From Cladocopium goreaui (Eukaryota; Sar; Dinophyceae; Suessiales; Symbiodiniaceae), in assembly GCA_947184155.2 (NCBI GenBank), contig CAMXCT020003398.1, positions 1 through 64,000 on the forward strand: DNA of 64,000 nt. Reading direction: 5' to 3'. Position numbers and translations under genes: made by a program. Below, one piece after another: positions 1 through 64,000 of the stretch. The notes below the pieces were generated by a model that was given only the letters and a program-made list of their open reading frames with translations, had not been told where the DNA came from and did not search any database. Every line of letters starts with the position of its first letter. The stretch's first letter is position 1.

Positions 1-2
1 CG

Positions 3-3000
3 CCCCCAAAGGGCGCTGCTGCTAGCGCACCGGGCTTCGGTCCAACCAATGCTAGTGCTGCGGGCACTCCCTGTGCAAACTCTCGTTTTGGGTCCATAGG
101 TCGTGCACCTCCACCGCAGCAGGTGTTGCCGCCAGGGTTGCCGCCACTTCCGTTGGCGCAACAGGGTTTAGTTGTTGACAATACCACATCTTATCACCAT
201 ATTGTTTCTGCTAATAGATCAGTTGATTCAGGTAGCTCAGAGTCCTCCTCGGATTCTGGTGAGTTCCACTCAGTGCGTGCCCCATTAGTCCTTACTGAAT
301 GTAGGATTTGTGGTGACCTCCATGAAGAGATCGAATGCCCGCATCTTACCATGAACCAACCCTATTTAGCCCCACAGCCACCTGCTGTTAACTACGCGGA
401 TGATGAAGAAGATACCATTAGGGTAAAATCCTTAGCTGACATGGTTTTTCCGAATCCACCAGAGAACGCAGGTCAAGCCCGTGGATATATCAATCAGGTG
501 TTGATGTCAATAGGCAAACTCCAAAAGACCCCCGGTAATGAAGTTTACCAATGGGCCCAAGAGTGCCTAACCAATGATGAAACTGTTCTTCAAGCCGATC
601 CTAGGTACCCCCGCACTGATCGAGAGATCGCTTCTAGGCTCATAAAGACCTGTAAGCGCGGTAGGTTTGGCCTTGTTTCTCAGCAAATGGTAGAAGCAGA
701 GCGCGCAGCTAGTGGTGCAATGCCTTGCGGGCGCGCGATGTTGCGTAAAATATTCAAACATTTCCAACTCGAGCGTGACCGCATCGGCATGCTTGGCGAG
801 CGAAATCTGTTGTCCCTTAAGGTCGCTGGTAACACGGTAGCTGACTTAGAAGCCTTTAGGGATAAGTATATTTACGTGATGTCTACCATCCCCTTAGAGG
901 ATATGCCGCGACAACAAACGCTGTTTAACCATCTCATCGACGAACTAGAGCGCAACGCCGTGATCGCCCCAAAAGTTGTTAAAGCTAGAGAAGCCCGACT
1001 AGATAGCCACCGTCGCACCACAGACTGGTTATGGTCTAAGGTTGATCTTGCCATCCAACTTGATCAGCAAAAGCGTAATCGCGCTGAGTTTGACAAGCAG
1101 CTGAAGTTGAAGCCTGCTGCCGGCTATGCCGGTACCCAACATACCCCCGATGATAAAATCGCTGGTGCCCCTGCACCGACCCCTAATCCCAAAGCTAAGG
1201 CTACGCCTAAAAGCCAGGGTTCAGGGGGGGGTAATCCTCAATCAAAGAAAACCCCTAAAAAGGAGGACGTGAAGGCAGCTCCTGCCCCAAAAGCGAAGCC
1301 CAAGGCTAAGCCATCCGGTCCAAAGCCGCCTCCGCCCAACCGAAAGGGCAACACGACCCCGCGTGGGGAAGAAGCTAGGAAAGTAGCAAAAATGAGCGCT
1401 TCCGAAAAAGCCAAAACCCCTTGCATGTTCTATGCATACAATGCATGCAAAGCTAAGTCGTGCGCGTTCCTCCACTCAGACACCAACAAGTATAAGGGAC
1501 CTCCTCCTAGAGCACTTGGTAAAAGTGGTAAAGCCCCTGCCAAAGCTGCTGCTAGTATGGCAACTGTCAGAATCCCAGAGGTCGCTGCCGATGGCGCGAC
1601 TAATAATCCTGACCCCATCAATGCCATGCCAATGAAGGCCTCCAAATCCATCCCTTGGCTTTGGGACACGGCCGCAGGTCGACACTTGATCGGACGCCAA
1701 GCCCTCACACCAGCCATGAAGGAGCACTTGCAGCAATCACCCAATCCTGTTGCTTTTGCTACCGGAGGTGGCAGCCAGCCTGGCCAAGAGTCACTAGCCT
1801 TTAATGGAAGTAAGATTCTTGAAGGTGAAGAGGTCTATGTCCTTAAAGAATGTCTTCCCGCACAAAGCATTGGTAAGACTGTCATAGATAAGGGTTACAT
1901 GTTTGTCTGGGATCCTAGAGAGAATGTCCCCTACTTGATAGCTCCAGAAAATATCAACAGGGGTAGGATGAAAGTTCCCCGGAACGCTAGAATCTGTGCA
2001 TCTAGGGTAGTTGAATATGTTCCCCAGTATGATGAAGAGTTGACCCCACGTCATTTTGTGCCCAGTGAGCACCTTGCTCCTGTCTCAACTGCCGTGCCAG
2101 CTCCACCTGTGGAAACTGATGCTCCCGCTGATGATGAAGAAGATCTTAATGACCCAGGCTATGCCCCTAGCTTTGGTGGTAGTGACCTTCCTAGTCCCTC
2201 AGAATTAGATGAAATTCTAGATCCCGAGCCTGTTGAGGACGCTGCTGGGCCCTCTAGCGCGTCGGAGCCTAAACACCCAATGGATGATAAGCTTTTGGTA
2301 GAGCTAGGTGATGGTGAGCCGCCTAAGGATGAAGTTCTAAAGCAGCAAGCCACTAGCCCTGAACATTTGCGTACCCATTTTCCCAAAAATCCCTACTGTC
2401 CTTTGTGCCACATAGCAAAAGATACCGCCATGAAGGTTTCACATATCAAAGATGGCAAAGCCGATGATTTTGTTGATCCCCCAAAGCAGCCGCTAGAGCA
2501 GCTCGCTACAGATGATGTTATCTTAGCTAAAGGGTCCGAACACATGGGTGTAGGTATAGGGGGAATAAGGTCGCATCATGTCATCCGCGATGCGTACTCC
2601 GGTGCGCGTGTTGCATACCCATTGTCCAAACGTACTGCTGACGCGCATGCTCGCAACTTTAGACATTTCTTAGGACTGCGTGGATCAGAGCTCACCACCC
2701 GAACGTTCATCAAAATGGACGAAGCAGGCGAGCTTGAGCAGGCGGCACATGCCGTAGGCATGGTTCCAGAAACCTCTTTGCCGAACAGATGGCCCCACAA
2801 TGCCATCCTCGAGAGAGATGTTCGAGAGGAGAAAGAATGTTGCCGCACTATTCACCTCCAATCTGGTCTTCCCTATGAGTATCACACATATAGCTATCCA
2901 TATGCTTGCCTTTCAATGTCCTTCGACAAGCCTTCAATAGCTGACCCCGACAAAACCCAATGGGAGTCGCTTACTAGGAATAAGTTTGATGGCATGAGGT

Positions 3001-6000
3001 TATGCTTTGGTCAGTTAGTGTATTACCGTAGGAAGTCACCCACCAAAAGGACTTTGGAGCCCAACATGTCACCTGGTCTGTTTTTGGGTTGGAGGATTGA
3101 TCCCGGTTTCAGATATAGAAATGTTCTTAGGGTGCTAGATTATCAAGAGTATCGCACTAGAGGTGGGAATTCAGCCGTTGATGTTCCAGAAGCAGAAATC
3201 TTTGTCCCTGAAGGTGATCCTGTTTTTCCAGTAGGTTTTTCACGCCACCAAGCTCTCATCAGGGGGGATAACCCAGATGATCTTAAATATGCCTTAAAGG
3301 ATGTGCCCTTCCCCAAGGAGGGCGGAATAGCCTCACCCTCTACACCAGGTCTCAAAAGTCGTTCTGTTTATATAACTGTAGACCGTATCCTTAAATGGAA
3401 AGAGACCCCTGGTTGCAAAGGCTGCACTGGCCATTCACGTGCGCACACTGATGAGTGCAGAGCCCGCTTCTCAATGTTGGTTGAAAAAGAAAAAGAAGCA
3501 GAAAGGGAAAAGAAAGCTCCACCACCTGAAAGCGAAACTGAAGCAGAAGACAAGGACGATGAAGCACATGGCATCATCTTCCGTGGTGAGGAGATCTCTG
3601 ACCCCATTCCCTCACACCTCTCCGCAGAGGACAAAGAACTTTTCGATGAAATTTTCATAAGAGGTGAGGTTCCAGGGTCAGCCGAACCCAGTGCTCCGCC
3701 TGAGCATGCCGTTCCTGTTTCTGGTGTAGCTATTCTTCCCCAAGTTGCCAATCGATGTTCCGACCTATGTCAAAAATCGCTGCCTGTTTTTGGTTGCCCC
3801 GCTGTAGGTAAGCCAACTAACCGCGATAATCGTAGGAGCCGGAAAGCTGCCAAGAAAGCTTCCAGACCCAATGCCAAGTCAACCATGTTTGAATTTGCTT
3901 GTTCTGAGGACTCCCAGATGGGTTTTACTCACCAAGAATATGGCATTAATCATGTTAGACTTTGTAAGGATAGGATAGACCTGGGAGATGAGACACAATG
4001 TGAGCAGCTAGACTATCAGATAGATGAAGCCGCTCAGGTTGCACCTCCACATATGTGGGCCTCTATCCCTTGCACATCCGGATCCCCTTGGCAGTACATC
4101 AATAGGAAGAAGGGTGGTGCCGCATTCATGAGGAAGCTTGCCCACCAGGTCAAAGAGTCCAAACGGTTGTTTAAGAGTTTTTCCAAACGCGCTGAAAGGG
4201 TTCTCAATCACGGTGGTACTGTAACGTTTGAATGGCCAAGACCTTGCTCTGGCTGGAAAAGGCCTGACGTTGTAGCATTCTTTGAGAAACATCCCCAGTT
4301 TATGACCGTTGGTTTTGAAGGGTGTACCGTAGGCTTAACCGACAGAAATGGTTACCCCATCAAAAAGCCATGGAAACTCAAGACCACTTCTCCCCGAATT
4401 GTAGAGGCGTTTCAAGACATGCGGTGCCGATGCCAGCAACCTCATTCCAGATGTGAGGGAGCTGAGACCACTCGCTCCGCAATGTATCCGCCCCAAATGA
4501 CTAATCTAATTGCGCAAGCTTTGTATCCTTCAAAATGTGCTCAGCAGTCCGTTCCTGCTATGCCTTGCCGACCGGCAACTAGCGAACCTCAACCCCATAG
4601 GGAAATTGAGCAACATCTTAAGCACGTATCCCCATTAGCTGGTTTTGAAGATTTAGCCCTAGCTGTTGAATCAGTTCCCACCGCTAATAGGCTGGTTACA
4701 GAACTTCTTGACCATGAACAATTGATCGCACAAGCCCTCCACCTGGAGGACCCTAAGGCGCCAACGCCTGAGATCAAAGCAATGGTCACCAAGCTCTTAT
4801 CCCGTGCGGAGATGCTGTCCAACCCCAAGGCCCTTGAGGCAATTCGCGCCGAAGCCGATGGTTTGGTTAAGGCTGGTACCTGGGATCTTGGCTCGGTCCG
4901 CGAGAAGGAAGATGTACGCAAAGAAGCTAAGGCTTCGGGTGTGTCAGTGCACTTTGGTCAACTCATGACCATCGCGTCCATTAAATTCTACGAGCTTGCA
5001 GACCACCTTCACAAAATGAAGGGGCGCATCGTGTACAGAGGAGACTGCGCAAAGGACGAGCACGGTGCAGCCGCAGTTTACCAAGAACTCGGCGCAAACC
5101 CCACCTCCGTCCAAGGGCTAAACGCCTGCCTGGCGTACGGGTCGCTGCCGGGTAACCGCGCGACGGCTGCAGACGCAGTCAAAGCTTACGTCCAAGCACT
5201 GTTATCTTCCAAATACAAAACCTGGATTGAGCTTCCCCCGGAGCTCCGCCCTAAGTATTGGAAACAACAGTTTGTTAAGCCCGTAGTCCTCTTAATTAAA
5301 GCCTTATACGGTCATCCTGATGCCGGAGGCCTGTGGGAACAACACCTGAAAGTCATCATCAAGAACCTTGGTGGACAGGAAGTTCTAGAATACCCAGGAA
5401 ACTTTTACTTCCCAGATACAAAGTTACTTTTGTCAACCTACGTAGACGATTTAACTCTAGCTGGCCCCGCCGACCAGCATGATGCATTCTGGAGTAAGTT
5501 AACTTCCGTGGTAGACATAGAGCCCCCAGAGCCCATCTATAGGATTCTTGGACGCAACCATGTTGTTACCCCACTTTCCAAGACCGAAGGTCATGAAAAA
5601 TGTGCAGCCTTCCAATCCCAAACTGGCATGGTTTTTGATATGGCAGACTACGCTCAGCAGACCGTAGATTTGTATAAATCAATAACTGGCGTCACCAAAC
5701 TCAAGCATGCCGCTACGCCATTTCCACCTGAGGGATCCATCACCATTGAGGATGATGAAACTAAAGGGGAACTAGCTCCAAATGCATGTAAGATTTTGAT
5801 GAGAGCCCTTTGGTTAGGTAGACTTGCACGTCCCGACATCATCAAGCCTATCAATGATCTGGCCACAAAGGTCCAGTCGTGGTCCAGAGGGGATGATAAG
5901 AAGGTCCTAAGATTAATCCAGTATATAGCCTCAACCCCACACTATAGGTTAGTAGGTACCATTCAGGACAAGCCTGAAGACCTAGAGCTCAGACTGTTTG

Positions 6001-6515
6001 TCGATGCCGACTTCGCCGGCGACAGATCAACTGCACGCTCAACCTCTGGTGGCTTCTTGGCTTTAACTGGCCCTAGTTCCTTCTTCCCACTTGCATGGAT
6101 TAGCAAGCGCCAAACATCCACTTCTAGATCGACCACGGAAAGCGAGGTTGTTAGTTTAGCCCATTCGCTTTATCAAGAAGGCTTGCCTGCCTTACAGTTA
6201 TGGGAGCTGTTGCTTGCACGCTCCGTAACCCTTAGGGTCCACGAAGATAACCAAGCAACAATCCTAGTTGTGAAGAAAGGATATAGTCCCAAGCTTCGCC
6301 ATATAACTAGAACACACAAAGTAAATTTGTCTTGCCTGTCTGAAATCTTCAGAGATGACTCTGCGGAAATAGAGTACGTCCACACCGACGATCAGGCGGC
6401 AGACATATTCACCAAGGCATTGCCTCCACACAAATGGGCAGCAGCACTAATCCTGTTAGGAATTCGTACTGATCTTCCCTTAGACCTGAAATCCAAAAAG
6501 CATAGGTCGCTGTGA
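3..6515 (+). CDS. Copia-type gag-pol polyprotein (5' partial, intact frame)
   Basis: The frame is open from the window edge to TGA at 6,513, so the true start lies upstream; the first internal ATGs are not evidence of a start. In order: a C-x2-C-x3-H-x4-C knuckle (about 300-345); a helical gag-like region; a lysine/proline-rich linker; a C-x7-C-x4-C-x3-H finger (1,423-1,476); a protease-like WDTAAG (about 1,660); integrase H/C zinc residues (about 2,360-2,410) with acidic candidates at 2,510s, 2,718 and 2,811 (PHNAILERD); a spacer with IPCTSGSPW and FEWPRPC; reverse transcriptase with aspartate at 5,172 and YVDD at 5,439-5,450; RNase H with FVDADFAGD, TESE, EDNQA and DQAADIFTKAL (about 6,000-6,425). 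The expected copia catalytic residues are present in reverse transcriptase and RNase H. The protein makes and integrates the cDNA copy of the element. The frame has no stop or shift. Confidence 0.93.
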   Translation, partial: PPKGAAASAPGFGPTNASAAGTPCANSRFGSIGRAPPPQQVLPPGLPPLPLAQQGLVVDNTTSYHHIVSANRSVDSGSSESSSDSGEFHSVRAPLVLTECRICGDLHEEIECPHLTMNQPYLAPQPPAVNYADDEEDTIRVKSLADMVFPNPPENAGQARGYINQVLMSIGKLQKTPGNEVYQWAQECLTNDETVLQADPRYPRTDREIASRLIKTCKRGRFGLVSQQMVEAERAASGAMPCGRAMLRKIFKHFQLERDRIGMLGERNLLSLKVAGNTVADLEAFRDKYIYVMSTIPLEDMPRQQTLFNHLIDELERNAVIAPKVVKAREARLDSHRRTTDWLWSKVDLAIQLDQQKRNRAEFDKQLKLKPAAGYAGTQHTPDDKIAGAPAPTPNPKAKATPKSQGSGGGNPQSKKTPKKEDVKAAPAPKAKPKAKPSGPKPPPPNRKGNTTPRGEEARKVAKMSASEKAKTPCMFYAYNACKAKSCAFLHSDTNKYKGPPPRALGKSGKAPAKAAASMATVRIPEVAADGATNNPDPINAMPMKASKSIPWLWDTAAGRHLIGRQALTPAMKEHLQQSPNPVAFATGGGSQPGQESLAFNGSKILEGEEVYVLKECLPAQSIGKTVIDKGYMFVWDPRENVPYLIAPENINRGRMKVPRNARICASRVVEYVPQYDEELTPRHFVPSEHLAPVSTAVPAPPVETDAPADDEEDLNDPGYAPSFGGSDLPSPSELDEILDPEPVEDAAGPSSASEPKHPMDDKLLVELGDGEPPKDEVLKQQATSPEHLRTHFPKNPYCPLCHIAKDTAMKVSHIKDGKADDFVDPPKQPLEQLATDDVILAKGSEHMGVGIGGIRSHHVIRDAYSGARVAYPLSKRTADAHARNFRHFLGLRGSELTTRTFIKMDEAGELEQAAHAVGMVPETSLPNRWPHNAILERDVREEKECCRTIHLQSGLPYEYHTYSYPYACLSMSFDKPSIADPDKTQWESLTRNKFDGMRLCFGQLVYYRRKSPTKRTLEPNMSPGLFLGWRIDPGFRYRNVLRVLDYQEYRTRGGNSAVDVPEAEIFVPEGDPVFPVGFSRHQALIRGDNPDDLKYALKDVPFPKEGGIASPSTPGLKSRSVYITVDRILKWKETPGCKGCTGHSRAHTDECRARFSMLVEKEKEAEREKKAPPPESETEAEDKDDEAHGIIFRGEEISDPIPSHLSAEDKELFDEIFIRGEVPGSAEPSAPPEHAVPVSGVAILPQVANRCSDLCQKSLPVFGCPAVGKPTNRDNRRSRKAAKKASRPNAKSTMFEFACSEDSQMGFTHQEYGINHVRLCKDRIDLGDETQCEQLDYQIDEAAQVAPPHMWASIPCTSGSPWQYINRKKGGAAFMRKLAHQVKESKRLFKSFSKRAERVLNHGGTVTFEWPRPCSGWKRPDVVAFFEKHPQFMTVGFEGCTVGLTDRNGYPIKKPWKLKTTSPRIVEAFQDMRCRCQQPHSRCEGAETTRSAMYPPQMTNLIAQALYPSKCAQQSVPAMPCRPATSEPQPHREIEQHLKHVSPLAGFEDLALAVESVPTANRLVTELLDHEQLIAQALHLEDPKAPTPEIKAMVTKLLSRAEMLSNPKALEAIRAEADGLVKAGTWDLGSVREKEDVRKEAKASGVSVHFGQLMTIASIKFYELADHLHKMKGRIVYRGDCAKDEHGAAAVYQELGANPTSVQGLNACLAYGSLPGNRATAADAVKAYVQALLSSKYKTWIELPPELRPKYWKQQFVKPVVLLIKALYGHPDAGGLWEQHLKVIIKNLGGQEVLEYPGNFYFPDTKLLLSTYVDDLTLAGPADQHDAFWSKLTSVVDIEPPEPIYRILGRNHVVTPLSKTEGHEKCAAFQSQTGMVFDMADYAQQTVDLYKSITGVTKLKHAATPFPPEGSITIEDDETKGELAPNACKILMRALWLGRLARPDIIKPINDLATKVQSWSRGDDKKVLRLIQYIASTPHYRLVGTIQDKPEDLELRLFVDADFAGDRSTARSTSGGFLALTGPSSFFPLAWISKRQTSTSRSTTESEVVSLAHSLYQEGLPALQLWELLLARSVTLRVHEDNQATILVVKKGYSPKLRHITRTHKVNLSCLSEIFRDDSAEIEYVHTDDQAADIFTKALPPHKWAAALILLGIRTDLPLDLKSKKHRSL
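5439..5450 (+). other. Reverse transcriptase YVDD catalytic box
   Basis: TAC GTA GAC GAT encodes YVDD, the metal-binding pair of the reverse transcriptase palm. The partner aspartate is at 5,172-5,174 (DAVKAY). All three acidic residues are intact. Confidence 0.9.
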
Positions 6516-6574
6516 ACGTCCGTTCACGCGACAGTAGATGCCTAGGATACTGCCAATGCGCAGTGCGTGTGGAA

Positions 6575-6589
6575 CAGGCGAGGGGGGAG
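6575..6589 (+). other. Polypurine tract of element 1
   Basis: The purine run aggcgaggggggag lies directly before TTGAAATATAC. A polypurine tract immediately 5' of the 3' LTR primes plus-strand DNA synthesis in LTR retroelements. One C interrupts it. Confidence 0.65.
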
Positions 6590-6860
6590 TTGAAATATAC
6601 CGACCCCTGAGCCCCACCATGTATAGCATAGGTAGTAGGTCCAGTGTGTAGGTAGTTATGCCTTAGCTATGAGTCCAACATACCCCAAGTAGTACATCCA
6701 ATATATGTACAGATATAGCACCACATGTATAGAAGCGTTATACATGTAGAGTAGTCACACTTTAGGTAGGGAGTCCCCAATCCAACAATTACCGGGTTGG
6801 GTATAACTCCGCTATTCGACGGTATGGCTCAAGTGCCTTCGAGAAAAGGTGCTTGTTGTT
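6590..6860 (+). repeat. 3' LTR of element 1 (end uncertain)
   Basis: It starts TGAAATATAC directly after the polypurine tract. Blocks of it recur in the same order at 52,058-52,330: the start, TATAGAAGCGTT-like, GTAGTCA-like, a GGGTTGGGT/GGGTCGGGT box and GGCTCAAG. This is the behaviour of related LTRs. The end is inferred from loss of similarity, because no second copy of this exact LTR lies in the window. Confidence 0.55.
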
Positions 6861-7010
6861 TATTTTCATGCAGGGTTTACCGGATTGGGTTTCCTCCTTT
6901 TTGTGGGTGCCTGGTTCGTCCCCCTGTTTGACTATGTACCGCCTGTTCGAACACGTGGCACATTTAGCAAAACCATTGTGTATTTTTTTGAAACCCCCAT
7001 TTCAGGAAAA

Positions 7011-8590
7011 ACATGTTGTATTCAAATTTGCAACCAAGCAAAACAGTTTTTTTACACACAAGAAACCTTTACAAACAAAGCAGCTTGTACACAAGAGAAA
7101 CCTTTCAAACAAACCAGCTCTTACACACAAGAAACCTTTCAAACAAGGCAGTTTTTACACACAGCAAGCCTTTCAAACAAAGCAGTTTTCAAACACAACA
7201 AACCTTCAAACAAAGCCGTTTTTGGGTTCATACGCCTTTCAAACAAAGCAGCATTCACACACCAACAGGCTTTGAAATAACGCAGTTTTTACACACAAGA
7301 AACCTTTCAAACAAAGCAGTTTGTGGACACACAAGAAGCCTTTCAAACAAAACAAATTTTACACACAACACACCTTTTAAACAAACCAGCTGTTACGCAC
7401 AGAAGTTTCTTCGACAAAGTAGTTTTGACACAAAAACCTTTCAAACAAAGCACATTTTCCACACAACATGTTTTTCAAACAAAGCAGTTTGTGGACACAC
7501 AAGAAGCCTTTCAAACAAAACAAATTTAAACACAAGAAACCTCGCAAACAAGGCAGTTTTTGCACACAACACCCCTTTAAACAAAGCAGTTTCTACACAC
7601 AAAATCTTTTCAAACAAAGTAACTTTCATACACAAAAAACCTTTCAAACAGAGCAACAACAAGCCTTTCAAACAAAGCAGCTTTTACAACTCCAAACAAA
7701 GCAACTTTTACACACAAGAAGCCTTTCAAACAAAGCAACTTGTACACAAGAGAAATCCTTCAAACAAAGCAGTTGGTAAACACAAGAAACCTTTCAAACA
7801 AAGCAATTTGTGGACACACAAGAAACCTCTCAAACAAAGCAGCTTGTACACACAACACGCCTTTTAAACAAAGCAGCTTTTACACACAGAAGCCTCTCAA
7901 ACAAAGAAGCTTTTACATACAAAAAACCCTTTCAAACAAAGCAGGTTGTGGACACACAAGAAGCCTTTCAAACAAAGCAGCTTTTCCACACAAGAAACCT
8001 TTCAAACAAAGCAGCTTTTACACACAAGAAACCTCTCAAACAAAGTAGCTTTCACATACTGCACAATGTACAAAAAACCTTTCAAACAAAGCAGTTCGTG
8101 GACACTGAAGAAGCCTTTCAAACAAACAAATTTTACAAACAACACACCTTTTAAACAAAGCAGCTTTTACACACAGAAGCCTCTTAAACGAAGCAGTTTC
8201 TACACACAGAAGCCTCTCAAACAAACTAGTTTTAACACCCAAAGACCTTTCAAACAAAGCAGCTTTTCCACACTTCCAGCTTTTCAAACAAAGCAGAGTT
8301 TACACACAAGAAGCCTTTCAAACAAAGCTGCTTTTACACACAAGAAACCTTTCAAACAAAGTAGCCCTCACAAACAAGAAACCTTTCAAGCGAAGCAGCG
8401 CTTCCACACAAAAAGCCTTTCAATCAAACCAGCTTTTACACACAAGAAGCCTTTCAAACAAGCAGCTTTTGCAAACAGAGAACCTTTCAAACAGAGCAGT
8501 TTTTACTCACAACAAGCCTTTTAACCAGCTGTCACACACAACAAGCCTCTCAAACAAAGCAGCTTTTACACACAGAAAACTTTCAAAGAG
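7011..8590. repeat. 34-bp minisatellite, about 45 degenerate units
   Basis: The unit is roughly AAACAAAGCAG followed by CTTTTACACACAAGAAACCTTTC, 34 bp. It is repeated with substitutions and small indels for about 1.6 kb. Because 34 is not a multiple of 3 and the unit lacks stops, all three forward frames stay open for long stretches. The resulting 100-280 codon reading frames are artefacts of the repeat. It starts about 150 bp beyond the LTR of element 1. Confidence 0.93.
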
Positions 8591-9044
8591 GAGCTTATTA
8601 CCTTTTTTCTCCATTATATCTAACATTGTCTGAAGGAAACAACAGAGTTTTCCACATTACAAATTTGTCGTAAACCTAGAAATTACCACCAAGGCCAGAT
8701 CCCTTAAATAAGGTCTCCAGAAGTTCCTCCTGGATACCTTATTTAAGAAAATCCTGGAGACCTTATTTAAGGACTCTCCTTATTTAAGGACTTTTGGAGG
8801 CTCTGGGTCTGCGTTAACCCCTTCCCACGACTTTTTCCACGGTTTCATGCAAAATGAAATCTCTGCAGCAACAAACGTTTTGCTGTGCATGTCCTATTTT
8901 TCAGCCTTTGGACACCGTTTGACCGGTCTTGGGGCCGTTTGACCAGTCTTGGAGCCACAATTTTTCAGGACAATCGCAATGATGACATTTGTCCTGAAAA
9001 AACCGCGCGAACAGCTTTGAAAAAGCCGCATGAACAGCTCTGCA
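8591..9044. other. Intergenic stretch with a palindrome cluster
   Basis: No coding sequence is supported here. The stretch contains the inverted repeat at 8,702-8,772 and extra CCTTATTTAAG copies near 8,737 and 8,778. From about 9,045 the sequence grades into the 67-bp satellite. Confidence 0.6.
8702..8772. repeat. 19-bp perfect inverted repeat with 33-bp loop
   Basis: CCTTAAATAAGGTCTCCAG (8,702-8,720) is the exact reverse complement of 8,754-8,772. A third arm CCTTATTTAAG lies in the loop (8,737) and a fourth just outside. It could fold as a hairpin or be a small MITE remnant. No function can be assigned. Confidence 0.85.
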
Positions 9045-9610
9045 TTGAGCTCTCCCCAAGCTATTATCCACGGCTTGAATGTTGTCTTGCGCCTTCCCAG
9101 CGAAGCTCTCCGCAGGCTATTTGCAGGGTTTCGTGTCCGTCCAGCATGCTGTATCGCATCTCCCGGCGAAGCTTTCCGCAAGCTATTTGCACGGTTTCGT
9201 GCCCGTCCAGCATGCTGTATCGCATCTTCCAGCGAAGCTCTCCGCAAACTATTTCGTGTCCGTCCAGCATGCTGTATCGCTCCCTCCAAGCGAAGCTCCC
9301 CCCAAGCTATTTCCACAGTTTCGTGTCCGTCCAACATGCTGTATCGCTCCCTCCCGGCGAAGCTTTCCGCAAGCTATTTGCACGGTTTCGTGCCCGTCCA
9401 GCATGCTGTATCGCTCCTTCCCGGCGAAGCTTTCCGCAAGCTATTTCCACGGTTTGGTGTCCGTCCAGCATGCTCTATCGCTTCCTCCCAGCGAAGCTTT
9501 CCGCAGGCTATTTCCACGGTTTGGTGTCCGTCCAGCATGCTGTATCGCATCTTCCAGCGAAGCTTTCCGCAAGCTATTTCCACGGTTTCGTGTCCGTCCA
9601 GCATGCTGTA
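9045..9610. repeat. 67-bp satellite, left part (about 8 units)
   Basis: The unit contains CAGCATGCTGTATCGC, CCAGCGAAGCTTTCCGCAAG and CTATTTCCACGGTTTCGTGT; its length is 67 bp. Units differ by a few substitutions. The array ends abruptly at ...CAGCATGCTGTA, where the DNA transposon starts, and resumes with TATCGCTCCC at 17,869. The unit is open in three forward frames, so long reading frames here are artefacts. Confidence 0.93.
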
Positions 9611-9644
9611 CCCAGAGAGCGCTTTATTGGAAAGAATCAATAAA
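9611..9644 (+). repeat. Left terminal inverted repeat of the transposon
   Basis: 34 bp, identical to the reverse complement of 17,835-17,868. It starts CCCAGAGAGC. Similarity stops at base 35 (G versus A). Confidence 0.97.
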
Positions 9645-9780
9645 GTTATTGATTTTCATCAGAGTTATTGAAATGAGGTTTTTATTGGTATAAACCAATA
9701 ATCTTATTGGTTTGTATTTCAATAAAGTTATTGGTTTGTACCAATAAGGTTTGCAGGCTGCAACCAATAAAGCTTATTGG
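9622..9780. repeat. Left subterminal TTATTGG/CCAATAA repeats
   Basis: About eight copies of the 7-mer TTATTGG or its complement lie in 160 bp, several as facing pairs (for example ACCAATAATCTTATTGGT near 9,693). Clustered subterminal motifs in both orientations are usual transposase-binding sites in DNA transposons; binding here is inferred. Confidence 0.85.
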
Positions 9781-9912
9781 TTGCTTCTGGCAACATGCAT
9801 GCCATCCACATGTAAGTTTCAGCCAGCTATATATCCAGCAGCTCTGTTGTGGCTCCAACGGTGTGGTGTGTTTACACCTTTTTTGAGATTGGCTTGCAAA
9901 GGCCATTGCAAA

Positions 9913-9945
9913 GCCCTGCAGAAGGGCAAGCCTTGCATAAGGGTA
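9913..9945 (+). repeat. Hairpin cluster a (upstream of gene 1)
   Basis: GCCCTGCAGAAGGGC, then a weaker GCCTTGCATAAGGGT copy. It lies 21 nt before the gene 1 ATG. Confidence 0.75.
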
Positions 9946-9965
9946 GCCTGGACCTAGCAAAAGCC

Positions 9966-10229
9966 ATGGATAGAGTTGAAATGGATGTGCTGGACATGGC
10001 CCTGGCAAGGCCTCCCAGCAATGCAATGGAGGAAATCCAAGCCTACTGGCAGTACCTGGAGTGCACCACGCCGTACTGCCATGGATGGCTTTGGAGGAGA
10101 CACCTGAATAACCCCACCTGGGGCATCAGGTGCTATGTGTGCAGAAAAGCCTGGAGAGAAACCTTCCAGCAAGATGGGTGGCAGCTCTGGGACCCTAGGC
10201 ACAAAAGGAAGTATGTGTATGGAACTTAA
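9966..10229 (+). CDS. Transposon gene 1: 87-aa zinc-ribbon protein
   Basis: ATG at 9,966 is the first start after hairpin cluster a. The frame extends upstream through the hairpins but starts there only with the ATG at 9,849, so the downstream start is preferred. The protein has a hydrophilic N-terminus and two cysteine pairs: CTTPYC (C-x4-C), then about 16 residues later CYVC (C-x2-C), with tryptophans between. This looks like one zinc ribbon of a small nucleic-acid or protein-binding module. The stop at 10,227 is followed 13 nt later by hairpin cluster b. I recognise no named family. An accessory role in transposition or RNA handling is conjecture. Confidence 0.7.
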   Translation: MDRVEMDVLDMALARPPSNAMEEIQAYWQYLECTTPYCHGWLWRRHLNNPTWGIRCYVCRKAWRETFQQDGWQLWDPRHKRKYVYGT

Positions 10230-10242
10230 AGAGCACCTGGAG

Positions 10243-10306
10243 TCCCTGAAAAAAGGTTGCCCTGAAAAAGGGATGCCCTGAAAAAGGGCTGCCTTGAAAA
10301 AAGGCT
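10243..10306 (+). repeat. Hairpin cluster b (downstream of gene 1)
   Basis: Four tandem stem-loops of the form CCCTGAAAAAGGG / GCCTTGAAAAAAGGC, 17-20 nt apart, begin 13 nt after the gene 1 stop. Confidence 0.9.
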
Positions 10307-10497
10307 GGTGCAACAAAGAGAAACTGACAATGAAGCAGGTGAAAAAAATGGGGATGGGGAGACTGGGTTGTTTCTGTTGCTGTTACAGCAGCATGTTCTT
10401 GTGCTGCACACTGCATGTTCCACCATGTCACACCTCTAGCTGCTGCAGCTTTTTTGGATCAAAATTGAAGGCACTTAGATATTGTCGCCTGGTCAAA

Positions 10498-10575
10498 GCC
10501 TTGCAAGAAGGCATTATACATCTAGCCTTGAAAAAAGGCAGAGCCTTGAAGAAAGGCAGGGCCTTGTGTAAGGGC
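10498..10575 (+). repeat. Hairpin cluster c (upstream of gene 2)
   Basis: GCCTTGCAAGAAGGC, GCCTTGAAAAAAGGC, GCCTTGAAGAAAGGC and GGCCTTGTGTAAGGGCC. The last ends 1 nt before the gene 2 ATG at 10,577. Confidence 0.9.
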
Positions 10576-10576
10576 C

Positions 10577-11634
10577 ATGGTGCTCATGAAGGCAGTCAAG
10601 AGAGGAGCAGGGGCTGGCAACAAAAACCACATCAAAAGGAATGCTTTTCCAGATGTCAGCCAAGACAAATTGGATGAGGAAGTGGACTGCTACATCAGAT
10701 CCATGGGAGTGGCTGCCAGCTTTGACTTGCTGGAATACAAACACTCCAAGGTCAGCAGGCAGAACAGCCAAAGGCCTTGTTCAAACTGCAGAAACTGGTG
10801 GAAGCAGTGCTGAAAGTCAGCCCTTCTGCCCAAATAAAATATGGGCAGCTCAGGCAAAGCTTGCAGATAGCTTGCAAGAAGTTTGGGATGGAACTTCTTT
10901 CTGCACACTGGCAAGTGGAAAATGCCCATTTGCCTGGCAAGGCTGCAGATGCCTTGGGTGTCATGCTGAAGCACTGGAGAAGGGTGACAGCTTCTCAGAC
11001 TGCCTGGGACAAATTTGGCAGAAAGCTTGAAGAAAGTCATTTCAAGCAGCTGCAAAGGCTTTACAAAATGATGCAGCATGGGGGCCAAACTGGGAAAGCC
11101 AAAAGGGAGCTTACAGCCCACATCAGTGATGTGACAGTGGATTCCACAGGCATGCCTGCTATGTTGAAAGCAAGCAGTGAGGAAGGTGAGGAAAACATTT
11201 CAGGCTTTGACAGCAAGGGCAGCCTGATGGATAGCCCACCTCCTGTTGCAAAAGGTCTTTGGAGGGAGATGGCAGGCAAACCTTTGAAGAAAAAACCTGC
11301 TACAAAAGCAAAAGAAACTGCTGGCCCATGCAAAAAACCAGCCAGCAAGCACAAGTCAAAGAAAGCAGGGTTGGCAGGTGGACCTGCAACCAAAATCCAC
11401 ACAGCTTCCTTGAGTGTGGGGGGTGGCAAGTCTCAAGCATACATACAACATGTTCCAGGGCCAGGAAATGAAAAGAGGCTGATTGTGGCTTGCACAATCA
11501 AGCAGGCAGCAGCTTTGAAGGTCTCACACAAGGCCTTAATACAAGAATTACTACCCAGATACAAAGTCCCTGGTACCACAAAGGGGGACATCCTCAAAGC
11601 CAGGGATGATCTTTTCCAAAAATATGAAAGGTGA
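10577..11634 (+). CDS. Transposon gene 2: lysine-rich protein, one frame break
   Basis: ATG at 10,577 directly follows hairpin cluster c. The first frame (KRNAFPDVSQDKLDEEVDCY...) is coherent to about 10,757, where coding moves to the frame read from about 10,760 (QAEQPKALFKLQKLVEAVLK...) and runs to TGA at 11,632. The break is 2 nt net and is an indel or an unrecognised intron. The joined product would be about 350 residues: an N-terminal alpha-helical part, a basic middle (KPLKKKPATKAKE) and a C-terminal SAP/winged-helix-like segment (IQELLPRYKVPGTTKGDILKARD; weak resemblance only). It could bind DNA or RNA. Hairpin cluster d starts 11 nt after the stop. No family is recognised. Confidence 0.7.
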
Positions 11635-11644
11635 AGTTAGCATT

Positions 11645-11697
11645 TGCCTTTCAAAAAGGCTTAGCCCTGCAAAAGGGCCACCCTTGCAAAAGGGCAG
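11645..11697 (+). repeat. Hairpin cluster d (downstream of gene 2)
   Basis: GCCTTTCAAAAAGGC, GCCCTGCAAAAGGGC and CCCTTGCAAAAGGG start 11 nt after the gene 2 stop. Confidence 0.92.
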
Positions 11698-11963
11698 CCA
11701 TGTTTTTGAAACATATATGGCCCTCCAAAGTGGGAAGGCAGCTCAGCTGGCAGCAGAGGCTACATGGCTGCTTGGGAAAAAAAGGTTGGGCAGCAGGCAG
11801 AGCAGCAGGAAATGAAGACATGGCATGTGTCATGAGAGTGGCAACTCAACAGCATGTGTCTGAAACCTTTTTGCATGCCTGCAGCTTGTTTTTGCTCAAG
11901 CATTCAACTGCCTGGCATTTTGTCGCCATTTTTCAACTGTTGCAAGCTTTGTGTCAAAAGGAA

Positions 11964-12014
11964 GGCCTTGAAAAAGGCAAAGCCTTGGAAAAAGGCCAGG
12001 CCCTGCAAACAGGC
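11964..12014 (+). repeat. Hairpin cluster e (upstream of gene 3)
   Basis: GGCCTTGAAAAAGGC, GCCTTGGAAAAAGGC and GGCCCTGCAAACAGGC end 10 nt before the gene 3 ATG at 12,024. The 266 bp between clusters d and e hold no supported gene. Confidence 0.9.
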
Positions 12015-12023
12015 ATAACAAAG

Positions 12024-12960
12024 ATGTCTGCCCAGGATGGGGGTGATGCACAACCTGACTGGAGTGCTGATGGAGACACAGATGTCAAAGAACCCAAGCA
12101 GGAAGAAGTCAAAAAGAAATCACCTCCCAGAGAGGCCCAGCCCAATGAAAAGAGCAACCCACCAAAGCAGTCACCCAGCCCTGCCAGGATAAACCCACCT
12201 GCCAGGAAGAACCCACCTGAGGAGAAGCCTGTGAAAGGTGGCTGGTCAAGGTCTTCTTGGCAGCCTGAGGATTCCTGGGAGGATGGCTGGGATGACAGCT
12301 ACTGGGGTCATGGCCAAAAAAGTTGGCCAAGATGGGAAGATGACCAATGGTCTTCCCATGGCAGAAAGGGGTGGGATGATGATGATTGGGGAAACCACCC
12401 CAAAAAGGGTGAGAGTCAAACCAGTGGCTCCTCCAAGGAAAGGAAAAAACTGGAGCAGCTGAGGCAGCAGTGCCCCCAAACTGATGATGAGGTGCTGAAG
12501 CTAGCTGCTATGGGAGGCAGCAGGTTCAAAAGGCTCCAAAAAAGACAGGAAGAAAGAGAAGAAAAAAGAGAGCAAGCTGAAAAGATGAAGAACCTGGAGA
12601 GCCAAGTGAGCCAGCTGCAGGAATGCAACCTGCAATGGATGCAATACCACCAGCAGCAGCAGTACCAACAAGCTGCATGGCAAGCAGCTTCTGCCTGGCC
12701 AACCCAAGCCTATGTGCCAATGGCTGCAGGGCCTATGCAAGGCCCAACACTGTTTTCTACTCATGCAGTGCTGTTGTTTTGGCATCATGTTATACCAAAT
12801 GTGTATCCAATTTCTGCTGCCACTTTGCCTTCTTAATTTCTTCTTTGCAGGCCAGCCCAGTGGAAAAAGCAGGAAGCATGAGCAGGCTGCCAGCCCTGCC
12901 ACTGCAAGCTCCAGTGCAGATGCTGGACCTCCAACCACAGGCTTGATTTTTTTTTTTTGA
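12024..12960 (+). CDS. Transposon gene 3: W/D-rich coiled-coil protein, one intron
   Basis: ATG at 12,024 follows hairpin cluster e by 10 nt. Exon 1 runs to 12,741 and exon 2 covers 12,851-12,960. The intron 12,742-12,850 has a GC donor (CAAG|GCCC) and an AG acceptor (TTTGCAG|GCCA); the repeated GGCC at both ends is a dinoflagellate-like trait. The protein has an acidic and lysine/proline-rich N-terminus, a tryptophan/aspartate/glycine-rich middle (SWEDGWDDSYWGHG and similar), a charged coiled coil (about EERKEQAEKMKNLESQ) and a glutamine-rich stretch. This is a low-complexity profile reminiscent of RNA-binding or scaffold proteins. It has no enzyme motif and belongs to no family I recognise. 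Confidence 0.72.
12742..12850 (+). other. GC-AG intron in gene 3
   Basis: Splicing at CAAG|GCCC and TTTGCAG|GCCA rescues an otherwise drifting reading frame (QGQPSGKSRKHEQ continues the protein). It is 109 bp long. Confidence 0.65.
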
Positions 12961-13178
12961 TACCTGCTGATGTTTTTTTGGCAGAGCAGTGTTGCCACCT
13001 GGGTTGTTGATTTTGGCCTGTGGCAGGTATGGCCAAAAGAGACTCCCTGAGGCCAAAAGCAGCCAGCAGGCCTGAGAAGGCCACCTATGCAGAAGTCCTG
13101 CAAAGAAATGATGAGAATAGAAAAGGTGAAGGGAAAAAAAGAAGAGGGGATAGACCCCCATGAAATACTCAGAGGATA

Positions 13179-13248
13179 GCCTTGCAAAAAGGCACACAGC
13201 CCTGAAAAAGGGCCAAGCCCTGAAAAAGGGCAAATCCCTGAAAAACGG
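13179..13248 (+). repeat. Hairpin cluster f (downstream of gene 3)
   Basis: GCCTTGCAAAAAGGC, GCCCTGAAAAAGGGC, GCCCTGAAAAAGGGC and TCCCTGAAAAACGGA. It begins about 220 nt after the gene 3 stop, the largest spacing of the set. Confidence 0.9.
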
Positions 13249-13883
13249 AAAAAAATTGAGCACTGCAATGGGCAGTAAGACTGGAGCCCTGCATGCTGTC
13301 CAATGGTGTTGGAAAAAATGGGAGGGGTGGAGCCTGGAGCTCGGAGGTTTTAGTTTCCAGTTGATGTGTTGTTCAACCTCAATTTCAACTAGTTGGGTTC
13401 TGGTACCTCAGTTTCAAATGTTCTTCAACCTCAATTTTGTTCATTGGAAATTTTAATTTCTGATATGGTTTTCAAATTTGTGTCAAGCCACCAAAAAAAG
13501 GCAAATGCCTGAGTTCCAAATGATGTTGTGTCTCCAACCCACCACATTTTTCTGATGGGCAATGTTTGGGGCCAAAAAAAATCAACATTGAAATATATTT
13601 TTGGCAGTAAAAAAATCCCCAAATGGGAAAATCTTTTTCTGGGCTGAAAAATTGGCACCCATCATATTCCATCATATGATGTCATATGATGGGGGGGGCC
13701 CATCATATGATGTGGGGGGCCATCATATGATGGCAAAAACCCATCATATGATGGGTGGGCCCATCATATTGCATCATATGATGCCATATGATGGGTCTCC
13801 ATTTTTTGGACTTTTTGGAAAATGCTGCAGCCATTTCAAAATCTCAAACAATTTTTGCTCGCCCTGTGAAAAGGCAAAGGTTG
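13249..13883. other. Intergenic spacer between genes 3 and 4
   Basis: No coding sequence is supported. The first 400 bp repeat TTCAACCTCAATTT-like pieces. The second part holds five CATCATATGATG palindromes. It is the longest spacer in the transposon and a candidate promoter or origin-like region. Confidence 0.5.
13670..13783. repeat. Five perfect CATCATATGATG palindromes
   Basis: The 12-bp palindrome occurs at 13,670, 13,701, 13,721, 13,742 and 13,772. Half-copies (CATCATATT, TCATATGATG) and G/C runs lie between. Spacing is 20-31 bp, so the sites could sit on similar helix faces. This suggests a dimeric protein-binding array; the function is unknown. Confidence 0.9.
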
Positions 13884-14009
13884 GGCCTTGCAAAGGGCAC
13901 CTCCAATGGGAAAGGCAAAGGCAATGAAAGTCGAAAAAAAATATGTGAAAAAGCAGGGCCCTGGAAAAGGGCAAGGCCCTGGAAAAGGGCAAAGCCCTGA
14001 GAAAGGGCC
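13884..14009 (+). repeat. Hairpin cluster g (start of gene 4)
   Basis: One copy, GGCCTTGCAAAGGGC, lies at 13,884. Three tandem copies, GGCCCTGGAAAAGGGC, GGCCCTGGAAAAGGGC and GCCCTGAGAAAGGGC, lie at 13,957-14,009. Unlike the other clusters, part of this one is readable as the N-terminus of the downstream protein (GPGKGQGPGKGQ). Confidence 0.88.
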
Positions 14010-15231
14010 ACCAAAGCCCAAAGGCATTTTGAAAAGGCCATCCACCTTAGCCTTGCCCAATAGAAATGACCCTGGACTCTCCCTTGAGGAGAAAATGGAA
14101 CAGTTTGCCAAAAAAACCAATGGGAACACCCAAGAGTTTTTGGATAGCCTCAGTGCCCCTCAGAGAGAGGCTCTCTGGGGAAGGTTTGCCAGGGCAAGGA
14201 AGTCCCTCAAAGACCAGAACTTGAACTCCCTTTGGGACAAGCGCTGCAAAGGAGAGGGATCAGAGCAGCACAAGAAGCAGCTGCTGTCCATCTACCTCAA
14301 GTCCAGAGGGGATCTGAAGAAGGGCAACCAGTATGCCAAAGAGTTGGTGGAGATCAGTGAGACCACTGGTATCTTGGTTGCATTTGGATGTGGTCTTCAG
14401 CCTGTGGCCTTCAGTCTGTGGCCTTCTCCCTTCTTGCCACAGCTGAGGCAGCAAGGAGACATCAGAATGGGTGCCATTCAATGTCATCCTTCAAAGATAT
14501 GGCCTCAAGGAGGCAATGCGCAGAGCACCTTTGGCTGCATGTTGTGAAGTCACTAGGCACAGCTATTGTCACTAAAGTGCCACACAACTTGTTGCAGTCT
14601 GTGGTTACAGTCTCAGGTGCAGAGAGGATCAATCCAATGCAGGGGGGATCCAAAGGACATGGAAGAGTGGCAATTTGCCTTGGAGAAAGAAGTGGCCTAC
14701 AAAGATGTGAAGAACCACCATGCTGTGGCTTTTGAAGCCTCTCAGAAGATGGAAGCCCTGGAGTGGATGAAAGCTAGGCAGCATGGCTCCATGAATACTG
14801 GAGATGGGTGCCAAGGTGAAGATGCTTTGTCTGATGTGCTGCCTGACAAAGCCAAAAGCAAAAAGAGGGAACCACTGGCCCTGATGGACAAAATGGATGA
14901 AGAAAGTGAGCAAGAGCCAGAGAAGACCCATAGCCCCAGCAAAAAGGCAACTGCACTTCACAAGGCAGTGGAAGATGCAGAGGTGCTGAGTGACCTTGGC
15001 AGAAGCAAGAGCAAGGACCAGGCAGCCAAGAGGGTTCAGAAAATGATCAAACTGATCAAAGATGTGAAGGGTACGGCTGGCAATGCAAGCCAGAAGGCAT
15101 TGCAGCCTTCCCTGTCAGAGCTAGAAAAAGTTTCCAGGAAAGGAAACAAGCTGAGTCTGGAGACCTGCAAGGACACCCTCTTGGATGCAGCCTTGGCACT
15201 GAAAAAAGTCCAGAAAGGCCTCCAGAAGTGA
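13906..15231 (+). CDS. Transposon gene 4: three-exon basic protein
   Basis: Best model: exon 1 13,906-14,368, exon 2 14,448-14,517, exon 3 14,643-15,231. Intron 1 is GT-AG (79 bp); intron 2 has a GC donor (CAAT|GCGC) with CAATGC repeated before the acceptor. Spliced, the frame reads SLEEKMEQF...LWGRFARARKS...KQLLSIYLKS, then WVPFNVILQRYG, then DPKDMEEWQFALEKE, followed by a long charged helical tail with KAKSKKR and a C-terminal basic coiled coil. A second ATG is at 13,924. Translation of the hairpins gives a GPGKGQ repeat, so the true start may differ. From memory, a similar helical domain is common in dinoflagellate gene models; I cannot name it. No catalytic motif is seen. Confidence 0.68.
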
Positions 15232-15249
15232 AGGCACTTGCAAGCATGT

Positions 15250-15300
15250 GCCTTGAGAAAAGGCAATGCCCTGAGAAAGGGCAGCCCCTGAAAAAGGGTT
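15250..15300 (+). repeat. Hairpin cluster h (downstream of gene 4)
   Basis: GCCTTGAGAAAAGGC, GCCCTGAGAAAGGGC and CCCCTGAAAAAGGGT start 18 nt after the gene 4 stop. The 180 bp to cluster i hold no gene. Confidence 0.92.
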
Positions 15301-15480
15301 TTGTCTCTTGGGGCTTCTGTGGCACCTTTGGCCATTCTCATGAGCTGGAAAAAGTGTAGCCCTGTGTGGTGGAAGAAGGCTGCCCCCAGGTTCCCTAAAC
15401 CAGCACCATGCTTCATTTTCTTAAAGCTGCATGCACACTGAGGAAGTGTTTTGGTTCCAGGTAGGACTAATATTTTGTTG

Positions 15481-15546
15481 CCTCTGCACAAGAGGAGCCC
15501 TGGAAAAGGGCAGCCCTGAAAAAAGGGCAGCCCTGCAAAAGGGCAG
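15481..15546 (+). repeat. Hairpin cluster i (upstream of gene 5)
   Basis: CCTCTGCACAAGAGG, GCCCTGGAAAAGGGC, GCCCTGAAAAAAGGGC and GCCCTGCAAAAGGGC end 13 nt before the gene 5 ATG at 15,560. Confidence 0.92.
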
Positions 15547-15559
15547 CAATGGATCAGAA

Positions 15560-17535
15560 ATGGAAAAGAAAAAATGGCAAGCAGCAAGCACCAACACCTC
15601 TTCAGAGAAGGAGCTTACCCCATTGGCTTCCTGTCTTCTGGAAAATTTTGCAAATGGGATGAGCGTATCTTGGCAGCACATCTCACCACATGTGCATGAC
15701 CATGCTTTCTGTTGCAATTTCCTTTTCAGCAGCTGCCAATCTGTTTCAGCCAAGGGACCATCCATCCAGGCTTTAGCGATGGCAGCTACTCAAAGTGGTG
15801 CCACAGGAGAGGACCTTCAGGAAATTTCAGCCCTGGGCAATTTTGGGAAAAATGCTCCTCACATAGCTTCCCAAATGGAAAGGAAATTTTGCCAGTCACC
15901 TGACATAGACCTTCCAAGCCCTTACTTGCTGGAGTGCCCAGTGAAGGTTGTCACCTCTGATGGAATTGGCACCAGCCTGAAAAGAATTGGGATGTTTCTG
16001 CCACATGAGTGGTTTCACTGGATGTCATCCTGCCCACACATTTCTGGGCTGGACACTTTGGAATCATTTTGGGAGTCACACTCTGCTGAAGATCCCCAAC
16101 TTCTTGGCAATCCTGTGAAGGAACCTGGGGTTGCATTTCTTTTTGTTCTTTTCATCTGTTTGTGAGCTGCTTTGGATTTGCTTCCACTGTGATGCTTCTC
16201 CTTCATGCTGCTATCTCAGGATATCAGAGAAAGGTTCTTACCCCTTGGCCTACATGGAGATGCAGGGGCCTTTCAGAAGAATGATCCATCCATGTGATCT
16301 CCATGAGGTCACTCCTGTCTAGCCAAAATGTTGCAACATCACAGTTGCTCTTGGTGGCCTTGCCAAAGGGATGCATCAGCAAAGGCCCTGGTGATCCCAG
16401 CAGTGATACCATGCACCATGTGTGGTCAGTGATTAAGTGGAGCTTTGAAGCTGTGTACTTCAACAAATTTCCAGAAGCTGATCACAGAGGAATTGCATGG
16501 CCTCAGAACAGCTGGAGGTCAGAGATGGCTGGGCAACCTTTGAACTCTGATGGCCATTCAGGTCTTCTTTTTGCAATCCAAGGTGATGCTGAATACCTTC
16601 AGAATGAGTTTGGCTTGACCCTGGCCTCCCATGAAAACATGTGTTTTCATTGTGGGGCAAATAAATCGACTTTCCCCTACAATGACTTCAGGCCTGGAGC
16701 TGCTTGGAGAGCCACCATGGTGCCTCATGCTGGGACATCCCCCACTGAGCACCTGGTGTCACAAATCACAGGTGTGACTGGAGATACCTTTAAATTCGAC
16801 ATTCTCCACACCCTTGAAGAAGGATTGACAGCCCACTGCCTTGCCAACTGTGCCTTTGACTGGGTTTTGAGATCTGACTGGCCTGGGACCCATGGTGTCA
16901 GGCTCAGAACACTCTTTGGGAAGATATTCACACTCTATACTGAGTTGGGCATTGAGAGTGAGAACAGGATCAGGAGATTTCCTATGTCAGCCTTTTGCCG
17001 CCCCGAATTCAAATGGGACAGCTTTCCATCCTTGAGTGGAATCAAAGCCAAGCAGTGCAGGTGGCTAGTTCCTGTGTTTCTGCAGATTTGTGAAGAATAC
17101 AAGGATCCAGAAGATTCCTATTCTCAGCACAGATTTGACTGCTTGAAACATTTGAATGATGTCTATGACACCATGGACAGAGCTGGTCTGCACCCTAGCA
17201 CCAATGATGCAAAAGCCTTCAGGAAGAGCCTGGACAATTGCCTTCTGCACTACAGCAGACTGTCAGTGTTGAGCATGAAAGCAGGAGTGCTCATGTGGAA
17301 TACAATTCCAAAGATGCATTGGGCCCAGCACCTTGGCTGGTTCAACCCAAAGTATTACTCTTGCTATCAAGGTGAAACAATGGTGGGGCACATGTCTGCC
17401 CTGGGGCATGCATGCCTGAATGGAACTCCAGCACATCAGGTGCCTCTCAAAGTTTGCTGGAGATTCAGGCTGGCATTTCACCTCAGGAACCAAGGTGCAG
17501 AGTTTGCCTTTGCAGCTTCTGACAGTGATGGCTAA
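15560..17535 (+). CDS. Transposon gene 5: candidate DDE-type transposase
   Basis: ATG at 15,560 follows cluster i. Exon 1 runs to about 15,660; exon 2 is 15,730-16,120; a 99-bp intron 16,121-16,219 has a GA donor (AAG|GAAC) and CAG|GATA acceptor; the last part runs to TAA at 17,533. A 1-2 nt frame change is needed near 16,290, either an indel or a tiny intron. Candidate catalytic acidic residues: LHGDAGAF (16,259), FKFDILHTLEEG (16,798) and YQGETMVG (17,374). A C-x2-C with a nearby histidine (HENMCFHCG, about 16,635) may bind zinc. Tryptophan-rich helices surround these. The order D...D...E over about 370 residues suits an RNase-H-fold transposase, but the assignment is inferred from position in a TIR element. 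Cluster j begins 2 nt after the stop. Confidence 0.72.
16121..16219 (+). other. GA-AG intron in gene 5
   Basis: AAG|GAACCT to CTCAG|GATATC. AGGA is repeated at both boundaries. Removing it joins GNPVK to DIRERFLPLGLHGD in one frame. GA donors are a known dinoflagellate peculiarity. Confidence 0.7.
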
Positions 17536-17536
17536 A

Positions 17537-17588
17537 GCCTTGCAAAAGGCATGTGCCCTGCAAAAGGGCTTAGCCCTGCAAAAGGGCT
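17537..17588 (+). repeat. Hairpin cluster j (downstream of gene 5)
   Basis: AGCCTTGCAAAAGGC, GCCCTGCAAAAGGGC and GCCCTGCAAAAGGGC begin 2 nt after the gene 5 stop codon. Confidence 0.94.
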
Positions 17589-17695
17589 TTCAACTCTTAG
17601 CTGCACCTCTATCTAAACTTTTGCAAGCTGAGCCTAAAAGAAGTGGTGCCTGTGTTCCAACCCAGTGAGAAAGTGGATCCAGAAATCAAACAGGA

Positions 17696-17857
17696 TTTAT
17701 TGGTAAAACCAATAAAGACCCTTATTGGTTGGTCCTCAAATGTTATTGGTTAGTTCAATAAAGGGGTTCAAGCCACAAACCAATAAGATCAGCTGTTTTA
17801 TTGGTTTCTTCCCACATTATCGAAAGCAGCGTTTTTTATTGATTCTTTCCAATAAAG
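17696..17857. repeat. Right subterminal TTATTGG/CCAATAA repeats
   Basis: About seven copies of the 7-mer in both orientations lie in 160 bp, mirroring the left end. Confidence 0.85.
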
Positions 17858-17868
17858 CGCTCTCTGGG
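17835..17868 (-). repeat. Right terminal inverted repeat of the transposon
   Basis: Reverse complement of 9,611-9,644 with no mismatch in 34 bp. It ends CTCTCTGGG, followed by the TA target duplicate. Confidence 0.97.
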
Positions 17869-18232
17869 TATCGCTCCCTCCCAGCGAAGCTCTCCGCAAG
17901 CTATTTGCACGCTTTCATGTCCGTCCAGCATGCTGTATCGCTTCCTCCCAGCGAAGCTTTCCCCAAGCTATTTCCACGGTTTCGTGTCCGTCCAGCATGT
18001 TGTATCGCTCCCTCCCAGCGAAGCTTTCCGCAAGCTATTTCCACGTTTCGTGTCCGTCCAGCATGCTGTATCGCTTCCTCCCAGCGAAGCTTTCCCCAAG
18101 CTATTTCCACGGTTTCGTGTCCGTCCAGCATGTTGTATCGCTCCCTCCCAGCGAAGCTTTCCGCAAGCTATTTCCACGTTTCGTGTCCGTCCAGCATGCT
18201 GTATCGCTTCCTCTCAGCGAAGCTCCGCAAGG
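17869..18232. repeat. 67-bp satellite, right part (about 5 units)
   Basis: It continues the array of 9,045-9,610 in the same orientation and phase, starting TATCGCTCCCTCCCAGCG. Alternate units carry CATGTTG instead of CATGCTG and lose one base in CCACGTTTCG, a pattern of two-unit (133-134 bp) higher-order repetition. Confidence 0.93.
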
Positions 18233-18417
18233 CTCTTATGGTGTCCAGCGTCGGTCTGTTTTCATAACGAGAGCTGGAAGATGTTATTTGGAGATACATG
18301 CTCTCATAGGAATGCCAATGATATCATGATGGTATATAACTATGGTTGCTGCAAGTGTCACTGCATCCACCACTTTGTTTATTGTGTGCTGCACTACTTC
18401 TCTCTTCTTTCGTTTCT

Positions 18418-19075
18418 TCCTAAAGCCCCCCCTGGTTGGCGGGTCCAACTGTACATAGTAGCCACCCTTCTTGGGCCCTCCCCTTTTGGGGGGGGGGACC
18501 CACAAGCCTTGTCTCTCGGTTGACATGTTGCGCAACTCAGTAGGCGGGTTGGCCCTGGTCAATGCACATGATGACGACATTTTGCGCAAATATGCGTTCG
18601 CAGCATGAAAATTTTGATTTTAAGATGCCTAGGCATGAAAGCGAAGTCAAGTGTAGTTTGGTTCGAGGTGGACATGTCAGCCTTTTGGATGTTGGTTTTT
18701 GTTGTGACAACAGCAGCAACCAGTTTCTTGCATTTTCTGCTGCAAGGAAAGATTGGAGCTAGATGCCGAGTGGCGCGCTCTCCCCCCCATGGTTGGGGGG
18801 TCCAACTGTACATAGTAGCCACCATTCTTGGGCCCCCCCACCAGTCCAACTGTACATAGCCTTTGGTGCTATGGAAAGTGGAGAGGCAAATGCAGGATGC
18901 ATTACTTCTTCCTTAATTCTTCCCAAGACCCCCCCTTGGTTGGGGGGTCCAACTGTACAGTAGCCTTTCTGCTTAGGCCCCCCCCTCTTTGGGGGGGGGC
19001 ATTGCGGTGCCAGAGCTGCATTTCTTCTTCCTTTTTTCCTTCCCTCTGATGCCCCCCCATTTAAGGGGGGGCCAT
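18418..19075. repeat. Three GC-rich dispersed repeats with hairpins
   Basis: A roughly 80-bp segment built as CCCCCC..GGTTGGGGGG, GTCCAACTGTACATAGTAGCC, then GGGCCCCCC...GGGGGGG recurs at 18,422-18,500, 18,780-18,850 and 18,927-19,010. A related CCCCCCCATTTAAGGGGGGG hairpin sits at 19,051. Copies differ in the spacer. They look like a short interspersed or foldback element; no coding function is seen. Between them, 18,500-18,780 is unrecognised. Confidence 0.8.
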
Positions 19076-19225
19076 GCCTAAATGGATAATGCAAAGACAA
19101 ATGCGGCAACCTTGCTTGGCACCCCGCTATAGGGGTGGTCAAGACGCAACACGAGGGAAGAAAAAAAAGGCCATGGAGCGAGGCACTCATGCAGATGTCT
19201 CTCTACATCCTCCATAGCCTCCTTA

Positions 19226-19294
19226 TATGATATGCATATATATATAATATACATTATATACATATATATATATATACATACATATATATATATT
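19226..19294. repeat. TA-rich microsatellite
   Basis: Alternating TA with interspersed CA/TG steps, about 70 bp. Similar short tracts occur at 21,600-21,660, 22,230-22,260, 23,030-23,065 and 25,975-25,992. Confidence 0.9.
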
Positions 19295-19345
19295 TTTACG
19301 TAGGGGTCCATGACGATGTTGTTTTAAGGGATGTGGGTTTGCATG

Positions 19346-19450
19346 GTGGTTCCTGGAGGTTGGGGGACACGGTAAACCCCAGAAAAAAACAATACCAGTG
19401 CTTCCTGGAGTTTGGGGGTCATGGCAAGCCCAAAGAAAAAACAACACACA
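19346..19450. repeat. Two-copy tandem duplication, about 60-bp unit
   Basis: TTCCTGGAGGTTGGGGGACACGG at 19,349 recurs as TTCCTGGAGTTTGGGGGTCATGG near 19,409, both followed by an A-rich segment. From 19,450 to 20,632 I see no gene; it is probably intron or intergenic DNA. Confidence 0.7.
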
Positions 19451-20632
19451 TTTTACCAATTTATTTTTGGTGGTTAAATGCTACATGATGTATTGTTGCA
19501 AAGCCGGTTGTGGGGCAACAACCCATATATATATATATCGTGTTTTTCAATCCTGGGATGCATCCCTCATGTTTTCCAAACACAAAGTTGGAAACAAAAT
19601 CCAAGATTTGATGTTCACCAATTTCCGTTTGGTCATCCAAAACAAACGTTTTCTTCAACCTTGTGGTCACCAGATGGGGTCACCAAAATGAGATTTTGAT
19701 GTGGGATCTTTCGTGGTGGTTCCAAACATGGGTCTTCATCAAAAGAAACTACCAAAATCAGGTTGGATGGGAACCCTTGAGGGTGTTAACATTGCGCACT
19801 TGCACCGGTGCTATCCAGCAAGCCAAGCTTGCCAGGGGGCAAAACTTGTGATGGCACATGTCAGTTCTATTTCCACCCAGCAATTATGGGACCATACGCC
19901 CAAAACCTTGGATGGAGAATTTGAAACATGCATAAGCACGCATACCCAGTAGATCGAAACAATATAGATATACATATAAATAACAGGACACACATATTCA
20001 CTTCCTCTTTGTGGATTTTCCCTCCAACATTTCTCCAAGTATATCCTCTTTCGAAACGTAATTAGGTCTGTAAGTGACCTCAATCGCAAGAAACTTGGGA
20101 GTTCCGGCAGTGCGGCGCCATGCGCTGATGTTTTGATCTGGCGATGATTGAGATCGCTTGTCTCTGCCGACGCCCTAGTTTCAAAACAGGATCCAGGATC
20201 TCTTTGCTTTGGGATTCAAAATTTGAAGAGTCGCCTAATTTGAATGCAAGGGATGATCAATGCGAACTGTGGCATGGGTCGAAGGTATGAATCCACCAAC
20301 ATGGAATAAATCTATAGTTGATACAAGGTTGTAGGTTGGAATCCAAATCAATATGACACCTCCCAGAATGAACTACCCCCAATTAGGATGTTCCAAAAAG
20401 TTTTACTGTCTCAAACAATTGTGACCAGTTTTTGGTATTCTCCTCATTCTGTGAAACCACAAACCACCAATTGGGGATATACTGCAATGCAAAGGATGTA
20501 TCCACCCAGGATGAAGCAAATTCCAAAAGAATCCATCTATTTGCTGGGCATCCTCGAAAACTGGAATGATTATTAATGCATCTCTAGATCTTGTAACTCT
20601 AGTATAAGCCCAAGGTTTTTTGGCCCTTTTAG

Positions 20633-20843
20633 GGATCCTGCCAACGGCTGACCGACCGCAAAGGCCGAAGTGGTCATGGTGACCAACTCATTCGCATTGC
20701 GTCCTTAGATGGAGAAGGCAAGCATGTGACAGGGGTTCAGGGTGCCCTTGGTGCTGGGATTCACTCTAAGAAGGTTACTGCTCAGTCTTGGAACCGTGGG
20801 ATATCGTGGGATTTTTCAACTGGAAAGTGCACTCATGTTGTAT
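20633..20843 (+). CDS. Exon of unrecognised intron-containing gene
   Basis: It starts after the acceptor CCTTTTAG. The frame reads GSCQRLTDRKGRSGHGDQL...IASLDGEGKHVTGVQGA...WDFSTGKCTH without stop up to TAG at 20,841, beside a possible GT donor. Composition and the flanking pyrimidine tract support coding. The gene family is unknown. Confidence 0.5.
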
Positions 20844-20897
20844 AGGTAAAGTTTGTTGATATCCACCAAAAATGACATGGACAACCTTTTGTGCCTT

Positions 20898-20975
20898 CAG
20901 GCCATTTGGTTCAGGCTGCAGGGTTGATTTCAATCACTAGTGGGGTGATTTGCTATGGCTGTGGTCGCAGCACAT
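20898..20975 (+). CDS. Short exon with C-x2-C motif
   Basis: After the acceptor CCTTCAG the frame reads HLVQAAGLISITSGVICYGCGRS and stops. The C-x2-C could be half of a zinc site. An overlapping frame from 20,955 (LIAPEDWKSTRLL) is the alternative reading. Low confidence in which is used. Confidence 0.35.
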
Positions 20976-21323
20976 GAGCACCAGCGTGCTTTGATTGCGC
21001 CAGAGGATTGGAAGTCTACTCGCCTTTTGCCACATTCCTGGTACATTCTTTTTGGGGGCAACCCCACACCCCATATAAGATATAGGGATCCGATTTTGTT
21101 TCATTTGTTCTTCCCTTCCACATTGATTTACGAACCAACTCAGGACACGGGAAAAAGTTCAATGGACGAAGGACCAAGTTGTATCATGGCATGCATATGT
21201 GTTTAAACAATTGTTAGCAACGAACCACCCATAAGAGACAGATTTGCAATTAGAATTCCCTTAGTACATTTAATTGGGGTTCATTGGGATTCATTTCTCT
21301 AGAAACATGGATTGGGGATCCAG

Positions 21324-21487
21324 TTTTTGAGGCACAAATGGCCAGAGCCATGTTGGAACACATCCCGGAAAGAGCGAAGAGCCTCATCCTCACTGGAGCT
21401 ATTTCTGGTAGCAGCATGTTCTTGCTTGCAGATGACTCAGGTGTAACCCGTCCCAACTACAAGGACCTTACACAATGGGGAACTTGA
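21324..21487 (+). CDS. Exon of unrecognised gene
   Basis: Preceded by acceptor GATCCAG. It reads FEAQMARAMLEHIPERAKSL...TGAISGSSMFLLADDSGVTRP and stops at 21,485. The amphipathic helical start is protein-like. It may belong with the neighbouring exons. Confidence 0.45.
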
Positions 21488-21685
21488 TGTTGAAAATGTG
21501 TTTCAAGGGGTCTTCTCAATAGGTGTGGAAATGTTTGGGGTTTAGTATACATAGATAGATTGGGGTTTAAATACATATATAGATTGGGGTTTAAATACAT
21601 ATAGATATAGATATATATATATATATATACCATGTGTATATATATATATATACATATGTAAATAAACAACCCTTTAGGACATCAG

Positions 21686-21915
21686 CAACAACTTTGTTTG
21701 GTTGCGAGCATGGTGTGAATTCTTTCCTGACCATGTGCCGTCCGGGTTCTTTATCATGGACTCTCTGTTGGTCCTTGACTACTTTTTGATGGACAAGATG
21801 CTCTTGCCAGAGGGTAAGGCTACGTGTGACCGGGAGACCAAGGTTGAGCTTGCTCGGCAGGAAACCAACAAAATGAAGCGCCTTCTAGGTGCGTTGCGCT
21901 ACTTGTGGAGGAACG
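21686..21915 (+). CDS. Exon of unrecognised gene
   Basis: Starts after GACATCAG and ends near a GT donor (GAACG|GTTTC). It reads FVWLRAWCEFFPDHVPSGF...VELARQETNKMKRLLGALRYLW, a plausible folded helical segment. The family is unknown. Confidence 0.5.
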
Positions 21916-22341
21916 GTTTCTTGAACACAAGAGCCAAAGATATGGGTTTCTTATGTTTTTTTCCTTTTGGCAAAGTGGTTGCATATTGCAATACCGTCAA
22001 ATTTCATGTTTCAATCGGCTGCAGAACATGTTATGAGGTCCAGGATCTCACGACGAGAGCGTTCGAATCTTGAAGTCCTACCTCAAGCCCAGTCCAAGTG
22101 CCCTTGTTTCTTCCTCCTAGCATTGGAAATGTGCATAGTTTCTGTTTCAAAGTCTGATTTCCATGTTGAATATTTTGTATCCAACAGAATCCAATAGTAT
22201 ATACATATTTTGAACCCACACACCAACACACGCACATGTATATATATGTATGTATATTAAATAATAGAGACATGTATACTTTTACACTATACAGCTATTC
22301 TTTTGCATGCCACATATATGCATAGTTAAATTGTCTTTCAG

Positions 22342-22419
22342 ATGTGGCATGTGTGGGGAAGAAGTGAGGCTCGACGTGAAGCTGTAGCCGAACGTGAGCC
22401 CAGCAGCGACAGTGAGGAC
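22342..22419 (+). CDS. Short acidic/basic exon
   Basis: Follows the acceptor TCTTTCAG. It reads MWHVWGRSEARREAVAEREP then SSDSED before TAA. It is compositionally continuous with the acidic exon at 22,532. Confidence 0.45.
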
Positions 22420-22531
22420 TAAAAAATGGGGCAAAAACATGTCTCCAGTAGAATGATATAGAGGGTCTAGGATACTGTAGTATGGTCCAACATGCAGTTT
22501 GTCCCGTATACCTCCGAACCTGTAGGAAGAG

Positions 22532-22873
22532 CAAGCCCCCGTGAATGACACAGAGTCTGACGCAGAAGAGGAGGAGGAAGATGACGAGAACATGAACGAT
22601 GATGATGTTTGTGATCCCAATGCTTCCAAGTCCCCCATGAGTGCAGTTGACAGTCAGGAAAGTGCAGGGGAGTCAGAGACTGAGGAGAGCCTTGACCCTG
22701 CCCTCGTCTTTGACAGGAACCCAGATGACTTGTCAGACTTGCCTGACACGCCCACCACAGAGTCAGGCACCACGCTGATCTTGCCCAGGGTGAAGCGCAC
22801 GCTTTATGTCCCACCGCCCCTACCACCCGATGATCTCATGAGTTCCGATGATGAGGACCAGGAAGGGAGTTGA
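22532..22873 (+). CDS. Acidic low-complexity exon
   Basis: Open frame to TGA at 22,871: NDTESDAEEEEEDDENMNDD, then ESAGESETEESLDPALVFD and PPPLPPDDLMSSDDEDQEGS. It is rich in D, E and S and probably disordered. Acceptor GGAAGAG. Likely the same gene as adjacent exons. Confidence 0.5.
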   Translation, partial: QAPVNDTESDAEEEEEDDENMNDDDVCDPNASKSPMSAVDSQESAGESETEESLDPALVFDRNPDDLSDLPDTPTTESGTTLILPRVKRTLYVPPPLPPDDLMSSDDEDQEGS

Positions 22874-23447
22874 GGGCAAAGATTTAACAGTTTTGGGGAT
22901 GGCGCAGAAAACCTTGAACCCCCCTATAGGAAAACCATCGTGACCACCACTCAGTTCCTCGACAGTATCGCTGTATATTAAGTTGTGTTGACCATTGCTG
23001 TGTGTGAAGGGTTGCATGATAGTAGCATACATATATACACACACACATATATATATATATACACATTAGAAAGCTCCTGTTCTAAGGAAGATGCTTTGCG
23101 AGAGGCTCTCCACTTCATGGGGTTAGAATCTCATGGTGCGAAATTACCTCTCCCTCCCAGCTCATTGAAAACGCTCCCATTGCCAGTGCCTGACTTCTTG
23201 AATGATGTTGCTACGCATCTATCCCAAAGCGGTTCACCTTTTGTGGGTCTCCAGTTGCTTACCAACCAATCAGGTTTATGTTTGTTTCCCATGATAAATC
23301 CGATAAAATTGCATCACGTTGATTCAATGAAACCACATTTAACAGGATCGATTTTGGGGCAACTTTCTGGTCATAATTACCCTCATCAAAAAGATACTAT
23401 CCATCCCATTGGATTAAACATGTCAACGCAACTGCACATCCCTTCAG

Positions 23448-23582
23448 GTCAAAGATTCGAAAGGGAAGAAGGGCAACAAGTCTAGCGGCTCCGGGAAGAA
23501 GTCCAAGGCATCCTTTCGCCGTGGCGTGAGGCGTCCCAAGGCTAAGAAGCCCAAGCGATGGTCTGGAGCTGGTGCCCTTGAG
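23448..23582 (+). CDS. Lysine-rich exon
   Basis: Bounded by acceptor CCTTCAG and donor GAG|GTCTGG. It reads VKDSKGKKGNKSSGSGKKSK then ASFRRGVRRPKAKKPKRWSG, strongly basic and possibly nuclear or nucleic-acid binding. It is the best-defined exon of this stretch. Confidence 0.55.
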
Positions 23583-23743
23583 GTCTGGGGCCATGTCAAA
23601 AGATATACCCAACCAATATTTGAGAGGATGTCCCATTTACAACATACATCTATATCTAATGCTTGAAGGGGATGCTCCACTATATAACAAATGTTTCAGA
23701 AAAAGATCAATTGAAATCTTTTTGGAAACAAAACCCTGATCAG

Positions 23744-24028
23744 GAGTATGGCGAGTATTCCTTGAAGGATATTCCAATGGCTGCTCGCCCACAGCCAGAC
23801 CGTATCCACAGGGGAAAACATTCCTACACTGTGAAAACAGCTGTCAGGGATCCCGGGGATGAGATGCGAGAGGTTCTTGTGGATTACTTACTGAGAGCAA
23901 AGGCATACTATGTGAAAAAAGCAGCGCCAACAGGACATTGCGGCCAAATCACGTGGAAAAAATTCGGTGGCCCAAAGGCAGCGTGGAGTGTCACTATGGA
24001 CCAAGCCCGTTGTGGAGGGGTCCCATAA
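23744..24028 (+). CDS. Terminal-type exon of unrecognised gene
   Basis: After acceptor CTGATCAG the frame reads EYGEYSLKDIPMAARPQPDR, HSYTVKTAVRDPGDEMREVL, VDYLLRAKAYYVKKAAPTGH and so on to TAA at 24,026. It has good coding character. From 24,029 to 25,109 I see no gene apart from the duplicated segment at 24,729. Confidence 0.5.
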   Translation, partial: EYGEYSLKDIPMAARPQPDRIHRGKHSYTVKTAVRDPGDEMREVLVDYLLRAKAYYVKKAAPTGHCGQITWKKFGGPKAAWSVTMDQARCGGVP

Positions 24029-24724
24029 AAGTGTTTGATCATGGCCCTGCATTTGTGCCAGCTCAGGAACGCACCCATTGTGCTTTTATGTTCCAATTCA
24101 ATTTGTTGTTTTGGTATTGGTAAAAAAAACAAAACCGGCTGTGTTTCGACAGTTTGATTGCTCTAGAAGAGCCATGGCACACGATCTTGTTTGAGAGTCA
24201 GCTTGAGCTGCTCCCCAGGGAATGCACCTAGTGATTTGGGGTGCTGAATGCGCATCGCATTTGGTTGGGGTGCTGGAGCATTACCCATACAGGGAAACAT
24301 GGCTCGCTGGTTGAGTTTGTCATATATACGTAGGTGTCGCAGTGGATCTGGTCAAGCGGGAAAAAGTATCTGGTCCCACAAAGGGATCTCATTAGTGCTT
24401 TGATTGCTAAAGAGACGTTTCCGAAATCTTCAGAAACAATCCAATTTGAGGGAATGCACCTTTCAAACACCAAAATTCAAAATATGCTCAATTGCCCCAA
24501 GAAGTTCTGAACGTTCTGAACGTTCTGAACTTAAAACAAATGCAAGGTATCACCAACCAGTCCCCAACCCTTCCATGGAGTCCTGAGTGTGTTGTTTCCT
24601 TTGTGCCTGGGCAGGTGCACAAGATAGATCAAAGAGCGAATGAATGAGGAGGCCAGGTTTACCCAGTGTTTGGGGAACTCAGGGTCATGGATGTTGGAAG
24701 CCATCATCAATCAGTAAAAATGGT

Positions 24725-24925
24725 TTCCTCTTCAACCATGTTTGAAATGTTTCTTCCATCATGATCCCATGCAACAGTGGCAATCGTTGATTCTTAGTAC
24801 CGCCATCCAGTTGATGAAAGAAAGGTTTTCTCTTGAACCATGTTTGAATGTTTCTCCCACCATGGCCCATGCAACAGTGACGTTCTTTGATTCTTAGTAT
24901 CGCCATGCAGGTGATCCAAGAAAGG
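24725..24925. repeat. Two-copy tandem duplication, about 102-bp unit
   Basis: CTCTTCAACCATGTTTGAAATG (24,729) and CTCTTGAACCATGTTTGAATG (24,831) start two imperfect copies that share CCCATGCAACAGTG and TTGATTCTTAGTA. Confidence 0.8.
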
Positions 24926-25109
24926 AAAGCTCAGAAATGCCGAGGCCGGACTTCCGTCCGAACAGGGGTGTGCAAATCGGAACATCCAACAAGAGATTCT
25001 AGATCACCCCAATGCATCTATCACATACTATACGTGATCATGTTGCATGTCTTGTGTCAAATGTGATTGGCTGCTTTAGCTGTTTTCCTCAACACACCCA
25101 ACGGCTGCA

Positions 25110-25228
25110 GTGGCCAACATGGGTAAGTCTTGTCGAACCATTGCCAAAAAGGCATCCCGGCAGAGTATGCAACAGATGGCACCCATGACCAGTCGACCAA
25201 AGGGAGGCTATCGCAACAAGCAGAAATC
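25110..25228 (+). CDS. Short basic exon
   Basis: Frame VANMGKSCRTIAKKASRQSM then QQMAPMTSRPKGGYRNKQ after an acceptor GCTGCAG. Basic and methionine/glutamine-rich. It probably lies at the 5' side of the gene continued at 25,488. Confidence 0.4.
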
Positions 25229-25487
25229 GACCATCCTTTGTGGCTTACGTGCTTTGGGGCTCCTGCAGCTGCTTATCCCAAAATGTATACAATCAAATTG
25301 TGGTTGTTCACCCCAAACAATTTGGGAATTTGTGTGGCTACTTACCCCAATCAATTTGTGAATCATTTTGTGAATTGTTTTTTCTTGGGGCTGTACTTGA
25401 TCGGTCATTAGATATTGCAGTCTTCCAACCATACAACCTTCCAAACCACCCAGATCTTAGGTGATAGCCTTCATAGTTGCTTTGATC

Positions 25488-25667
25488 TTTGCCCAGAAGG
25501 ATCTTCCTTTCAGCAGTGGTGGAGCCTTAGATCACTTGGAGTGCTTCTGCGGCGAACAATCGGTCACACTCGGGGAGCTGGAGGAATCAGTCTGGGTCCA
25601 GTGTCAAAAGAAAAGGGTGCCCATAGATGGGTTCTGGAAATGGGAGATTAGCTACCGTGCCATGTAA
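25488..25667 (+). CDS. Exon with CFC motif
   Basis: Starts after TTTGCCCAG. It reads KDLPFSSGGALDHLECFCGE then QSVTLGELEESVWVQCQKKRVPIDGFW. Three cysteines and a histidine could form a metal site. The family is not recognised. Confidence 0.45.
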   Translation, partial: FAQKDLPFSSGGALDHLECFCGEQSVTLGELEESVWVQCQKKRVPIDGFWKWEISYRAM

Positions 25668-26089
25668 ATTGGGGGGAAATATATTATATTCACCAATAAT
25701 ATATAAATAGTTGTTTGCCTGTTCCGGTACTTCCCATTGGTTGCTCTCTTCAACTGTTTCCAAACCAGAATCCACATTTCCGAAAAATGTACTATAGCGG
25801 GGTCTTCACCATTGCGCCCTTCAAAATCTATTATCTGCTCGACCTCATGAAACATATAGTCATTGTTTGACTAAAATCCATCAACATCAATTTATTCGAT
25901 ATGGATTGGGGTCAATGTGTGTTGTTGGGAGCCTAGTGTGTCTCCTTGTCACCCCTGTAACTCTGACAATTTATTAATATATATATATATATGGAACCCG
26001 TTTGAAATGGTATGGATTTTGATATAGATCTCATTGCACAAGGGTATGGAATGGTCCCCTTACTTTATACCCAATATACTTGCATGCAG

Positions 26090-26163
26090 GAGGGGCGTTC
26101 GGCTGTTGGCTTAGACATCCGAATGAGTCAGAGCTTGGACATATTGTCCACCAACCGTGTATG
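26090..26163 (+). CDS. Exon of methyltransferase-like dinoflagellate family (tentative)
   Basis: After TTGCATGCAG the frame reads EGRSAVGLDIRMSQSLDILSTNRV. With the exons at 26,735 and 27,301, this matches a gene type I remember as abundant in dinoflagellates: a segment like G..A.G.D..., later P-C-x-S-W, later E-Q-P. The expected P-C exon is not visible here. Confidence 0.4.
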
Positions 26164-26734
26164 ACTGGAGTTCCTTAAAGGATTGCAAATGGACTAGATA
26201 AAACTGGAAACTGATGAATGAAGTGAAGTTATCATCCTAGGTCCGGTTCCCGATCGTGAGCGAAGAGACAAGTGGAAGGATAAGGAGAAGACGAGTAGAG
26301 AGAACCGGAAGGTAACGACTGGCATGAACTGTGTACCGGGAGGATTCTAAGAAGGATTCATTCAGCACCTCTACCAGGTTTGCAGGCTCAGCAGAAAAGG
26401 TGCCGGCTTACTAGCTGCACCAGTTTGTTCAACGTTTGTGTTTATGAGCCTTGGTTCACAAAAGATCTTTCGGAGGTGATATTGCTTTCCTTAAAATAAG
26501 TCATTGTTTCCACATATCATTAGGGGTGTTTAATGGTGTTCATCAATTTTGGTGTCCAGACAAGGCGCCAAAAAAATTGACTCCCTTATGCACCAATGAT
26601 TCGTCTAAGTATGTTTTAATTTTGATAGGCTCGATGGGGTCTATTTTTCAGAGCCGATTAACACGTACAGACAGTGTCATACAATGCCGACCTTTGGAGA
26701 ATACTTGAGTGGCCATATTTCCCCAACGCCCTAG

Positions 26735-27012
26735 GTCACGAGGCAGCACAGGGAGGTCAGCCCTGGAGCCGAGTGGGAACACTTCTTTCGATTCGGTCTC
26801 TCAAGGCAATCTAATAGCATGCCGGACATTGGTCTTACTGTGGGTGGCGGCTGCCTTAAATGCATGGTGGATTCTGGAGCAGCCCAAGAACTCTTTAATG
26901 CAAGAGCTACCTGCTTTTCAATCCTTCATGAATCGAGTCAAAACCTACCGGTTCCACATGAAAATGTCTGAGTACGGCGGGCCTACAGAGAAGCCGACTT
27001 GGCTATACTCCG
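26735..27012 (+). CDS. Exon with EQP motif, methyltransferase-like family (tentative)
   Basis: The acceptor is CCCTAG and the end is at CTCCG|GATACT, a GA donor. It reads RSRGSTGRSALEPSGNTSFD, then LIACRTLVLLWVAAALNAWW ILEQPKNSLMQ and FHMKMSEYGGPTEKPTWLYSG. The ILEQP after a hydrophobic strand resembles motif VI (E-N-V) of cytosine methyltransferases. That functional link is inference. Confidence 0.6.
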
Positions 27013-27300
27013 GATACTTAGCTTGTTAATTCAAACTTATGAGCACCATCTCATTTATCTTATGGGTGTTTTCTGAAGGGTTGTGTTTATATCTCATTTG
27101 TTTGTGGGCCTTTCCCTTCATATCAAAATACCAAAGGGTCATCCCATATGGATAATAAACTATTGGGAATGCATGGAAGGACACCTCACATCACCCCATC
27201 CTTTCTTTGGGGCTCCATGCCATCTAAGGAAAGAAGCAAATCGAACACCTTGGAAAGCACAAACCAAAGGCACACCAGCTACCCAAACATGAACCGAAAG

Positions 27301-27390
27301 AGATGGTTCAGGCCTATACTGATGGTTCGGGCCGTTCCCGAATCAAGGGCGGGAAGGATCTCAAAGCGTCGCGATCGTACCCAAGGTGGT
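27301..27390 (+). CDS. Last exon of the same tentative gene
   Basis: It reads MVQAYTDGSGRSRIKGGKDL then KASRSYPRW. The KGGKDLKASRSYP block usually follows the EQP exon in the gene family I recall. From 27,391 to 28,169 nothing coding is supported. Confidence 0.5.
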
Positions 27391-28169
27391 TCTTTGCTTA
27401 AATGATGTAGGTTTTTGAATTGTGTTTCCACTATGATTTGATCAGCCTCCAAGAGGGATATATATCATAGCACCATTTGGGAAATTGTACCTTCACCCTT
27501 ACCCTTGAATATCACCTGGGGAGCCTGACAAATCTTAGTTATACGTTGGATTCAGTATGGGGTCCCGAAATATTCAAAAATGACAGTAACGTTTTGGGGG
27601 CCCCAAAAGAAACACCATTGCCTTCCCTGGCCATGAGCTGGGTGTCCTGACCAATCTGAGCACTTGCAACCTTTTCCTTTGCTCCTCAGGTTTGCCGGAC
27701 CCACAAACTTCCAAAATCATGCAATGTGATGGAACTTTTGGATGTCAAATTCAAAATATGTACAAATTTGGGATCAGTTTGGACACCTATATTTGAAGGT
27801 AAATGTTGATTTCATTTCCTTCCCCATAAGCCCGACCGGCAGGCTAGTCCTGAAACGCCAGTTCAAAGCAAAAGGCCATGGTACGCCATCCTCCCACCTG
27901 AGCTGGGGTCATGTGGCGCTGCTCTGGAGTGAAGGTGGCCAGATTTGGGGATCCTTACCTGAAAATGGGGATTTCTGTGGTTTTCACTGGGTCAAACCTG
28001 CATGCATCATTTTTCATTTTTTTTCAAAAACTGGAGGTGGTAAAAGAATCATAGGTTTTCATCGAATATTGCAAAGCTAGCCTCAGGATTCCAATTTTGG
28101 ATCAATTTCACAAAAGGTTTTGCCATTCTGAGCATATTTTGGGCTCAATTTTCACGAAGTTGAGGGGCC

Positions 28170-29027
28170 ATGGCAAAAACCAAGGCTCAACCGGTTCCTT
28201 CTACTAGGATTCGGGGCAAGACCTCTTCAAAGCCTGCAGTTGCACAAGATAAGCTGAAGGTCAAAGCGAAGGATCAAAAGAAAGATTCAAAGAAGTCCAA
28301 GGCAATGGAGAAGGCCGAGCGCAAGAGCAAGGACAAAAAGGAGAAAAAAGACAAGGCTTCCAAGAAGGAAAGGAAAGGCACCAAGGAGGATGAACCAGCA
28401 CCAAAGACCAAGAAGCATTCCGATTCAGCAGCACTTGAGAAGAAGAGGCAGAACGAGGCGAACCTGAAGGCAATTGAAGCTGAGTCGGCCAAGAAGGAGG
28501 CCAAGAAAGCAAAGAAGGCAGAGGATGCAAAGAAAGCAGAGGCAGAAAAGAACGCACAGGCTGCGAAGAAAGCCGAGGATGAGAAGAAGAGGAAGGCCAA
28601 AGAGCAAGAGAAGAAAGAGAAAGCCAAGGCAACCAAGAAGAAGGAGACCCAGAAGCAGACCCAGTCTGTTCCTGCAACTCCAATCAAAGGCAACCAGGCT
28701 TTGATGTCTGACAAAAGCAGCCAAGGGACCCCGCAGAGTATTGACAACCTGTCGGACATTGAGAAGGAGCAGGAGAAAGCAAAGGCGAAGGGCATCACAC
28801 TAAATGAGCAATTGACCGATGTCTCTGCAGAGTCTTTGGAGAAGCACATGCAGAGCTTGCTCCAGGAGCAGCAGGCAAAGGAGAAAGAAGAGGCAGAGGC
28901 AGAGGCAGATGATCAGGAGGAGGAGGAAGATGAGGATGCTTCTGAAGATACTTCAGATGATGAAGACCAGGGCATGTCTGATGAGGAGATAAGGAGGAAG
29001 AAGGCGAAAGTGAAGACACACAGTTAG
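28170..29027 (+). CDS. Lysine/glutamate-rich (KEKE) protein, first exon
   Basis: ATG at 28,170, 285 codons to TAG at 29,025. It is nearly all K, E, A and D: long runs of KKAEDAKKAEAEKNAQAAKK type that form a single charged helix, then an acidic DEEEEDEDASEDTSDDED tail. A -1 frame change near 29,005 would continue it as EGMEILKDGAKADESEESEE. Antisense frames through it are shadows. It probably forms the N-terminal part of the gene whose exons follow at 29,356 and 29,752. Confidence 0.65.
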   Translation: MAKTKAQPVPSTRIRGKTSSKPAVAQDKLKVKAKDQKKDSKKSKAMEKAERKSKDKKEKKDKASKKERKGTKEDEPAPKTKKHSDSAALEKKRQNEANLKAIEAESAKKEAKKAKKAEDAKKAEAEKNAQAAKKAEDEKKRKAKEQEKKEKAKATKKKETQKQTQSVPATPIKGNQALMSDKSSQGTPQSIDNLSDIEKEQEKAKAKGITLNEQLTDVSAESLEKHMQSLLQEQQAKEKEEAEAEADDQEEEEDEDASEDTSDDEDQGMSDEEIRRKKAKVKTHS

Positions 29028-29177
29028 GCAAAGAGGGCATGGAGATTCTGAAGGATGGAGCGAAGGCGGATGAGAGTGAGGAAAGTGAAGAAAGCGATGA
29101 GGAGTCATCATCTGACAGTGAGACTTCCAGTGAGAGTCAGGACAATGCTGAGAACCCAAGAAGAGCAAGGCAGGTGA
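29012..29177 (+). CDS. Acidic serine-rich continuation of the KEKE gene
   Basis: The frame GMEILKDGAKADESEESEES then DEESSSDSETSSESQDNAEN continues the acidic tail of the previous frame after a one-base shift. The overlap suggests one gene with an indel rather than two genes. Confidence 0.45.
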
Positions 29178-29355
29178 CATGGGACAGATCGTCAAGGCTT
29201 CTGCAGCTGCTGAACAGTCTGCTCAGAAAGCTCTTGCAAATAGCATCTTGATAGTTATTAGATTCATGTACCTTCATTTCTATGTTTTCTGTCTTAGGAT
29301 GCTAACATCTCTTCGGTTGCAGTCTGTCGCACTTGTTTGTGATTCATCCCTGCAG

Positions 29356-29628
29356 GCACGAGCAACAAAGCAGAGTGGGACAAGTTCAGCAGGCAATGCA
29401 TGGACAAACGAAAGTTCCCTGCAGAGTTGGCATCACACTTCTTGCAAAGCAAAGTGTGTTTGTTCAACGAGTGGCTGTCTTGTGGAGGGGACTGGAGCAA
29501 AGTTGTCTTGAACTACGAGCGGAAGGTTGAAGACAAAAGGAAGTTCAAGAAGCAAAGGAAAGGAATGAAGGGAAGGGACATCATAGCGGCCTATGGTGAA
29601 ACGACCCTAGATGATTGCTTAGTGGGTT
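29356..29628 (+). CDS. Helical-domain exon of the KEKE gene
   Basis: It starts after CCCTGCAG. It reads GTSNKAEWDKFSRQCMDKRK FPAELASHFLQSKVCLFNEW and LSCGGDWSKVVLNYERKVED, a compact helical domain. From memory, the same pattern (EW..F.RQ....KFP, then LFN.WL) is widespread in dinoflagellate gene models of unknown function. Confidence 0.6.
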
Positions 29629-29751
29629 GAAGCAGTTTTCCGTTTCAAATTTATTTGAGTTCCTCCTGGATTCAAATGGTTTGGCATGTTCAAACTTTAC
29701 AACACTCACACAATCCTACTTGCAGGATTCCGGTTATGGGCTAAGGGGTAG

Positions 29752-29862
29752 AATTTCTTGGGAACAATCAAAAACTTCATTTTGCCCAGGAAAGGCAAGA
29801 GCCTGATGGAGAAGCTGAAGCAAAAGAACCTTTGCGAGGAGGATGAGGATTTCCCTGGTTTT
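29752..29862 (+). CDS. Short exon ending at the microsatellite
   Basis: It reads NFLGTIKNFILPRKGKSLME KLKQKNLCEEDEDFP and then runs into the CTAT repeat, which is probably intronic. No continuation was found beyond the repeat. Confidence 0.5.
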
Positions 29863-29865
29863 CTT

Positions 29866-30172
29866 TCTTATCTATGTAATCTATGCAATCTATCTAATCT
29901 ATCTAATCTATCCTATCTATCTTTCCTTTCTATCCTATCTAATCTATCTAATCTATCTAATCTATCTATCTACCTAATCTATCTAATCTATCTAATCTAT
30001 CTAATCTATCCTATCTATCTTTCCTTTCTATCCTATCTATCTTTCCTTTCTATCCTATCTAATCTATCTAATCTATCTAATCTATCTATCTACCTAATCT
30101 ATCTAATCTATCTAATCTATCTAATCTATCCTATCTATCTTTCCTTTCTATCCTATCTATCCTATCTATCTT

Positions 30173-30212
<40 letters not shown>

Positions 30213-30496
30213 ATCTATCTAATCTATCTAATCTATCTAATCTATCTAATCTATCTAATCTATCTAATCTATCTAATCTAATCTATCTAATCTATCTAAT
30301 CTATCTAATCTATCCTATCTATCTTTCCTTTCTATCCTATCTAATCTATCTAATCTATCTATCTACCTAATCTATCTAATCTATCTAATCTATCTAATCT
30401 ATCTAATCTATCTAATCTATCTATTCTATCTAACCTATCTAATCTATCTAATCTATCTAATCTATCTAATCTATCTAATCTATCTAATCTATCTAT

Positions 30497-30548
<52 letters not shown>

Positions 30549-30827
30549 ATCTATCTAATCTATCTAATCTATCTAATCTATCTAATCTATCTAATCTATC
30601 TAATCTAATCTATCTAATCTATCTAATCTATCTAATCTATCCTATCTATCTTTCCTTTCTATCCTATCTAATCTATCTAATCTATCTATCTACCTAATCT
30701 ATCTAATCTATCTAATCTATCTAATCTATCTAATCTATCTAATCTATCCTATCTATCTTTTCCTTTCTATCCTATCTATCTTTCTATCTATCTATCTAAT
30801 CTATCCTATGTATTTTTCCTATCTTTC

Positions 30828-30878
<51 letters not shown>

Positions 30879-31557
30879 ATCTATCTAATCTATCTAATCT
30901 ATCTAATCTAATCTATCTCATCTATCTAATCTATCTAATCTATCCTATCTATCTATCTAATCTATCTAATCAATCTATCTAATCTATCTAATCTATCCTA
31001 TCTATCTTTCCTATCTTTCCTATCTATCTATCTGTCTATCTATCTATCTATCAATCTATCAATCTATCTATCTATCTATTTTTCTTTCTTATCTGTCTAA
31101 TCTATCTAATCTATCTATTCTATCTAATCTATCTAGTCTATCTAATCTATCTAATCTATCTATCTATCTATCTATCTATGTATCTATCTAATCTAATCTA
31201 ATCTAATCTAATCTAATCTAATCTAATCTAATCTAATCTAATCTAATCTAATCTAATCTATCTAACCTATCTAATCTTTTTTCCTATCTTTCCTTTCTAT
31301 CTATCTATCAATCAATCAATCAATCTTATCTATCTCATCTATCTTGTCTATCTATCTATCTATCTAATCTAACCTATTCTAATCTAATCTAATCTAACCT
31401 AATCTAACCTAATCTAATCTAATCTAGTCTAATTTAAGCTAATCTTTCTAATCTATCTAATCTATCTCTTCTTTCTCATCTATCTAATCTATCTAATCTA
31501 TCTAATGTATCTAATCTATCTAATCTATCTATCTATCTATCGATCAACCGATCGATC

Positions 31558-31588
<31 letters not shown>

Positions 31589-31603
31589 CTATCTATCTCT
31601 CTT

Positions 31604-31643
<40 letters not shown>

Positions 31644-31661
31644 ATCTATCTATCTATCTAT
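29866..31661. repeat. 1.8-kb CTAT/CTAAT microsatellite
   Basis: Mixed (ATCT)n and (ATCTATCTA)n tracts, with (AATCT)n at 31,190-31,260 and larger duplicated blocks such as the TTTCCTTTCTATCC block at 29,921, 30,020 and 30,050. It is stop-free in places and gives spurious leucine/isoleucine/serine reading frames. Confidence 0.97.
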
Positions 31662-32032
31662 GTAAAAGGTCTGCACTATCATCAAAATGCTATTCAACAC
31701 CCAAGCCAACCCTGAACCAAACCAAAATATACAGTACACGAACCTTATGTAAATAGATCTTAAACCAACACTATGATCGAAGGAAGTTTAGAAGTTAAAC
31801 TTCCGACAATCTGGAGAGATGAAAAGCAGAGGTGACAGCAGTCATAGAGTCAGAAAGGGGAAAGACCAGAAGCAAGAAGATGCAGGTGCGCGAAAAGGTA
31901 GGAAAGTCGCGAAACACTGTGTTTTTTCGATGTTTTGTTGCTCCGGAGAGTCGAAAAGTAGGCTCGCTAAAGCGGCGGGTGCGGAGACATCTGGGGAGAT
32001 GAGAGATGAAAAGTTGCACGTCGTTGTGGCGA
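31662..32032. other. Unassigned stretch
   Basis: It includes CCCAAGCCAACCCTGAACC, weakly telomere-like, and sequence grading into the 94-bp repeat. No gene is supported. Confidence 0.4.
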
Positions 32033-32408
32033 GAAGCAGATTTTGAAGTGAAAAGGCACAAAACACCTCAGCGCCGGAGCACTTTTGGAAGTTGCGATGT
32101 TGAAAAAGTGCACGGCATTGTGGCGGGAAGCACATTTGGAAGTCAAAATGTACAAAACATAGCATGTTCGGAGCATTTTTGGAAGTTGAGATGTTGAAAA
32201 AGTGCACGTTGCTGTGGCGCGAAGCACATTTCCAAGCCAAAAGTTGCAAAGCACGTCGGGTCCGGAGCATTTTTGGAAGTTGAGATGTTGAAAAAGTGCA
32301 CGCTGCTGTGGCGCGAAGCACATTTCCAACTCAAAAGTGTTAAAAACTGAGGGTCTCGGAGACATTTTGGACGTCCGGACGTCGTTTTGTGTGGCAGGCG
32401 CAGTGGAT
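32033..32408. repeat. 94-bp tandem repeat, four units
   Basis: GAAGCACATTT-like unit starts lie at 32,033, 32,127, 32,221 and 32,315, exactly 94 bp apart. Shared blocks are GGAGCATTTTTGGAAG and GATGTTGAAAAAGTGCACG. Decayed versions containing GTGGCAGGCGCA continue to about 32,700. Confidence 0.92.
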
Positions 32409-32771
32409 TGCGCACCGTGTCAAAAGTGACTCAAACGTTTGGGTTTTGTAGCATTTTCAAAAACGATGGCAGGCGTGGGACATTTGAAGAGGATCTGCAA
32501 AGATGCTTTTTTCGTGGCAGGCGCAGTACAAGAGGCATCTTCAGCAGAGATGTTCGGAGGTCAAGGAGCAGATTTCCTGAGAGAGGTTGCATTTCGGAGC
32601 ATCAGATCATCAGCTTTGTCAAGATGATTTTTCGTGACAGGTGCAGCACTTCGTATGACCTGGACTCATGTTTTCGTGGCAGGCGCAATACTTTAGAGAC
32701 ATGGCATGGAAAAATCGCAAAACGCATTGGTACGAGGCCGTCAGCTCTGCGCTCAACTTTCCATTTTTGAA

Positions 32772-32955
32772 GGAAGTCTCGCAGAATTGCTTCGTTTTCG
32801 TTGTTGTCAACTTCAAAAAGTGAGAAAGTCTCGCAGAATTGCTTCGTTTTTGATGCCAACTTCAAAAATTGAGAAAGTCTTGCAGAATTGCTTCGTTTTC
32901 GATGTTGTCCAATTCCAAAAATTGAAGAAGTGTCGCAGAAATGCTTCGTTGCGGA
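32772..32955. repeat. 50-55-bp tandem repeat, four units
   Basis: GTCTCGCAGAATTGCTTCG recurs about every 50-55 bp (32,776, 32,828, 32,877 and a diverged 32,930), with TTCAAAAA...TTGAGAA between. Confidence 0.88.
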
Positions 32956-32961
32956 CATTCG

Positions 32962-33468
32962 ACTACACTAACTACAACTTCACTACACTACACTACAACT
33001 ACACTTCACTACATTGCACTGCATTACACTACACAACAACTTCAACTACAACTACACTACAACTACACCACAACTACACCACAACGACAACTACAACTAC
33101 ACCAGAGCTACAACTACAACTACACTACCACTGCACTACAACTACAGTACAACTACGCTACAACTACATGACAGTTACAACTACACTACAGCTACACTAC
33201 ACTAGACTAGACTACATTACATTACACTACACTACACTACATTACATTACATCGCACTACACACATTACACCTACACTACATTACACCACAACTGCAATT
33301 ACAACTACACTACAACTACAACTACATTACGCTACAACTACGACTACACTAGACTACAACTACAACTACACTACACTACAACTACGACTGCACTAGACTA
33401 CAACTACATTACACTACAACTACACCACACTACACTACATTACGCTACACTACGCTGCACTGCCTCCA
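32962..33468. repeat. ACTACA/ACAACT microsatellite
   Basis: About 500 bp of (ACTAC)n and (ACAACT)n mixtures. Open frames through it encode only threonine/tyrosine/asparagine runs and are artefacts. 33,469-33,750 holds nothing recognised. Confidence 0.96.
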
Positions 33469-33750
33469 ACCACCTTTCGATCCATCAGTGGGTTCGCTCT
33501 GCCATTCTTGCATCACACCAACTCACCTCTCCTATAGTTTGCTATCTCTGAAACTTCCGCCACCGCATTGTGCGGTACTACTGGTAACATCCAATGAAAC
33601 TATGTGCATCGTTGTGCCTCAACCTACATTCTACATGTTTCCAGGGTGCATGTCGTGTAGTATTTACACCTTAAGTATCACATTCAACCCAGCACCTTAC
33701 GTGTGAAAACAGGTGTCTTCAATCTGCTTTGGGGGGAGGCGCTGCGCCCT

Positions 33751-33968
33751 TGTTTTTGTTTTCTGTGGACCCTATGGGGTATATAGCATGAGTGCTGAGC
33801 ACAGTTTGAATACGCTGTCAAGGCTCAAGAGAGATATAGAGGTACAGTCTGGATTAGGCGCAGTACTGACTTGGCTAATAGGCCTGAGAGTGAAAACAGT
33901 GCTTGCAGCCTGAGAAGACGCTTTAGCTGATCCTAGCTTCTTGAATAGGACGCTATTGCCCCTCTTCA
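33751..33968 (+). repeat. 5' LTR of element 2
   Basis: Aligns with 49,003-49,222 almost throughout, sharing GGGGTATATAGCATGAG, GGCTCAAGAGAGATATAGAGG and GCTGATCCTAGCTTCTTGAA. TG...CA ends. The TATATAG at about 33,780 could be a TATA-like promoter box. GCCCT precedes it. Confidence 0.9.
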
Positions 33969-33970
33969 AG

Positions 33971-33982
33971 TGGTAGCGGAGC
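33971..33982 (+). other. Primer-binding site (initiator Met tRNA type)
   Basis: TGGTAGCGGAGC lies 2 nt after the LTR. Eukaryotic initiator Met tRNA ends ...CTCTGCTACCA, whose complement is TGGTAGCAGAG, so one mismatch. This tRNA primes many copia elements. Confidence 0.8.
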
Positions 33983-33987
33983 TGTGG

Positions 33988-35500
33988 TCCTGCATTGCAG
34001 GTGAGCTCCAGGTAGAGCCCATAATGCATAGCCATGGCTATGATGACTTCGACATTGTCGATGAGCATGACTCCTATGCAATGAGACGTTCAGGACCCTC
34101 ACAACCTGCTATACATATGACTCAACAGATGACCACAAAAGTAGCCCCTTCTTATGATGGAAGAACCAGTTTCTTTGCGTATGAAGATGCAGTTGGTGAT
34201 TGGTGTGATATCACTGAGTTGGAGCCGAGAAACGTGGACCTGCTGTGAGGAACAGACTCGAAGGAGAAGCAGCTGTTTACAAAACAATTGTTAGACAGAG
34301 ACCGGAGGGATCCTGCAAACGGTGTGAACTATTTCAAAAGGTTTTTACGACCACATTTCATCAAAGGTGAGCAGAACGTGTTCCTGTATAGGTTTACGCA
34401 GTTCATGAAACACAACAGAGGTTCTATGGATCTTCAACGTTGGATGACTCGATTTCAGATTACTGGCAATAGACTTATTGAGTCTTGGATGGATCTACTA
34501 CCAGATGTAGAGATGACCAATCCTGAAGCCGCAGTATACATCGAACAACAACGTCAAGCTCATGTACAACAACAGCAGAACCTAGCAGGCATCGCAGCAC
34601 AACCAGGACAACCACATGCAGCAGTTGCTTGGACAGATGAACTAGCATAAGAAGCATTCAATCAGTTCGTGACAAACAGGCGCGTGAGACAAAGGATGGC
34701 TTTCCCATTGGGAGACAACTTATCAGCATTGATATGTGTAAGTCTGGCAGATCTCACACAAGATCAGAGAAACACACTCACAAGCATCATGACTCACAGA
34801 GGCAGAACATTAGATCAATACAACATCACAGAACTCCGCGATATTTTCTTGGAAATGTTTCGCACAACAAAGACATCAGTAGACAATCCAATGATTCAGC
34901 CATCTGCTATTGGGCAGAGAAGACCTTTCCTCGTTCTGGAAGAAGGTGAACCAGAAGGAAGACGACGCCAACTACACATGGTTTCAGAGAAGGTTCCAAG
35001 GCAGGCAAACCAGACGAGGAGGAAAAGGCAAAGGTAAGAGAAAAGGACGTGGCAAAGGCCGAGGAGGAAGGAGATTCTTCAGGCCAAGAAGGAAAGGCAA
35101 AGGAAAAGGAAGAGAAGAAAAGGACGTGCCCACATGGTGGGTGAAGAAGAATATGAAGAAGAATGGCAAGAGACAGAAGAATGGAATGAGACATGGCAAG
35201 GTGGCTATTGGGCCGAAGAAGAGAACTGGAATGAAGGCTCATGGGTCGACGATGATCTGTACTACAAGGATGAGCATGGATTTCCAGAGGAAAGGAAAAG
35301 GTAAAGGCAAAGGAAAGAAAGGCAAGAAAGGCAAGGATGATGAAGGCAAAGGTGGCAAGCCAGGAGATGGAAAAGGAAAATCCAACTATGTGCAACCACA
35401 GACCCCATCACTTCCTGCTCCACAACAACAAGCTCACTATTCATCAGCAGCAAGCTCATCAGGGCATGGTTTTCTTGCAACTGTTGAGACAGAATGCTAG
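33988..35500 (+). pseudogene. Gag-like region of element 2
   Basis: Coherent pieces in shifting frames: DDFDIVDEHDSYAMRRSGPS, FFAYEDAVGDWCDITELEP, VNYFKRFLRPHFIKGEQNVF, MDLQRWMTRFQITGNRLIES, LADLTQDQRNTLTSIMTHRG, then a long lysine/glycine tail (KGKGKGKKGKKGKDDEG). Breaks: a shift near 34,250-34,285, TAA at 34,648 and a shift near 35,000. The pattern, a helical capsid-like part followed by a basic nucleocapsid-like tail without zinc knuckle, fits a copia gag. Decay is clear. Confidence 0.7.
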
Positions 35501-35677
35501 AGTTGAGACATTGTCAGCAACCTATGAAGAGCAAGAATACAAGAGAAGAACTCGACGAGGTGGACAAAACAAACGAGATGAGACGGCACGGCAAAACCTG
35601 GAAGAGCGCAAACGTTTTCCTGTTTTGGTAGGTGAAGTCTCTGCTTTACAACAGCTCTGAGATGTCAACCTCATCCA

Positions 35678-36420
35678 GTGCCCGTTGGACCTCAGTCGAG
35701 TGAGGCTTCATTGAAGCCATGTGAGAAAGGCACATCGTTTTTCATGTATGGATGCTTTGACTCATCAAAGGCATCACCTGAGGATCGAAGTGCTTTTTCA
35801 TTTCATACCAATCAACCTGATCTGGCATGTGAGAATTGTCTAGCTTTTCACAATGAGAATTCTGCTCCACCAGCTGTGTGTATTTTTGGCCTTGGATGCA
35901 CAAGAGCCATGGGCTCTCGGAAGGCAGTTGATGCATTTTGCAGATATGTTGACTCACATCCAAATTGTGGACTATGGTATGAGATCAATCAGCAAATTCG
36001 AGATTTTCCTTTGCAAACTCACAACAATCCAAGTGTACCTCAAGTGTACTGAAAAGATTGTCATCTACATGTATGATCATGGATGGACATCTCAGTTCAC
36101 AGAGTTCGACATTGTCGAGGAAGGTGATGTCCCATTGATGATGTCACTTCTACAGATGAGAAACCTTGGATTTCAACTTGAACTTACACCAGAGAAAGCT
36201 TATTTGTCCTGTGCACGTATTGGCATGCGAAAAATGGTTTTGAGAACTGCTATAAGCACTCATCTCATCCTGGATTTGCAAGATGTTGCATGGTACATGG
36301 GACAAGTGTATTTCAAGACACCAACGCGCAAGAGCCCCCCCCACAAACCGATCACTTTGAGTACAGCCAGATTACTGTTCAACAAGATCCTGACGAAGAA
36401 GGTGATGCATTTGTAACTGG
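35678..36420 (+). pseudogene. Aspartic-protease region of element 2, catalytic Asp lost
   Basis: The first frame contains SFFMYGCFDSSKASPEDRSA, an L/A-C-x2-C-like ACENCLAFHNE and IFGLGCTRAMGSRKAVDAF. The D-T/S-G expected of retropepsin is G-L-G here, so the active-site aspartate is missing. A stop at 36,050 and a shift lead to the second frame (FTEFDIVEEGDVPLMMSLLQ, LILDLQDVAWYMGQVYF). The identification as protease is by position and the GCTRAMGSR context. Confidence 0.55.
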
Positions 36421-36447
36421 TGACTACTGGCACGGCAAGTTGATTCA

Positions 36448-38330
36448 TTGAGAAAAGAACTCATTCGACATCACAGAGACAAACGACAGTATCTCCATGA
36501 GATGACACGATGTGAGAAGGCACCTATTCCTAGAGAACACCTTCTTGATGAACGTGAGACACACATTGAGCACATCGGCAACAAGAAGAAGGAGGTCAAG
36601 AAGGACAACTGGCGTGACGAGAAGAAGAGGTTCTCAGACAAACAGGAAGGTTTCTGGAAGGGCAAGTCTATATCTATAAGATCAAGGACGACTATGAGAT
36701 CCCTGAAGGTGCCGTGAGGTCTGATATTGATCGTCAAGCCAAGCTTTTCAGAGGAAACCTTGATGATATCATGTTTCCAGCAGAATCCTCTTCATCAAAA
36801 CCGTCAGATGTACAGAAAAAGCCAAGCTCACCAGAGGAGGCAGGCAAGAAGAAGAAAGGACCGAGCTTGAAAAAGATTGAGCCAGGTCCCAAACCTGCTA
36901 TTCGACATGTAGGCAAACGCAAACCTGTAGTTGTGGTTGATCCCCACAAAGGTTCATCATCGAAGAAACCTAGTGGTTCAAAACCTGATGATGATGGTGT
37001 TGATGAACTTGACAAGATTGCCAAGGATGAACCTGAACCTTCAGTGTTTGGTGATGATCAACCAATATCTGTTCCTGCACGTCGTAAGAAGCAAGATTCA
37101 GAAAGTCAGATTGAGAAACTAGGTAGTGATGCTCTTGAGCCTAGGCGGGTTTCTGTTCCACTACCTGGTAGTGAAGTGCAAGCCATGACACCAGCTCTCC
37201 GAAAGATGTTGAAAAAGCTTGAAGATACAGTTGAACTGTACAAGCAGCTTCATGTCAAGCATTATCACATGTCACCAACTCAATTCAGAAGAAGGACTTC
37301 CATGTTGGGTCTTCCTGATTCTGTTTATGAGAAGTATGAAGATGTGGTGAACAAGTGTCGTGTGTGTAGTACTTCAGTTGCACCACCGCCGAGAGCCAGG
37401 ATTTGAGGCATTAGGTCGTCCAACTTTGGAGATGCCATCTTTGTTGACCATGCCGAGATTTTGTTGAGGAAGAACAAGTACGTGGTGTTGCTTGTTCTTG
37501 ATGGTGCATCGAACTTACTTTGGGCTACGGCAGACAACTCAATGAACAACAAAGAGACTATTCAGGCTCTGAGGTTGTGGACCGATGAGAACAATTGTTT
37601 GCCTAAATCCATTGTAGGTGATGAAGCTTTCTTTCAAGAAGACTTTCTGACTTATTATCGAACACGGTATCAAGGAATGTCCTTGTGGACCAAGGACACC
37701 ATGGCCAAACAGAGCTGAATCAGTCAGACTCTTCAAACGTCAATGGCAGATAATGTCAAAGAATCCTGAAGATGATAGAAGATGATAGATTCAAAGGAGT
37801 GACAGTTAGAGAAGCTATCAAACGTACTGTTTGGGCCAGCAATACTCAACTCACTATCAGTGGTTATTCTCCTTTGGAAATTGCTACTGGTAGACGACCT
37901 CCAGATCTGTTGGACATTGAGACCTCTGATCCTGCTCAACTGAGCATTGAACCTTTAGTTGAAGACAGAACACAACAGGAGTTGCAGAGGTTGGCATTGA
38001 AGGCACATCAAGAGGCAAGACAGGCAGCCGATCTTAGGCATGACATGGCCAAGAGGGCTATGCCTTCTGATGGTCCATACAAACCAGGTGAAAAGGTTTT
38101 TGTTTGGATGTCTCCTGCCAACGCTAACTCTATTTCGTCTAAGGCATTAAGGAAGGAAAGATGGATCAGAGGTACTGTGATCTCACAGGAAGGTGCTATG
38201 GTCAACATTCAAGTAGACAATGCTGTCAGGCGTGTCAATCAATCGAAGGTCAGACGTGATCATGTTGAATGGCATGATGTTGCTGTTCCTGGACTTGACA
38301 ATCCAGATCCTGCTCCACTTGCTTTACAAG
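36448..38330 (+). pseudogene. Integrase region of element 2
   Basis: Basic helical pre-integrase, then zinc residues (KHYHMSPTQF and CRVC, about 37,258-37,370), a TGA at 37,404, the core with FVDHAEI (aspartate about 37,446), VGDEAFFQEDF (aspartate about 37,620) and, after a frame change near 37,690, PNRAESVRLF with the likely catalytic glutamate. The C-terminal part VREAIKRTVWASNTQLTISG, SPLEIATGRRPPDLL and an SH3-like GEKVFVW...RGTVISQ end the domain. All three acidic residues survive, but one stop and at least one shift split the gene. Confidence 0.75.
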
Positions 38331-39334
38331 ATGAAGATGACTATGAACCAGAAATGAATGCCTCTTTTGCTGAGGCTTATCTTGGTGAACAATGTCATTG
38401 GTTCTGTCAGTCTGGCAAGTGTGATGTAGTTGAACTACTGACCAGCAACACTGGCCTTAGTTGGCATATGTCCAGAATGAACATGAAGGTTGGAGAACCG
38501 ATTGATCACAAACATGAGTTCAGTTTCAACAGTAAGACGAAACAGTATGAGGTGTGGAAACAACTTGAAACACTTGATCCTGAATATGTGTTGATCACAA
38601 ATCCTTTAAATTCATGGAAACACTCGATATACAAGTTTTGCCTTGAAGTGATGAAATGGCAAACTGATCGAGGAAAAGGATTTATTGTGATTGCACCTCC
38701 TGACTCAGGAATTGCCAAGTTCTTGAAACAGAAGAAACTTGAGAACGATAGGATCAAGTACGTGCTTGCTCAACACAACTTTGACATGACCAATAATTGT
38801 CGATGCAACATGGCTATCAAGTCATTGTTTATGTTCTATAACTATGAAGATGATTTTGGCTTGTTTGAACCAAGGTATGCCTTCACTCATGAAGGGAAAC
38901 TTTGGAATGATCCACAATGGAAGACATTGCCATCACGTTTGTGTTCATTTGTCGCACACTTCACACAGCTTGTTCCACGGAAGGACATGAGACAGAACTT
39001 TCTTGTCGAAGATTTGTTGAGTGATTTTGATGATGGAGCACTCTGTGGTGCTTCAATGTTGTTGGATCGTGGCGCGGAGTGTTCACGCTTGTTGCAAGAC
39101 TTGCATCATGTTGAGACTTCAGTTCCTGTGCTCTTGATGCACATACTTCCACAGAAGTTCACCACTCAGTTGCCTATCCAAACATTGAGAAAGATTGATC
39201 AGTTACCAAGAAGTACAGAGGCTAGTGTCAGAGAATCAACTGATCCCAGGATCATTGAACTGATCCCTGGGTTGAAGGATATCAGACAGAAGACATTGCC
39301 TCAAATGTACTTTGAAGTATGCAGAGTTTTTTGA
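38331..39334 (+). pseudogene. Spacer domain between integrase and RT (Rossmann-like?)
   Basis: One frame, open to TGA at 39,332: HWFCQSGKCDVVELLTSNTG, PEYVLITNPLNSWKHSIYKF, GKGFIVIAPPDSGIAKFLK, VLAQHNFDMTNNCRCNMAIK. The alternation of strands and IAPPDSG resembles the P-P/P-C loop of nucleotide- or SAM-binding folds. Element 1 has a different methyltransferase-like spacer at the same place in the polyprotein. Function unknown. Confidence 0.5.
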
Positions 39335-40430
39335 GGAACTTATGGACGTGTGAATCCTTTGTTCCAACATCCTGAAGGTGCTGTTTTGCTTATTTGGAAA
39401 CCTGGTGATTATGATCGTGTTTACCTCATGTTTGTGTCACAGTTGTATCCACATCACAGACAATTCAACATTCATGATTGGAGCATGATCGTCTATTCAG
39501 TTGAGACTACTGGTGCAATCAAGAGGAGAGTTGAACATCCTCCAACATCAAATGATTCACCAGATGACGCTGATCCAATGCATCCCGATCAGCATGGTGG
39601 TGTTCCTCCTGTTGAACCAGATGATGGTGCTGATGTTCCTATACCTGATGAACCAGATGATCCCTCTGGATGATGACAATCAGCCTGACTATCCAACTGG
39701 ACCAGATCCAGATGATGCTGATAATGATGAAGAATATTTCATCCCAGATGATTCTGGACCACCACCAGGAGATGACATGGACATATCAGGAGTAATTCAG
39801 GACTCGGGGGAAACAGTTCCTATTGATTCAAGTTCTTCATCAACCCCGTTCTCAAATCCTGATATGCCAATTGAACAGATTGCTGATCCTGGGGATGATG
39901 GTCCTTCACCAGGAGATGATCCAATTTCAGAACCTCAGAGTCCAAAGGAAGCAAAGAGAATTTGCTGTTGATTCTTCTGATGCTTTGCCAAAGGCAAAGG
40001 CCAAGGTTATCATCAAGAGGCCAAAGGTACAGTTACCAGGTCACGTTCAACCAGTTTCAGTTCCTATGAAGAAGGATGATGTCTATCAAGAAGATGAAGG
40101 ACTTTCACATGACCCTCAAGCCTCCAGTTCGAATGATACCTCGATTCCATTGCCGACGACGACGCCTACGTCCTTTGTGCCAGGCGACTATGCGCAGCAA
40201 GAACAACAACCATCACAACCAGCACAGGAAACTGAGGATGAAGTTATCTTATCATACTGATGATACTCCTGTGTTGACTGAAGAAGAAATATCTCAACTT
40301 CAAAAAGAAGATGCTGACACTGAACCTTACAATTCCGACAGTTCTCATTTTGTTGATGTTGATGGTACTGTTTTTGTTCCATTGAATCCCAAGCTTCATG
40401 CTGCTCCTGATTTTGGTTCATATGATGTTA
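39335..40430 (+). pseudogene. Acidic proline-rich linker of element 2
   Basis: Short overlapping frames (VEPDDGADVPIPDEPDDP; DNQPDYPTGPDPDDADNDEE; PKAKAKVIIKRPKVQLPGHV) read as a disordered linker that changes frame near 39,660 and 39,970. No domain is recognised. Confidence 0.5.
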
Positions 40431-42071
40431 CTGGTTTCAAACAGTTTGAACAGTATTTGGCCAAGAATGTTAAGAAACAGCCAAAGGCTGAATCAGTGAT
40501 CAGTCAAGAAGTTTTGAGAAAGTATGCCAAGGAGATCAAACAAGCCAAGCTTGAAGAATTCAGAAGTTTTCTGGATTTCACTGCCATGACATTCTGTGAC
40601 AAGAGACGTCGTAAGATTGATAACTATGTCACTGGAAGATGGGTGCTAACCATCAAGGTTGATAAGGATGGCCAGTTTAAGAAGTTCAAGGCTAGATGGG
40701 CTTGTCGTGGATTTCAAGATGCTCAAAAGTATGACTTACAAACAGGCAGTCCCACGGCTACCAGGTATGGATTCCGTGTGGCATCTCAGCATGCCGCTTC
40801 AATGTTCTGGGATTTACTCCATCTGGACTTGAAAACTGCCTTCCTTCAGGGGGAAACATACGACTTAGACCGCTGCGTTATCCATGTTCAGTTGCCTACT
40901 GACATCGGTTTGCCCCCTTACTTGGTTGGTTTATGCACTCGTTCAGTTTACGGTGTTGCGGACGCACCACGTCGGTGGTGGAACCGTCTTGGCAAATTTC
41001 TGATTTCACTTGGCATTCAACCAACAAGAGCTGACAGATGCACATATGTGTGCTATGATGGTGCTTTCAAGGAACCAAAACAAGTTCACTTTTCCGACTC
41101 TGAGGCAACAGAACCAGCACAAGTATCCTACTATGGCGCAGGCTCGCCCTCAGGCGAGGTAGCGCGGGATGAATCCTCCGACATAGCTGAGGAAGTTCAT
41201 AAGTCTCTTATGGTTGAAGAAAGAGATTGTTTTCAGCTTGTTATCAACAACCCCAAACCTGGAAACAGAGGAAGAACCACAAGGAGAAGAAAGTTGAAGA
41301 TTGTGCATGAACACCAGTTGTTGATGCTGACATGTTGAAGTTCTTGGAATCTGTCGGGCATAAACCTGGTTGGTATCCTTTTGAGAATGGTCATGCACAA
41401 GTTGCTTATCGTGCTCAATCACTCAGGACTCCTGATCCTTATTATGATCGAAAGAAGGTCCACTTGAGGACTTCAATTGTCAAGAAGCTGAAGTTCTTGT
41501 TTCAGTCTTCTTACCTTCAGAGCGTACGTACCTTGCCACAACACCACAGTTGACACCTGATATTGTTGAAGAACTCTTGGAACATTTCATGGATCCAGTG
41601 AATGGCAGTAATGCCAAGGGTCGAAAACCGATTGGCATGTGTTGTCTTCATGTTGATGACTTGTTTATTGCTGGCACTCCAGAGTTGCTGAAGAAGTTCA
41701 AAAGAGTTATCAGGTCACAATTCAAGATTGGTCATGAAGACATTAATGACTTGATGTTCACTGGTCAGCGTGTCAAGTGGGTGATTGATGAGAAGACTAA
41801 GAAGAAATCTCACATCACTGTTGAACAATCCTTGTGTGTCAGTGAATTGACTGAAGTTGTGGTTCCTAAAGGTTGGAAGGATGAAGACAAGTGTGACAAG
41901 GATTTACACACTGCGTATCAATCTCTTCTTGGTAGTATCAGTTGGTTGCAGTCAAGAACACAGTTCCAGGCATGTTATCAGTTTTCACGTTGTGCTTCTG
42001 CAGCAGCTGCTCCAACCATAGGTGATTGTAAGGCATTGAACAAAATCCTATGGAACTCATGTTCTGGCTAA
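40431..42071 (+). pseudogene. Reverse transcriptase of element 2, split and interrupted
   Basis: RYAKEIKQAKLEEFRSFLDF, YVTGRWVLTIKVDKDGQFKKF KARWACRGFQD, then LLHLDLKTAFLQGETYDL (first catalytic aspartate, about 40,828), SVYGVADAPRRWWNRLGKFL. The frame stops at 41,336 and resumes from 41,550 with CCLHVDDLFIAGTPEL (HVDD, about 41,647). Between the two catalytic blocks lies extra sequence of roughly 150-200 codons, including a GSPSGEV peptide encoded by a CTCA-loop hairpin. Such an insertion between palm motifs is unusual. Confidence 0.82.
41143..41158. repeat. CTCA-loop hairpin 1 (in RT gene)
   Basis: CTCGCC-CTCA-GGCGAG: 6-bp stem, 4-nt loop. In frame it encodes SPSGE. Confidence 0.85.
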
Positions 42072-42088
42072 TTTAAGGTGACCCTCGG

Positions 42089-42640
42089 TTAGTTGCTATG
42101 CCTGATGCTGCATTCAGAAACAACAGTGATAAATCATCTCAACGTGCTATGGTTATTTTTATGGCTGAACCAAGAAAAGAGACGTCCAAAAACACCAGAG
42201 GTTCTTTGATTTTCTTTGAGTCCGCTAAGATCAAGAGAACGACTTTGAGTACCACTGTTGCTGAACTTTATGCTTTGATGAAGTGTTTTGGTACTTGTCA
42301 AATGTTGAGAGGACTTATCAAAGATATCACTGGACTTTCAAGTGAGATTCACATGAGAACTGATGCCAATAATTTGGTTACTATTGCTAGTACCACTCAC
42401 GTTCCCGAACAACAAGAAACCATTCACATGATTCAACTGTTAAGAAAGGAAGCTTGTTCAGGATCCATTGCTGATTTATCACATATAAGAACTCAGTGGT
42501 GTTTAGCTGATTGTTAAACCAAGAAGTCTGCCAACCCACAGAATCTTATTGATGCTGTTCGACAAGGTATCCTCAAGGAAGTTGATGCACATCCACAATT
42601 CAGATCATTACTTGAACACAAGGCTTACCTCAGGTCATGG
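42089..42640 (+). pseudogene. RNase H of element 2
   Basis: PDAAFRNNSDKSSQRAM (aspartate 1), TLSTTVAELYALMKCF (glutamate), HMRTDANNLVTIA (aspartate) and CLADC, then a stop at 42,515 where copia elements have L-A-D-x2-T-K; reading through gives TKKSANPQNLIDAVRQGILK. The catalytic residues remain. The RNase H ends the usual copia polyprotein; here coding continues. Confidence 0.8.
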
Positions 42641-43125
42641 TTGCCAACAGTTTGCAGTCATGTTGATTTCAGACATGATGTATTCTTGTTAGGTGACTCT
42701 CTGAGGAATGAACGACTATTTTTTGAATTTGTGCCTGTGGCTCAAACGAGTAGGGAGACCAGCAGAGTCATCAACAGCCAGAGGCTTTCTCTCAGGAGAG
42801 GAACTGGGAGGATACTATCGTCCATTTCAGGCAGCACCACCAAAACCAGAACGAAAACCATGGAGTCTTCGCAATGCAGAACGAAAACCATGGAGTCTTT
42901 GCAATGAAGACATTATGAAGTACTGTACTGATTATCGAAAACAGACTACTTGGTATGCATGTCAAAGATCTTTCACCTTGAGAGTTGCTAGGAGATTACA
43001 CAATATCTTTTACAATCAGGGACATGATGATGAGTTCAACCTGAAGGTCATTGGTGATGTGATCTCATGGGTCTTAGAGTTTGGTGGCCGAAATAGTGAG
43101 TATTCGAACCTCTGAAGTGCTGCTG
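42641..43125 (+). pseudogene. Cargo region 1 of element 2
   Basis: Two overlapping frames. One reads GRPAESSTARGFLSGEELGG YYRPFQAAPPKPERKPWSLR, then DIMKYCTDYRKQTTWYACQR and HNIFYNQGHDDEFNLKVIGD VISWVLEFGG. The second half appears to be the N-terminal helical part of the Tpt1-like module that follows. A 27-bp tandem duplication (GAACGAAAACCATGGAGTCT) lies at 42,850-42,904. Confidence 0.5.
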
Positions 43126-43141
43126 AGATTTTCTTCGATGC

Positions 43142-43868
43142 ATGTTGTGCTTTGTGACATCGGTAGAGGAAGATGAATGCTTTCAGGAAAAGACTAACAT
43201 CGCTCATCAACAGTTGATGAAATGGAAGGACAAGTTCTTTTTCCCCATGTCCAAAGAGATGTCAAGGATTTTGAGACATGAGAAGGACTCTACTCTCTTT
43301 GACAGCAGAGGAACCATGGAGATTTTTGAACTCTTCAAAAGGCTTGAATGGAAGCAGGTATCTCCTATGGGCACCAACAACATCACTGGCAAACAATTTG
43401 CAGCATTTTTGTATGCCAATGACAAGTCAAGATTACTCAATATCTCAATGATGAGTGGAAGGCTTACAACAACGCAGATCATGGGCCTTTCCAGTTGAGG
43501 ATTGGTTGTATCCAAGGCCATTCCAACGAGATAGGTGGCCCATTTGCCTCGTCCACACACTGACAAGAAATGAAGCTCAGATTTTAGGTTGGGTCTTCCA
43601 CGTCACCGACAGCTCGAACATACAATCAATATCCAAATATGGTCTCAAGAAGGATGCTCGAAACAAAGGAAAAGGAAAAGGTAATCGTGGTCGTGATTGT
43701 GTTCACTTCATGTATCACAATGACAATTCACCAGGTTACATCAAGATGGCTCCTGGTACTCATGTTCCACAAGAATACCGAAATCCTGGATTTTTTGTGT
43801 TGAATTTGAGCTACATGGATTTCAACAATCTCTTCTTGACCAAGAATGGTGTTATTTTGTCGATGTAA
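43142..43868 (+). pseudogene. Tpt1/KptA-like RNA 2'-phosphotransferase module
   Basis: Three consecutive frames carry the family's signature in order. Frame 1: MSRILRHEKDS with the R-H pair (43,274-43,279), then FLYANDKSRL (cf. N-D-K-x-R). Frame 2: LRIGCIQGHSNEI (about 43,495-43,530), cf. the family's R-A-N-Q-G-H-S. Frame 3: LGWVFHVTDSSNIQSISKYGL (43,587 on), cf. H-G-T and ...I...GL, then RDCVHFMYHND. Tpt1/KptA removes a 2'-phosphate from spliced RNA using NAD+. Two frameshifts (about 43,435 and 43,560) break this copy. Location directly behind RNase H inside the LTRs makes it retroelement cargo. Identification is by motif only. Confidence 0.72.
43498..43524 (+). other. RIGCIQGHS motif of the Tpt1-like module
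   Basis: AGG ATT GGT TGT ATC CAA GGC CAT TCC. The spacing of R, Q, G, H and S equals the IRANQGHS motif of Tpt1/KptA. The arginine corresponds to a catalytic arginine of that family. Confidence 0.75.
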
Positions 43869-44171
43869 GATGTACCAGCTCGTTTTCTAAAAAGAGTGGA
43901 TCAGCTTCCTACAATTGCTCTCAATGCAGAACACATTGGTCGTGGCCACAGTCTCCCAGCATCAGTCACTGGTGGTTGCTGGATGAGTGGCCCCACGTTC
44001 GAACATGTGCAACGCTGGAGGTGAAGTCCCCGATCACATCAGAACTACTGCAAGGCAGTACATGGGCCAATCAGCTCCTTCCAATTATGGCCAAGGGTTT
44101 GGATTGCCCATGGCCAGCAGATCAGCATTCAAGGCTGAAGATGAGTCACTTCATGGACTCAGAGCAGGAGG

Positions 44172-44217
44172 CTCCACTCAGTGGAGGAACCTGGAGGAGG
44201 CTCCACCTCAGTGGTGG
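44172..44217. repeat. CTCA-loop hairpins 2 and 3
   Basis: CTCCA-CTCA-GTGGAG-like and CCAC-CTCA-GTGG, 29 bp apart and each followed by GGAAC or GGAACCT. The stems differ but the loops are the same. Confidence 0.75.
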
Positions 44218-44307
44218 AACCTCAAGAAGACACATCAGCAGATGCAGCTGATGCTCAAAGGGATGACACCTCGCAACCCTGGTATGCAGGATGTGAACCT
44301 GGAGGAG

Positions 44308-44325
44308 GCCCTGCCTCAGCAGAGG
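44308..44325. repeat. CTCA-loop hairpin 4
   Basis: CTGC-CTCA-GCAG within CCCTGCCTCAGCAGAGG. Confidence 0.75.
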
Positions 44326-45279
44326 TACCTCAGGCAGAACCAGAAGAGGATCCAAGCAGAATTCCGGAAGATGACACTATGGATCCTCAAGTAGTTGCAG
44401 ATTGGGAGCGAGATCATGGACCAGCAGAAGATGAATATCTCACAGATCATGCAACTGGAAGTTTTTCTGCTACCTATCCATGGATGCTCTACCACACTGG
44501 AGTGTTCTGTGCCAGACTCGAGTATGGCAGTATCGACAGGAACAAGGTAGGTGAGAAGGTGATCATCTTAAGAGAGTGGAACTATCTTTTGACCAATCAG
44601 AGAATAGCTCTCAGAAGACAGGGGATCTCCAGAGTTGAATGGGAACGACTTCCTTGGACAGGTCATGTTTGTTACCTTTTTACTCGTGCATGGGAATGTT
44701 GCAGGTATAGATCAAAGTTGATGAGAGATGGACGTTATGATGCTTGCGCCACATTCCTGGAAAAGTGTACAGACTGGCTCAGAGGAGAACATCCACCTAG
44801 AGACTTTGAGAACAGAGGTACAATCGATCAGGATCAGTGGAGTGAGAACTGGAAGATCTACAGCACCAATCTGAAGTCTTCGATTTCTATCAATGTCATT
44901 GGGACAAATTCATCAGGAAGAACGACAAGTTATGGATAGATTTCTGCAAGACCTTTGAAGATCCAGTCACGAATAGGTGTATCTTGAACTCGACACAAGG
45001 GCAGGTGATATGACTATTCTAAACGTTGAAGTGCCTGCCACAGAGTACACTGTACAACCTTGTCCTGAAGATCATTTGAGTTTCAGCACGAAACTCATGG
45101 TCATGGCCTTGCAGCTCTACCAAGACAAAGTCGAAAAAAGTTTTTGTCCTTATGTTCAATATGCCTATGACAAACTCACTCAATTTGTTGACAGTCGAAA
45201 GGAGATGACTCAAAGGTCATATCGGTACTTCTGTGAACACGCTTACAATTAATTCTTTGTCCATGAGGCCTTCCATCAA

Positions 45280-46068
45280 TTGGCACGGGCTAGAACCAAG
45301 GCAAAGGAAATTGGTGCCGACACTCCCTTGCATTCATCCACAAAGCTTGATGGTTATGCTTGGATTCAAGATCATGGTGAGATCAAGCATGTTCCAAAAG
45401 AGCGTCTTCAAGATGATGAATTACCTGAATACAATGAAGACGAGCATATGCAAGAGGAAGAGACTGAAGATGTTCCAGTCGAAGAAGAACCAGCAGGAGA
45501 TGAATTTAAAGGAGTTCCAGTTGAAGAGGAACCTGCTGATGAAACGATGGAAGCAATGTTGGATGTACTCAAGGTTGAAGAAGAGCCTGAGGAATCCAGT
45601 CAACAGAAGGATGAAGAAGAACCTAATCGTGAAGAAGTTCCAGACCCGATCTTGTATCCTAAGGTTTCAGTCAAGATCAGAAAGGAGGAGCCTGGAGTGC
45701 CAGATGACAAGACTTCAGGACCTGCAACTCCTCCTGCAGAAGGTGCATGCTCTCCCTCAGGAGAGGTAGTACCAGGTCAACTTGATCAACAAGATCAAGC
45801 TGAAGAGGAAGAACCGATGGACATCTATGTCTATCACAACAATGAAGATTGTTGGGGTCAATTTATGATCAGTCATCTTCGAGAAAATCATGTGGCACTG
45901 TTGAGACGTTTGGTTTTTATCACAGGTCGTGCTGTTGATGATGGATCTCGTCCTCTTCCTCAAACACCTGATGATATCTATCCTTTCAGTCTTGGACTAT
46001 TCATGGAAGTTGTACAAGACATGACTTTTCCAGACTTCATGAATTTTGTATACTCGGCTTACTGGTGA
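45280..46068 (+). pseudogene. Cargo region 3 of element 2, acidic linker plus helical domain
   Basis: Open frame of 262 codons. The first 170 residues are glutamate/proline-rich repeats (VPVEEEPAGDEFKGVPVEEE P). Then ACSPSGEV is encoded by a CTCA hairpin, followed by MDIYVYHNNEDCWGQFMISH LRENHVALLRRL. It ends at 46,066 and coding shifts to the next frame (GDQINFELYFDLKLACEQVL). Confidence 0.45.
45750..45765. repeat. CTCA-loop hairpin 5
   Basis: CTCTCC-CTCA-GGAGAG, followed by GTA. Encodes SPSGEV in frame. Confidence 0.85.
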
Positions 46069-47063
46069 TCAAATCAACTTCGAGCTCTACTTCGACTTGA
46101 AGCTTGCCTGTGAGCAAGTATTGTCAGAAAATGCTCATGTGAAGATCCATCACTTCGATATTGACGCAAAACCTCACTTGCCACGACCAGGAGACGACCC
46201 AAAAGCTCCTGCTGATGAGGAATTCAAGGAGTTACCTGAAAATGTGGAGAATCGTCAAGTTTTCCAATTGGAGGGAGATGATGACTTTTTGATCGACATT
46301 ACAAGTGGATTACTGAGTGCAATGTTACCACACGTCAACGTTTCTTCAAGAACCTGATATTCCACCACCTGAGCATGTCAGCCAGAAGGTTCAAGATGAA
46401 GAGAAAAAGAAGGCTGACCAACATGGAAGCTCTCCCTCAGGAGAGGTACCATCTGCACCTACAAGCTCTGCCTCAGCAGAGGCAGGAGGGGCAAGCGCTA
46501 AGGCAAAACCAGAGCCTAAAAAGCTCACATACCATGGTCATGACATTACTGGCAATGAAGAGGATTCCATTCTCAGAAGGTTGCAAGAGTGTCATGAATA
46601 TCCAGATTGTGAACACTGGGCCGGTTTTTACAACCATGGTTTTCCAGCTTATGCTCCTCAACGTCATATGTTCTGGCACAAGCAGTGGAGAGTTCATGAA
46701 GATCACAAGGATGCATGGTTTACTCCTACTGAAGATCAGATGATGGCGACCTACATCTATTTGTACAAGAATTTGAAGGTTGAAGATGAGTTGGAAGATA
46801 TCAGGAAGCTTGCTCGTTACAACTGTTCTGATCCTCGAATGTCACTCAGACAGAGGAGAAATGTTCAGCGTCTTTCCAAGCTAGCCGAGACCAAGTGGAG
46901 AGAAGATTGGGATAAGATTGATGAGGCTCTACAAGATTACATTGAAATTAACGAGAAGATCCCATACATCAGCATTCACAAGGTTTTGGCTTCATTCCTT
47001 GGTGCTAGCTTTGTTGATCCAGAGGAAAGAGATGATGAACATCCTTTCAGAAAATCGAAGTAA
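46046..47063 (+). pseudogene. Cargo region 4 of element 2
   Basis: Two frames join near 46,320-46,350: first ITSGLLSAMLPHVNV, then a linker with GSSPSGEVPSAPTSSASAEA encoded by two adjacent hairpins, then DSILRRLQECHEYPDCEHWA GFYNHGFPAYAPQRHMFWHK and RKLARYNCSDPRMSLRQRRN. It ends at TAA 47,061, 9 nt before the EEP-like frame. Function unknown. Confidence 0.45.
46430..46481. repeat. CTCA-loop hairpins 6 and 7
   Basis: CTCTCC-CTCA-GGAGAG (46,430-46,445) and CTCTGC-CTCA-GCAGAG (46,466-46,481), 20 nt apart. The first is identical to hairpin 5. Confidence 0.88.
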
Positions 47064-47072
47064 CTCTCTTGT

Positions 47073-48146
47073 ATGTTCTGGAATCTTGGCCAATGGTGTG
47101 GAACAAATGTCAGAAAGTGTCCATTACCAGCACAGCTTGAGAAGTTCAAGAGCTACATTGATTACAACGTTGATGAATATCACGAGCCTTTGGATCTCAA
47201 TGAGAGACCTCAACCTTACAATTCATTTATCAATTCAATCAAGGAGCTCGGTGCACATATCTTCTTGAACTGCGAGGCTGGTTCACTTTTCCCTTTTCGA
47301 GGAGATCTTCAATCAGGTGGATGGCACACTTGTTTCAACGGCTACACAGATTTGATGTGCGCTGCACGCCTCGGTCGCGGAGCATCAATCAAACAGATCG
47401 CTGGGCCTAGTGCCAATGAAGGTGACACACGTGAAAGGTATATTTCATGGGCTATCTTTGAGATCATTTTTGGTGAAACAGTCAGTCGTGATACTTCTGA
47501 TGTTGAACCTCTCACCAGAGCTCAGATGCACATGTGCCGAGTGTGCATCTATCATGTTAGCCAGCATCGTGTTTCATCCTCTGCATCAATGACCGGTGAA
47601 GGTATTGCTGTTAAGACTTGGGAGTGCATGAGGTATCAGGTTGACATACTTGCTGGTGACGGCAACAAAGCCTGCTATCTTGCAACACCAGGCATCGGCA
47701 AGAAATGCGTACCATCTTACCAACAGTCATTGCTTCAGTTCTGGACTGACAGGATGGTCAAGGTAGCTGCTTCTTATCGAAGAAGGTACTACCGAGACCA
47801 AGATGCATGCCCTGTAAGGGTCAAGCATTTTATTTCTGCATCATTTGATGACTTGACAGAACTGGCAGTCAAGCTTGCTTTCATCAAGACTGACACCTGC
47901 ACTGATGAACTTGCAAAGGCTACAGAAGGTCTTGGTGACTGTTGCATGATGTCTGTTTTTGAATGGGGACACAGTCGATGGGAACTCTTTGAGGACATCA
48001 ACGATTATCAGGATGAAGACCACAGAGATGAGGTTGGTGAATTCTCCTTTCAAGTCAATGAGATGTGTTTACACAATGATCACAATCTTTTCTTGATTGG
48101 TGAAAAGGACACAACCCTCTTCTTGTACACCTTGAACCCTCAATGA
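47073..48146 (+). pseudogene. EEP-like nuclease/phosphatase module
   Basis: 357 codons from ATG 47,073. Motifs in order resemble the exonuclease-endonuclease-phosphatase fold: FWNLGQW (N), AHIFLNCEAGSL (glutamate at 47,274), VDILAGDGNKACY (G-D-x-N, aspartate at 47,658) and FEWGHSRWELF (histidine at 47,970). EEP enzymes cleave phosphodiesters or remove phosphates. Some substitutions relative to classical motifs (AGDGN for G-D-F-N, EWGHS for S-D-H) make the activity uncertain. It is the longest unbroken frame of the element, which could mean selection or chance. Confidence 0.6.
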
Positions 48147-48419
48147 TGACTTGGCAAGAGAAACGTGAATATCGAACAATAGAAGCCAAGAAGAAGAGGA
48201 AACAAAGTCGCAAGGAACACGGAGGGATAATCGTCGTAGAGGTCGTGGAAGTCAAGATGATGATGACGACGATGATGATGATGGTCTTTGGCTTGATCCA
48301 AACTCATGGAAGAACTACCCTGGTTATCCTCGTGGTGGTGGTGGTCATGGTTCCTCATCGAGCACTTTTTCTGGCGTCCCAAGAACCGATAAGCATATGC
48401 CTCTACTCATAGAGGGTAA
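48147..48419 (+). pseudogene. C-terminal tail of element 2 cargo
   Basis: In a shifted frame: NRRRGRGSQDDDDDDDDDDG LWLDPNSWKNYPGYPRGGGG and STFSGVPRTDKHMPLLIEG. An RGG/aspartate-rich disordered tail. 48,420-49,002 carries no supported gene and should be the untranslated 3' part of the element. Confidence 0.45.
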
Positions 48420-49002
48420 TGCATTTCTATTTTCGATTTTTGTACAGTCCGTGTACAAAGATTTCATTCACTCCGATTTCACATCTGATAACATACACTC
48501 TTCCTCAGAAGAGAAAATGTTGATGATTTTCAACTTCAACCATTTCATTTCAGCTTTCAACATTTCATTTAACTGAGAGTAGTTAGCATGCTGCTAGCAC
48601 TTCAACTTCGATTTCTGTCCTTTGTTACTTGAATGAGTAACATTGGAGACCCGGTTTCATTCCGGTATTTTGTGATTTGGTCTTCGTTTTTCGTGTGATC
48701 TGAATTTCTGAATCTTGCAATTCGAAGTAGACACATTTCACCGATTTGGGCATTTTGCCAGGTATCGACTGTGCATAGCGCACCATTGTCGAAAATTCAT
48801 TTTGCAGCTGCCGTGTTTTCTTTTTGACATGTCCTTAGGACATTTCACGATGTTTGCATTGCTTCACAATGTACAGCTTTTCTTCTGCGTACTCCGTCGT
48901 TTTGAGCCAACTTTATTGACTAGTTTATGGGCTGAGAAAGTCTATCCCAAATGGGTACGACAAGGCATAGTGCTCAATTCATTGCTTTTGAATTTGCGCC
49001 TG

Positions 49003-49222
49003 TGTTTTTGTTTTCTGTGGGCCCTATGGGGTATATAGCATGAGTACTGAGCACAATTTGAATAAACTTTCAAGGCTCAAGAGAGATATAGAGGTACAGT
49101 CTGTAGACTAGGCGCAGCACTGGCTTGGCTAATAGGCCTGAGAGTGAAAACAGTGCTTGCAGCCTGAGAAGACGCTTTAGCTGATCCTAGCTTCTTGAAT
49201 AGGACGCTACTGCTCCTCTTCA
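49003..49222 (+). repeat. 3' LTR of element 2
   Basis: Partner of 33,751-33,968. TG...CA ends, then GCCCT. Unlike the left copy, it carries AGTCTGTAGACTAGG and a few substitutions, so the two LTRs have diverged since insertion. Confidence 0.9.
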
Positions 49223-49434
49223 GCCCTCCCCTCAATCCTCCCTCCCGCTTTTTTGTTTAAATCTAAGCTTGCACGCTTTTCAATACACTAGTTCAATCAG
49301 ATAATATATGTATATATACACATATTTCTGGTTGCTTATACATACACTTTTCATCTTCAAAAACCTTATATATGATCATGAATACGCATATGCATCTACA
49401 AAATCATAATTTTTTGTATGTACATGTTGTATCC

Positions 49435-49575
49435 CTAATTAAACCCTCAAGAAACCCTAAGCAAACCCTAAACCAACCCTAAAGAAACTTTAAACCAACC
49501 CTAATAGACCCTAAACAAATCTTTAATAAACCATAAACCAAACCTAAATAAACCCTAAACCAAACCCTAAAATAC
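49435..49575. repeat. Degenerate CCCTAAA telomere-type repeats
   Basis: Many AACCCTAAACC/AAACCCTAA pieces with mutations in 140 bp. Dinoflagellate telomeres are TTTAGGG; the reverse strand here matches. It is interstitial, not terminal. 49,223-49,434 is AT-rich with nothing recognised. Confidence 0.65.
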
Positions 49576-49624
49576 ATTAAATACACTTGCACATACATTA
49601 CCACACATATGCATATAGTCATGA

Positions 49625-50128
49625 ATGTATATCTGTAGTATGTTTTCACAGTGTAATCCCACCCTCTCTTTGATATCCCACCTGCCCTCTCGGGACAAGT
49701 TGTGGTCTCACATGAGCGCGCATTCATATGAAGTTTTTTTGATGCAAATCAAATTTTCTTTTGATACGGTGACCACCTGTGGATCTCGTGGACAGGTCAG
49801 CAATCTGAGAGATATTTTTTTTACCAATCAATTTTTTTTGATGATCAGCCGGATTTTTTTGATGCGAATCATTTTTTTTGATATTGCATCCGATGTGTGC
49901 AGCGAGCTCGTTCCAGCAAGAATCTTTTCTGATTTGTTCCGTGCTCACGCTAAGTACTGCACTTGTTCACGTTCTTTTCCAATATTCGGAGTGTGAGCAT
50001 GTCACCAGTCCCCACCCATCGGCCGCCAGCCACCACCACCACCAGCAGCCAACCGACTACCAAACAACAGTTTTTCCAGCACCCGTAGGCCATTTTCTAT
50101 AATTCTTATTTTTTGGATTTGTTTTCAG
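49625..50128. other. Spacer with repeated TTTTTTTGATG
   Basis: TTTTTTTGATG or close variants recur at 49,735, 49,835, 49,854 and 49,871, with GCGAATCA/GCAAATCA after some. No gene is supported. It ends in a pyrimidine tract and TTTTCAG, a splice acceptor for the transporter fragment. Confidence 0.5.
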
Positions 50129-51165
50129 CATGGAATGATTTTTCGAGGACAAACCCTGCAGGAGCTACCTTTGTCACCAACCAGTTCTGGTGCTCTTTGA
50201 TGTTTTCCCCAAACGTGGTTGGCACGGCCAATGCCACAGCAGCTGGCTGGGGGAACTTGGGCGGCGGTGTTACACAGATCTTTATGATTTCAGTGCTGTT
50301 CAATCCAATGGTGAGTTCTGGCATGCCAGCAAACACTGCCTGGCGAGTTGCCATGATCGTTCCTGCTGTCCTCTTCCTGATCTGCGCAGCCACCATGAAA
50401 CTCTTGTGTTGGGACACACCCACGGCCAAGCGCTTCGATGTGTCTGTGACTGGTAAGACCCAGAAACCATCTTTGTGGGACTATGTCGTGGTGCTGAAAG
50501 ACATCCGCGTCATTGTGATGATTTTTCAATACAGTGCATGTTTCGGCACCGAACTCGCCATGAACAACCAACTGGCCACCCATTTCAGGACCTATTTCCA
50601 AATGGATGCGGCAGATGCATCAGCCTTGGCAGGAGCTTTTGGCCTCATGAACCTGTTTGCCAGGTCCCTGGGAGGCATCACCAGCGACATCCTCTTCAAA
50701 CACGTTGGTTTCCGAGGCCGCATTTGGGCGCAATTCTTGGCCCTTTTCTTTGAAGCGGTATTCCTCTTCTGCTTTGGTATGGTGGACAGCTCGCAGCCAT
50801 GGTATGTTGCTTTGGCCGTGCTGGTTTGTTTCTCTCTCTTTGTCCAGATGGCAGAAGGCACAAGCTACGGGATTGTGCCTTTTATGAACAAGCAGCAGCT
50901 GGCCGTGGTGTCTGCACTGGTTGGGGCTGGCGGAAATTTGGGAGCTGTTATCGCCGGGTTTTGCTTCTACAAACCCATCAACGATCCGCTGCTTCCTTTC
51001 CAGGTCCATGCAGGCTATGTCTTGTTTTGGGCTTTGCTGTCCCCTTGCTACTACTGGCAGGAGCATGGGGGCATGTTCCATGGCCCAGCTGTGGATAAGA
51101 CCGTTGTGGATAAGACATCTGTGGATAAGACGTCTGAGCCCACAGAAACTGAAACTACCATATAA
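50129..51165 (+). CDS. NRT2-type nitrate transporter, N-terminus missing
   Basis: About 345 codons to TAA at 51,163, following a TTTTCAG acceptor. FVTNQFWCSLMFSPNVVGTA then NATAAGWGNLGGGVTQ is the nitrate/nitrite-porter signature (A-G-W-G-N-x-G). Eight or so hydrophobic segments follow, with the domain-joining basic loop near TGKTQKPSLWDYVV. The family (major facilitator superfamily, nitrate:proton symport at the plasma membrane) has about 12 helices and 450-550 residues, so the first 4 or so helices are absent. No upstream exon encoding them was found in the 500 bp checked. It ends in a repeated VDKTSVDKT tail. One uninterrupted exon suggests a truncated or retroposed copy, or a 3' exon whose 5' part lies far upstream. 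Confidence 0.85.
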
Positions 51166-51415
51166 AGTTTGGCGTGTTTTTTTTGTCATCTAAAATTTGG
51201 AGAGACAACTTCATGCAGAATGCATGCTTTGCTGTCCAGAATGATCCTTTGCATGGAGTGCAGGACGTTTGCAGAAAATACCGTATATAGAGTTTGGCAT
51301 GATTTGGGTAGCTCTGAATTTCCCAGGAACAACCTTTCCAAGGACAGCAAAGGAAAGTCATGCAGAAGGCATGCTTTGCTGCCCAGAATGATCCCTTGCA
51401 TGGAGTGCGGGATCA
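51161..51415. repeat. Imperfect direct repeat after the transporter
   Basis: TTCATGCAGAATGCATGCTTTG (51,211) and GTCATGCAGAAGGCATGCTTTG (51,358) begin copies about 56 bp long that share CCAGAATGATCC and GCATGGAGTGC. Another pair, TATAAAGTTTGGCGTG and TATAGAGTTTGGCATG, lies at 51,162 and 51,286. It is a two-copy duplication of the 3' flank. Confidence 0.8.
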
Positions 51416-51599
51416 TTTGTTCCTGGCGGATGAGCACCAATGTCGCTGACAGGCTGATCTCAGCACGAAAAGGAACTTTAGCAGCTTGGGGCAAGTCTCT
51501 CTTTTGCATGGCTACATCTCCATCCAAGCGCGGTCTTTTTCATTGAATTTATAGTCAGTGTGTCGCTGTGTTGCTGAGAGGTTTCCAGTATGGAGGGCT

Positions 51600-51910
51600 A
51601 TTTTTCCCGTTTTTTTTTTTGTGTGGATTTCTGGTTCCCTGCTTTGCTTTCCTGCTTCTTTGTTTTCCTGCTTTCCTGCTTTTCCCTGCTTTTCCCTGCT
51701 TTCCCTGCTTCTCTGCTTTTCCCTGGTTCTTTACTTTTCTACTTTTCCCTGCTTCTCTGCTTCTTCGCTTTTCTGCTTTTCCCTGCTTCTTTGCTTTCCT
51801 GCTTTTCTTCTTGTTGGCTTTCCCTGCTTTTCTGCTTCTTTGCTTCTCCGCTTCTCCGTTTTTGCGCTTTTCTAGCTTCTCTGCTTCCCTGCTTTTACCG
51901 GTTTTTTGTT
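51600..51910. repeat. Pyrimidine-rich CCCTGCTTTTC minisatellite
   Basis: About 300 bp of CCTGCTTTTC, CCCTGCTTCTCTG and similar. Phenylalanine/leucine-rich frames through it are artefacts. Confidence 0.92.
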
Positions 51911-51924
51911 TCTCACAGATAAAC

Positions 51925-52050
51925 TCTAAGAACCACTATGTAAGTACTCCTTAAAGCAACCCTAAATCAACGCTGAATAAACCGCCAACCAACCCCCAAA
52001 CAAACTAAAACAACCTTAAGTAAACCCTAAACAAACCCTCAATAAGCCTT
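51925..52050. repeat. Second degenerate telomere-type tract
   Basis: AACCCTAAATCAAC, GTAAACCCTAAACAAACCC and CAACCAACCCCC resemble the tract at 49,435. It is more decayed. Confidence 0.5.
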
Positions 52051-52057
52051 CACTAGT

Positions 52058-52330
52058 TGAAATATTACGGCCCCAGAGCCCCCCGCATGTATAGCATGTA
52101 TATAGCTATGATAGTTCATCCATGTGGCATCTGAAGTAGCTATTAAAGACCAACCGCAGAAGCAGTTGTACTGTTACTGAACACCATGAATATCCCCAGG
52201 GTTTAGAAGCGTTGACCTGTCGGGGTTGTAGTCATAGTGTAATTTAGGAATTCTTCCCCCTCCAGCCGGGTCGGGTGAAGATAGTAGCCTTTGTGACGTT
52301 TGGCTCAAGTCGCACCTGCAAAAGGGGCGG
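52058..52330 (+). repeat. LTR-like sequence related to element 1
   Basis: Shares with 6,590-6,860 the start TGAAATAT-AC, GAGCCCC-CATGTATAGCAT, TAGAAGCGTT, GTAGTCA and GGCTCAAGT...CAAAAGG/GAAAAGG. Confidence 0.6.
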
Positions 52331-52496
52331 CAGTCTGATTTTTGATACTGAGGAGTTCAATTTGTGGTTTCCCCTGTTGGTCCCCTCTTCTCTCTGGTTA
52401 TCAGCCGCAATTGTTCTTTGGTTTTTGCTGGGAAAGTCTTGCGAACTCCTCAACAGGTAACTTAGGCCCTTCGCTTTAACCGCTGATCTTGTCTCT

Positions 52497-54763
52497 GTGT
52501 TTGACTTCGTATGGCCCCAGAGGGTCTGCAGGAAGGAGCTGCTTCTAGCGCTCCGGAACCAACTGGCGAAGGGAGTCCGGAGACAGGGAAGCTGCGGCCG
52601 AAGGCGCGGATCGACCGTCGAAGGCGGTACCGGGGTCACTTGGGCAGACATCTCTGAAGAAGCGCCTGAGCTGTCTGGTGAAGGGGCTGCACGTGAGGAT
52701 CTTCTGGACTTAGGTGTCCAACAACTCTTGAAGAATCTGCTGCGGGAGAAGCTGCCTTTGGAGCCTCAGCGGACGTTCCTGAAGACGATCAAAGGTTCAA
52801 CGCACTGTCGACCTTGTCAAAGTGGAAGAGCCGGAGACACATGTGACGGTCGACGACATCTTTCGAGAACTTTCGTCAGGCCCTGCAGCCGAAATTCAGG
52901 AGACTCCAGGTGGGGAAGCTTCTTTAGAGGGACCCAATTTAGCCGAAACAGTTTATCCCGAAGTAGAAGCTCCTGAGGCCGATCCTAACCTGTAACCTAC
53001 TTGAATCCAAGGAGGAACAAGCCGCTTGGGCCGATCCAGCTGAGATTGCAGAGGAAGAGGCACCTGCTACTTCAAGCCGTATCGTCACTGACACTGAGAT
53101 CGCTGAGGTAGTTCGTGCAATCCCATTTTTGTGCAACACTTAGCCGTCGATCCGGACGAGCCAAGTCCTCCGGCGACATCTCCGATTGCCACCGCTGCGC
53201 CTTCACAGCGACCTTGCATTAGGACTAGAGGGGCTAAGGGTGGTAAGGGTGGTAAGGCCAAGCAGACCAGTAGGTCAATCAAACGCTGGCAGAAGGATTT
53301 CGATTTCTTCGCAGATTGGTTGTGCCGAGAATCGGGCGAATTTTGGACACATTACCGACAATACGAAGATAGTAACTCCGAATCTATCTGGACCCTTACA
53401 ATTTTTCGTGTACTCCTGAGAAATTGTTTTTCCGACTCGTTCAAATTGCCAACGTTTTTCCACCCTGCGCCAATTGGTCATACCAGAGCGGGTATCGGAA
53501 ACACGAAGGCATTGCTGCTGCTAGACGGATCCAACAAAACACTGCTCTTCCTGATCGTGATCAACCTACAGGCTTTTGCGGTGTTTCAGACCACCTAGGA
53601 CAACTTGGGACCCCTATGATATTTATAGAGGCCCACAGCAGCATCAACCTAACTAAGGGATCAGTTTTCCAGCAGGCCACAGACCCGTCGACTGCAAGGG
53701 AGAGCCAGCTAGGCAGGGACCCAGACGATTCATCATCCCCAGATCCAGATGACACCATTGACACTACTCTTAAAGAGAAAGCGAAATCTGAGGCCAAAGG
53801 CCTTAAGAAACCTGACCACCTGCCTCCCCGCTATTGGCAATTCCACCACCACCTGCACATTCCTCACCAACCCGTGCGGAATTAGATAGGCAAGCTCGTG
53901 GCGAATCCAATTGCGAATAGATTCAGAGCGGAAGAGGCTGCTGACAAACCTGCGCCTCAAGCTACACCTTGCACCTCCAAGTAGATCTCGGTCCAGAGTT
54001 TTGCAAGAGTCATCACCCCGTGCTGACGGAACCTTTGCAGATCCTGACCCGGATTTATTAAGACGTGCGCGTGGTGGAACATTAAGAATTTTCCTCCCAA
54101 CTTAGAATCCCGACCAGTAGTCCTTAGACCCGCTGACCCTAATTACCTTATCCTTGTTGTGAATCAGGAAGGAATTTGGGCGGGGGTTGCAGGCCCACCA
54201 GAAGCTGATCCGAGCACAAGGAGACCTCGTGCTCTGCCAGCTGTAGTGCCGGGCGAAGCAGCACCCGCTGCGCCACAAATTGCCTGACTCCATTTGGCGT
54301 AATCCGAATTTTGCAGGGCAGAACACTACATGAGTTAGCTCAGGACGTATTGTTGTTCTTCCAATCTCAGAGCCAGCAGGTCGGATCACAACACATAGGC
54401 CTCGTGCAGACAGTGCTCCACCAGGCAGCCGCCAGGTTGTGCTGTCACCTCGACCGCCTGCGACAAAACGCAAAACCTTTGCGTCCGCAACAACTGTTGG
54501 ATCTTCTAGGAAGGCATCCTATACCAACAGACGCCGTACAATCCCCATCACTCCACCTACAGATCCTAACCTTGCTTTTCCGGTCAACAACTCCAGCGGA
54601 AGTTGAGGACAAACCAGAAGCCACTAGCACTCCTCTCCCAGAGGAACTTGTTGCTCCCGCAGAGGAATTAGATCTCGAAGCAGAAGCCGAAGATTCTGAG
54701 CCCGAAGCTCCTGCAGAGGCCGAGGAAGAAGAGGCAGAGGTTGAGATTGAAGTGGAGGAATAG
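52497..54763 (+). pseudogene. Broken internal coding of the decayed element
   Basis: Open pieces in all frames: GVTWADISEEAPELSGEGAA REDLLDLGVQQLL (52,620s), DFFADWLCRESGEFWTHYRQ (53,290s), IDTTLKEKAKSEAKGLKKPD (53,760s), GRTLHELAQDVLLFFQSQSQ (54,315) and an acidic end EEEEAEVEIEVEE (54,725-54,763). They read as fragments of a gag-like or linker protein. No catalytic motif is present. It is too broken to model. Confidence 0.4.
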
Positions 54764-54990
54764 GCTGCTACAGCGGCGCGATCTGGAGCACCAACTGTAC
54801 ATCGGCTAGTTCCCCAACCCATACTACATCTGCTAGAGGCAGTGTTGCAAGGTTTTTGAGCCCCGCCGTGAGCACGACAGGTGACCGAGCCAGGTCGAGA
54901 GGCAGATGCACCGCAGTTGCCGAACCTGCGACTCCCGTCGCCAGAACCATAGCTTCAGAATAAGTCACTGGGCACATACTGGGGTTGAAG

Positions 54991-55705
54991 TATTAGGGTC
55001 CTCTGCGCCTATTGTCGTCTTCATAAGAGAATATAAGATCCATCATTGGTTTTATGTAATTCCATTATTGTGATTGCAATGACACAGTGAAGAGAAGTTT
55101 CAGCAACAATATACATCTCATCATATATAGTTTTCCTTTCATGGCTAACTATATAAGGGCAAAACCTGTTATCTTCAGACAACACACTTTTAGTGCGATA
55201 TGCGCCAAAAAAACCAAGACCAAGACTAGCAGCTTGGAAATTCAAATTTGAGTGTCCACATTGGGAACTGTGTTGAACACGTCTGTTCAAAGTTTAAGTT
55301 TCCTTGGTCTCTCATTTTGTTTGCAAGAGAACATGTTCCAAAGTAAGTCACGCAGACTTCCCCCAAGGAGGTTACTAAAGAAGCCTCCTCAGGCTCAAGA
55401 CCGTGCCAAGGAGAGCGCCATATAAGGGCCTCCTGAGTAGTCACTCAGCTGCGCGCCAATATTTTGCGCGCAAATCAGGGACAAGCTTGGAGGAGCCCAC
55501 GCCAGGACATCCGTCATCCAATCCAATCTCAGCAACCCATGGCCGTGGATGCCGGTGTCGATTCGCAGGAAAAAAATGTTGGCTTTTACCTCCAATATTT
55601 TTCTCATTTTTGAAGCGCCAGTCTCCTATTGTTTTTTTTTAATGTGGCAAGCAAGGAGGCTTGAGTTTTGTACTTGCAGAATATGTTTCATTTCAATTGC
55701 AGCCC
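54991..55705. other. Unassigned stretch
   Basis: No supported gene. It ends in a T-tract (about 55,627) and the acceptor TTGCAG before the next exon. Confidence 0.4.
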
Positions 55706-55864
55706 TCGGTGTTCAATGGTAGGAGGTCTCAGGGCGCACCGGCCGACGGACCCAACACCATGATGGGTAGCCATGCAGGGCCAGTGGCATCAGCGAGGCC
55801 GGTGCTTTCACCTCTCAGCAAGTTCAAGAGCGACTCCTTCGCAAGATGTCCGCAAATTGGCTGA
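55706..55864 (+). CDS. Exon, proline/serine-rich
   Basis: After CAATTGCAG the frame reads SVFNGRRSQGAPADGPNTMM GSHAGPVASARPVLSPLSKF. Likely a disordered N-terminal part of the gene below. Ends before TGA at 55,862. Confidence 0.4.
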   Translation, partial: SVFNGRRSQGAPADGPNTMMGSHAGPVASARPVLSPLSKFKSDSFARCPQIG

Positions 55865-55969
55865 TCGACAAATATGACTACCTGATGCTGAAGTGAGCGC
55901 CTTGGCAAGAGATTCAAATTCAGTTTGATACTTGTTTTCTCTTTTTACACATATATACCGTCCAGATTG

Positions 55970-56125
55970 CAGAGTTGCTTGATTCTGATTGTCGCCCTGA
56001 CTAAGACGTCGGAGCTGGCTCACAAATTGGCGAAGAAACTCCGGAAGGAGCTCGCACGTCGAGGCGCCTACTTCACAGAGACGGACTCTGAAGAAGACGT
56101 GATTTTCCAAAATATTTGGAAAGCA
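55970..56125 (+). CDS. Exon, basic/acidic helix
   Basis: Reads ALTKTSELAHKLAKKLRKEL ARRGAYFTETDSEEDVIFQ. A basic amphipathic helix then acidic residues. Boundaries uncertain. Confidence 0.4.
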
Positions 56126-56412
56126 AACCTTGAGACAACATCAAGGAATCTTTGGCTGAGCGCCATTCGTGTTTCAACGGTCAACACGCGCGCATTGGGG
56201 GTCATAGCGCGCGTGTTCAAAAGGATTTAAAGATGCGGGCATATTTTTTTCCTAGTAGAGCCGAGCCGAACCCAAGTGGGGGTGGCGACTTTCTGCTAGG
56301 GCTGTGTTTTGCTTCATGTCGCTCCGGCTTGCAAGACTTCTTTTTTGGGGGGGCTCAATTTCAGCGCGGTAGAGATCCGTGACTCCGACCAAAGACGCCA
56401 GATTTTTCAGTA

Positions 56413-57200
56413 GAAGGTTTTGATGATGAAGCCCATGTGACAGCGTGTTCTTTCGGCGAAGGTCAATGCGCTCGCTGCAAGTGGGCCAAGTATAAGGACA
56501 AATGGCAGGAAGACTTGCCATGGCTGGATGCCCGAATGGATATGGAGACCACATCTTCGAGAATAGGTTGCCGGCTTTGCAAAGATGCCCAGCAAGTTAG
56601 TCCAGAAGTCGTGTCCAAGTTCCCAGTGTCCAGGCATCATTCTGCCAGGTATCAAGTCCAAAGTGGAGAGATTCGTTTGACCCGCTTGTGAAAGCATGCA
56701 GACTCCGCGCAGCTAAAAGCATGGTTGGTGGAAAGGCTCCAGCAATGGATGATGTTGGGGGCTTTGCGCCCCTCAGTGCTGAGTGGAAATCAGTCTTGCA
56801 GGACTCAAAGCCTGGCTGCTGCGTTGCTGATGTGGCAGATGTCGGGAACAGAAAGAAAGTTGCGATGATGCGATGGTGCTTGGCAGAATGCCACCGGCAA
56901 GTGCAAAGGCAGAGGGCCAGAGAGGCCTTGTGCATTAGCCTTGCGCAAGACCAGCGTGGAAGGCGGTTCCTCGTCAGATTCAGGAACCCCGATTTGGAAG
57001 TTTGCGAGGGCACCTTGCAACTGATCAAAGCCAGTTCTTCACCGGACAATCCTGGAGCTCAAGGCATCAGGGAAATGACATTGAAGGCCTTGCAAAGTTT
57101 CTGCACTCCTTCTGCCCCTCCGAACTACCCTGGTTTGAGGAAGGATGTCAAGGAGGTAGTGAGAGAATGCGATTTCTCCATGCTGGAGGCAATGACATGA
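56413..57200 (+). pseudogene. Zinc-finger and helical region of a degenerate gene
   Basis: After TTTTTCAG: EGFDDEAHVTACSFGEGQCA RCKWAKYKDKWQEDLPWLD and GCRLCKDAQQ (cysteine pairs C-x2-C and C-x2-C, about 56,460-56,590), then, after two frame changes near 56,620-56,715, APAMDDVGGFAPLSAEWKSV LQ, KKVAMMRWCLAECHRQVQRQ, REALCISLAQDQRGRRFLVR FRN. A BED-type or other zinc finger followed by helices recalls hAT-type transposase-derived genes. From memory, this gene type is frequent in dinoflagellates. The frame changes suggest decay or unrecognised introns. Confidence 0.5.
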
Positions 57201-57550
57201 TGAACAAGGTCGAATGTATGGCAGCGGACGCTGCAGCTGATGAACAGAGGGCCATGAGGGACCTCGCAGGAATCAGCGGGCCTGACATCATGCAACTTCA
57301 GGATGTCATGGGTCAAGCGTTCAAAAATTCGAAGGTGTTGGGCAAAGATAGAGCTCACCCAGCGCAAAGGATGCTGAGCCGACCATTGGCTGCTGACCCA
57401 CAACTCAAGGAGATTGCGGACGAGTTTGTAGAAAAACCGCAGTCGGTGGCTCGCCTGGTGGCCAACAGCCACAACATCAAAGATCTCTACTCTGACTTTA
57501 GAAAAAATCAGATGAGAAGGTGGTCATCAGCCAGAGCATCCGAGATCTAG
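57190..57550 (+). pseudogene. Middle domain of the same degenerate gene
   Basis: The frame changes by one base near 57,195. It reads KVECMAADAAADEQRAMRDL, KNSKVLGKDRAHPAQRMLSR PLAADPQLKEIADEFVEKP and SVARLVANSHNIKDLYSDFR. DAAADEQ and KDRAH...RPLAADP look like conserved blocks. A second shift follows at about 57,545. Confidence 0.5.
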
Positions 57551-57559
57551 CATGGGCGC

Positions 57560-58091
57560 CGCAGAGATGATATTCCTCAGAAAGTAAGGTGCTAGCACGC
57601 CTGGTCCTGACCTGGGATTCCATTTTGGCCCGAACTTCCACTGAAGGAGCTGCGTGCTTAGCATCTTTGCAGTTCCTCAGCGCTGAGAAGGCCTTACTCC
57701 TGGGCATGCTTGCCGACGCAGCCTTGGAATTGCACAGGTTCGCGCGAGCCTTTGATTCAGAGAGATTTGTGATGGGTCGGAGTTGCCTTATGAGTTGGAG
57801 CGCTACCGCAGTGTCATCCGCAAACTTTTTGTGGAAGGCGCCTGCGTCCATGTTGGCCTCGCCAAGGTCATGTTGCAGCACCTTGCAGAGCCACGGTTGC
57901 TGATGTCTTGCAGGGTCCGAGTGAAGTTGGGAGGAGCAAAGGCTGTCTCAGAGGATGTTATCCGCAACTGCCTCAAACGCATGTCTGCATATGTGGTCGT
58001 TTCTGAGTCAGTGCTTGAAAGTGAATTTCCTCAATTTCAACTGGTGTCCTCTTTGCGAGTTTTTTCGCTCTCTCGGATGCCTCCAGGTTGA
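57560..58091 (+). pseudogene. C-terminal domain of the same degenerate gene, part 1
   Basis: SKVLARLVLTWDSILARTST EGAACLASLQFLSAEKALLL GMLADAALELHRFARAFDSE, then after a shift ELERYRSVIRKLFVEGACVH VGLAKVMLQHL and VSESVLESEFPQFQLVSSLR VFSLS. The family, if hAT-like, would place its dimerisation region here. No DDE residues can be assigned with confidence. Confidence 0.45.
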
Positions 58092-58639
58092 GAAAGCAGC
58101 TGGAGAATGGAGAGCGCGCCAACTGCCTGCAAAAATTTGCTGACGCCATTGGTGTCAATGGTGCAGCATTGAAATACGAGTTTGAGCATTTTCTTCCGAT
58201 TGCTTCCAAGTTTGCCCACGTGGAAGGCCTGGAAAATTTCCACGCGTGGCGCAAAGCAATCCGGTGCACTCAGAAGAATCGCATGGCACACTCTGCAGAG
58301 GCCTTGATTCCTGCATTGGCACGACTGGGGTGCTGGAGCTGTAGCTCTTCAGGCTGTGAGCTGGGCTTCAGTGTAGCTCAGAACGTGAAGCAGCTGGGCC
58401 AATCCCAAGATGAGAACATCAACTCCAAGGAGGTGCTCCTGATACTACAACAGGACATAATGACTTCTTCCTTCTCCGAAGCAGAGGAGCAGAAATTGAT
58501 CTCTGCAGCTTCCAAGCTCTGGTCTCAGCATTGCAGCCGTGTGCGCACAAGTGGTTCTTCGAAGCGAGTGCAACGTTGGGATAAAAACATCCCCAGGACC
58601 GATTCATTTTTGTTTTTCTCAGTTTCCGACATTTGTTGA
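58088..58639 (+). CDS. C-terminal domain of the same degenerate gene, part 2
   Basis: RKQLENGERANCLQKFADAI GVNGAALKYEFEHFLPIASK FAHVEGLENFHAWRKAIRCT QK, then HSAEALIPALARLGCWSCSS SGCELGFSVAQNVKQ. The stretch A-L-x-R-L-G...S...E..FS is where hAT transposases have their C-terminal dimer motif. Identification is tentative. Confidence 0.45.
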   Translation: MRKQLENGERANCLQKFADAIGVNGAALKYEFEHFLPIASKFAHVEGLENFHAWRKAIRCTQKNRMAHSAEALIPALARLGCWSCSSSGCELGFSVAQNVKQLGQSQDENINSKEVLLILQQDIMTSSFSEAEEQKLISAASKLWSQHCSRVRTSGSSKRVQRWDKNIPRTDSFLFFSVSDIC

Positions 58640-58654
58640 TTCCTGTTTTGCAGG

Positions 58655-58996
58655 AAGAAGCTCAAAGATGGCGAAGCTGGTTTTCTTCAGGGCTGCGCTA
58701 TGGTCAATGATGAGTTTGCAAACCCAGACAGTGCAGCCAGCTCGGTCCTTCCAAAAAGAGTCACATCCGCAGAACAGATTGCTCAAGTATTTGGTGAAAA
58801 GCAAATGGCTGAGATCGCATTTTGCGATGAGGAGAGACGCAAGGCCGTCATTGAAGAGCCGCTGCTTGTCGTGATGCCTGCATCTGACATCACAGATGAA
58901 ATGAGGACTTTGGCTGAGACTTACGCTGACAAACTTGCTAAGACCCAACGCGAGCGGAACAATGAGTACAAGCTTGTGCAAAGCAAAGCCACATAG
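58655..58996 (+). CDS. Exon, acidic helical
   Basis: After TTTTGCAG: KLKDGEAGFLQGCAMVNDEF ANPDSAASSVLPKRVTSAEQ and so on to TAG at 58,994. Charged helix near the end (RTLAETYADKLAKTQRERNN). Likely continues the gene above. Confidence 0.45.
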   Translation, partial: KKLKDGEAGFLQGCAMVNDEFANPDSAASSVLPKRVTSAEQIAQVFGEKQMAEIAFCDEERRKAVIEEPLLVVMPASDITDEMRTLAETYADKLAKTQRERNNEYKLVQSKAT

Positions 58997-59014
58997 AAGG
59001 AAGCCCGTCGACCT

Positions 59015-59560
59015 ATGACCCCGAATCTTTGCTTTAGGTCCCCTCCTAACCAGTTTGCCCAGGCTGCTTGGGTGGACAACTTGCCGGTCTATGTCCATGA
59101 TGTCCCCGCTGTGCACTTGCCGCCTGAAGTTGTCGTGGCACGTCACATACATGCAGGCAGAATTTTCGCCTGCAAAGATCCCACAGACGTGACTCCCCCT
59201 GTCCTTCTTTTTGCTGGTTTGGTCGGAGGTGTGCTTGGCAACAAGCTGTTTGTGGAAACGAAAGGAGCCCATGGTATCACAGTAGCGTACAAGCCTGCAA
59301 TCAAGACCAAGCGGCTCTTGTTTCTGACACCTGCGTTTGTCCAGGCGCACAGGGCTGAATGTCTGCAATTGACCGAGGTCTTGCAGTTGGTGGATTGTAA
59401 GTGGCAACTTTTGAACCGAGAAGGCTTGAATGACGCAATTCCAAAATTGAATGCTGCCAAAGCTCGACAGTTGCTTGTTGTCCGCAATGATCCCACAGAC
59501 GAAAGCTTCCCACAAGTGAGGCTTCAGTTCACCGGATTGGAAGAGGCTGTCGCCCACTGA
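59015..59560 (+). CDS. Exon, 180-residue domain of unknown function
   Basis: Unbroken frame to TGA at 59,558: FAQAAWVDNLPVYVHDVPAV HLPPEVVVARHIHAGRIFAC and GVLGNKLFVETKGAHGITVA, KTKRLLFLTPAFVQAHRAEC. Alternating strands and helices suggest a folded alpha/beta domain. No motif is recognised. The long minus-strand frame across 58,619-59,701 is a shadow. Confidence 0.5.
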   Translation: MTPNLCFRSPPNQFAQAAWVDNLPVYVHDVPAVHLPPEVVVARHIHAGRIFACKDPTDVTPPVLLFAGLVGGVLGNKLFVETKGAHGITVAYKPAIKTKRLLFLTPAFVQAHRAECLQLTEVLQLVDCKWQLLNREGLNDAIPKLNAAKARQLLVVRNDPTDESFPQVRLQFTGLEEAVAH

Positions 59561-59896
59561 GCGTTCTGTGCTGAGGACAAGTCTCGTTGCAGGACTGGAA
59601 TAGCCGGGTCCTACTGAGAAGCCGTGCGCACGGATGCAAAAACTTCGAGGTCTGCCAGCTGCAACTAGCCTGCTGTCTAGAAAGTAAGACCGGCCGTGCA
59701 CTAAATTTCACAAACAAGAATGGTTTGACTAGCAGGTGTCAAGGTGAACAAGCGTTTGAAAGAACAATGGTTTGAACAAGGGTTGTCAAGCGGAACCGTT
59801 GGCTTCAAGATGGCTCACTCACTGCAGCTTTTTTCCACAGCCGTTTCTCAGTGTTCAAAGTCTTTCCGCGCCTCCCCGCCACCGGTGTTGTGCACC

Positions 59897-60124
59897 ATGT
59901 CGCTGCGCTGTGCGTTGCTGGTGCTGCTGTGGCTTGTTGGGACAGGCGCTCCTGACAAGAAGGAGGCCGCGCCGCCTCCTCAACCTGATGTTGCCAATCC
60001 CAACTTGGCAGCGCAGCTGATGGCCCAGATTTGTGGACCTGGACCTGGACCTGAGCCAAGCAGTGGTTCTGTTCCTCCTGGCTCTGCGACGCCTGTTGTG
60101 AACGTGGTGGAGCAGCCCCCTTGA
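59897..60124 (+). CDS. Small protein with signal peptide
   Basis: ATG at 59,897 gives MSLRCALLVLLWLVGTGAPDK: a short basic start, hydrophobic core and small-residue cleavage site, then a proline-rich chain (EAAPPPQPDVANP, GPGPGPEPSSGSVPPGS) to TGA at 60,122. An in-frame ATG at 59,810 would add 29 residues and hide the signal. 75 residues; function unknown. Confidence 0.4.
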   Translation: MSLRCALLVLLWLVGTGAPDKKEAAPPPQPDVANPNLAAQLMAQICGPGPGPEPSSGSVPPGSATPVVNVVEQPP

Positions 60125-60219
60125 AGGCGCAACAATAACCACAGCAAGCCTTCCTACGATGCGTGAGATCTTCCCCGTTAGCCAGCCTTAGCAATTTATC
60201 CACCAAAGCAGGAGTAGCA

Positions 60220-60616
60220 AATTAAATTGCCGCGGCAAAGAACGAGCTACGAGCCCTGACCGCAGCGCAGGAGCCCAGTCAACTGGCGGACCCAAAACGG
60301 ATCATCCCCATCACACAAGACATGGAAGTTGAATCACTCCCTGCTGAACAGTGCCTGAAAGGCACAAGCAAGTTTGTTGCGAATACAGCGAAGGGAGGCA
60401 GGATTCACGAAATTTTGACCCAAGGGGACGACTTCCACCCCAGAGACTGGCGCACCCGCTGCGGCTGGTATTTCGGTAAGGGTCTCACCTCGTACTCCAT
60501 GTTTGATCGGGTCCCATCAGGAAAAAAGTGCAAGGCTTAGTGCAAGGTTTGCTTTCGAAACAGGGGACCCGATGCATCCGAATTCTCAACATCCGATTCA
60601 TCCTCCTCCTCATAGC
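60220..60616 (+). pseudogene. Zinc-ribbon exon with in-frame stop
   Basis: RALTAAQEPSQLADPKRIIP, ATG at 60,322, RDWRTRCGWYFGKGLTSYSM, KKCKA then TAG (60,538), then in the same frame CKVCFRNRGPDASEFSTSDS SSSS and TAG. One cysteine in RCGW plus K-C and C-x2-C after the stop form a split zinc ribbon. The single stop inside the metal site suggests a pseudogene. 60,617-60,890 has nothing recognised. Confidence 0.5.
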
Positions 60617-61038
60617 GCACGGCAGGTGGGAACACAGAGGCATGAGTCAAGGAGGTCAATGAGGGTAGAATCTGCAGTGAGTGTTGGCCACATGCCAATA
60701 GCACTGTGGATGTTTCCAACTCTTTGCGACCAACCTTGACGGCCAACTGTGTGAAATCTGCATGTGTCAGGGAGGGTGGGTGGTTTGAACGGAATGTGCC
60801 ATTGTTGAGAAATCTTAGGACTCTTCACATTTTTCACTGCGCGCTCTTTGCTATTTAGTCAACGTGTTGTTCAGTCAAAAACTAGAAATCTAATATGGGC
60901 AACGACAAGGCGTAGTGCTCAACTCATTGCTTTTGAATTTGTGCCTGTGTTTTTGTTTTGGACCAATCCCTACCAGGGCATATGCATGAGTACTGAGCAC
61001 AGTTTAAAAACGCTGGTCAAGGCTCAAGAGGGATAGTA

Positions 61039-62179
61039 ATCCCTTCCTCCTAATACTAAACCCCCCCCCCCTAATACAAAACACGGCAGGTAGTTTTTAG
61101 TATTAGGGGGGTATTTATTATTAGGGAACCAAATCGAAGTCATGTTAATTAATTAATTAAATTTCCTTATGTAACGCAATTAAAATATTGCCAAAAATGG
61201 CAGTTCGAAGCTTACCCCTAATACTAAACAAAAACCCTTAATACTAAAAACTATTTTTTCCGATCTCAAAATCAATTAAATTTCCTTATATAACGCAATT
61301 AAAATATTGCCAAAAATGGCAGTTCGAAGCTTACCCCTAATACTAAATTAAAACCCTTAATACTAAAAACTATTTTTTCCGATCTCAAAATCAATTAAAT
61401 TTCCTTTTATAACGCAATTAAAATATTGCCAAAAATGGCAGTTCGAAGCTTACCCCTAATACTAAATTAAAACCCTTAATACTAAAAACTATTTTTCCGA
61501 TCTCAAAATCAATTAAATTTCCTTATATAACGCAATTAAAATATTGCCAAAAATGGCAGTTCGAAGCTTACCCCTAATACTAAATTAAAACCCTTAATAC
61601 TAAAAACTATTTTTTCCGATCTCAAGATCAATTAAATTTCCTTATATAACGCAATTAAAATATTGCCAAAAATGGCAGTTCGAAGCTTACCCCTAATACT
61701 AAATTAAAACCCTTAATACTAAAAACTATTTTTTCCGATCCTAAAATCAATTAAATTTCCTTATATAACGCAATTAAAATATTGCCAAAAATGGCAGTTC
61801 GAAGCTTACCCCTAATACTAAATTAAAACCCTTAATACTAAAAACTATTTTTTACGATCTCAAAATCAATTAAATTTCCTTATATAACGCAATTAAAATA
61901 TTGCCAAAAATGGCAGTTAGAAGCTTACCCCTAATTGCTAGAGTAGCTAGGCAGCTTGGAGTGAGGGATTGGGACTAGGCCCCCCTAATACTAAACACCC
62001 CGGGGTGAACTAGTTTTTAGTATTAGGGGGGAGAACCCACAAATGGTAGGTTGATTTTTAAATTGTTTTTAAAAGGGGATCAATTAAAAGTCAAATTGGC
62101 CAAACTGAAATTTTCGGAAATTGGAGATGGATGCCTGTTTTTAGTATTAGGGGGACGTTTAGTATTAGGAGGAAGGGAT
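61039..62179. mobile_element. 1,141-bp TIR element carrying a 119-bp satellite
   Basis: Perfect 23-bp inverted termini starting ATCCCTTCCTCCTAATACT, with TA on both sides (61,037-38; 62,180-81). The interior is AT-rich, has no transposase and consists mostly of seven copies of a 119-bp unit. TAATACTAAA motifs in both orientations recur at termini, subtermini and in every unit. It looks like a MITE-type, non-autonomous element. Confidence 0.92.
61144..61935. repeat. 119-bp satellite, seven units, inside the TIR element
   Basis: CAGTTCGAAGCTTACCCCTA starts recur at 61,201, 61,320, 61,439, 61,557, 61,676, 61,795 and 61,914 (last as CAGTTAGAAGC). Units are nearly identical, implying recent amplification. 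Confidence 0.96.
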
Positions 62180-62634
62180 TATAGCTTGACCTAGGCGCAG
62201 CATTGACTGGCTATGGGTGCAATTGGTAATGTTTGCAGCCAGGGAAGACGCTGTATAGGACACTACTGCAACTCTTCAGCCCTCCCCCCCGGTCCCCCTC
62301 TCCCGCTTTTTTATTTAAGTCCAAGCTTACACACTGGTAAATGCCTTTTTCTGCCTATGTATTTTCACACACACACATATATGTATATAAATCTATTCCG
62401 AAACTATCTTTAAAACCAATCCTACATGAACCCTATTTGCCAAATACCGTGCAAAATGGCCAGTTCGAGCGCCAAAATGTTGCCCATAACGGCGGAAGAT
62501 TCAACGATATCACACGTTTGAAGGACAAGACAAAAGCCAAATGAATGGAAGCCAAGTTATTTTGATTTTTCTTGTTTTCCATTCCTATCCTCTGCTTTTT
62601 GTTTTTGGTTTAAGTGTTTGTTTTTCTCATCCTG

Positions 62635-62940
62635 TCTCTTCTCTTCTCTCCTCTCCTCTCCTCTCCTCTTCTCCTCTCCTCTTCTCCTCTCCTCTCCTCT
62701 TTTCCTCTCTTCTCTTCTCTTCTCTTCTCGTCTCGTCTCGTCTCTTCTCTTGTCTTCTCTTCTCTTCTCTTCTCTTCCCTTCTCGTTTTTTTCTCGTCTC
62801 CTCTCGTCTCGTCTCGTCTCCTCTTCTTTTCTCTTTTCTCCTCTCCTCTCGCCTCCTCTTCTCTTCTCTTCTCTTCTCTTCTCTTCTATTCTATTCTATT
62901 CTATTCTCTTGTCTTCTCTTCTTTTCTCTTCTCTTTTTTC
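62635..62940. repeat. TCTCC/TCTTC microsatellite
   Basis: About 300 bp of (CTCTT)n and (CTCTC)n. Serine/leucine/phenylalanine frames are artefacts. 62,279-62,634 has no supported gene. Confidence 0.96.
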
Positions 62941-63037
62941 CCAAAAGCATCTTCGATGCTTGGGTTCTCGTTTAGTTGTTTAACCGCGTGGGGGAGCGAC
63001 CTGGCTCGAATGGTGGTGTGCGGACGGCGTGGGTGCA

Positions 63038-63270
63038 AGGGAAAGGAAAGGAAAGGAAAGGAAGGGAAAGGAAAGGAAAGGAAAGGAAGGGAAGGGAAAG
63101 GAAGGGAAAGGAAGGGAAAGGAAGGGAAAGGAAGGGAAAGGAAGGGACAGGAAGGGAAAGGAAGGGACAGGAAGGGAAAGGAAGGGAAAGGAAGGGAAAA
63201 GATGGGAAAGGATGGGAAAGGAAGGGAAAGGAAGGGAAAAGATGGGAAAGGATGGGAAAGGAAGGGAAAG
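63038..63270. repeat. GGAAAGGAAGG microsatellite
   Basis: (GGAAA)n then (GGAAGGGAAA)n, 230 bp. The purine strand is complementary in composition to the pyrimidine tract 100 bp upstream, so the two could pair as a long imperfect foldback. Confidence 0.95.
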
Positions 63271-63440
63271 GAATGGAGCGGACGGCTGCGGACGGCCTGG
63301 GTGCAAGGGAGTGGCTGGAAATGGGTGGGGAGAAGAAGCCGCTGGTGATGAGCGAGCTTGGCTGCGCGGACGGCTGCGGACGGGGAATGGGCGCGGAGAA
63401 GTGCGCGGACGGTTGTGGATGGCGCGAGTGCAAAAGGTTT

Positions 63441-63584
63441 TGCAGCTGATAGGGGGTCTTTGGAAATGGATTCTAGGGTCCTTGGTGATTTAGTTCTACC
63501 TCTGATTGTGTGATATATGTTTTCCATTATTTATTTCTTTATCTATCTTATCTATCAAGGTAGGTGGCCTTGGTATATACTAGT
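63441..63584. repeat. 145-bp direct repeat, copy 1
   Basis: Matches 63,856-64,000 with about four differences over its whole length. It contains ATAGGGGGTCTTTGGAA and CAAGGTAGGTGGCCTTGG. The copies are 415 bp apart. Confidence 0.95.
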
Positions 63585-63855
63585 GACAATGATCCCAAAG
63601 GAAAGATCGTCTTGGGCTAGTGTCCCTTGGATGTTTCAATATATTGTTACTTCTTATCCGCCATTCGGTAATCATGCCAAGATGGGGATTGATAATTAGT
63701 GTCTCCATCCATTTACCCTTCTATTCGTGGAAGTGCCAGTCAGAACAAACGATCACCATTCGATCGTAGTTCAAATAGGTTTTTTTTTGGGGGTTGGGTA
63801 CTTTGATAAAATATTAAACATATTAAATGTATATATATATATATGTATCAATATA

Positions 63856-64000
63856 TGCAGCCGATAGGGGGTCTTTGGAATTTGATTCTAGGGTCCTTGG
63901 TGATTTAGTTCTACCTCTGATTGTGTGATATATGTTTTCCATTATTTATTTCTTTATCTATCTTATCTATCAAGGTAGGTGGCCTTGGTATATACTAATG
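63856..64000. repeat. 145-bp direct repeat, copy 2 (runs to window end)
   Basis: The second copy of the 63,441 repeat, cut by the window edge, so the true period may be a 415-bp tandem unit. Nothing coding is seen between the copies. Confidence 0.95.

Follow-up and report, generated by a model that had tools for sequence, protein, structure and literature searches.

Arrays of boxB-like hairpins at the gene ends of a dinoflagellate DNA transposon, possibly tags for an element-encoded RNA-binding protein

Why should every gene of a transposon lie between clusters of short hairpins? The question is raised by an 8.26-kb DNA transposon with five plus-strand genes, which occupies positions 9611-17868 of the window (the whole 64-kb stretch of a dinoflagellate genome analysed here). 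A literature text search did not reveal any described transposon with every gene bracketed by specific RNA hairpin arrays. A sequence-only reading of the window had already proposed a DNA transposon with five genes, and the exact terminal inverted repeats (TIRs) and the TA duplication bore this out. The ends of the element are as follows.

9609-9610, no strand: target site duplication (TSD) TA, left copy, from flank reading; insertions of the 60% subfamily (60% gene 5 identity) also have 2-bp duplications
9611-9644, plus strand: left TIR, 34 bp, exact inverse of 17835-17868
17835-17868, minus strand: right TIR, 34 bp, exact inverse of 9611-9644
17869-17870, no strand: TSD TA, right copy, from flank reading

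Flanks of over 500 bp on either side are common to all three full copies of the window element. These copies therefore go back to a single insertion and do not count as independent evidence; evidence for independent insertions was drawn from the nine copies of the 60% subfamily instead. In six of these nine, both ends were found, the flanks differed between insertions, and matching 2-bp duplications were present (CA, TA, TG, TA, GT and AA). In copy C2035, the left end was not found at the place searched. The end comparison leaves out C396, which runs off its contig, and C504 (left end).

The gene models were inferred from open frames and relatives.

9966-10229, plus strand: gene 1, small Cys-containing protein of 87 amino acids; open reading frame, relative at 795-1073 of L028
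10577-11634, plus strand: gene 2; interrupted frame in the window copy, open frame of 352 amino acids in copy C935
12024-13163, plus strand: gene 3, Trp-rich, with basic segments and inferred introns, candidate RNA binder; open reading frame, an alignment, and an N-peptide comparison that was not significant
13906-15231, plus strand: gene 4, with an inferred intron and three hairpin units within its 5′ coding part; open reading frames, relatives in L028-L030 by eye
15549-17535, plus strand: gene 5, with inferred introns, RNase H-like transposase with predicted RAG1-like fold; relatives and the fold model of a 47% relative

The gene 1 product looked zinc-finger-like by eye. Compared with the natural copy C935, gene 2 of the window carries a 1-bp indel that disrupts its frame. 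It had 42 database matches; neither a fold search with its predicted model (pLDDT 73; threshold E 0.001) nor a sequence search of solved structures gave a match. A Pfam scan of nine proteins from genes 1-5 returned weak matches only, all below the cut-off.

Gene 5 had at least 102 matches within the same genome. Its fold assignment rests on the model of the 47% relative in L030 (pLDDT 86.7), not on the window protein, and this model strongly matched a RAG1-like fold. In an alignment of 35 rows, D260 was invariant and E337/E338 were nearly invariant; they are the predicted catalytic residues. The gene 5 sequence had one match among solved structures, an unrelated protein at E 2.4. Judged by the modelled fold, gene 5 is a DDE-type transposase with an RNase H-like core. 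The TIRs, the TSDs at independent sites and the transposase fold show that the window element is a cut-and-paste TIR DNA transposon.

RAG1, ProtoRAG, Transib and P-element transposases have about 10% identity with gene 5, which has no Pfam match, and their elements differ from the window element with its 2-bp TSD, five genes and CCCAGAG termini. The RAG1/Transib superfamily produces a 5-bp TSD, whereas the 60% subfamily has 2-bp duplications. The CMC superfamily (CACTA/EnSpm, Mirage, Chapaev) has a TSD of 2-4 bp, multi-gene elements and CACTR termini. The window element resembles it in the short TSD and the several genes, but differs in its termini and has no Pfam match; distant kinship is still compatible with these observations. 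CACTA-type transposases were absent among the fold-search matches listed, which excludes nothing.

The hairpin unit of the window element is 15 nt long, with a 5-bp stem and a G-N-R-N-A pentaloop. The units form the following clusters.

9891-9944, plus strand: 5′ cluster of gene 1; pattern and stem-loop counts
10243-10305, plus strand: 3′ cluster of gene 1; unit 10275-10289 equals lambda nutR boxB
10498-10575, plus strand: 5′ cluster of gene 2; ATG 1 nt beyond the cluster end
11646-11695, plus strand: 3′ cluster of gene 2; copy C5831 lacks 17 nt of it
11964-12014, plus strand: 5′ cluster of gene 3; pattern and stem-loop counts
13179-13231, plus strand: 3′ cluster of gene 3; units at 13199 and 13217 equal lambda nutR boxB
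13861-14008, plus strand: gene 4 start cluster, partly within coding sequence; pattern and stem-loop counts
15250-15299, plus strand: 3′ cluster of gene 4; pattern and stem-loop counts
15497-15544, plus strand: 5′ cluster of gene 5; pattern and stem-loop counts, folding
17537-17587, plus strand: 3′ cluster of gene 5, beginning 1 nt past the stop; pattern and stem-loop counts, folding

The pattern GCCYTGNAAAARGGC, with up to two mismatches, matched the 64-kb window at 36 places, each of them within the element and on the plus strand, compared with a mean of 2.92 and a maximum of 7 in 100 shuffles. It had no match in the remaining 56 kb. Boundary units were defined as those lying no more than 120 nt upstream of an ATG or 150 nt downstream of a stop. 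By this definition at least one unit was present at 10/10 gene boundaries, as the sequence-only reading had claimed. Moreover, 23 of the 27 units fell in the 80-nt zones directly outside gene ends (9.7% of the element), a placement reached in 57 of 20,000 rotations. The overlap of the gene 4 cluster with the start was also confirmed: a single unit is upstream, and three are within the coding start. Two of the reported distances had to be corrected. The 3′ cluster of gene 3 had been placed about 220 nt past the stop; with introns, gene 3 ends at 13163 and the cluster begins 15 nt after it. The ATG of gene 5 had been placed 13 nt past its cluster, whereas the ATG supported by relatives is at 15549, 4 nt after the cluster.

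Units were counted as 5-bp stems (G.U allowed, at least three G-C pairs) with a GNRA or GNRNA loop. The window element had 27 units on the sense strand and one on the antisense strand. For four elements, this one included, the sense/antisense numbers were 27/1, 38/0, 17/1 and 14/1 (pooled 96/3); the same count gave 0/0 in L032 and 6/1 in L033, both of which carry other units. When the loops were left free, GNRNA occupied 21/33, 32/44, 17/36 and 14/35 of the sense stems with 5-nt loops. Comparatively, the antisense values were 0/40, 0/23, 0/26 and 1/19. G.U pairing is possible in the sense RNA only. Among sense-strand stems of the four elements with four Watson-Crick pairs, the fifth pair was G.U in 55, A.C in 5 and another combination in 15 (a strict count, which superseded a looser first count of 84 G.U vs 24 A.C). 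The sense-strand placement and the preference for G.U over A.C in imperfect pairs argue, on sequence grounds, that the units act in sense RNA.

Could the units be sites in the DNA, such as cruciforms or transposase binding sites used in transposition or replication? Perfect palindromic arms could indeed extrude in DNA. However, the G.U pairs that the stems tolerate would be mismatches in DNA, and the units lie at gene ends rather than subterminally, in an orientation fixed relative to the genes. This explanation is highly improbable.

It is slightly less improbable, though still very doubtful, that the units are selfish micro-palindromes that spread and survive only where genes stay unbroken. 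They do occur in near-tandem arrays whose number changes from copy to copy (the 17-nt deletion in C5831). In the whole genome, the pattern had 639 matches vs 28 for the reversed pattern. Among the first 100 matches listed, 67 had a gene 5 match no more than 12 kb away and all 67 were on the strand of gene 5; 33 were away from listed gene 5 matches, above the reversed-control expectation. These 33 would suit selfish palindromes and weigh against hairpin tags that belong to the element. The 67 speak for such tags. A precedent exists in sponge mtDNA, from which passages of PMC2800124 describe repetitive hairpin-forming elements. These are likewise short repeated hairpins in intergenic DNA; as described there, they invade organelle genomes, whereas the window units are oriented, RNA-like and tied to a transposon lineage. 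The 96/3 orientation, the lack of matches in the other 56 kb and the G.U over A.C departures all speak against selfish spreading. The introner elements of Amoebophrya, as far as described in passages of PMC7789003, are also repeats of the dinoflagellate lineage with inverted repeats that possibly form hairpins. They are introns, whereas the window units adjoin starts and stops or sit in transposon coding sequence.

The layout is conserved among relatives. L028, with 60% gene 5 identity, has units at 10/10 boundaries, and the subfamilies of L029 and L030 (47-48%) have the same layout as judged by eye. Between the window element and L028, three intergenic regions compared, clusters included, were 52-54% identical. 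Two of the nine 60% copies each lack one cluster (L019 upstream of gene 5, L026 after gene 4). Unit conservation per position across the 60% copies was not used, being confounded by replaced upstream DNA and gap placement. Clusters stay at gene edges in L028 by count and in L029 and L030 by eye, which favours the sequence-only reading over its own refuting case of scattered or absent hairpins. The picture is less clean in deeper subfamilies, where many units lie in open frames. Gene order was the same in the subfamilies read (by eye). For this reason, edges of exchangeable gene cassettes, one of three roles suggested earlier for the clusters, are unsupported.

Deeper relatives carry other hairpin classes, with GACAA/GCCAA, GCAA or GGAN loops. 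In L034, L035 and L036, units with 5-bp stems numbered 54/6, 40/9 and 29/4 (sense/antisense). GACAA loops were present in 14, 32 and 14 of the sense units, and GCCAA in 17 of L034. Since many of these units are inside open frames, placement at gene edges is not a general rule. Within the open frames of gene 5 there were 9, 6 and 6 units, against an antisense background per locus of 6, 9 and 4; some may be there by chance, and one L034 unit precedes the first ATG. L032 had only seven units, none close to the starts that could be placed. Different subfamilies of one genome thus use different hairpins, and hairpin class and gene 5 clade correspond as far as the transposase tree is resolved, which is not what a shared host factor would predict.

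Host factors might still read the clusters for 3′-end formation, spliced-leader trans-splicing or mRNA stability, giving separate mRNAs from five packed genes. Clusters at both 5′ and 3′ gene ends would fit this, as would 172 genome matches to the 21-mer of the spliced leader. Matches of genes 2 and 3 include some from contigs of 1364 and 1372 bases, lengths that single-gene mRNAs could have. On the other hand, subfamilies of one genome differ in their hairpins. Units also lie in coding sequence (three in window gene 4, others in the gene 5 frames of L034-L036), where processing would destroy the message. Host reading is therefore unlikely, and processing or trans-splicing, also among the suggested roles, fits poorly. 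Sites for an element-encoded RNA-binding protein, the remaining one, fit best. The boxB identity, the lineage-specific hairpin classes and the sense-RNA signature had not been part of the sequence-only reading.

Structure alone might suffice if partner-free hairpins guarded mRNA ends, blocked exonucleases or acted as insulators. In folding, four of five clusters outdid at least 199 of 200 shuffles (z -3.3 to -4.3); for the fifth, the number was 196 (z -2.2). For structure alone, there would be no need of GNR(N)A loops or of loop classes that differ between lineages. In addition, loop position 3 was a purine in 102 of 107 loosely defined pentaloop units, in whose selection the initial G and the final A were fixed; positions 2 and 4 vary. 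We regard this possibility as quite improbable.

A specific partner is suggested by phages. In the phage N/boxB system, an arginine-rich N peptide binds the hairpin, and boxA and Nus factors take part in transcription antitermination. Some units are letter-for-letter identical to phage lambda boxB (nutR, nutL), and the GACAA loop of the L034-L036 units is that of phage P22 nutL boxB (P22 nutL from NC_002371). According to passages of PMC12550061, phage boxB loops have a GNRA-like fold and bind N peptide. The 15-nt hairpin, the 5-bp stem, the GNRNA loops (P22-like GACAA in other subfamilies), the sense-RNA placement and the lineage-specific loop classes are all shared with N/boxB of lambda and P22. 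Unlike the single nut sites of phages, the hairpins of this eukaryotic nuclear transposon form arrays at every gene end. The likeness is likely convergent. The gene 3 product is a candidate counterpart of N. When 42 proteins (15 of them gene 3) were scored against two N peptides, the eight best were all gene 3. In L033-L036, gene 3 was assigned by its position and look. The eight did not convincingly exceed composition shuffles (300 each; fractions 0.02 to 0.47, uncorrected for 42 proteins), and the N-peptide-like segments came from different parts of gene 3.

On balance, we lean slightly towards transposon transcripts being self-addressed, with the boxB-like hairpin arrays as tags for an element-encoded RNA-binding protein. 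The sense RNA of each gene would carry such arrays beside start and stop, and additional hairpins would be tolerated within coding sequence. The loops of these hairpins would be GNRA-like, of the GNRNA type in this lineage and of the GACAA/GCCAA, GCAA or GGAN type elsewhere. A putative element-encoded RNA-binding protein, for which the basic, Trp-rich gene 3 product is the most likely candidate, would recognise the hairpins by a logic like that of N/boxB. We infer that the element's own mRNAs could in this way be recognised and controlled jointly in stability, export or translation. A broader version, held tentatively and with more doubt than belief, is clade-wide lock-and-key RNA addressing: each lineage would have its own GNRA-like tag and a matching element-encoded peptide, evolution would twice have arrived at a loop type that lambda or P22 uses, and element proteins would act only on their own messages.

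If an element protein reads the tags, DNA transposons would gain a post-transcriptional layer of self-recognition, and eukaryotes would provide an exact natural counterpart of phage boxB. Gene control in dinoflagellates is thought to be largely post-transcriptional, as a passage of PMC7789003 puts it; therefore, the tags would offer the field a natural RNA-protein pair.

The element is mobile, keeps a hairpin bracket around its genes and is constrained at the RNA level on the sense strand, and its hairpins change class along the element tree. Its position and make-up are:

Window 9611-17868, genes 1-5 on the plus strand: transposon with 34-bp TIRs and a TA duplication

Its insertion site is a 67-bp tandem repeat. 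Besides this one, the genome has a truncated copy and two full ones (98.9% and 99.4% identical). The full copies represent one insertion event, because their flanks match over more than 500 bp to the left and right (97.8-99.8% identity). Six copies of a 60% subfamily each have different flanks and 2-bp duplications. Between genes 3 and 4 (13647-13806) there is a CATCATATGATG palindrome cluster with 47-nt inverted arms (85% complementary), which differs from the other hairpins and is perhaps a nested small element. Satellite arrays were also seen at 29862-31661 (TCTATCTAA/TATC), 7050-8587 (34-bp unit) and 61151-61935 (119-bp unit, 97% matches). The spliced-leader 21-mer occurs 172 times in the 1.17-Gb assembly and never when read backwards, and the assembly is taken for that of a dinoflagellate on this ground. 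Text searches on dinoflagellate transposons with hairpins, dinoflagellate TE surveys and boxB listed no description of a hairpin-bracketed transposon of this kind.

The hairpin unit is GCCYU-GNRNA-ARGGC, at times with a GNRA tetraloop. With Watson-Crick pairing, 5-bp stems closing a 5-nt loop number 29 in the element, compared with 6.8 per shuffle (at most 15 among 100 shuffles); other loop sizes (3 to 9 nt) gave 11-15 stems against about 7, mainly inside the shuffle range. The nutR boxB of phage lambda (NC_001416) is identical to three of these units (10275, 13199 and 13217), and its nutL boxB to two units of a relative on another contig. That relative (G000:C524:644213-671427) spans 27 kb between TIRs with TT at both sides, carries boxB-like units, a gene 2 homologue (DNA identity about 83%) and an N gap of about 5 kb, and is probably degraded, with nested insertions.

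For gene 5, the genome holds at least 102 matches with identities between 98% and 25%, a count that includes the window's own gene and pieces of split genes. Eight loci were read, one per identity level: L028 (60%), L029 (48%), L030 (47%), L032 (34%), L033 (32%), L034 (28%), L035 (29%) and L036 (26%). L028 retains all five genes in the same order, with units at 10 of 10 boundaries; 26 of its 38 units fall inside the 80-nt edge zones, which cover 9.4% of its length, and 38 of 20,000 rotations reach that number. Since three of the four intergenic regions, clusters included, are just 52-54% identical between the window and L028 (aligned columns), the clusters persist while the surrounding DNA drifts. 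By eye, L029 and L030 have genes 2-5 in the same order, gene 1 being beyond or at the edge of the fetched DNA, and units adjoin the starts or stops that could be placed.

In these four lambda-type elements, 96 units are sense and 3 antisense, and imperfect pairs are G.U (55) rather than A.C (5). Pairing is therefore maintained in the sense RNA. Between locus L022 and two copies 96.2% identical to it, units differed by eye at loop position 4 (twice), by one C-G to U.G change and by one unit being 1 nucleotide shorter. Folded as RNA, five clusters had z values between -2.2 and -4.3; as a caveat, the predicted minimum for two of them pairs adjacent units together instead of forming three single hairpins.

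The sequence-only reading had named processing or trans-splicing signals among three possible roles. Units also occur within coding sequence: three in window gene 4 and, downstream of the first gene 5 ATG, eight in L034, six in L035 and six in L036, some of these possibly by chance. This argues against places of cleavage or trans-splicing and for units that would act as binding sites or tags. Units lie in coding linkers too (L028 3916-4002; L030 1434-1508, reverse complement; L029 671-709), encoding peptides such as GLGKGQ and GPGKGP. That 67 of 100 listed genome matches to the hairpin pattern sit at these elements argues against a host-wide signal. The other 33 are single and away from the listed gene 5 matches (e.g. 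G000:C11:175345, C98:299608 and C445:2804), and exceed the reversed-control expectation. Several contain the word GCCTTGAAGAAAGGC, and these may represent either a repeated coding sequence or fragments of old elements.

Other classes occur in the distant relatives. Units of L034-L036 have loops GACAA, GCCAA and similar (sense/antisense 54/6, 40/9 and 29/4); GACAA is also the loop of the P22 nutL boxB, GCGCTGACAAAGCGC. Genome-wide, the pattern SCCTTGACAAAAGGS gave 364 matches against 78 for its reversed control. The L033 unit is GGGCT-GGAN-AGCCC (31 GGAN-loop stems sense, none antisense), with one run directly ahead of the gene 5 frame and further runs behind it. L032 has seven copies of one unit, all sense, which can fold as GGGACCA-GCAA-UGGGCCC with one A.G mismatch. 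In a nine-row tree of gene 5, L034-L036 form one group (100/100) and the four lambda-type elements another (98/98); the placement of L032 and L033, both on long branches, is unsure. L034 (748-1851, reverse complement; VAVDWHN) and L035 (1587-2216; VAIDWYN) encode an extra domain that by eye resembles a HAD-type phosphatase; none was seen in the window element.

Public data gave 34 matches to the 579-aa gene 5 frame of L030, of which the first is the frame itself; its modelled fold (pLDDT 86.7) is RAG1-like. Gene 2 had 42 matches and gene 3 had 18. The middle part of the gene 3 protein is rich in Trp, and the protein also contains basic segments that are conserved. When 42 proteins (15 of them gene 3) were scored against lambda and P22 N peptides, the top eight were all gene 3; shuffles of the same proteins frequently reach equal values, and the likeness is a lead, not a result. 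We infer that the hairpins have a cognate factor, which changes together with the element and is therefore probably encoded by it.
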